This document shows positions 1 through 36,731 of a stretch of 36,731 nucleotides of DNA, in pieces. Position numbers and translations under genes: made by a program. The notes below the pieces were generated by a model that was given only the letters and a program-made list of their open reading frames with translations, was not told the origin of the DNA and made no database searches. Each line of letters opens with the position of its first letter. Position 1 is the stretch's first letter. The stretch is taken from the NCBI GenBank assembly GCA_013823365.1, contig PNMC01000010.1, forward strand, positions 1 through 36,731, read 5' to 3'. This DNA comes from Parvibaculum sp. (GTDB lineage Bacteria; Pseudomonadota; Alphaproteobacteria; Parvibaculales; Parvibaculaceae).

Positions 1-1
1 A

Positions 2-439
2 GTGTGTGTAGGATTCTTCACTGGCGCCTATTCGCAGCAGGACGGCGGAGCAAGTATAGTTCAAATCCTCCTTTCTTTATTGGGCCTTTTCGGAACTATT
101 ATTTTACTTGGACTGCGGGCCAGGATGATTTTGACTTGGCTTGAATACATGGAAGCGAAGGCTTTGTATAAGCTCTTTGAAACCTCCCATAGGGTCGGAA
201 AAGCAGTGCATGTAGCTCTTTACCTCTACACTGCCGCTGTTCCCATTTGTCTGTTCTCTCTCCCCTTTCTTTTTTCGACCGATTCAGGCTCGACGTACCC
301 ATCGGGCACGTATGCCGCGCAGATCGGCCTAGGAGTTGCTGGATCGATCGTCGCCATCGCTATTCGATACAAAAAGCATCCTTTCGCCAGCCACCTCACA
401 TTTCTTGGCGATGCTCGTGGAGCGCATGCGACACCCTGA
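2..439 (+). CDS. Hydrophobic membrane protein, probably 5'-truncated by the window edge
   Basis: Open frame from the window edge with several hydrophobic segments; visibly more AT-rich than the rest of the window. Confidence 0.5.
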   Translation: MCVGFFTGAYSQQDGGASIVQILLSLLGLFGTIILLGLRARMILTWLEYMEAKALYKLFETSHRVGKAVHVALYLYTAAVPICLFSLPFLFSTDSGSTYPSGTYAAQIGLGVAGSIVAIAIRYKKHPFASHLTFLGDARGAHATP

Positions 440-471
440 ACGTGGAAGTAGGGATATACTTCTTACCTCCA

Positions 472-499
472 TTGCACCCCGCGTGAGCCTGCCTATACT
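472..499 (+). promoter_or_regulatory. Putative sigma70-like promoter for the TRAP operon (TTGCAC-16 nt-TATACT)
   Basis: Motif match upstream of dctP, about 70 nt before the start codon. Confidence 0.5.
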
Positions 500-572
500 G
501 GCCGCAAATTGTACCCCTTCAATCGGGGCGGACGGCCGGGGGCCGTCAGGGGATGCATACGGGGAGTAATCG

Positions 573-1646
573 ATGAAGCGCCGTTCGTTTCTGGCAGGCG
601 CCGGCCTGACAGGCCTTGCTGCCGCCACCTTGCCCGCGCCCGCGCTGGCGCAGGGCAAGCGCCAGCTCAAGATGGTCACCACCTGGCCGAAGAATTATCC
701 GGGCCTTGGCGTATCCGCCGAACGGCTCGCTATCCGCATCCGCGAAATGACGGATGGGGACCTCGACATCAAGGTCTTCGCGGCGAACGAACTCGTGCCT
801 GCGCTCGAATGCTTCGACACGGTTTCCTCCGGCGCGGCCGACATCTATCACGGCGCGGAATATTACTGGCAGGGCAAGTCCAAGGCCTTCAACTTCTTCA
901 CCGCCGTTCCCTTCGGCATGACGGCCGCCGAAATCAACGCCTGGATCTATCATGGCGGCGGCCAGGAGCTCTGGGACGAACTTTCCGCCCGGTTCAAGAT
1001 CAAGGCCTTCATGTGCGCCAATACGGGCACGCAGCTTCCCGGCTGGTATCGCAACGAGATCAAGTCGCTCGACGACCTGAAAGGCCTCTCGATCCGCATG
1101 CCGGGTCTCGGCGGCGAAGTCATGCGCCGGCTCGGCGCCGCATCGGTCACGCTGGCCGGGCCCGATATTTTCCCCGCCCTCCAGAACCGCACCATCGATG
1201 CCGCCGAATGGGTCGGCCCCTGGAACGACATGGCCTTCGGCTTCTATCGCCTCGCCAAATATTACTATTGGCCGGGATTCCACGAGCCGGGATCGAGCCT
1301 CGCCGCCGGCTTCAATCTCGATGTCTGGAACTCCTTCACGAAGCAGCAACAGGCCATCGTCCGGGCCGCCTGCGCCGCCGAGAACGACTATACGCTGGCC
1401 GAATACAACGCCCATAATGGCGAGGCGCTGAAGACCCTCGTCGAAAAGCACGGCGTCCTCGTTCGCCGCTTCCCGGACGACGTCGTCGCAGCGCTCAAGA
1501 AGACGTCGCGCGAAGTGCTGGAAGATGCGGCGAAGGAAGATGCCTTCACCGCCAAGGTCTATGAGAGCTTCCGCAACTTCCTCGACACCACGAGCGAATG
1601 GACCCGCATCGGCGACGAAGGCTTCGTGGAGGCGCGCCGCGACTGA
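573..1646 (+). CDS. dctP: TRAP transporter substrate-binding subunit, DctP/TakP-like, with Tat-like signal (KRRSFLAGAG)
   Basis: Twin-Arg signal peptide, 'TTWPKNYPGLG', 'FNFFTAVPFGM'; followed by dctQ and dctM. Confidence 0.92.
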   Translation: MKRRSFLAGAGLTGLAAATLPAPALAQGKRQLKMVTTWPKNYPGLGVSAERLAIRIREMTDGDLDIKVFAANELVPALECFDTVSSGAADIYHGAEYYWQGKSKAFNFFTAVPFGMTAAEINAWIYHGGGQELWDELSARFKIKAFMCANTGTQLPGWYRNEIKSLDDLKGLSIRMPGLGGEVMRRLGAASVTLAGPDIFPALQNRTIDAAEWVGPWNDMAFGFYRLAKYYYWPGFHEPGSSLAAGFNLDVWNSFTKQQQAIVRAACAAENDYTLAEYNAHNGEALKTLVEKHGVLVRRFPDDVVAALKKTSREVLEDAAKEDAFTAKVYESFRNFLDTTSEWTRIGDEGFVEARRD

Positions 1647-1655
1647 CGCGGTGCC

Positions 1656-2210
1656 ATGGGAAACAGTCCAATGAAGGCACTCGTCCGCATTGCCGGCTGG
1701 ATCGACGCCCTGAACGAACATGTCGGGCGCGCCGTCTCGCTGCTCGCGCTCGCCATGGTTCTCGTCCAGTTCATCGTCGTCCTGCAGCGCTATGTTTTCG
1801 GCATCGGCTCGATCTTCATGCAGGAGTCCATCGTCTATATGCATGGCACGCTCTTCATGCTCGTGGCGGGATACACCCTCCTGCATAACGGCCATGTCCG
1901 CGTCGACGTCTTCTACCGGACGATGCCGCCCAAGGCGAAGGCCTGGGTCGATCTTCTCGGCACGCTCTTCCTGCTTTGGCCGGTCTGCTACCTCATTTTC
2001 ACCGTCTCGCTTCCCTATGTCGGCGCCTCATGGGCGGTGCGCGAAGGCAGCCGCGAGACGAGCGGCATCCAGGGCGTCTATCTGCTGAAAAGCGTGATCA
2101 TCGTCTTCGTCGTGCTGCTCGCCCTTCAGGGACTGTCCCTGATCGTTCATGCGATGCGCATCCTCGCCGGGAAGGAAAAACCCGTCGAGGAAGCCTCGCC
2201 CATCCTCTGA
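1656..2210 (+). CDS. dctQ: TRAP transporter small permease (DctQ)
   Basis: Four-helix small membrane protein with VQRYVFG-type motif between dctP and dctM. Confidence 0.9.
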   Translation: MGNSPMKALVRIAGWIDALNEHVGRAVSLLALAMVLVQFIVVLQRYVFGIGSIFMQESIVYMHGTLFMLVAGYTLLHNGHVRVDVFYRTMPPKAKAWVDLLGTLFLLWPVCYLIFTVSLPYVGASWAVREGSRETSGIQGVYLLKSVIIVFVVLLALQGLSLIVHAMRILAGKEKPVEEASPIL

Positions 2211-2223
2211 AGGCCGCCCCAAA

Positions 2224-3798
2224 ATGGAGCTTCGCGCCAGTCTCGACATCCTGATGTTCGTCACCGTTTGCGCGGTGCTGCTCACCGGATTTCCCGTGGC
2301 CTTCACGCTCGCAGGCGTCGCCCTTGCCTTCGGCGTCATCGGCATCGTCTTCGGCGTTTTCGATTTCGGCTTCATGGCCGCCTTGCCGCAGCGCATCTAC
2401 GGCAACATGACGAACGATGTGCTGATCGCCGTGCCGCTCTTCGTCTTCATGGGCACGATGCTGGAGCGCTCCAAGGTCGCCGAGGACCTGCTCGAAAACA
2501 TGGGACGGCTGTTCGGCCGGCTGCGCGGCGGGCTCGGCTATTCGGTGTCGATCGTCGGCGCGCTTCTCGCGGCCTCGACCGGCATTGTCGGCGCGACCGT
2601 CGTCACCATGAGCCTGCTCGCCCTGCCTACCATGCTGCGGCGCGGCTACGACCCGTCGCTGGCTACGGGCTCCATCGCGGCTGCCGGCACGCTCGGCCAG
2701 ATCATTCCGCCCTCGATCGTGCTCGTGCTGCTCGGCGATACGCTCGCCAATTCCTATCAGCGCGCGCAGCTCGACCAGGGCATCTTCTCGCCGGAAACAC
2801 TGTCTGTCGGCGATCTCTTTGCCGGTGCGCTTCTGCCGGGTCTTATGCTGGTCGGCTTCTACATCCTCTATCAGATCGTTCGCGCCGCGCTCGACCCGAA
2901 ATCCTCGCCCGCCATGCCGGTCGATGACAGCATCCCGACCGCCGAACTCTATCGCCGCACGCTCCGCGCGCTGATACCTCCGGTCGCGCTGATCATTGCG
3001 GTCATGGGTTCGATCCTTGGTGGTATCGCCACGCCGACCGAAGCCGCTGCCCTCGGTGCCATCGGCTCGATCCTGCTTGCCGGAGAGCGCGCGGGCGGCA
3101 TGAAACGCGCCGTGCGCATCGCCGCCCTTTCGCTGATCGCGCTGCTGATCCTGACCTCCTTCATGGATCTCCGCACCGCCCGCAGCGAAATTTCGACCGC
3201 AGACCAGATCGGCATCTGGGCCGCCTATCTTCTCTGCACGCTCGTTGCGATCGGCCTTGCAGCCTCCATCTGGCGCCTCTGGCTGAGCGGCGTCATCGGC
3301 GAGGTCACGCAATCGACAGCCCGCATCACCTCCATGGTCTTCGTGATCCTGATCGGCGCCGCGCTGTTCAGCCTCGTCTTCCGGGGGCTCGGCGGCGACG
3401 ACACGGTGCACGAGTTCCTGAATTCCATGCCGGGCGGCGCCACAGGCGCCATCATCACCGTGATGGTGATCATGTTCCTGCTCGGCTTCTTCCTCGATTT
3501 CATCGAGATCATCTTCGTCGTCGTGCCGATCGTGGCGCCGATCCTGCTGATGATGGGTGTGGACCCGGTCTGGCTCGGCGTGATGATGGCGCTGAACCTG
3601 CAGACCTCGTTCCTGACGCCGCCCTTCGGCTTTGCGCTCTTCTATCTGCGGGGCGTCGCGCCGGAAAGCGTCACCACCATGCAGATTTATCGCGGCGCGA
3701 TACCTTTCGTAGGGCTTCAATTGCTGGCCATTACCGTGGTAGCCATGTTCCCGTCGATCGCGACCTGGCTGCCGCGCCTCCTCTTCTCCACCATGTGA
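2224..3798 (+). CDS. dctM: TRAP transporter large permease (DctM)
   Basis: 'VPLFVFMGTMLERS', 'AAAGTLGQIIPPSIVLVLLGD', 'LQTSFLTPPFGFALFYLRG'; ATG at 2224 chosen over the longer ORF that overlaps dctQ. Confidence 0.92.
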   Translation: MELRASLDILMFVTVCAVLLTGFPVAFTLAGVALAFGVIGIVFGVFDFGFMAALPQRIYGNMTNDVLIAVPLFVFMGTMLERSKVAEDLLENMGRLFGRLRGGLGYSVSIVGALLAASTGIVGATVVTMSLLALPTMLRRGYDPSLATGSIAAAGTLGQIIPPSIVLVLLGDTLANSYQRAQLDQGIFSPETLSVGDLFAGALLPGLMLVGFYILYQIVRAALDPKSSPAMPVDDSIPTAELYRRTLRALIPPVALIIAVMGSILGGIATPTEAAALGAIGSILLAGERAGGMKRAVRIAALSLIALLILTSFMDLRTARSEISTADQIGIWAAYLLCTLVAIGLAASIWRLWLSGVIGEVTQSTARITSMVFVILIGAALFSLVFRGLGGDDTVHEFLNSMPGGATGAIITVMVIMFLLGFFLDFIEIIFVVVPIVAPILLMMGVDPVWLGVMMALNLQTSFLTPPFGFALFYLRGVAPESVTTMQIYRGAIPFVGLQLLAITVVAMFPSIATWLPRLLFSTM

Positions 3799-3803
3799 GT
3801 ACA

Positions 3804-4298
3804 ATGTCCGCAAAAGACCCGAATGAAGCCGCACAGAACGCCCGCAGCAATCTCATTCGCATGTCCCTCGTCGTCATGGCCATGACAGGCCTGATCGCGT
3901 TTATGATCGGCACAGGACGCGTCCAGCTATATGATGAACCCATCGAACTGACGGTGCAGGTCACGCAGCCCAGAAGCTGGACCGAAGCAGGGCCGCTCAT
4001 CCTCGCAGTCAAGACCACGCTCGCCAACAATACCGGCGAAGCCATGCCGCTCGAAATCGGCTCGCAATGCAACATCTTCCGCTGGTTCCTGACGGACCGG
4101 GACCAGAATTTCGTCCAGTCGCAACGCGGCGACGAAGCCTGCCTCGACGTGCCGATGCGGGGCGAACTCGAAGGCAAGCATTCCATCTCGGGCGAATACA
4201 CGCTCGAACTCGACCCCGCCCGCGTGAAGCCCGGCGATTACATTCTCTTCATGAATTATTGGGGCCATGAGAGGCGCGAGCCGATCACCATCAGGTGA
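3804..4298 (+). CDS. Membrane-anchored protein with a possible BsuPI-like beta-sandwich domain
   Basis: Single N-terminal TM helix followed by 'ILAVKTTLANNTGEAMPLEIGSQCNIFRWFLTDRDQNFV...LELDPARVKPGDY'; start codon next to the dctM stop. Confidence 0.65.
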   Translation: MSAKDPNEAAQNARSNLIRMSLVVMAMTGLIAFMIGTGRVQLYDEPIELTVQVTQPRSWTEAGPLILAVKTTLANNTGEAMPLEIGSQCNIFRWFLTDRDQNFVQSQRGDEACLDVPMRGELEGKHSISGEYTLELDPARVKPGDYILFMNYWGHERREPITIR

Positions 4299-4304
4299 TC
4301 CGGC

Positions 4305-6551
4305 TCAGGGCGCCCCGAAGCCGCCGCCGAACTTGTGCCCCACGGGGAAGCCCTTGGGCGGCAGGCGGCCTGCCTGCGCGCGCTGCCCGAGCCATTCCTT
4401 CAGCGCATCGAATGTCCGCGCGCGGTCGGAGCGGTCATAGGCGATGAGCCCCTGTTTCAGCGTGAAGGTCTTGATGTCGCCGAGGCCGCCATCCTTGTAG
4501 CGCTGCAGGCGCACGCCCTTGCCGCGCGTCATCTCGTTCACTTCCTTGAGCGGGAAAACGACGAGCTTGCGGTTCTCGCCGATCACGGCCACATGATCGC
4601 CCTGCACCACGGCGCAGGCGACCGCTTCATCCGTACCCGAGACGTTCAATATCTGCTTGCCGGCGCGGCGCATCGCGACGACCTCGTCCTCCGGCACGAT
4701 GAAGCCATTGCCTTCATGCGAGGCGATGATGAGCCTCCGCCCCGGCTGGTGCACGAAAAGCGCCACGATGTCGCGGCTCTCGTCGAGGTCGATCATCAGG
4801 CGTACCGGCTCGCCATGCCCGCGCCCGCCCGGCAGCTTCGCTGCGTCGAGCGTGTAGAAGCGGCCATCCGTCGCGAAGAGAAGGATTTTGTCCGTCGTCT
4901 CCGCATGAAGCGTGAAGCGCGGGCCATCGCCCTCCTTGAACTTGATATCGGCGTCGGCGGCGAGATGCCCCTTCATCGAGCGGATCCAGCCCTTCTTCGA
5001 GCAGACGACGGTGATCGGCTCCTTTTCGACCATCGCCTCGACCGGCACATATTCGACTTTCGGCGCATCGGAGAACGTCGTTCGCCGCGCGCCGAGCTTC
5101 GTCTTCGGGCCGAATGTGTTGCGCACCTCCTTGATCTCTTCGGACACGCGCTCCCACTGCTTCGCATCGGACTTCACCAGCGCCTTGAGGTTCTTCTGCT
5201 CGGCGGTGAGGGTCTTGTGCTCGCCCCTGATCTCCATTTCCTCAAGCTTGCGCAAGCTCCGCAGGCGCATGTTGAGAATTGCTTCCGCCTGATTGTCGGT
5301 CAGCTTGAAGCGCTTCATGAGCGCGGGCTTCGGCTCGTCCTCCTCGCGGATGATGCGGATCACCTCGTCGAGATTGAGATAGGCCTTCAGATAGCCTTCG
5401 AGCACTTCGAGCCGCTTCTCGATCTTGTCGAGGCGGAAGTTGGAACGGCGGACGAGCACGTCCTTGCGATGCTCGAGCCAGGCCCGGAGCGCCTCCCTGA
5501 GACTCATCACGCCCGGCACCTGCCCCGCCGAAAGCACGTTCAAATTCAGCGGAAAGCGGCTCTCGAGCTCCGTCGCCCGGAAGAGCGACTCCATCAGATG
5601 TTCGGGCTCGACCGTTCGGGACTTCGGCACCAGTACGAGGCGGATTTCCTCCGCGCTCTCGTCGCGCACATCTTCCAGCAGGGGCAGCTTCTTCGCCTGC
5701 AGGAGTTCGGCGATCTTCTCGATCAGCTTCGACTTCTGAACCTGGTAGGGAATTTCCGTGACGACGATCTGCCAGAGCCCGCGGGGCAGCTCCTCCTGCT
5801 CCCAGCGCGCCCGCACGCGGAAACCGCCGCGCCCCGTTTCATAGGCCTCGATAATCGCCTCGCGCGGCTCGATCACGATGCCGCCGGTCGGGAAATCGGG
5901 CCCCTGCACGAAGCTCACAAGCTTTTCCGTCCGCGCATTCGGATATTTGATGAGATGGAGCGCCGCGTCGCAAAGCTCCGCCGCATTATGCGGCGGAATG
6001 CTCGTCGCCATGCCGACCGCGATGCCGGAGGCGCCATTGGCGAGAAGCTGCGGGAAGGCCCCCGGCAGCACCATGGGCTCCTTGTCCTCGCCATCGTAAG
6101 TCTCGCGGAAATCGACCGTGTCCTCGTCGAGCCCGTCCAGCAGCAGCGCTGCGACGGCGGTCAGTCGCGCTTCCGTGTAGCGCATGGCGGCCGCGTTATC
6201 GCCGTCCACATTGCCGAAATTGCCCTGCCCGTCGACCAGCGGAAAGCGCACGGAAAAATCCTGCGCGAGACGCACCAGTGCGTCATAGACCGACTGGTCG
6301 CCATGCGGGTGATAGCGGCCGATCACGTCGCCGACGACGCGGGCCGACTTCTTGAAACCCTGCCCCGGCTCCAGCCTGAGCTGCCGCATCGCAAAGAGTA
6401 CACGCCGGTGCACCGGCTTCAGCCCGTCGCGCACATCCGGCAGCGCCCGATGCATGATGGTCGAGAGCGCATAGGCGAGATAGCGCGTCTCCAGCGCCTC
6501 GCGCAGATTGATCTCGTGTTCGGGCTCGGGCGGCGGTGCGACTTTGGTCAT
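4305..6551 (-). CDS. parC: DNA topoisomerase IV subunit A
   Basis: '[33 protein letters not shown]', '[34 protein letters not shown]' with catalytic Tyr context '[12 protein letters not shown]'. Confidence 0.97.
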
Positions 6552-6572
6552 GATATTCCGGCGCTAAAAGTA

Positions 6573-6666
6573 GTCGTCATGACCCGCTTTATGCGGGTCA
6601 TCCACGTCTTTCTTCTACGTGAAATTAGAAAGACGTGGATGGCCCGGACAAGCCGGGCCATGACGA
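6573..6666. repeat. Nested inverted-repeat (REP/palindromic) intergenic element
   Basis: Outer arms tcgtcatg.../...catgacga; inner hairpins gacccgctttatgcgggtc and ggcccggacaagccgggcc; central arms ATCCACGTCTTTCT / AGAAAGACGTGGAT. Confidence 0.8.
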
Positions 6667-6705
6667 AATAAGGAACTGACAGCCAATATACCAGCGATTC
6701 GCCTC

Positions 6706-7434
6706 TCACTCCGCCCAGGCCGCGATCTTCTCCATCAGGCGGAGCCGGGCATCGGGCAGATGCCGGCCATGCGCGGCAAAGAGATGCCTCTCCAGAAAAT
6801 GCCCGGTGAGCCTGAAACCTTCGGCCACATCGGCGGGTGACGCTTCGCCCGCCTGCGAGCCGACGAGAAAGCCCGGCAGCCGGAACAGCCGGTCCTTGTA
6901 GGGCTCGCCCGCCGCCCGGCTCACCGCGCCGCCGCTTTTCGGCGACACATAGACGAGATCGTCGCGAACGCCCGTCGCCGCGCAGCGCGTGAGATCGAGC
7001 CCGAAACCGAGTTCCTGCAACAGCCCGAGCTCGAAACGCACGAAAATCGCCGGCCAGACTTCCCCGTCCTGCAGCGTTTCGAGCAGCACTTCATAGCCAT
7101 CGTAAAGGGCGGGATGCGCCTCCCGCTCCGGCACGATGCCGCAAACGGCGCTCGCCGCGCTGAGCGCCAGGAGCGCCAGCGGATCGTCCATCAAGAGGCC
7201 CGCCAGCGGGCGCACGAGCTCCACCTGATAGGTGCCGAGATGATCGGAAAGCCGCGCCCGCCAATGCGCATTGAGCTTGTTGCCGGGTTGCAGCACGCTG
7301 CGCATCCGCGGCCCCGCGCCGCCATGCACCAGCCCCAGATGCCGCCCCTGCTCCCGCGTGAAGAGTTCGAGGATCGCGCCCGTCTCGCCATGAGCGCGCG
7401 CCGACAACACGATCCCCTCGTCACGCCAGTCCAT
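6706..7434 (-). CDS. recO: DNA repair protein RecO
   Basis: 'MDWRDEGIVLSARAHGETGAILELFTREQGRHLGLVHGG'; located next to era/rnc. Confidence 0.95.
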   Translation of the reverse strand: MDWRDEGIVLSARAHGETGAILELFTREQGRHLGLVHGGAGPRMRSVLQPGNKLNAHWRARLSDHLGTYQVELVRPLAGLLMDDPLALLALSAASAVCGIVPEREAHPALYDGYEVLLETLQDGEVWPAIFVRFELGLLQELGFGLDLTRCAATGVRDDLVYVSPKSGGAVSRAAGEPYKDRLFRLPGFLVGSQAGEASPADVAEGFRLTGHFLERHLFAAHGRHLPDARLRLMEKIAAWAE

Positions 7435-7443
7435 GCACGGCCC

Positions 7444-8379
7444 TCACCCCTGCGGGAAATCGAGCCCCATCTCGCGGTAGCGCTCGCGATCGTCGGACCA
7501 GTTCTCGCGCACCTTCACGAAGAGGAAGAGATGCACTTTCGTCTCCAGCATCTCTTCGAGCTCCTGCCGCGCGAGCTGCCCGACCGTCTTGATCGTCTGC
7601 CCGCCCTTGCCGAGCGCGATCTTCTTCTGGCTGTCGCGCTCGACGAAGATCACCTGGGCAATACGGATGGAGCCGTCTTTCTTCTGCTCCCATTCCTCCG
7701 TCTCGACGGTCAGCGAATAGGGCAATTCGTCATGGAGACGGAGAAAGAGCTTCTCGCGCGTGACTTCCGCGGCGAGCGAACGGAGCGGCACATCGGCCGC
7801 CTGATCCTCCGGATAATGCCACGGTCCCGCCGGCATCATCTTCGCGAGATGACGGCGCAGATCGGCAACGCCGCTCCCTTTCATCGCCGAGATCATGAAC
7901 GTATCGGTGAAAAGTCCCGTCTCGTTCAGCCGTTCGGCGAGCTTCAGCAGCTTCTCGCGCTTCGTCGCATCGATCTTGTTCAGAACGAGGATTGCCTTCC
8001 GCCCCTGCGACTTCAGCCCCTCGATGATCCGTTCCAGATCTTCCTCGCGCTCATATTCGGCATCGACCATGAGGATGATGGCGTCCGCATCGCCCGCCCC
8101 GCCCCAGGCGGCATCGACCATCGCCTTGTCGAGTCTGCGCTTCGGCTTGAAGATGCCCGGCGTATCCACGAACACGATCTGGGTATCGCCTTCCATCGCG
8201 ATGCCGCGAATGCGCGAGCGCGTCGTCTGCACCTTATGCGTGACGATGGCGACCTTCGAACCCACAAGCTGGTTCAGAAGCGTCGACTTGCCCGCATTCG
8301 GCGCGCCGATGATGGCGACGAAGCCGCAACGGGTCTGCCCGGCCTCGGCCTGCGGCATATTTTCAGATGTCTCTTCCAT
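7444..8379 (-). CDS. era: GTPase Era
   Basis: G1 'GAPNAGKSTLLN', 'VDTPGIF', 'NKID', C-terminal KH region 'KIALGKGGQTIK'. Confidence 0.97.
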   Translation of the reverse strand: MEETSENMPQAEAGQTRCGFVAIIGAPNAGKSTLLNQLVGSKVAIVTHKVQTTRSRIRGIAMEGDTQIVFVDTPGIFKPKRRLDKAMVDAAWGGAGDADAIILMVDAEYEREEDLERIIEGLKSQGRKAILVLNKIDATKREKLLKLAERLNETGLFTDTFMISAMKGSGVADLRRHLAKMMPAGPWHYPEDQAADVPLRSLAAEVTREKLFLRLHDELPYSLTVETEEWEQKKDGSIRIAQVIFVERDSQKKIALGKGGQTIKTVGQLARQELEEMLETKVHLFLFVKVRENWSDDRERYREMGLDFPQG

Positions 8380-8415
8380 GATGCCGTCTCAATAGCATAT
8401 CGGCGCGAGCCGCGC

Positions 8416-9132
8416 TCAGTCTTCGTCCTGCCAGAGGCCGAGTTTTTCGAGCATCGCCCGGGCGGCCGCCTGTTCGGCCTGCCGCTTCGAGGCGCCTTTG
8501 GCCATGAGGGCCGCCTGTCCCTCGACCTCGACCGAAACGGTGAATTCCGGCGCATGGTCCGGGCCCGTTCGCCCGGCAAGCGCATATTTCGGCACGGGCC
8601 GCCCGGCGCCCTGCGCCCATTCCTGCAGCGCCGTCTTCGCATCCTGCGGCACCTTGCCCGACCGCTCGATCAGCGCCGCCCATTCGGCGCGGACGAACCG
8701 CTCCGCCACCTCATGCCCGCCATCGAGGTAAAGCGCCGCGATCAGGGCTTCGCAGGCATCCGCAAGAATGGCGGCCTTGCGCCGTCCGCCGGCCTTTTCC
8801 TCGCCGCCGCCCATAACGATGTGGCGGCCGAGGCCGAGCCGCTCCGCCACCTCGGCGCAGGCTTCCTTGCGGACAAGCGCATTGTAGCGCACCGCGAGTT
8901 CGCCCTCATCCGCCTGCGGAAAGGCCTCGAGCAGCCACTTCGCGATGGCGAGACCGAGCACCCGGTCGCCCAGAAATTCAAATCTCTGATAGTTGCTGCC
9001 CTCGGCGCTCGGATGCGTCAGCGCACGCCGGAGCAGGCCCTCATCGGCAAAGCGATGGCCGAGCCGCGCCTCCAGTTCCGCGCCTACTCGACCCATTTGC
9101 CGATGCGGTCCCAGCGGATGGCCGAGGGCCAC
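8416..9132 (-). CDS. rnc: Ribonuclease III (start may be an internal Met at 9096)
   Basis: 'NYQRFEFLGDRVLGLAIA', 'ILADACEALIAALYLDGG', C-terminal dsRBD. Confidence 0.96.
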   Translation of the reverse strand: MALGHPLGPHRQMGRVGAELEARLGHRFADEGLLRRALTHPSAEGSNYQRFEFLGDRVLGLAIAKWLLEAFPQADEGELAVRYNALVRKEACAEVAERLGLGRHIVMGGGEEKAGGRRKAAILADACEALIAALYLDGGHEVAERFVRAEWAALIERSGKVPQDAKTALQEWAQGAGRPVPKYALAGRTGPDHAPEFTVSVEVEGQAALMAKGASKRQAEQAAARAMLEKLGLWQDED

Positions 9133-9893
9133 TTCCAGATTTGCCAGATGGCTGCGCTTCCGTCTGCGGAGAAGAAGACGATCTCGGCCCTGCCGACCAG
9201 GTTCTCGAAAGGCACGTAACCCACCGACTCGGCCACGCGACTGTCGCTCGAATTGTCGCGGTTGTCGCCCATCATGAAATAATGCCCTTCAGGCACCTGA
9301 TAGGGCCCCGCATTGTCCCATACGCTATCCCTGATCCGGTCGAGCGTGAGATAGGAAACGCCATTCGGCAGCGTCTCCTTGTAGCGGGGAACGCGGCGGA
9401 CATTGCCGAAAGCATCGCGCTCGATGAAATCGTCCACCCGCATGCGCGGTACTTCGCGGTCGTTGATATAGAGGATGCCGCTGCGCATCTCTATCTTGTC
9501 GCCGGGCAGGCCGATGACGCGCTTGATGAAGTCGGTGCGGTTGTCGATCGGCTGCTTGAACACGGCGATGTCGCCCCGCTCGGGCGGCACCCCGGCGATC
9601 CGGCCGCTGAGGATCGGCGGGCTGAACGGCAGGGAGTGCCGCGAATAGCCGTAGCTGTATTTCGAGACGAAGAGATAGTCGCCGATCAGCAGGGTCGACT
9701 CCATCGAACTCGACGGAATGAAAAAGGGCTGAAACAGCAACGCCCTGATGACCATGGCGATCAGCAGCGCATAGATGATCGTGCGCACATTCTCGGACAG
9801 CGAACTGCTGCGTAATTTTCGCGCATTCTCGCCCATCGAGACTTTCCAGTCCTTCGCCATGCCTTGAAAGCTCCCCTGCACCCGCCGGACCAT
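9084..9893 (-). CDS. lepB: Signal peptidase I (start may be internal, MAKDWK)
   Basis: 'FFIPSSSMESTLLIGDYLFVSK', 'GDIAVFK', 'FIKRVIGLPGD', 'YFMMGDNRDNSSDSR'. Confidence 0.96.
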   Translation of the reverse strand: MVRRVQGSFQGMAKDWKVSMGENARKLRSSSLSENVRTIIYALLIAMVIRALLFQPFFIPSSSMESTLLIGDYLFVSKYSYGYSRHSLPFSPPILSGRIAGVPPERGDIAVFKQPIDNRTDFIKRVIGLPGDKIEMRSGILYINDREVPRMRVDDFIERDAFGNVRRVPRYKETLPNGVSYLTLDRIRDSVWDNAGPYQVPEGHYFMMGDNRDNSSDSRVAESVGYVPFENLVGRAEIVFFSADGSAAIWQIWKWPSAIRWDRIGKWVE

Positions 9894-9937
9894 AACACAT
9901 GAATGGCCCGTCTGTTCCTGTCCGGTTTCGCGCGGCC

Positions 9938-10339
9938 TTATGTCTTAGGCACGGCAGAAATAATGACGAATGCCTGCGCGAGCGGGTGATCGTCGGTGAT
10001 TGTCAGATGAATGACCGGCGCCATGCCGGACGGTGTAATCTCGTGAAGCCTGTCGAGCGCCCCGCCCGTCAGGGCCATGGTGGGCTGGCCGCCGCGCATA
10101 TTGACCACGCCCATATCGCGCCAGAAGACGCCCCGCCGCAGCCCCGTGCCGAGCGCCTTGGCACAGGCCTCCTTGGCGGCGAAGCGCTTCGCATAGGAAG
10201 CCGCCCGCATGCGCCGCGCCTCGGACTTTCGCTGTTCGACTTCCGTGAAGATGCGCTGGACGAAGCGGTCGCCAAAGCGCTCCAGCGTCTGCTCCACACG
10301 CCTGATATCGATGATGTCGTTGCCGATGCCGATGATCAT
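9938..10339 (-). CDS. acpS: Holo-[acyl-carrier-protein] synthase
   Basis: '[32 protein letters not shown]', '[17 protein letters not shown]'. Confidence 0.96.
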
Positions 10340-11127
10340 CGGGCCTCTTTCCCGCCTGCGCTCGCGATCCCGGGACGGGCCGCGTCCATCGCCGCGCGCA
10401 TCAGGCGGATGCTCTCCGCAAGGCCGACGAAAACCGCCTCGCCGACCAGAAAGTGCCCGATATTGAGTTCGGCAAGATCGGGGATCGCTGCAACCGGGCC
10501 GACCGTGTCGAAGGTGAGCCCGTGGCCCGCATGAACTTCGAGGCCGAGCGCCGCACCATCCGCCGCCGCCTTGCCGAGCCGCGCGAGCTCCGCATCGCGC
10601 TTCGCATGCTGACGCTCCAGTACCGCATCGCAATAGGCGCCGGTATGAAGCTCCACGACCGGCGCGCCGAGCGAGCGCGCCGCCTCGAGCTGACGCTTCT
10701 CCGCATTGATGAAGAGCGAGACACGAATGCCGGCGTCGGTCAGGCGCTCCACGATGGGCTTGAGATGATTGTGCAGCCCGGCCGCATCGAGCCCGCCTTC
10801 CGTCGTCACTTCCTCGCGCCGCTCGGGCACGATGCAGCAGGCATGGGGCTTGTGCCGCAGCGCGATATTGAGCATCTCGGGCGTTGCCGCCATTTCGAGA
10901 TTGAGCGGCAGGCCGATCTCTTCCATCAGCCGCGCAATATCCTCGTCGCGGATATGCCGCCGGTCTTCGCGCAGATGTGCGGTGATGCCATCGGCGCCGG
11001 CTTCCGCCGCGAGCTTCGCCGCCCGCACGGGATCGGGATGATCGTTGCCGCGTGCGTTCCGGATGGTGGCGACATGGTCGATGTTGACGCCGAGGCGCAG
11101 ATAGCCCGGCACTGTCTTCTCGTTCAT
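10336..11127 (-). CDS. pdxJ: Pyridoxine 5'-phosphate synthase
   Basis: '[28 protein letters not shown]', '[14 protein letters not shown]'; 4-nt overlap with acpS. Confidence 0.97.
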
Positions 11128-11735
11128 ACAGCCTCTCCCTTGCCCGTCTCCAGAGCCGCGGCTTCGGCGCGCTTCGAGACGGCGGCTTCGGCACGTGCCC
11201 GGGCGCGCTCCTCAAGCAGCTTGCGCCGCTGTGATTGATAGGCTTCGACGCCGCTGCGCGTAATGACATAAAAGACACAACCCAGCACAATTCCGACCGG
11301 AAGCGCCCCCACAAGCAGCGGCACGATGTGCGGCAACAGCCGGTCGAAGGCGCCGGCCTGCTGCACCACTTCCTCGATCTCGGGATCGACATGGCCCGGA
11401 GGCGCGCCGACCATGAACTTCCCCACCTCGAAAACGACGAAGAAGATGAGCGGAAAGGTCAGCGGATTGCCGACGAATGTGCCGAGCGCGCTCGCCACCA
11501 GGTTCCCCCGGATCACCCAGGCGACCAGCATGGCGAGCAGGATGTGGAAGCCGAAAAACGGCGTGCAGGAGGCAAAAACCCCCGCCGCAACGCCGAGCGC
11601 AATCGCATGCGGCGTGCCTGACAGCCGCCAGACGCGCCGCCACCCATACTGAAAGGAACGCTTCCAGCCCGAACGGGGCCAGAAGAACTCCCTCAGCTTC
11701 TCAATAGGGTGAAGGTCGACGCGGCGGCGGAACAA
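11124..11735 (-). CDS. DUF2062 family membrane protein
   Basis: '[29 protein letters not shown]', '[10 protein letters not shown]'. Confidence 0.88.
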
Positions 11736-11744
11736 GATGGAACC

Positions 11745-12329
11745 TCATGCCAGATGCCGGCTTCCCGGCTTGGTCGCGGGCAGAGCCGCAAGCTCCTTCG
11801 GCAGCTTGTCCGCGGGATAGGCAGGAATGGCGATCCGCGCCAGCGAGATGAGCCTCGTGCCGACCTTGGCCTTGCCGCCCGAACGGTCGATGAGGCAGGC
11901 CGCCGCAACGACTTTTGCGCCGGTCTTCTTGATCGCCTCGATGCATTCGCGCGACGACAATCCCGTCGTCACGATGTCCTCGACCATCACCACGCGCATG
12001 CCCTTTTCAAGATGGAACCCGCGGCGAAGCGCGAATTCGCCGTTCTCCCGCTCGACATACATGGCCGGAACCTTCATGTGCCGCGCGGTCTCATAACCGG
12101 GAATGATGCCGCCCACTGCAGGCGAAACGATGGCATCAATAGGGCCGTTCACTTCTTCGGCAATTTTCGCCGCCAGCGCCTTGCAGAGCTTCGAGGTCCG
12201 CGCGGGGTTCATGAAGACCAGCGCCTTCTGCAGGAAGACCGGGCTGTGCAGCCCCGAAGACAGGATGAAATGACCTCTCAGCAGCGCACCGGCCTTTTCG
12301 AATTCCTTGAGAACCTTGTCTTGATCCAT
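11745..12329 (-). CDS. pyrE: Orotate phosphoribosyltransferase
   Basis: '[18 protein letters not shown]', PRPP motif '[15 protein letters not shown]'. Confidence 0.95.
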
Positions 12330-12372
12330 TTCTTCACCGGCTTCTTCTTTTGAGTGTGGAGGTCAGTTCCGT

Positions 12373-14520
12373 TCAGCGCCGCGGGCGGACCACGGTATTG
12401 ACGCAGGAAAGTCCGTTCAGCGCGGACATGATCCGCGTCAGATGCTTGAGGTCGCGCACTTCGAGATCGAGCTGGATGTCGTAGAAATCCGCATCGCGCT
12501 GCGCAAGCGAGAGATTGGAAATATTGCTGCCATAGTCCGCGATCAGCGTGGCGATATGACCGAGCGAGCCGACCTCGTTCTTGGCCGTTACGCGCAGGCG
12601 CGTCGGAAAAGTCTGCGGATGCTCGGGATCGATGTCCCAAGTGGCATCGATCCAGCGCATCGCATCGCCGTCGTATTCTTCCAGCGCCGGCGCATCGATC
12701 GGATAGATCGTCACGCCCTCGCCCGGCATCATGATGCCGACAATACGCTCGCCGGGCAGCGGGAACATCTCCGGCGCGAAGCGGATCGCGAGGCCAGATG
12801 CCCGGCCGGTCACCCGCACCGATCCCCCGCGCTCGTCCTTGCCGTTCATGCGCCCGTTGCGCTTGCGCCCGCCCTTCGCCGCGCCGTCTTCGGGATAGAC
12901 CGTCTGCAGCACCTGTTGCGGATTGAGCGTGCCGTCGCCGACGGCAGCCAGCAGCTCGCTGATATCGTGCTTGCGCAACGGCCCGAGTGCGCGCTCGAGA
13001 ATTGTGTCCGTCGCCTCGCGCCCTGCCGCCTCGAAGGCAGTTTTCACGATCTGACGGCCCAGCTTGCTGAACTCGGCCTGCTTCGTCGCGCGGATCGAAC
13101 GGCGAATGGCGGAGCGCGCCTTGCCGGTCGCGACGACCGCTTCCCAGGCCGGCGAAGGCTTCTGCGCCTGCGACCGGATGATCTCGACCTCATCGCCGTT
13201 TTCAAGCTTGGTGCGCAGCGGCATGTGCCGTCCGTTGATCTTGGCACCGACACATGTGTCGCCGATCTCGGTATGAACCGCATAGGCGAAGTCGATCGGC
13301 GTCGCGCCGCGCGGCAACGTGATGAGCATTCCGTTCGGGGTGAAACAGAACACCTGGTCGGAATACATCTGGAGTTTCGTATGCTCCAGGAACTCTTCCG
13401 GCGAGGCGCCATGCTCCAGCATTTCGATGAGCTGGCGAAGCCATTTGAAGGTCGCCGCGAACTCGTCCGACGCATCGGTGCCGCCCGCTTCCTTGTAGAG
13501 CCAGTGGGCGGCGATACCGTATTCGGCGACCTCATGCATTTTGCGGGTGCGGATCTGCACTTCCGCGCGCTTGCGCTGCGGGCCGATCATGGTGGTATGC
13601 AGCGAGCGGTAGCCGTTCGCCTTCGGCGTCGAGATGTAATCCTTGAAGCGGCCGGGCACCATGGGCCAGCTCGTGTGCAACAGACCGAGCGCCCGGTAGC
13701 AATCCGGCACATCGTCCACGATCACGCGGAAGCCGAAAATATCGGAGAGCTGCTCGAGCGAGATCGCCCGCCGCTCCATCTTGCGCCACATCGAATAGGG
13801 CCGCTTCTCACGCCCGAGCACCTCGCAGGAGAGGCCGCCTTCCTCAAGCTTGGTTTTTATTTCATCGGCGATCTTCTTCACCGCATCGCCGGTCGACTCG
13901 CGGAAATCGTCGAGCCGCCGGATGAGAGCTTCCCGCGCTTCGGGATTGAGTTCCTTGAAGGCGAGGTCTTCGAGCTCCTCGCGGATTTCCTGAATACCCA
14001 TGCGGCCGGCGAGCGGCGCATAGATTTCCATCGTTTCGAGCGCGATCCGCTGCCGCTTCTCGGCAGACGAAATGAAATGAAGAGTCCGCATGTTGTGCAG
14101 ACGGTCCGCGAGCTTCACCAGCAGCACACGGATGTCGTTCGACATGGCGAGGAGGAACTTGCGGAAATTCTCCGCCTGCTTCGACCGCTCGGAGGTGAGC
14201 TCGATCCGCGTGAGCTTCGTCACCCCGTCCACAAGGCCCGCCACCTGCGGCCCGAACAGCTTGGTGAGCTCGTCCATCGTCGAGCCCGTATCCTCGATCG
14301 TATCGTGCAACAGCGCGGTCACGATCGTCGCCGTGTCGAGCTTGAGATCGGTCAGGATGCCGGCGACTTCGATCGGATGCGAGAAATAGGGATCGCCGTT
14401 GGCGCGCTTCTGATTGCCATGCTGCTTCATGGCATAGACATAGGCGCGGTTGATCAGGGCTTCGTCCGCCTTCGGATCGTAGCCGAGCACGCGATCGACG
14501 AGCTCATACTGACGCAACAT
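12373..14520 (-). CDS. rsh: Bifunctional (p)ppGpp synthetase/hydrolase (RelA/SpoT homolog)
   Basis: HD domain 'TALLHDTIEDT', synthetase 'SDIFGFRVIVDD', 'GYRSLHTTMIGP', TGS and ACT regions. Confidence 0.96.
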   Translation of the reverse strand: MLRQYELVDRVLGYDPKADEALINRAYVYAMKQHGNQKRANGDPYFSHPIEVAGILTDLKLDTATIVTALLHDTIEDTGSTMDELTKLFGPQVAGLVDGVTKLTRIELTSERSKQAENFRKFLLAMSNDIRVLLVKLADRLHNMRTLHFISSAEKRQRIALETMEIYAPLAGRMGIQEIREELEDLAFKELNPEAREALIRRLDDFRESTGDAVKKIADEIKTKLEEGGLSCEVLGREKRPYSMWRKMERRAISLEQLSDIFGFRVIVDDVPDCYRALGLLHTSWPMVPGRFKDYISTPKANGYRSLHTTMIGPQRKRAEVQIRTRKMHEVAEYGIAAHWLYKEAGGTDASDEFAATFKWLRQLIEMLEHGASPEEFLEHTKLQMYSDQVFCFTPNGMLITLPRGATPIDFAYAVHTEIGDTCVGAKINGRHMPLRTKLENGDEVEIIRSQAQKPSPAWEAVVATGKARSAIRRSIRATKQAEFSKLGRQIVKTAFEAAGREATDTILERALGPLRKHDISELLAAVGDGTLNPQQVLQTVYPEDGAAKGGRKRNGRMNGKDERGGSVRVTGRASGLAIRFAPEMFPLPGERIVGIMMPGEGVTIYPIDAPALEEYDGDAMRWIDATWDIDPEHPQTFPTRLRVTAKNEVGSLGHIATLIADYGSNISNLSLAQRDADFYDIQLDLEVRDLKHLTRIMSALNGLSCVNTVVRPRR

Positions 14521-14608
14521 GCCTGCGATTCTCCCGTGTCCTTCCTTGACACAATCCTAACATTCGCGGACGCCGGCCATGCGGCCAAATAGCACCCGCC
14601 CGAAACGA

Positions 14609-14645
14609 AAAGCGCCGCCCCTTACCTTGCGGCCGGGCGGCGCTT
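14609..14645 (-). terminator. Rho-independent terminator downstream of rpoZ
   Basis: AAGCGCCGCC...GGCGGCGCTT stem followed on the minus strand by TTTTCGTTT. Confidence 0.7.
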
Positions 14646-14699
14646 GAACTGAATAGCTCTGGGCCTTGAAAGCCGGGCTCCGGCGCTTCTCGCCCGTCC

Positions 14700-15125
14700 T
14701 CAGTCTTCCCCGTCCATGTCGTCCGCATCGGCGGATTTCTGCTGCGGCGAGTCGATCTGGCTCTGGATGGCGCGCAGCAGCTCTTCCTCACTCATGCGAT
14801 CGCCGCCGCCTTCGGCCGAGCCGAACGTATCCTGTACCTCGACGCTGGTCTCGCCCGCCATGAGAAGCTGCATGTTCTCGACTTCGGGCTCTTCCGTGTC
14901 GACCCGGCTCTGCATGCTGCCGATCAGGTCTTCGCGCAGATTGTCCGGCGTGACCGTCCGTTCGGCGATTTCGCGCAGCGCCACGACAGGGTTCTTGTCG
15001 TTGTCGCGGTCGACCGTCAGTTCGGCGCCGGCCGACATGGCACGCGCCCGGTGCGCCGAGAGCAGAACGAGCTCGAAGCGGTTGGGCACCTTGTCGACGC
15101 AGTCTTCAACGGTCACGCGGGCCAT
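14700..15125 (-). CDS. rpoZ: RNA polymerase omega subunit
   Basis: '[34 protein letters not shown]', '[14 protein letters not shown]'. Confidence 0.96.
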
Positions 15126-15163
15126 GCATGAAACTCCAGTATGCGGGATCCAATTTGGCCCTG

Positions 15164-15192
15164 TATGTAGGGGCTCGACCCGCAGAAAGCAA
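15164..15192 (-). promoter_or_regulatory. Putative rpoZ promoter (TTGCTT-17 nt-TACATA)
   Basis: Motif and spacing on the minus strand, upstream of rpoZ. Confidence 0.5.
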
Positions 15193-15229
15193 GCAGGAAC
15201 AGGCTCTTACAGCCTATTTTGAGACGATT

Positions 15230-15766
15230 TCAGCCGCCGGTCCGGCGGATTTGCGCGAGTTCCGCGGGCGGCAAGGCGGCAATCAGCCGCTCCACGCCCT
15301 CCCCGGTCACCGGATGCCGCCAGTCAGGGGCCACATCCCGGAGCGGCACAAGGACGAACCCCCGGCTGGAAATACCCGGATGGGGCAAGGCAAGCGGTGC
15401 CCCCGGCACCCCGCTCCGGCCACCGCTGCCGGGCAGAATCGCTCCCCGGCAGTCCAGCAGGTCGAGGTCGATGACCCTTGGCGCCCATCTGTCCCGCCGT
15501 ACCCGGCCGAACAGCGCCTCCACCCGGTGCAACCTGGCAAGCACCCCGGCAGGCGGCTCCGCCGCCGCAATTACCGCAACCGAATTAACATAATCATCCT
15601 GCGTGTAGTCGGCGAGCGCCGGCGTCCGGTAGAAAGGCGCCACCCGGATGACCTGCAGACCGAAGGCCGGCATAGCGGCGAGCGCCGCCCTGAGCGTTGC
15701 TTCCGGCCCGCCGCCCGGACCCGGCAAGTTCGCGCCGAGCGCTATGAGGATTGGGGACATCGCCAT
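15230..15766 (-). CDS. folK: 2-amino-4-hydroxy-6-hydroxymethyldihydropteridine diphosphokinase
   Basis: 'ILIALGANLPGPGG', 'VEALFGRVRRDRWAPRVIDLDLL', 'LPHPGISSRGFVLVPL'. Confidence 0.95.
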   Translation of the reverse strand: MAMSPILIALGANLPGPGGGPEATLRAALAAMPAFGLQVIRVAPFYRTPALADYTQDDYVNSVAVIAAAEPPAGVLARLHRVEALFGRVRRDRWAPRVIDLDLLDCRGAILPGSGGRSGVPGAPLALPHPGISSRGFVLVPLRDVAPDWRHPVTGEGVERLIAALPPAELAQIRRTGG

Positions 15767-15945
15767 GGAACCATCATCCGAAAGAATATTTGAAAGCTGA
15801 GTACCCGCACATCCTCTCCGCTCTTGCCGGAAAACTTGCGCGATCCATCATTGAAGTTCTAAGTCTCTGCAGAAGAGCTTTTTGCTTGCGGCGACTCGCC
15901 TTCAAGACTTTTCGCATAATCGCATTTGCCGGTGGAGCTGTTTGA

Positions 15946-16563
15946 ATGATCTTTTATCCGCATGAACGAATTGCGCTCTTCATCGATGGCGCCAATCTCT
16001 ATTCCGCCGCGCGCGGCCTCGGCTTCGACATCGACTACAAGCGCCTGCTTGAGTATTTCCGCGGCAAGGGCACGCTTATCCGCGCCTTCTACTACACCGC
16101 CCTGCTTGAAGATCAGGAATATTCGCCGCTCCGCCCCCTGATCGACTGGCTCGACTATAACGGCTATTCGGTGGTGACGAAGCCCGCGAAGGAATTCACC
16201 GACGCCACCGGCCGCCGCCGCGTGAAGGGCAACATGGATATCGAGCTTGCGATCGACGCGCTCGAAATCGCCGACAAGCTCGACCACATGATCCTCTTCT
16301 CCGGCGATGGCGACTTCCGCCGTCTCGTCGACGCGCTTCAGCGCAAGGGCAAGCGCGTCACCGTCGTCTCGACCATGCGCAGCCAGCCGCCCATGATCGC
16401 CGATGAACTGCGCCGCCAGGCCGACCAGTATGTCGACCTCGAGTCCATGCGCGACACAATTGGCCGCAGCCACACCGACCGCCCGGCGCCGCCGCTCCGC
16501 AATGACGACGATTACGACTATGACGATGAGGACGAGCTGGACAACCGCCCCGCCCGGGCCTGA
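15946..16563 (+). CDS. NYN (LabA/DUF88-like) domain protein with acidic C-terminal tail
   Basis: 'RIALFIDGANLYSAARGLGFDIDYKRLLEYF', 'KGNMDIELAIDALEIADKLDHMILFSGDGDFRRLVDALQRKGKRVTVVST'; tail NDDDYDYDDEDELD. Confidence 0.92.
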   Translation: MIFYPHERIALFIDGANLYSAARGLGFDIDYKRLLEYFRGKGTLIRAFYYTALLEDQEYSPLRPLIDWLDYNGYSVVTKPAKEFTDATGRRRVKGNMDIELAIDALEIADKLDHMILFSGDGDFRRLVDALQRKGKRVTVVSTMRSQPPMIADELRRQADQYVDLESMRDTIGRSHTDRPAPPLRNDDDYDYDDEDELDNRPARA

Positions 16564-16567
16564 CGAA

Positions 16568-17215
16568 ATGCCATCTCCCGTTCCGGCGGAAGCTCCGCTC
16601 GACTGCCCGCTCTGCCCTCGCCTCGTCGCCTATCGCCGCGACAATGATGCGGCCCATCCCGACTGGTTCAACGCCCCCGTCCCGTCCTTCGGCGATGCGC
16701 GGGCACGTCTTCTCATCGTCGGCCTCGCGCCGGGCGTGCAAGGCGCAAACCGCACAGGCCGCCCTTTCACCGGCGACTATGCGGGCGACCTGCTCTACGG
16801 CACGCTGCTGGAATTCGGCTTCGCCAAGGGCACCTACGACGCACGCCCCGATGACGGGCTCGAACTCAAGGGCGCGATGATCACCAATGCCGTGCGCTGC
16901 GTGCCGCCGCAGAACAAGCCGACGCCCGCCGAAGCGAAGAACTGTCTCGGCTTCCTCAAGGCCCGCATCGCCGCGCTGCCGGACCTGAAAGCCATTCTCG
17001 CGCTTGGCCGCATTGCGCATGACGCGGTGCTCTCGGCGCAAGGCCTGCGCAAGGCGACGGCCGCTTTCGGCCATGGGGCGACACATGAACTTGCCGGCGG
17101 CGTAACGCTTTTCGACAGCTATCATTGCTCGCGCTACAACACGAATACGCGCCGGCTCACGCCGGAAATGTTCCACGGCGTCTTCCGCGACATCAAAACC
17201 CATCTCGGAAACTGA
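16568..17215 (+). CDS. Uracil-DNA glycosylase, family 5 (UDGb)-like
   Basis: 'LLIVGLAPGVQGANRTGRPFTGDYAGDLLYGTLLEFGF', 'SYHCSRYNTNTRRLT', N-terminal C-x2-C 'DCPLCPRLV'. Confidence 0.9.
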   Translation: MPSPVPAEAPLDCPLCPRLVAYRRDNDAAHPDWFNAPVPSFGDARARLLIVGLAPGVQGANRTGRPFTGDYAGDLLYGTLLEFGFAKGTYDARPDDGLELKGAMITNAVRCVPPQNKPTPAEAKNCLGFLKARIAALPDLKAILALGRIAHDAVLSAQGLRKATAAFGHGATHELAGGVTLFDSYHCSRYNTNTRRLTPEMFHGVFRDIKTHLGN

Positions 17216-17230
17216 AGGGCCTCAGCCCTT
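17215..17230. terminator. Short perfect hairpin between the convergent stop codons of the UDG gene and smpB
   Basis: AAGGGC-CTCA-GCCCTT; the smpB stop codon lies in the loop. Confidence 0.4.
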
Positions 17231-17719
17231 CTCGCGCATGAGCCGCGCCTTGTCGCGCTCCCAGCTCCGCTCTTTCAGCGTCTCGCGCTTGTCGGCGAGC
17301 TTCTTGCCTTGTGCGAGACCGATCTCGACCTTCACGAAGCCCTTGTCGTTGAAATACATGCGGAGCGGCACGATGGTCATGCCCTGCCGCTGCACGGCCG
17401 CCACCAGCTTGTCGATCTCGCGCCGGTGAAGCAGCAGCTTCCGCGGCCGCCGCGTTTCATGGTTGAAGCGGTTGGCCTGCAGATAGACCGGGATATAGGC
17501 GTTGACCAGCATGATCTCGCCTTCCCGCGTCGCATGAGCATAGGCTTCGTTGAGACTGCCCTGCCCCGTGCGCAGCGACTTCACCTCGCTGCCCTTGAGC
17601 TCGATGCCCGCCTCGAAGGTCTCCGTAATACTGTAGTTGAAACGCGCCTTGCGGTTGTCGGCAATGATCTTGCTGCCGTCTCCGGGCTTCCTTTTGGCGC
17701 CGCCGCTTTTGGAGGACAT
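17222..17719 (-). CDS. smpB: SsrA-binding protein SmpB
   Basis: '[44 protein letters not shown]', C-terminal '[19 protein letters not shown]'. Confidence 0.97.
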
Positions 17720-17744
17720 GACTCCCGCGTTTCCTTCCCGCCCC

Positions 17745-18620
17745 TCAGTTGAGGAGCCCGGCGCTCCGCATCGCGTCCCGGACCTTGTCCTGCACGGGCG
17801 CACTCGCCGTCACGAGCGGAAGCCTGATTTCGTTCTCGCACAGGCCGAGCAGGCTCGCGCCATACTTCACCGGCGCCGGATTGGGGTCGATGAAGAGCGA
17901 ATTATGGAGCGGCATCAGCCGGTCCTGAATCTGCAGCGCCTTGGCATAGTCGCCTGCCAGTGTCGCTTCCTGGAATTCCGCGCAGAGCTTCGGCGCGATA
18001 TTCGCCGTGACCGAGATGCAGCCGACGCCGCCATGCGCGTTGAAGGCGAGCGCGGTCGCATCCTCGCCCGAAAGCTGGCAGAACTCAGGCCCCATGGCTT
18101 GGCGCTGCAGGCTGACGCGCGCGATATTCGCCGTCGCATCCTTCACGCCCACCACATTCTTCAGCTCGAAAAGCCGCGTCATGGTCTCGAGCGAGATGTC
18201 GACGATAGTTCGCCCGGGAATATTGTAGAGGATGATCGGAATATCGACGGCATCGTTCACCGCCTTGAAATGCTGGTAGATGCCTTCCTGCGACGGCTTG
18301 TTGTAATAGCCGGTCACGCTGAGCACGGCATCGGCGCCCGCTTCCTTCGCGAAAGCGGTCAGCTCGATCGCTTCGACCGTATTGTTGGAACCCGCCCCGG
18401 CGATCACCGGCACCCGGCCGCGCGCGGCCTCGATGCAGAGCTTCACCACGCGCTTGTGCTCGTCATGCGACAGCGTGGGCGACTCGCCCGTCGTGCCGCA
18501 GGGAACGAGACCATGCGTGCCCTGCTCGATCTGCCATTCCACGAGTTTCACGAACGCGGCCTCATCCACCTTGCCATTCTTGAATGGCGTTATGAGTGCG
18601 ACGAACGATCCCTTGAACAT
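17745..18620 (-). CDS. dapA: 4-hydroxy-tetrahydrodipicolinate synthase
   Basis: '[22 protein letters not shown]', '[14 protein letters not shown]', '[20 protein letters not shown]', '[12 protein letters not shown]'. Confidence 0.97.
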
Positions 18621-18896
18621 GGCTTTGGCTCCGTTACCCCGGATTAACCCTGCCGGGGAATTTTTCGGGCGTCTCCCGAAGGCGCGCAACATAACCGCAA
18701 GTCCCCGGCCCGGCAAGAAATCTGCCGGTTTTCCCGGTTTCTGTTGCAGCGCGCCGGGAAGCGCGATTAGTCTCGAATTAAAGGACAGAATGGCAGGCTG
18801 AGGCTCAAGGCCGCCACTTCGTCGGCGGCGCCTCGCCCGGCCCTTCCCGGCCGCAAGCGCAGGCGGGATTCGGTTTCTTCTTTATGGATAGGCAAT

Positions 18897-21176
18897 TTGA
18901 AGCCCATGTTCTCGGCGAAGCGTTTGCGGGTTGCGGTTCTTTCCCTCGCGGCGCTCGCCGTCATGCCCGCGGCCGGCTGGGCTTCCGCCGTGCCCCTTGC
19001 CCGGCCCGACGCCGGTAAACCGGCAAGCGCCCCCGCAAGCGCCGCAGCGCCCGCCCGCCCGGCGGCCAGCGCCGCGGGTACATTTTCGGGTATCGGCGCG
19101 GCCGAAATGACGGCGCTCCGTGCCGCCTATGCCGAGTCGGACCGGGGCAACTGGCCGACCGCCACGAGGCACCTGTCGCAGGTCTCGGACCCTGTCGCCA
19201 TCAAGCTCGTTACCTGGTCCCGCCTCATCTCGGACAACAGCACCGCAACCTTTGCCGAAATCGTCGCCTTCACGGACGCCAATCCGGACTGGCCGCGCCG
19301 GGCGACGCTCGATCTGCGTGCCGAACGGGCCCTGCTCGGCTACCCCATGTCGAACGAGGATGTGGTCGAGTGGTTTTCAGCGACCGCCCCCGCCTCCGGC
19401 GAAGGCCGCATCCGCTATGGCAAGGCGCTCCTCGACATGGGACGGACCCAGGAAGGCGCCGAGTGGATTCGCCGCGCCTGGGTGGAAAACGATTTCTCCG
19501 CCGCACGCCAGAAGGAAATCCTCGCCGCCTTCGGCCAGCACATAAATACCGAGGCGCAGCAGAATCGCCTCGCCCGCCTTCTCTGGGAACGCCGCACGAC
19601 GGATGCGCGCTCCACCGCTGCCCTTCTCGGGCAAGAGGCCCGCGCGCTCGCAGATGCCCGCATCGAGCTGATCGCCGGATCGAGCCGTGCCCAGACCGCG
19701 CTCTCGCAGGTGCCTCCGGCGCTCCGCGCCGATCCCGGCCTTCTCTATGAACAGGTCCGCTATGAACGTCAGCGGGGCAACGATCACAATGCCCTGCCGC
19801 TGCTGCTGACGGCACCGACCGAACCGCACAAGCTCGTCCGTCCCGAAACATGGTGGATCGAGCGCCGCATCCTGGCGCGCAAGGCGCTGACGGAAGGCCT
19901 CTATATGCAGGCCTACCAGATCTCGGCGGGCCATGGCCTGAGCGAGGGGGTGGACTTCGCCGATGCCGAATTCATGGCGGGCTGGATCGCGCTGCAATTC
20001 CTGAACAAGGCGGACATTGCCTACGGGCATTTCCGCAAGCTTGAAGCGGGCGTCTCGACACCGATCAGCAAGTCGCGCGCGGAATACTGGTCTGCCCGCG
20101 CTGCAGCCGCCGCCGGCAAGCAGCAGGAAGCCGACCGCTACTTCAAGGCGGCTGCCGCCTATCCGACGACATTTTACGGCCAGCTTGCCACGGCAGCGCT
20201 TGCAAGCCGCGGCGGCGATGCGAAGCTTGCCCTGCCGCCCGCGCCCGCGCGCGATGCCGACATGCTCAAGCAGTTTTCCGGCCGCGAACTCGTGCGCGCC
20301 GCGCGCATCCTGAAGGACGCGGACCGCGAGCGGGAACTCTGGTCCGTCATGCTGCATCTGTCGACGACGCTGGAAACCAAGGCGGAACTCAGCGCGCTGT
20401 CCGACCTTGCCGTCAGCTTCGGCGACCGCAAGCTGTCGCTGCGCGTCGCGAAGAATGCGCTCGCCCGCAACATCATCGTCACCGACCATGCCTATCCGAC
20501 CGATGCCATGCCCTCATGGACGCACCGCGGACCGCCCGTCGAAAAGGCACTCGTTTACGGCCTGTCGCGCCAGGAAAGCGAATTCGATGCCAATGCACTG
20601 AGCCCCGCCGGTGCACGCGGCATCATGCAGCTCATGCCGGGCACGGCCCGTATCGTGGCAAAGCAGGTCGGCCTTCCCTACAACCAGAGCCGCCTCAGCG
20701 ATCCCGTCTATAACGCCACGCTCGGCGCCGCCCATCTCGGCGACCTCGTCGAGAACGAGTTCGGCGGCTCCTACATCATGAGTATCGCCGCCTACAATGC
20801 CGGCTCCTCGCGCGTGCGCCAATGGGTCGGCCGGTACGGCGACCCGCGTTCGACCGCCGTCGATCCGATCGACTGGATCGAGAGCATTCCGTTCTCCGAA
20901 ACGCGCAACTATGTCCAGCGCGTGATCGAGAACATGGAAGTCTATCGCGGGCGCCTCAGCGGCTCGCCGCAGCCTGTCCGCATCGATCAGGACCTGCGCC
21001 GCCACACCGGCCCGGTTCCGATCACGACGCCCGCCCCCACGCCGCGGCCAAGCAATGTTCCGCTCGCACCGCCAACCGCAACACCGGCCGCCGCCGTTCC
21101 GGCTTCCCCGTCGCCGACGCCCATTGCCTCCCCCGGCAGCGCCATGTCGCCCGTCGTCGAGGCGGAAGACCGCTGA
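18897..21176 (+). CDS. slt: Soluble lytic murein transglycosylase (Slt-like)
   Basis: Signal peptide, alpha-superhelical domain, GEWL domain 'YGLSRQESEFDANALSPAGARGIMQLMPGTA', 'AYNAGSSRVRQWV'; Pro/Ala-rich C-terminal tail. Confidence 0.93.
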   Translation: MKPMFSAKRLRVAVLSLAALAVMPAAGWASAVPLARPDAGKPASAPASAAAPARPAASAAGTFSGIGAAEMTALRAAYAESDRGNWPTATRHLSQVSDPVAIKLVTWSRLISDNSTATFAEIVAFTDANPDWPRRATLDLRAERALLGYPMSNEDVVEWFSATAPASGEGRIRYGKALLDMGRTQEGAEWIRRAWVENDFSAARQKEILAAFGQHINTEAQQNRLARLLWERRTTDARSTAALLGQEARALADARIELIAGSSRAQTALSQVPPALRADPGLLYEQVRYERQRGNDHNALPLLLTAPTEPHKLVRPETWWIERRILARKALTEGLYMQAYQISAGHGLSEGVDFADAEFMAGWIALQFLNKADIAYGHFRKLEAGVSTPISKSRAEYWSARAAAAAGKQQEADRYFKAAAAYPTTFYGQLATAALASRGGDAKLALPPAPARDADMLKQFSGRELVRAARILKDADRERELWSVMLHLSTTLETKAELSALSDLAVSFGDRKLSLRVAKNALARNIIVTDHAYPTDAMPSWTHRGPPVEKALVYGLSRQESEFDANALSPAGARGIMQLMPGTARIVAKQVGLPYNQSRLSDPVYNATLGAAHLGDLVENEFGGSYIMSIAAYNAGSSRVRQWVGRYGDPRSTAVDPIDWIESIPFSETRNYVQRVIENMEVYRGRLSGSPQPVRIDQDLRRHTGPVPITTPAPTPRPSNVPLAPPTATPAAAVPASPSPTPIASPGSAMSPVVEAEDR

Positions 21177-21250
21177 CACAATCTTGCCGCTTGCCGTCCG
21201 CCCCCGCGCCTGCACATGATCGCCTTCCTCGAATGCCGGGAGACCAGAGC

Positions 21251-22123
21251 ATGGCAGCTGCCTATCGCGACCTTTTCTACACGAGCCAGGACGGGCTGAA
21301 GCTTTATGCGCGCGATTATGGCGACCGCACCGCGCCGGGCGTTCCGGTCATCTGCCTGCCGGGTCTTACACGCAACTCGAAGGACTTCGCCGCGCTCGCC
21401 GAGCATCTCGCGCCGAAGCACCGCGTTCTCTGCGCGGATTTCCGGGGCCGCGGCCGCTCGGCTTACTGCGACAACTGGGCGGATTACACGCCCGCCCATG
21501 AGATGATGGACACGCTCGACCTCATGGGCGCGGCAGGCGTCGGACAAGCGGTCTTCATCGGCACCTCGCGCGGCGGCATCGTCACCATGGCGCTCGCCGC
21601 CTTCCGCCCCAACGTCATCAAGGCCGCCGTGCTGAACGATATCGGCCCCGAACTCGAACAAAGGGGCATCGAGCGGATCGCGGGCTATGTCGGTGTGATG
21701 GAGGTGCCCGCGACCTGGGACGAAGCGGCGGTGAAACTCCGCGTGATGAACGAGCGCGAGTTCCCCTCCCTCACGGCGGAAGAATGGCGCGCCTTCAGCC
21801 GCCGCACCTTTGCCGAGGAACATGGCGCGCCGAAACTCGACTACGACCCCAGGATCGGCACCGCCATGCGCAAGGGCATGGAAGCCACAAACGGCGCGGT
21901 CCCGACCATGTGGCCGCAATTCGCCGCGCTGGCGCAGAAGCCCGTCCTCGTGATCCGCGGCGAGAATTCGGACCTTCTGGGCGCTGAGACCGTTTCCCGC
22001 ATGGAGGCGGCAGGCCCCGATATTTCGTCGGCCACCATAAAGGATCGCGGGCACGCTCCATTCCTCGACGAACCGGAGGCGATCGAGGCGGTCGACGCCT
22101 TCCTCGCCCGCGTGGCGCGCTGA
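21251..22123 (+). CDS. Alpha/beta hydrolase
   Basis: 'VICLPGLTRNSKDFAALAEHLA', nucleophile elbow 'GTSRGG', 'VIRGENSDLL', 'DRGHAPFLDEPEA'. Confidence 0.9.
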   Translation: MAAAYRDLFYTSQDGLKLYARDYGDRTAPGVPVICLPGLTRNSKDFAALAEHLAPKHRVLCADFRGRGRSAYCDNWADYTPAHEMMDTLDLMGAAGVGQAVFIGTSRGGIVTMALAAFRPNVIKAAVLNDIGPELEQRGIERIAGYVGVMEVPATWDEAAVKLRVMNEREFPSLTAEEWRAFSRRTFAEEHGAPKLDYDPRIGTAMRKGMEATNGAVPTMWPQFAALAQKPVLVIRGENSDLLGAETVSRMEAAGPDISSATIKDRGHAPFLDEPEAIEAVDAFLARVAR

Positions 22124-22126
22124 CCC

Positions 22127-23788
22127 TTATTCGTTCCTCGCCACCGCTTCGGCGATGGATGGCTTGGCGGCATCGGGCTTTGCCGGCGCGACGATTGCTT
22201 CGGCCGCCTCGATCCGCATCGCCGCACGCACCGCATGATGCGCAATCCGGCGGATGAGATCGGCTTCCCGCACGGCCCCGTCCAGCAAGTGCAGCCGGGT
22301 GAAGCCGCCCCGCGAAGCCGCCTTCAGCACCTCGTCCTTTATGCGCTGATATTCCGCCTCGAAGGCCTGCCCCCGCGCGGACAAGGCGTCCCCGCCGGTC
22401 AGCGTCTGCGTATCGAGAAGCTCCGCCAGGGAATTGCGATAGGCCCGCAACTCCGCCGCGAGATCGTCCGGCAATTGATGGATCTCGGCCGCATGGTCCA
22501 TCAACTCCTCAAGCTCATGCACAATGCCGTTATAGTGCTGCAGCGCCCGCAGCGCATGGGCGAGCGCTTCGGGCAGCCTGTCCGGCAGCCGCGCGCCGGA
22601 CATTGCGGCGGCATAGTCTCCGATCGCCTCCGACAGATGCGCGAGCGGCAGCACCCGCCGCTTCACCTGCGCGGCTTTGAGGAGCGGTGCCTTGAGATAT
22701 TCCGCCACCATGCCGCTCGCGATGCCGCCGAAGCGCCTGAGTTCGAGCAGCAGGCTCGCCGCCGCCAGCGAAGGCATGTCCTGCAGCGTCTTGTCGAGAT
22801 GTTGCGGCCGCGCCTCGCTTTCCTCCTGCGAGACGAAGCGCGTCTTCAGCCACTCCACCATGCGGTCGGCCCAGAACCAGACGGAGAGCAGGCCGAGCAG
22901 ATTGAAGCTCGTGTGGAAGATCGCGAGGATCATCGCCGGTTCGGGCAGACCCCAGCCTCTCCCGCCCAGCCATGAGATTCCCCAGAAGAAGACCGGCAGC
23001 AAGACACAGGCAATCGCAGCCGAGGAAAGATTGAAGATGAAATGCGCGGCGGCAACGCGCTTCGCATTCGACGTCGCATCGAGCACGGCAAGTATGCCGG
23101 TCACCGTGGTACCGATATTCGCGCCGATGACCATGGCCGCGCCGGTCGGAAGGTCGATCAGCCCGCCGGAGACCGCCGAGAGCGCAATGGCGATCGAGGC
23201 GCTCGATGACTGCGCCATAGCCGTTATCAGCAGTCCCGCAAAGACGAACAGGACGTAGTGCAGGAAGCCGCCGCCGCTGAGCGTATCGAGCTGCAGCACC
23301 CCGGCAACGCCTTCGAATGAGTCTTTCAGAACCGAAACGCCGAGAAAGAATATCCCGAACCCGGCAATGGCCTCGCCGATAGCACCCCGTGCGCCGCTCG
23401 GCGCCGTGAGCCGCAGGATCATGCCGACACCGATGGCCGGCAGCGCGAGTACCTTGATATCGACATTGAACCCGACGGCCGACACGATCCAGCCCGTCAT
23501 GGTCGTTCCGACCGCGCTGCCGAAGATCACCCAGACCGCATGACCGAGTGTCAACACGCCCGCATTGACGAAACCGATCGCCGCCACCGTGACGGCGCTC
23601 GACGACTGCACCAGAGCCGTGAGCGAAAAGCCCGCTGCGAGCCCCTTCGCCCGCGTATTCGTCCAGCGCTCCAGAATCTGCTTGAGCGACGGGCCGGCAG
23701 CGACCTTCAGCCCGTCCGTCATCAGCCACATGCCGACAAGGAAGAGCCCCAGCCCGCCGAGCAATCCCGTAAAACTGTCGAAGCCCAT
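22127..23788 (-). CDS. Na/Pi cotransporter family protein with C-terminal PhoU-like domain
   Basis: 'LLGGLGLFLVGMWLMTDGLKVAAG', repeated 'LVQSSSAVTVAAIGFVNAG' and 'AMAQSSSASIAIALSA', helical C-terminal domain. Confidence 0.93.
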   Translation of the reverse strand: MGFDSFTGLLGGLGLFLVGMWLMTDGLKVAAGPSLKQILERWTNTRAKGLAAGFSLTALVQSSSAVTVAAIGFVNAGVLTLGHAVWVIFGSAVGTTMTGWIVSAVGFNVDIKVLALPAIGVGMILRLTAPSGARGAIGEAIAGFGIFFLGVSVLKDSFEGVAGVLQLDTLSGGGFLHYVLFVFAGLLITAMAQSSSASIAIALSAVSGGLIDLPTGAAMVIGANIGTTVTGILAVLDATSNAKRVAAAHFIFNLSSAAIACVLLPVFFWGISWLGGRGWGLPEPAMILAIFHTSFNLLGLLSVWFWADRMVEWLKTRFVSQEESEARPQHLDKTLQDMPSLAAASLLLELRRFGGIASGMVAEYLKAPLLKAAQVKRRVLPLAHLSEAIGDYAAAMSGARLPDRLPEALAHALRALQHYNGIVHELEELMDHAAEIHQLPDDLAAELRAYRNSLAELLDTQTLTGGDALSARGQAFEAEYQRIKDEVLKAASRGGFTRLHLLDGAVREADLIRRIAHHAVRAAMRIEAAEAIVAPAKPDAAKPSIAEAVARNE

Positions 23789-23815
23789 TCAAATCCTCCG
23801 TGGCCGAGTATCGCT

Positions 23816-24520
23816 TTATCGGCGCCTCAGCCGCAACATGCGCGTGGCGCCGCGCTGGAACTCGAACGGCACCTCGACAAGCTCCGCCTCATGCCCCTCC
23901 GCCCGAAGCGCCTTCATTGCGCCGGGCAGATGGCTGGACGGCAACCCGTCCAGATTGAGCAAGGGGAAGACACGCACCTCCTCCGCCACACGCAGCAGCT
24001 CCTTCAGCGATGCCACATGGAAGCGAAAGTCGAGCCGGTCTCCATAGAGAAACAGGAGATGGGAGACCAGCGCGAGGCTGAACGCGCCATCCGGGAAAGG
24101 CAGCACCGGCAGCGCTGCCTCGACATAGCGTCCGTCGCGTTTGCCCGTCTCATAATCCGCGGCGAAGAGCGCCAGCGCCTCCCGCCTGAGCCGAAGCACA
24201 TTCTCTTCCGAACCGTAATGGGCCCAGTTGAAGCGATAGGCCGCCCGGCGCAGGCCCGCCCGCATCGCTCCCACCGTCTCCTCGAAACGATGCGTAATAT
24301 CTTCCGCCGGAAGCCCATAGAGCGGATCGGCCGCGACGACCGGAAGGTGAAGCGCATGGGCCTCGGCGGCGAAGGACGAAGGACCCGCGCCGATATCGAG
24401 CACAGGCCCGAGTTCCCTCGGATCGCCTATACCGAAAAAGGCGGCATACTCGCTGAACCTCCGCCCCCAGGGCACGATGCCCGGAAGATCGAAGGCAGGC
24501 TTGTCTCTGGTATCGGGCAT
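23816..24520 (-). CDS. Class I SAM-dependent methyltransferase of unknown substrate
   Basis: 'LGPVLDIGAGPSSFAAEAHAL', 'FPDGAFSLALVSHLLFLYGDRL'; SD AGGGAGAG upstream of ATG 24520. Confidence 0.85.
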   Translation of the reverse strand: MPDTRDKPAFDLPGIVPWGRRFSEYAAFFGIGDPRELGPVLDIGAGPSSFAAEAHALHLPVVAADPLYGLPAEDITHRFEETVGAMRAGLRRAAYRFNWAHYGSEENVLRLRREALALFAADYETGKRDGRYVEAALPVLPFPDGAFSLALVSHLLFLYGDRLDFRFHVASLKELLRVAEEVRVFPLLNLDGLPSSHLPGAMKALRAEGHEAELVEVPFEFQRGATRMLRLRRR

Positions 24521-24583
24521 CGCGGCTCTCCCTTGGGTACGACCGCCACCACCCGGAGAAGCCTTTGACGCATGCGCGAAAAC

Positions 24584-24616
24584 GAAAAGGCCGCCTCCAG
24601 ACGGGGCGGCCTTTTT
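24584..24616 (-). terminator. Intrinsic terminator (attenuator hairpin) of the leader unit
   Basis: Minus strand AAAAAGGCCGCC-CCGTCTGGA-GGCGGCCTTTTCGTTTTCG. Confidence 0.8.
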
Positions 24617-24653
24617 CCGGTTTCGATCGTCAGACGACGGAACGGGCCACCCT

Positions 24654-24698
24654 TCAGGTGGTCCACCAGTTCCGCATTGCGAAAGCCATCGCATTCAT
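24654..24698 (-). CDS. Putative 14-aa tandem-Trp leader peptide MNAMAFAMRNWWTT
   Basis: ATG..TGA ORF with upstream GAGAGG SD; TGG TGG codons at 24663-24668; intrinsic terminator downstream. Confidence 0.7.
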   Translation of the reverse strand: MNAMAFAMRNWWTT

Positions 24699-24734
24699 CG
24701 TCAGATCCTCTCGCCGGATCGTTCCGGCGGAGGA

Positions 24735-24763
24735 AATCTAGTCCCGGCGCCTCACTTTGCCAA
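24735..24763 (-). promoter_or_regulatory. Putative sigma70-like promoter TTGGCA-17 nt-TAGATT driving the leader unit, overlapping the end of the SDMT gene
   Basis: Minus-strand hexamers at 24763-24758 and 24740-24735 with exact 17-nt spacing. Confidence 0.6.
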
Positions 24764-25591
24764 GCGGTAATGCATGACGCCCCAGGCGAGCCAGCCCTTG
24801 TCGGCCCCATCCACCCAGCGCTCGAGCCCCTTCAGCATGTTGTCGAGATATTCGGTACTGGCACCCTTCGTCAGCCGCTCGTAATTCGCCTCGAGCTCCT
24901 GCCCGACCCGCCAATAATGGCGTCGGAGCTGATGCGTCATCTCGATCACATCGATTTTCTCGAGGCCGCGCGCCGCAAGCTCCCGGTCGTAGAAGCTGAA
25001 GCTCCCGAGCGTTTCGAGATGGATGCGGTCGAGGATCGGCTGCAACACGCCGTCCGGGCAGTCATCGGCCTGCATCGGATCGGTGAAGATGAACTCGCCG
25101 CCGGGCCTCAGGACACGCGCCACCTCATCGAGAACGCGAGGCCGGTTGCCGCTGTGAAGGATCGCATCCTGCGACCAGACCACATCGATGGAGCGGTCTT
25201 CGACCGGAATATTCTCGAAGTCGCCATGCAGCACTTCGATACGGCCATCGAGCCCGGCCTTTCCGTTCAACTCGCGATTGAGCCTGTTCTGCGTCTCGCT
25301 GATATTGACGCAGATGACCTTGCAGCCCCGTGTCTTCGCAAGATGCCGCGCCGCGCCGCCATAGCCGGCACCGATATCGAGCACGACGGAATCCCGCGTC
25401 AGGCCCTTGAGCATGGAGGCGAGCGTTTCGTCGTTCCGGTGGCTTGCCGGCACGATCGGCTCGTCATCGCTCGCATACATGCCGATGTGAATATCCTCTC
25501 CACCCCATATGGTGAAATAGAAGGAATCCGCATCCGGACTGTCGTAATAGGCTTCGGCCTGGGCGACCGCGGCGGATCTGGCCTTATTCAT
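24752..25591 (-). CDS. Sarcosine/dimethylglycine N-methyltransferase (glycine betaine synthesis)
   Basis: 'AEAYYDSPDADSFYFTIWGGEDIHIGMYASDDEPI', 'VLDIGAGYGGAARHLAKTRGCKVICVNISETQN'; overlaps the GSMT gene by 8 nt. Confidence 0.92.
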   Translation of the reverse strand: MNKARSAAVAQAEAYYDSPDADSFYFTIWGGEDIHIGMYASDDEPIVPASHRNDETLASMLKGLTRDSVVLDIGAGYGGAARHLAKTRGCKVICVNISETQNRLNRELNGKAGLDGRIEVLHGDFENIPVEDRSIDVVWSQDAILHSGNRPRVLDEVARVLRPGGEFIFTDPMQADDCPDGVLQPILDRIHLETLGSFSFYDRELAARGLEKIDVIEMTHQLRRHYWRVGQELEANYERLTKGASTEYLDNMLKGLERWVDGADKGWLAWGVMHYRLAK

Positions 25592-26390
25592 GATAGGTCT
25601 TCTCCGCGACGTGAATGAAGAAGTCGGTTTCCTCGTCCTTGTAGACAGGCTCGAAATCGCCATAGGTCGTGACGCTCTGGAAGCCGATCTCGTGCATCAG
25701 CCTGCGCGTATAGGTCTTGCGCAGGGGGAACATGTTGAGGTGATAGACGGCGCCGTCCGCGAAGGTGTAGCGGAAGCGCGCAAGGCTGTCGTCGACATGC
25801 TCGGGCTCCGCGCTCACGCGGTCGCCGCAATAGTAGTACTTTTTCTTCGACTTGAATCCGAGATCGAGAATGGCGTCGTAGTTGCGCTGGTCGAGAATGA
25901 GAATGCCGTCATGCTTGAGCGCGGCATAGAACTCGGCCAGGGCGCGACGGCGGTCTCGTTCCTCGAAAAGATGCGTGAAGGAGTTGCCGAGGCAGATGAT
26001 CGCATCGAACTTTCCGTGCACGTCCTTGTTGAGCCATCGCCAGTCCGCATGAACCGTTTGCATGACGAAACCATGATCGCGCCCGTTGCTAAAGGCCTTG
26101 GCGAGCATTTCGGCGCTGCCGTCGACGCTCGTCACATCGAAGCCGGCCTTGAGAAGCTGCACCGAGTTGAAGCCGGTGCCGGTCGCCACATCGAGAATCT
26201 TGTGCTTGCCCCTGCTTCTCAGAATATCGATGAAGAATTGCCCCTCACTCTCCGCCCGGCTGTCCCAGTCGATGAGATCGTCCCACTTCTCGACGAAGGG
26301 CTCGACATATTCATGTTGATAATTATCCGTCTCACGCATCGCCAGCGGATCGGCGCCGAACTCTTGTTCGTTTTTCCTGACAAGTTTCAT
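25584..26390 (-). CDS. Glycine/sarcosine N-methyltransferase (glycine betaine synthesis)
   Basis: 'YQHEYVEPFVEKWDDLIDWDSRAESEGQFFIDILR', 'ILDVATGTGFNSVQLLKAGFDVTSVDGSAEML', 'VHADWRWL'; adjacent SDMT. Confidence 0.93.
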   Translation of the reverse strand: MKLVRKNEQEFGADPLAMRETDNYQHEYVEPFVEKWDDLIDWDSRAESEGQFFIDILRSRGKHKILDVATGTGFNSVQLLKAGFDVTSVDGSAEMLAKAFSNGRDHGFVMQTVHADWRWLNKDVHGKFDAIICLGNSFTHLFEERDRRRALAEFYAALKHDGILILDQRNYDAILDLGFKSKKKYYYCGDRVSAEPEHVDDSLARFRYTFADGAVYHLNMFPLRKTYTRRLMHEIGFQSVTTYGDFEPVYKDEETDFFIHVAEKTYHE

Positions 26391-26753
26391 GGTGGCGTTC
26401 CTCGCGAATGACGGCGCATGCAGGCGCGCGATGCGCCGCCGATAAAGTCAAACGGCTCCGGCAAAACGCCGCCGGAAGCCTATGAATCCGATTTCTGAAG
26501 CCCGCGAGAGTTGAGCCGCGCAGTTTGCACGAAGCGGGCCGCACCCCATGACGCCGTGGAAACGGCAAGGCAGCGAGGCTGCGGGATGCGGCTGAAGGAC
26601 AAACCCGCGTCGACGACACGGATTATGGATACGCCCACTCAGCATCGGCACGCTAACAAAGCGCTTCCCGAGCCGCAACCGTGTGAGGCAAAAAAATGCA
26701 ACGCCGTCGTGGAAACAAGCCGATATTTCAACAAGATGTGTGAAACGGCGTAT

Positions 26754-27866
26754 TTATTGCGTCTCGCTCAGCAATCCGCCATCCGCTTCGCGATTCTCCG
26801 TGAGCGACACGCTGCGCACCAATGGCAGAGATTCCGGATGATGATCGCGAATCCAGGCAACGAGCTTCTCGCGCACTTCGCAGCGCAAATCCCAGGCCTC
26901 CGGCGACGTGCGCGCGCTCACCAGCGCCCTGATCTCGATCGTTCGTGCCGTTGCCTCCGTCACCTGGATGACGGCCACTTTACCGTCCCACAACGGAATA
27001 TCCTTCACCAGCTCCGCGAGATAAGCGCGCAATTGATCGACCGGCAGCGAATAATCGGCATGAAGAAAAACCGTGCCGATGATCGACGCGCTCTCCCGCG
27101 TCCAGTTCGTGAACGGATTCTGGATGAAATAGGAAAGCGGCACGATGAGCCGCCGCCAGTCCCAAATCCTGATCACGACATAGGTTGCACCGATTTCCTC
27201 GATCCAGCCCCACTCCCCTTCGATGACCACCGCATCGTCGATGCGGATCGGCTGTGTCACGGCGATCTGGATACCCGCAATCAGGTTTTCGAGAACCGGC
27301 CGCGCGGCAAAGCCGAGCACGAGCCCCGCTGCGCCCGCCGATGCGAAAATGCTGACGCCATACTGGCGCACGGATTCGAACGTCATCAACCCGGCGCCTA
27401 TAGCAAGAAGCACGATCATCGTATCGATGGCACGGCGCAGAATCCGGACCTGCGTCACCTGCTTGCGGGCGGCAAGATTGTCCGCCACATCGATGCGAAA
27501 GCGCCGCAGATAGGTGTCGCTGACGACATGCACGGCGGTCAGCGCCAGCCATGCAAGAATGGCGATCAGCCCGACGCCGAGAATGGAGCTGAGCCGCGCC
27601 CGCGCCTCTTCTTCCAGGGGAGCCGCCTGCACGATGAGCGCGCAGGCGATGAAGATGGCGATGGCGCCGGTAAGTTTCCTTGTCCGCCTCAGAACGGTCT
27701 GAATATAGACCGCGCGATGCGAGAAAGCCGCCGTCAGGAGCCGCAGAACGACACTGTGCACGAGCAACGCCGCCACCACGGCGAACGCCAGCAGGATCAG
27801 CGTCGCCGCCCAGGACGGCATCCAGCCGAAAATAAAAAAGAGAGGCGGAAATTGTTGATCGTTCAC
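26754..27866 (-). CDS. Mechanosensitive ion channel, MscS family
   Basis: 'ASAGAAGLVLGFAARPVLENLIAGIQIAVTQPIRIDDAVVIEGEWGWIEEIGATYVVIRIWDWRRLIVPLSYF'. Confidence 0.92.
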   Translation of the reverse strand: MNDQQFPPLFFIFGWMPSWAATLILLAFAVVAALLVHSVVLRLLTAAFSHRAVYIQTVLRRTRKLTGAIAIFIACALIVQAAPLEEEARARLSSILGVGLIAILAWLALTAVHVVSDTYLRRFRIDVADNLAARKQVTQVRILRRAIDTMIVLLAIGAGLMTFESVRQYGVSIFASAGAAGLVLGFAARPVLENLIAGIQIAVTQPIRIDDAVVIEGEWGWIEEIGATYVVIRIWDWRRLIVPLSYFIQNPFTNWTRESASIIGTVFLHADYSLPVDQLRAYLAELVKDIPLWDGKVAVIQVTEATARTIEIRALVSARTSPEAWDLRCEVREKLVAWIRDHHPESLPLVRSVSLTENREADGGLLSETQ

Positions 27867-27954
27867 ACACCCGTTCCGCGACTGGTTCCTCAGACCCAGT
27901 CACGATAGGTCGCTTATTCGCCCCGGCAAGTGCGCGAGGGCCTTCAATCGGTTG

Positions 27955-28581
27955 TCAGAAGACGTCGGCGGAATTCGCCAGCGGCCGCAATTGTCTCATC
28001 AGATCTTCGGCACGCTGCACGCCTCTCGACTGCACGGGCAGGCCCGCGGCTTCGAGCCCGCGCGCGCTCCAGGTGTTGCAGGTATTGGCAAGGCTGAAAC
28101 GTCCCGTCGCCGGATAGAAGGCGCTGAAGTCGTAAAGCCCCTTCGCCGACACTTCGGCACGCGCGCCCTCCCGCGCGAAGCTTTCATGCAGATAGTCGAT
28201 CAGCACGGCGAAACTCTCCGGCGCGAATTGCAGCTCGATCTCCTCCACATCGCTGAAATATTCGGACGGCCGGGCCGTCAGCGCCGCGACATGCACAACC
28301 GCGGGCCCCGGAAAGGCCGCGCCGATGGCGGCCAGCACGCCCGCATCCGGCTCCGGATAGAAATCCGCGTCGCCCCAGCCGAATTCAAGAAAGACGGCGT
28401 CCGGAAAATCCGCGGATTCGGGAATCCGGTCCGCGGGAATATCCTCCACCGCAACGACGATGCCCGTGTGCCAGTCATTGCTGCTGACATAAACCGTATG
28501 GGCGCCTGTCATCGCGGAGACACGGGACGCTGCCGGAAACAGAGCGGCGAGCAATATCAGCGCGAGCCCGATGCCTTTCAT
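27955..28581 (-). CDS. DUF2459 family protein with signal peptide
   Basis: 'TVYVSSNDWHTGIVV', 'FLEFGWGDADFY', 'NTCNTWSARGLEAAGLPV'. Confidence 0.85.
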   Translation of the reverse strand: MKGIGLALILLAALFPAASRVSAMTGAHTVYVSSNDWHTGIVVAVEDIPADRIPESADFPDAVFLEFGWGDADFYPEPDAGVLAAIGAAFPGPAVVHVAALTARPSEYFSDVEEIELQFAPESFAVLIDYLHESFAREGARAEVSAKGLYDFSAFYPATGRFSLANTCNTWSARGLEAAGLPVQSRGVQRAEDLMRQLRPLANSADVF

Positions 28582-28589
28582 TTTCGTCC

Positions 28590-29222
28590 TCAGTCCTCGT
28601 CCGGATCGACCTTCAGCGTCGGGATCGACCAGTTGTTGAAGATGGCCAGCAGCCGGATCGTCAGCACAACGCCGCTCGACAGCCAGAAGGCAAGAAGCGG
28701 CGGCCAGCCCATCCAGTCCGCCAGCACGAACAGCGATGCGCCGCAAAGCGCTGCCAGCGCGTAAACCTCCTTGCGCAGGATGATCGGCGTCCGGTTCGCC
28801 AGCACATCGCGGACGATGCCGCCCACTATGCCGGTGATGACGCCCATCACCACCGCGATGAAGCCCGATGTGCCCATCTCCAGCGCCTTGCGCGTGCCGA
28901 GCGAGACGAAGACGGCGAGCCCCACGGCATCGGCAATGGCGACCGGCCGCCGGACCCGATGGGCAAACCGCGCAAAAGGGATGGTCGCGAGCGCCGAAAC
29001 GCCGGCGAGCATCACGTACCAAGGCGCGGCAATCCAGAAGACCGGTGCACCGAGCAGGAGATCGCGCACCGTTCCGCCACCCACGGCGACGATGATGCCG
29101 AGCACCATGACCCCGAACCAGTCCATTTGCCGCTCACCGGCGACGAGCGCGCCCGAGACCGCGAAAGCCGCAATCCCGATCAGTTGAAGTGAAAAAAGTA
29201 GGTCGATCATGTCCATCGTCAA
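28590..29222 (-). CDS. Trimeric intracellular cation channel (TRIC, formerly UPF0126) family protein
   Basis: Two repeats: 'AFAVSGALVAGERQMDWFGVMVLGIIVAVGGGTVRDLLLG' and 'GVITGIVGGIVRDVLANRTPIIL'. Confidence 0.92.
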   Translation of the reverse strand: MTMDMIDLLFSLQLIGIAAFAVSGALVAGERQMDWFGVMVLGIIVAVGGGTVRDLLLGAPVFWIAAPWYVMLAGVSALATIPFARFAHRVRRPVAIADAVGLAVFVSLGTRKALEMGTSGFIAVVMGVITGIVGGIVRDVLANRTPIILRKEVYALAALCGASLFVLADWMGWPPLLAFWLSSGVVLTIRLLAIFNNWSIPTLKVDPDED

Positions 29223-29364
29223 ACGCTAGCGCCACCGGCGCGCCGGGGCCAGCTCGTGCGGCAATCCACTTGCCCCGCCCCGCCCCTGCTGCCAATCTTG
29301 TGCAAAGCCGTAGCGGTAGCTCTCCGCTTTCCCGAGCCGGAAAACAAGCCAGAAAAGACAGGGA

Positions 29365-30483
29365 GTGCCCGCCGTGCAGGAGGACCCGCAGGATTTGCCG
29401 TCCGCAAGGCGGGAAGCAACCCCGTCCGAGGCGCCGGCTGCGCTCTACTGGCTTCTCGGCCTCGTGGCCGCCGCTCTCGCCCTGGTGGCGATCGTGCTGG
29501 GGCGGGAGTTCCTCGCTCCCCTCGCCGTGGCCATCCTGCTTTTCAGCCTCATCACCGCACTGATCGACCTCGCGAGCCATTTCCAAGTCGGCTCGCTTTC
29601 CATGCCGAACTGGCTTGCCACGCTGATCGTATCCCTGCTCTCGGCGGCGGCGCTGATGGCCTTGTTCAGCCTCCTCTCGGCGCAGATCAACGACGCGGTA
29701 GCGACGGCCTCGGACTATGCGGACCGCTCGGAGGAGGCCGTCTCCGCCCTCTTCGCCCTGCTCGGCGAGGACGCCGCCTCCGCCGCGCTGGCCGCGTTCC
29801 GCGACATCGACCTCGGCGCCTCGCTCCGCGCGCTGGCGGGATCGGCGGGAGCGCTGTTGATCTCGACCGTGCTCGTGATCCTCTATATCGGCTTCCTCTT
29901 CGCCGAGCGGCCGCACTTCTCCGCCAAGTTCGAGAGGCTCTTTCCCGATCCGCGCCGCGCCCGGCGCCTGCACCATATTCTGGGAGCGATCGGGCGCAGC
30001 GTCCGGCACTATGTTCTGGTCAAGACGGCGGTGAGCCTCGCCACCGCAGGCGTCGTCTATATCATCCTGCTGCTGCTCGGCATCGATTTCGCCGAGCCCA
30101 TCGCGACGCTTACCTTCTTCTTCAACTTCATTCCGAATATCGGCTCGATCATTGCCTCCCTGCTGCCCGCCATGGTGGCACTGGTGCAGTTCGGCGACTG
30201 GCCGATGGCGCTCATCGTGCTCTTCGGCATTGGCGCCATCCAGTTCTCCATCGGCAACATCATCGAGCCCATGCTGATGGGCCGCGCGCTGCACCTGTCG
30301 TCGCTCGCGATCATCCTGTCGCTGACATTCTGGGGCGCAGTCTGGGGTGTGGTCGGCCTCTTTCTCGCTGTGCCGATCATGGTCATGGTCATGATCGTCT
30401 GCGCCCATGTGCCGGGCCTCAAGCCGGTGGCGATCCTCCTGTCGCGCGATGGCGACCTGAACGATGAGGCGCAGGGCGGTTGA
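29365..30483 (+). CDS. AI-2E family transporter (PerM-like), probable GTG start
   Basis: 'LLLLGIDFAEPIATLTFFFNFIPNIGSIIASLLPAMVAL', 'GNIIEPMLMGRALHLSSLAIILSLTFWGAVWGVVGLFLAVPI'. Confidence 0.92.
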   Translation: MPAVQEDPQDLPSARREATPSEAPAALYWLLGLVAAALALVAIVLGREFLAPLAVAILLFSLITALIDLASHFQVGSLSMPNWLATLIVSLLSAAALMALFSLLSAQINDAVATASDYADRSEEAVSALFALLGEDAASAALAAFRDIDLGASLRALAGSAGALLISTVLVILYIGFLFAERPHFSAKFERLFPDPRRARRLHHILGAIGRSVRHYVLVKTAVSLATAGVVYIILLLLGIDFAEPIATLTFFFNFIPNIGSIIASLLPAMVALVQFGDWPMALIVLFGIGAIQFSIGNIIEPMLMGRALHLSSLAIILSLTFWGAVWGVVGLFLAVPIMVMVMIVCAHVPGLKPVAILLSRDGDLNDEAQGG

Positions 30484-30492
30484 CGGGAATGG

Positions 30493-30972
30493 TCACTCCT
30501 CTTCCTCCGGGGCGGGGGCGATCAACCGGTCGTGCAGCTTCCGGATGCTCTCATTGAGCTGATGTAGTTCCTCCTCGGACATTCCGATCCGCGCGGCCAG
30601 ATTGGCGCTGACGCGGCCGGCCACATTGCGCAGATCCCTGCCCTTGTCCAGGAGAGCGATCATGACCTGACGCTCATCCTCCGGATTGCGGATGCGGGTA
30701 AGATAGCCGCCGGCTTCGAGCCGCTTCAGCAGCGGGGTCATGGTGCTGGTCTCAAGCCGGAGCTGGGCGGCGAGTTCGCCGACAGGCCGGTTGTCCCGTT
30801 CCCAGAGCAGGTTGAGCACCAGATACTGCGCATAGGTGATGCCAAGCTCGTCCAGCACGACTTTATGAATGCGCTGGATTTCGAGGTTCGTTCCATAAAT
30901 CCAGAGGCAGATATGGTCGTCGAGCGGCGGCGGAAGGTCCGGCTTCGGATTGCGCTTGGTCATCTCTCTCAC
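30493..30972 (-). CDS. MarR family regulator, OhrR-like
   Basis: 'YAQYLVLNLLWERDNRPVGELAAQLRLETSTMTPLLKRLEAGGYLTRIRNPEDERQVMIALLDKG'; N-terminal Cys in 'HICLWIYGTN'. Confidence 0.9.
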   Translation of the reverse strand: MREMTKRNPKPDLPPPLDDHICLWIYGTNLEIQRIHKVVLDELGITYAQYLVLNLLWERDNRPVGELAAQLRLETSTMTPLLKRLEAGGYLTRIRNPEDERQVMIALLDKGRDLRNVAGRVSANLAARIGMSEEELHQLNESIRKLHDRLIAPAPEEEE

Positions 30973-31000
30973 TCCTTACCTGTAACGTCCGGCGATTTTT

Positions 31001-31093
31001 TATCGCAAAAATATCTATCGCGATAAAAATAACTGTTGACGAGAAAAGTGCAACCCATTATCTATTCCTTATCGCGATAACAATTATCGTGAC
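31001..31093. promoter_or_regulatory. Palindromic operator array: perfect TATCGCGATA at 31016-31025 and 31070-31079, each with a second TATCG half-site 15 nt away
   Basis: Direct reading of the marR/hydrolase divergent intergenic region. Confidence 0.7.
31036..31064 (+). promoter_or_regulatory. Putative promoter TTGACG-17 nt-TATCTA for the hydrolase gene
   Basis: Motif and spacing; lies between the two palindromes. Confidence 0.6.
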
Positions 31094-31113
31094 ATTATTT
31101 AAGGAGCTCAAAA

Positions 31114-32049
31114 ATGTTGAAATCCCTTCTTTCCGCGGTCGCCTTGATCTCCCTCGCGGCCTGCGAAGCCCCTGCAACCAATTCCGCCTCCCAAACCTCA
31201 GCTCAGGGAAATACGCACATGTCCACGATCACCACCAAGGACGGCAACCAGCTCTATTACAAGGACTGGGGCCCGAAAGACGCCCAGCCCATCGTGTTCC
31301 ATCATGGCTGGCCGCTGACCGCCGACGACTGGGACAACCAGATGCTGTTCTTCCTCTCGGAAGGCTACCGTGTCGTCGCTTTCGATCGCCGCGGCCAAGG
31401 CCGCTCGACCCAGACGGATATCGGCCATGACATGGACACCTTTGCGTCCGATACGGCGGACCTCGTCGCCGCGCTCGACCTGAAGAACACGGTACAGATC
31501 GGCCACTCCACCGGCGGCGGCGTCGTCGCCCGCTATGTGGCCACGGCCGAGCCGGGCCGCGTGTCCAAGGCGGTGCTGATCGGCGCGATCACACCGATCC
31601 TCGGCAAGACGGAAGCGAACCCCACCGGCATCCCGCTGGACGTGTTCGACGGCTTCCGCAAGGCGCTGATCGACAACCGGTCGCAGTACTATCTCGATCT
31701 GCCCTCCGGCCCGTTCTACGGTTTCAATCGTCCGGGTGCTGAAGTCAGCCAAGGGCTGATCCAGAACTGGTGGCGTCAGGGCATGGCCGGCAGTGCGAAG
31801 GCACAGCTCGATACGATCACGGCCTTCTCGGAGACGGACTTCACCGAAGACCTGAAGGCGATCAACGTGCCGGTCCTTGTGTTGCACGGTGAAGACGACC
31901 AGATCGTGCCCGTCGACGAAACGGCGCGCCGGGCAGTTGCCCTGCTCCCGAAGGGCAGCCTGAAGACCTATCCCGGTCTGCCCCATGGATTGTTCGCCAC
32001 CCACCCGGATGTGATCAACGCCGACCTCCTGGCATTCATCCGGAACTGA
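31114..32049 (+). CDS. Alpha/beta hydrolase (cofactor-free haloperoxidase-like) with N-terminal lipoprotein-type signal
   Basis: SD AAGGAG; 'MLKSLLSAVALISLAAC' lipobox; 'FHHGWPLTADDWDNQMLFFLSEGYRVVAFDRRGQGRS', 'GHSTGGG', 'PGLPHGLFATH'. Confidence 0.88.
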   Translation: MLKSLLSAVALISLAACEAPATNSASQTSAQGNTHMSTITTKDGNQLYYKDWGPKDAQPIVFHHGWPLTADDWDNQMLFFLSEGYRVVAFDRRGQGRSTQTDIGHDMDTFASDTADLVAALDLKNTVQIGHSTGGGVVARYVATAEPGRVSKAVLIGAITPILGKTEANPTGIPLDVFDGFRKALIDNRSQYYLDLPSGPFYGFNRPGAEVSQGLIQNWWRQGMAGSAKAQLDTITAFSETDFTEDLKAINVPVLVLHGEDDQIVPVDETARRAVALLPKGSLKTYPGLPHGLFATHPDVINADLLAFIRN

Positions 32050-32073
32050 GGCGAGACATCAACCGCACTGAAG

Positions 32074-32102
32074 CCGGGCCGCAGCAATACGGCCCGGTTT
32101 TT
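32074..32102 (+). terminator. Rho-independent terminator downstream of the hydrolase gene
   Basis: CCGGGCCG-CAGCAATA-CGGCCCGG-TTTTT. Confidence 0.85.
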
Positions 32103-32116
32103 CCACGACCGGGAAT

Positions 32117-32548
32117 CTAGAACTCGACCACCACCGACGGCGCGCTGCGCTTCGCCTCGCCGTGATACACGATCTCGATATTGTTGCCGTCGGGATCAAG
32201 CATGAAGGCGGCGTAGTAGCCGGGGTGATACTGGTCCCGGAGGCCGGGCGCGCCGAAATCGCGACCGCCATGAGCAAGCGCCGTGCGGTAGACTTCATCT
32301 ACCGTCGCCCGGTCCTTCGCCTGAAAGGCCAGATGGTTCCGCCCGGTCAATTCGCCGAATGCCGCCGGACTGCCGGCGGAGGACACGACGAACTCGTCGG
32401 CCCAGAAATAGCCGTCCGGCGTGTCGGTGACGGGAACCTCCAGCACGGCGAGAATGGCCTTGTAGAAGTCCCTGCTGGCATCGATGTCCTTCACCACGAG
32501 CTGGACATGATCGATCAGCCGGCCCCGGTGCAGTCGATTGAGTTCCAT
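32117..32548 (-). CDS. VOC (glyoxalase/dioxygenase superfamily) protein
   Basis: 'LIDHVQLVVKDIDASRDFYKAIL', 'HPGYYAAFMLDPDGNNIEIVYHG'. Confidence 0.9.
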   Translation of the reverse strand: MELNRLHRGRLIDHVQLVVKDIDASRDFYKAILAVLEVPVTDTPDGYFWADEFVVSSAGSPAAFGELTGRNHLAFQAKDRATVDEVYRTALAHGGRDFGAPGLRDQYHPGYYAAFMLDPDGNNIEIVYHGEAKRSAPSVVVEF

Positions 32549-32707
32549 GATCCTTTCCTCCCATACGTGAGTTCGTGACGTCTCCTCCCGAGAATAACGA
32601 TCGGCAAGCCCGAGGGATGCGCCCGGCACCTCGTCATGTTCTTGCATTCATCCGCTATGAAGAATATGCGTTAGTCATGACGATGTTCGTATCCACATTC
32701 TTCCCGC

Positions 32708-32757
32708 TGATCTGAACGACTGAAAGTCGTGCCGGTGCCCTTGCACCGTTCAGATCA
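32708..32757. other. Candidate three-way-junction structured element upstream of the PhyH gene
   Basis: Outer stem TGATCTGAAC/GTTCAGATCA enclosing GACT-GAA-AGTC and GGTGC-CCTT-GCACC hairpins, all perfectly paired. Confidence 0.6.
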
Positions 32758-32802
32758 AAAACGGCCTGCCGACAGCGGCGGTCGCACGGAGAATGTTTTG
32801 TC

Positions 32803-33573
32803 ATGCCCAAATCCGAGCATGCCGGCCTGACTTCGGATCAGGTCCAGACCTTCATCGACGATGGCTTCGTCAAAATCGAAAATGCTTTCAGTGCAGACCT
32901 TGCAAAAACATGCAGGGACGAATTGTGGAGCGATCTCGGTCTGTCGCCAGACGAACCGGAAAACTGGGCGCAGCCTGTGGTCCGGGTCGGGTTCAAGTCG
33001 TCGCCTCCCTTTGTCGAAGCGGCCAACACACCGGAACTGCACAAGGCCTACGATCAGCTCGTTGGCGAAGCCCGCTGGCTTCCTCCCCAGGGCCTTGGAA
33101 CCTTTCCGGTCCGCTTTCCCTCGGCAAAGTCCCCCGGCGACGATGGCTGGCACGTGGACATGAGCTTCGGCACCGACAATCCGGATTTCATGGAATGGCG
33201 GGCCAACGCGAAAAGCCGTGGGCGTGCCCTGCTGATGCTGTTCCTGTTTTCGGATGTCGGTTCCGACGATGCGCCAACCAGAATACGAAAAGGATCACAT
33301 TCGATCATCGCCCGCGAGTTGCTGCCTTATGGCGAGGCGGGCGCAACGCTCCGGCAGCTCTCCGCCGATGGCTTTGCCTCCACGGATGGATGCGATGTGG
33401 CGCTGGCGACAGGCGCGGCGGGCACGGTCTATCTGTGCCATCCCTTCATCGTCCATGCCGCGCAGCCTCACCGGGGAAAACACCCCCGCTTCATGGCGCA
33501 ACCGCCATTGCTGCCGCGCGGTGAGTCCGACCCGGCTTACTGGCGTAAGCCAGCCGAAGCTCGAAGAGCGTAG
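32803..33573 (+). CDS. Phytanoyl-CoA dioxygenase (PhyH) family protein
   Basis: 'QVQTFIDDGFVKIENAFSADLAKTCRDELW', 'DDGWHVDMSF' (HxD), distal 'HPFIVHAAQPHRGKHPRFMAQPP'. Confidence 0.88.
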   Translation: MPKSEHAGLTSDQVQTFIDDGFVKIENAFSADLAKTCRDELWSDLGLSPDEPENWAQPVVRVGFKSSPPFVEAANTPELHKAYDQLVGEARWLPPQGLGTFPVRFPSAKSPGDDGWHVDMSFGTDNPDFMEWRANAKSRGRALLMLFLFSDVGSDDAPTRIRKGSHSIIARELLPYGEAGATLRQLSADGFASTDGCDVALATGAAGTVYLCHPFIVHAAQPHRGKHPRFMAQPPLLPRGESDPAYWRKPAEARRA

Positions 33574-33578
33574 GGTGG

Positions 33579-33668
33579 CGGAGAGGATGGGATTCGAACC
33601 CACGGTACAGCTTTACACTGTACAACGGTTTAGCAAACCGCCGCCTTCAGCCACTCGGCCACCTCTCC
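33579..33668 (-). tRNA. tRNA-Ser(GCT), CCA apparently encoded (33576-33578)
   Basis: Minus strand GGAGAGGTGGCCGAGTGGCTGAAGGCGGCGGTTTGCTAAACCG...GGTTCGAATCCCATCCTCTCCG-CCA; long variable arm; anticodon GCT. Confidence 0.95.
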
Positions 33669-33768
33669 GGCGTTTCCGTGTATGCCCAAGATTGCGGGGC
33701 GCTTCAAGGCCAATATGGGCCGCAGGCCCGCCCGCCCCGCAGATTCTCCGGGCAAATCCTTTCCGCCC

Positions 33769-34668
33769 TCAGCCCTTCGGCTTGCCGTGATAGCGGATCA
33801 GCCCTTCCTGGGCCACCGAGGCGACGAGCTTGCCGTCCCGCGTATAGATCGAGCCGCGGTTGAGGCCGCGCGCGCCGGAGGCACTGGGGCTGTCCTGCGT
33901 ATAGAGCAGCCAGTCGTCGGTGCTGAACGGCCCGTGGAACCACATCGCATGGTCGAGGCTCGCCGATTGCAGCTTGCCGGAGACCCAGCTCACGCCATGC
34001 GGGCGGATGCAGGTGTCGAGAAGCGTCATGTCCGAGGCATAGGCGAGGATGCACTGATGCAGCGGGATATTGTCGCCGACGCTCTTGCGCGCGCGGAACC
34101 AGACATGCTGCAGCGGCTCCATGGGCTCGGGGTCGATATAGTCCTGCGGATTGACCGGGCGGATCTCGATCGGCCGGGGCCGCTGGAAGTGCTTGGCGAT
34201 CTCGGGCGGCAGCTTGGCGGCAATCGCCTGGCGCAATTCGCGCTCGCTGGCGAGGTCTTCCGGCATCGGCACATCCGGCATCCCGGCCTGATGCTCGAAG
34301 CCCGTCTCCGGCACCTGGAAGGAAGCCGCGAGATTGAAAATCTGCTTGCCGTGCTGGATCGCCACGACGCGCCGCGTGGTGAAGCTCTTGCCGTCGCGCG
34401 AGCGGTCCACCTCGTAGACGATCGGCACTTTCGGATCGCCCGGCCGGATGAAATAGGCGTGCAGCGAGTGGCAGACCCGCTCCTCGACCGTCCGGTAGGC
34501 GGCGACCAGCGCCTGCCCGATCACCTGCCCGCCGAACACGCGCTGCCAGCTCACATCCGGGCTGTGCCCGCGAAACAGGTTCTCCTCGATGCGCTCGAGA
34601 TCGAGCAGTTCGACCAGATCCTCGACGGACTTTTCGTCCTCTTGGGGGGAGGTATCGCTCATGGCCAC
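33769..34668 (-). CDS. tesB: Acyl-CoA thioesterase II
   Basis: 'LFRGHSPDVSWQRVFGGQVIGQALVAAYRTV', 'HSLHAYFIRPGDPKVPIVYEVDRSRDGKSFTTRRV'. Confidence 0.95.
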   Translation of the reverse strand: MAMSDTSPQEDEKSVEDLVELLDLERIEENLFRGHSPDVSWQRVFGGQVIGQALVAAYRTVEERVCHSLHAYFIRPGDPKVPIVYEVDRSRDGKSFTTRRVVAIQHGKQIFNLAASFQVPETGFEHQAGMPDVPMPEDLASERELRQAIAAKLPPEIAKHFQRPRPIEIRPVNPQDYIDPEPMEPLQHVWFRARKSVGDNIPLHQCILAYASDMTLLDTCIRPHGVSWVSGKLQSASLDHAMWFHGPFSTDDWLLYTQDSPSASGARGLNRGSIYTRDGKLVASVAQEGLIRYHGKPKG

Positions 34669-34909
34669 TCCAGACGGAAAAAGGAAAGCGCAGCGATTTC
34701 CGTCGCGGCGACGGCGGAAAACGGACTACGCAATTGCGCGGAACATAGAACATTTTGCGGCTGAGTCGATGCCGCGATTTCGCAGTCGCGAAAGAAGCCG
34801 TCGACGGAACGGCAGCCCGGCGCGGCGGCGCCGGCGCCCGGGCCCGGAGGCACATCGCGGGCGGAAACCCGCCTGCGGAAAGCCCGGTTTATCTAGCTGT
34901 TATAAGGGC

Positions 34910-35188
34910 TTACTGGTTCGCCAGCCATTCGCGGGCCTGGCGCTGCGCCTCGGCGATCTCCGCCGCGGTCATCTCGGCCGCAAGCTCGGCACGGCAGCTC
35001 CGCGCCGCAATGCTGCCCTTCATGGCCGCGAGATTGAACCACTTATGCGCCGTCACAAGGTCGGCTTCGACCCCATGGCCCGTCGAATACATCAGGCCGA
35101 GATTGTACAGCGCGTCTTCCCTGCCGCCTTCCGCGGCAAGCTCGCTCTTGTCGAGCATTTCGAGTTGCATGCGAGCCATGTTGGCCAC
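34910..35188 (-). CDS. Small Sel1-repeat (TPR-like) protein
   Basis: 'EDALYNLGLMYSTGHGVEADLVTAHKWFNLAAMKGS'. Confidence 0.85.
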   Translation of the reverse strand: MANMARMQLEMLDKSELAAEGGREDALYNLGLMYSTGHGVEADLVTAHKWFNLAAMKGSIAARSCRAELAAEMTAAEIAEAQRQAREWLANQ

Positions 35189-35199
35189 TCCTCAGATCG

Positions 35200-35247
35200 C
35201 GGCAGGTCGCCCCTGCTGCCGTATCGACGGAGTTGTCGGGCTCCGTC
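35200..35247 (-). promoter_or_regulatory. Tandem perfect hairpins in the presumed 5'-UTR of the Sel1 gene
   Basis: CGGCAG-n10-CTGCCG (35200-35221) and GACGGAG-n8-CTCCGTC (35226-35247). Confidence 0.5.
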
Positions 35248-35363
35248 CCCACATGCAAATTTCTATGCCCCCGCTGAAAAAATGGTTAACGCGCCACTCA
35301 TCATGATGCGGCATGTGAGCCACCCATCGGAAATTTCGGTCGGGTGGACGACAAGAGAACGGG

Positions 35364-35996
35364 TCAGACTTTCGGCACGTCCATGCCGCGCTGCACGGCA
35401 GGCCGCGCACCGACCGCGTCGAGCCAGCGCTGGATATTGGCGCACTCGCCCAGCGCCTCCGGCCTTGCCTTCGCGATCAGCGGAAAGGCGGCCTTCACCC
35501 AGGGATAGGTCGCCATGTCGGCGATGGAATAATCGCCGCCCATGAAGGCGGCCTCGCCCAGCCGCTTGTCGAGCACCTTCAGCAGCCGCACGGACTCATC
35601 GAGATAGCGGTTGATGGCATAGGGAATCTTCTCCGGCGCCGCATTGAGGAAATGGTTCGCCTGCCCGAGCATCGGACCGACGCCGCCCATCTGCCACATC
35701 AGCCATTCCAGCGTCTTCGCACGCTGCTCGCCCTTCGGCGCGAGGAACTTGCCGGTCTTCTCGGCGAGATAGATGAGGATCGCGCCGGATTCGAAAATGG
35801 ATACGGGGCCGCTATCGGCATCGCGATCGACGATGGCGGGTATGCGGTTGTTGGGACTGATCTTCAGAAATTCCGGCGCGAACTGCTCGTTCGTGCCGAT
35901 ATTGACGGCATGCACCTCGTAAGGCAGGCCCGTCTCTTCCAGCATGATGGCGACCTTGCGGCCGTTCGGCGTCGTCCAGGTGTAGAAATCGATCAT
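35364..35996 (-). CDS. Glutathione S-transferase family protein (YfcG/Nu-like)
   Basis: 'FYTWTTPNGRKVAIMLEETGLPYEVHAVNIG', 'SPNNRIPAIVD', 'SIFESGAILIYLAEKTG'. Confidence 0.92.
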   Translation of the reverse strand: MIDFYTWTTPNGRKVAIMLEETGLPYEVHAVNIGTNEQFAPEFLKISPNNRIPAIVDRDADSGPVSIFESGAILIYLAEKTGKFLAPKGEQRAKTLEWLMWQMGGVGPMLGQANHFLNAAPEKIPYAINRYLDESVRLLKVLDKRLGEAAFMGGDYSIADMATYPWVKAAFPLIAKARPEALGECANIQRWLDAVGARPAVQRGMDVPKV

Positions 35997-36122
35997 CGCG
36001 TCCTCCCGTTTTGCACCGGGAAGCGCAGCGGCAAATTCCGGACACACCTCCTCAGATGGATGCCAGATGGGGGCGGAGCGTGACGGTGTAAAGAGGGGAT
36101 ATCTTCTGCGGGCGAGAAAAGT

Positions 36123-36476
36123 TCAGTACGCGACCGTCACCTCTACATGATGGTGCCGGTGCTTCTCGCAGACATAGGGCACGATCTGGTATTCGCCCGC
36201 CGGAATCTCGGCGCCCATTGCCATCTCGGGCAGGAGGAAGTCGCCGACCGTGTTGCCGTTCCTGTCGACGATGGAAAAGCCGTAGGTACCATACATCACC
36301 CGCACGACCTTGCCGTCCGCGGGCAGCACAAGCTGGCGGCCCCAATGAGTCTGGGAATTGTAGCTGTCCTTCATCACGAGACTGCCCGTGCCCGTCACCG
36401 TTCCGGCGAGCGCCGGGGCGGCGAATGCGGCGCCGGTGAAGGCGATGGCGGCGATCGAAGCAAGGACAGTGCGCAT
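36123..36476 (-). CDS. Secreted protein of unknown function
   Basis: Signal peptide 'MRTVLASIAAIAFTGAAFAAPALA' and compact mature domain with His-rich C-terminus 'CEKHRHHHVEVTVAY'. Confidence 0.7.
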   Translation of the reverse strand: MRTVLASIAAIAFTGAAFAAPALAGTVTGTGSLVMKDSYNSQTHWGRQLVLPADGKVVRVMYGTYGFSIVDRNGNTVGDFLLPEMAMGAEIPAGEYQIVPYVCEKHRHHHVEVTVAY

Positions 36477-36574
36477 GAAGCATCTCCCGAGGGCCGAAAG
36501 GCAAACAGCGCCCCCGTTTCCGGGGACGCTGCAAGCTTAGCATAGGCGGAGGGACGTTTAAGCCCTGCTCCGCC

Positions 36575-36731
36575 CTATTGTGCGCGTTGGCCGAAGAGGA
36601 TCTTGCGAGCCCTTTCGGCCTCCTTGGTCTTGTCACCGATGGTGCCCCGGCGCCATTCGCGCCCAAGGGCAAATCCCCTCCGGACCGCCGGGCGGGCACC
36701 AACCCGCTCGAACCAGTCCTTCAGGAAAGGG
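36575..36731 (-). CDS. Glutathione S-transferase C-terminus, 5' end beyond the window
   Basis: Minus-strand frame 'PFLKDWFERVGARPAVRRGFALGREWRRGTIGDKTKEAERARKILFGQRAQ*'. Confidence 0.75.
   Translation of the reverse strand, partial: PFLKDWFERVGARPAVRRGFALGREWRRGTIGDKTKEAERARKILFGQRAQ

Follow-up and report, generated by a model that had tools for sequence, protein, structure and literature searches.

Upstream of a gene for a PhyH-family dioxygenase in a Parvibaculum sp. genome lies a 50-nt stretch that can be drawn as a perfect three-way junction, which raises the question of whether this element regulates the gene and in what way. The window, that is, the whole stretch of DNA analysed, comprises 36,731 nt, and the promoter-like sequence, the leader and the dioxygenase gene lie on its forward strand. 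The junction is only the middle part of a longer conserved regulatory leader. The key part of this leader is a short open reading frame (leader ORF), and the element is very probably a leader-peptide translational attenuator of PhyH, of the erm/ToiL type.

Structure of the PhyH leader

The junction occupies positions 32708-32757. Its outer stem P1 (32708-32715/32750-32757, TGATCTGA/TCAGATCA) encloses the inner stems P2 (32716-32721/32725-32730, ACGACT/AGTCGT) and P3 (32733-32738/32743-32748, CGGTGC/GCACCG). The junction region (66 nt) folded at -26 kcal/mol with a z-score of -4.98, a value equalled by none of 200 dinucleotide shuffles. The three-way junction is a real fold, and its position, perfect pairing and stems were as the original prediction had them. 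The view that it lacks a T tract and is not a terminator was also upheld, as no terminator-like site (stem plus T tract) was found between 32000 and 33700. Among the Rfam covariance models run on the window and the region, only a tRNA in the window reached its gathering score. The junction element is present as a single copy in the Parvibaculum source assembly, and a DNA search for it in 61 relatives returned only chance matches of 15-30 nt. This comparison with close relatives was blank because the same-genus genomes do not have the PhyH gene.

The junction is nested within a longer-range helix, P0, that extends to the PhyH Shine-Dalgarno sequence. The anti-Shine-Dalgarno strand of P0, ACATTCTTC (32695-32703), is located in the codons S-T-F-F-P of the leader ORF and pairs with the Shine-Dalgarno region GGAGAATGT (32788-32796), which folding and covariation place within P0. 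The 5' arm of P1 starts in the last codons of the same ORF and ends in its stop codon. Between the junction and the Shine-Dalgarno sequence, covariation supports a further hairpin, P4 (32762-32784). When six leaders were folded individually, the minimum-energy structure formed P0 in the window and in four of five relatives, enclosing the junction and a further hairpin. In the remaining leader (L089), the junction was retained and closed by a related but different pairing. In ermC, the Shine-Dalgarno sequence is hidden by a downstream hairpin and not by codons of the ORF.

With the PhyH protein as query, 45 loci were obtained from 84,980 species genomes, and plasmids contributed another 12. The arrangement of leader, junction and P0 was conserved in 31 PhyH orthologs. 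In the covariance-model alignment of 33 sequences, 91.3% of the cells were paired, and double-sided changes were observed in 25 of 37 pairs, which none of 500 shuffles reached. Slid controls paired at 32-52%, against 91% for the real register. The sequence-only MAFFT alignment gave the same picture, with 88.9% of cells paired and 17 doubly changed pairs. By helix, the paired cells amounted to 94% in P0, 89% in P1, 93% in P2 and 91% in P3, with compensatory changes in each, while in P4 all nine pairs had changed on both sides. For P0, the compensations were CACAGTCT/AGACTGTG in L052 and L068 and CACGTTCT/AGAACGTG in L069; the second-site changes that prove this helix are few, comprising these three loci and single cases. 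Covariation and computed accessibility together indicate that the P0-P4 structure hides the downstream Shine-Dalgarno sequence. The earlier idea of a cis-regulatory element in the 5'-UTR is thus supported, since the element lies 5' of almost all close PhyH orthologs and all of its helices covary across them.

The leader ORF and its occurrence

The leader ORF of the window, ATGACGATGTTCGTATCCACATTCTTCCCGCTGATCTGA (32677-32715), is an unannotated reading frame of 12 codons that encodes MTMFVSTFFPLI and terminates inside the 5' arm of the junction. The consensus peptide of the family is MMF[MT]STFFPLI, followed by a stop codon. The ORF was found in frame in all training loci except L059, and it precedes PhyH in Rhizobiales, Rhodobacterales, Sphingomonadales, Caulobacterales and others. 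Column identity was 92% in the leader ORF, 83% in the stems of the three-way junction, and 51% in its loops and unpaired positions. The pN/pS ratio was 0.31, and deviations at codon positions 1, 2 and 3 numbered 17, 20 and 43. Permutation tests of this third-position bias gave P values of 0.03, 0.09 and 0.02, depending on which of three counting schemes was used. Together with the conserved frame, these figures indicate that the leader ORF is under coding selection. In L089, the stop codon has changed from TGA to TAA with its function retained. The leaders of L057, L058 and L087 end in FFPRF, with RF replacing LI, and matching changes are seen in the 3' arm of P1.

In the exceptional locus L059 (Brucella cytisi, 3882-4777), a one-base deletion cuts the leader to MMFMSTFFP, and PhyH contains a frameshifted-looking stretch; this looks like a decaying copy. 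Divergent leaders of the form M[MT]F[MT]IF[HN]RAAAF[PL]LV were observed before PhyH in L072, L073, L078 and L080 (Erythrobacteraceae and Sphingomonas gilva), three of which (L073, L078 and L080) differ from each other synonymously only. In these four loci, pairing is possible between TTCCATCG and CGATGGAAAG at the Shine-Dalgarno sequence; they are not counted as shown cases because the modelled sequestration is weak. They may be a second branch of this device in which the peptide is different.

A promoter-like sequence (-35 TTGCAT, 17-nt spacer, -10 TATGCG) is present at 32642-32670, where it had been predicted, and its -10 element ends 6 nt before the start codon of the leader ORF. The same arrangement was observed in other loci. 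Across 28 loci, the mean best score for a TTGnnn/-10 pair before the leader ORF was 7.5, compared with 5.75 in shuffles (z 10.9), and the distance from the end of the -10 to the AUG was 6-8 nt in 23 of the 28. Given this spacing, the leader ORF is probably leaderless, with transcription starting at or next to its AUG. The rnTrpL/peTrpL leader, compared further below, is leaderless.

Additional copies were sought with the covariance model in four partly overlapping searches of whole genomes (385, 40, 399 and 300), which made no use of PhyH. Outside the training set, there were 28 strong matches, located in 26 additional genomes, as a second copy in G851, and on a Microvirga plasmid. The Microvirga copy, found by blastn, is a truncated one with an IS21 element behind it. 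The leader ORF is present in all 28, and each of them is followed, 70-103 nt downstream, by a PhyH relative (60-80% identical). Because the model embodies the leader sequence as well as the structure, the further copies were chosen partly on both, and the presence of the leader in all matches is partly due to selection; the PhyH gene behind every strong match is not a product of this selection. Realignment of 24 further copies gave 92.8% of cells paired and nine doubly changed pairs (0 of 500 shuffles), with one-sided changes only in P0. The only other match was a weak one (E 0.008) in G022, of the same genus as the window, which precedes an alpha/beta hydrolase gene without a leader ORF and was rejected as chance. 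The pattern STFFPLI-stop occurred in viral contigs as six AT-rich coincidences, all without the junction element.

Proposed control of PhyH translation

In the mechanism that we propose, transcription would begin at the AUG of the leaderless 12-codon ORF or immediately beside it. After normal translation and termination of the leader, the mRNA would refold, and the S-T-F-F-P codons would pair with the PhyH Shine-Dalgarno sequence. Helix P0, seen by covariation to close over P1-P3 and P4, would then keep PhyH off. A ribosome held at any point between about codon 3 and the stop codon would cover the anti-Shine-Dalgarno strand and the 5' arm of P1, and with P0 blocked the Shine-Dalgarno sequence would be free and PhyH would be translated. 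The peptide MMF[MT]STFFPLI would probably act as a nascent-chain sensor, stalling on a compound tied to the task of the enzyme. As inducer, a natural product that targets the ribosome and is detoxified by the dioxygenase would be the most likely class, with a small metabolite as the other option.

The switching step was modelled by folding with a blocked ribosome footprint. The mean unpaired probability of the Shine-Dalgarno sequence, calculated over the modelled loci with 11-codon leaders, rose from about 0.08 in the free leader to about 0.5 with the P-site at codon 3, and the raised accessibility persisted to the stop codon. In the window, the corresponding values were 0.01 and about 0.5. 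The modelled opening was weak in L042, L057, L058 and L087, and in L046 the Shine-Dalgarno sequence was already open. In these calculations, the position of the ribosome on the leader changes Shine-Dalgarno accessibility, and since the modelled ribosome frees this sequence, a held ribosome is predicted to turn PhyH on.

Systems of this kind are known, although neither an earlier description of the leader nor this member, its peptide or its target was found in Rfam or the literature searched. The same architecture is proven by experiment for the ToiL uORF of E. coli topAI-yjhQP, which itself pairs with a downstream Shine-Dalgarno sequence that stalling within the uORF frees (PMC12121999). ToiL differs in having its own Shine-Dalgarno sequence, an unrelated peptide and a toxin-antitoxin operon as its target, and it is not reported there to have a three-way junction. 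Attenuation by a held leader ribosome has been reported for ermC (PMC10219788). Attenuators of the ermC/ErmCL type likewise consist of a short hydrophobic leader followed by hairpins that hide the Shine-Dalgarno sequence of a mobile solitary gene; there is no sequence relation, and Erm methylates rRNA whereas the gene here encodes a dioxygenase. The very short hydrophobic leader MsrDL (MYLIFM), six residues long, can arrest at its stop codon (PMC10314930), but it controls transcription of msrD by a terminator, and none was seen here. In Rhizobiales, rnTrpL/peTrpL is also an alphaproteobacterial leader-peptide attenuator (PMC7298713), although it is a Trp-codon transcription attenuator with an unrelated peptide and target.

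Peptide-specific stalling is the part of the proposal on which plain translational coupling would differ. In that reading, leader translation as such would set PhyH expression and report leaderless initiation or general translation stress. A ribosome at any position from codon 3 onward frees the Shine-Dalgarno sequence in the model, the leader appears to be leaderless, and ToiL senses several drugs (PMC12121999), all of which would suit such coupling. We consider it unlikely nonetheless, because the amino acids are conserved beyond the needs of pairing (F3 lies outside P0, and pN/pS is low) and the divergent leaders still end in hydrophobic residues, for example AFPLV or FFQVV before the stop.

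A metabolite riboswitch, in which the junction would serve as a small-molecule aptamer controlling access to the PhyH Shine-Dalgarno sequence, had been suggested in the original prediction. It would be in keeping with a structured, covarying junction in a 5'-UTR and a sequestered Shine-Dalgarno sequence. However, the variability of the unpaired junction bases argues against it: conservation within the leader is lowest at the junction and loop nucleotides, the opposite of aptamer cores, while the most conserved part is an ORF, and no Rfam match was obtained. A riboswitch is thus very improbable. We give equally little credence to an amino-acid starvation attenuator of the trp/his type acting through rare or repeated codons. 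A short leader ORF does stand before a possible amino-acid hydroxylase (GriE-like fold), but the leader contains no run of one amino acid, there is no terminator, and control appears to be exerted at the Shine-Dalgarno sequence rather than at transcription termination.

A DNA-level element, either a cruciform operator or a REP/BIME-type mobile palindrome standing by chance before PhyH, would account for the perfect palindromic stems but is already contradicted: an operator leaves the conserved reading frame, the Shine-Dalgarno pairing and its long-range covariation unexplained, and a single copy per genome argues against a REP element, for which many scattered copies would be expected, with every strong model match elsewhere lying before PhyH. 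In sum, the cis-regulatory leader of the original interpretation stands, its riboswitch is not supported, and its operator and mobile unit are contradicted, while the leader ORF and P0 had been overlooked.

A conserved leader peptide is a direct clue to the signal to which the gene behind it responds, and the majority of those known report on antibiotics or key metabolites within the ribosome. Phenicols and oxazolidinones cause the strongest arrest when the penultimate residue of the nascent chain is Ala, and less with Ser or Thr (PMC8987054). Phenicol-type stalling would be compatible with the conserved S-T, and with the A or T that precedes F in divergent leaders; the fit is not specific and is a lead only. 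Through this leader, a dioxygenase that is widespread among soil and marine Proteobacteria becomes accessible to experiment: compounds screened with a leader reporter should identify the inducer and, through it, probably the substrate. Both the candidate arrest peptide and the apparently leaderless uORF extend a list that is still short.

The dioxygenase gene and its spread

The regulated gene (32803-33573) encodes a PhyH-family Fe(II)/2-oxoglutarate dioxygenase of 256 aa, matching Pfam PF05721 with 25.9 bits (cut-off 22). The HxD...H...R metal and 2-oxoglutarate residues H117, D119, H218 and R229 are invariant in the family. NCBIfam provided no name for the enzyme. The best PDB folds for its AlphaFold model (pLDDT 85) were GriE, KanJ, proline hydroxylase H11, SnoK and HygX, at 14-20% identity and TM scores of about 0.5-0.6, so the relation is at the fold level only. 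PhyH shares the fold and the metal-binding residues of GriE, KanJ and HygX, although these are actinomycete biosynthetic enzymes to which it is only 14-20% identical.

The gene stands alone and occurs sporadically. Its neighbours are not conserved outside close relatives, and it is found on several conjugative plasmids. No PhyH relative was found in phage records. The gene has spread horizontally: its tree mixes host families, with Sphingomonas beside Stappia at 94% DNA identity, for example. Solitary, sporadic occurrence with a host-mixing tree is also the pattern of inducible resistance genes. It is possible, and we put this forward tentatively, that the cassette serves in antibiotic defence, with the dioxygenase inactivating a ribosome-targeting product and being induced by a new 11-residue arrest peptide (MMFxSTFFPLI), encoded by a leaderless ORF, that would sense this product in the ribosome. 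On two Paracoccus plasmids (L086 and L095), a distance of about 3.7 kb separates PhyH from an aac(3) gene for an aminoglycoside acetyltransferase, a proximity that is probably coincidental.

PhyH relatives are also present on Streptomyces and Pseudonocardia plasmids. These homologs (42-51% identity) were without such a leader. Several of them adjoin an AraC regulator; on the Streptomyces plasmids L090, L091 and L094, for instance, a PhyH homolog of about 50% identity without a leader stands beside one, which suggests different control in actinomycetes.

In the window, the cassette adjoins a tRNA gene and is missing from the syntenic place in the same-genus genome G002. The window PhyH has lost the usual family C-terminus, PALPPSPVQIAIRQACGLT, and its 3' end has the appearance of a recombination junction formed at a short microhomology, GACC/CGGC; the protein may therefore be altered in function; alternatively, the 3' end may reflect a mis-assembly of the draft genome. 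The last ~14 PhyH codons (33532-33573) match the sequence upstream of the same tRNA in G002. Genes for a MarR regulator and an alpha/beta hydrolase (30465-32116) are also missing from the syntenic locus of G002, and the stretch before the tRNA is therefore a variable region.
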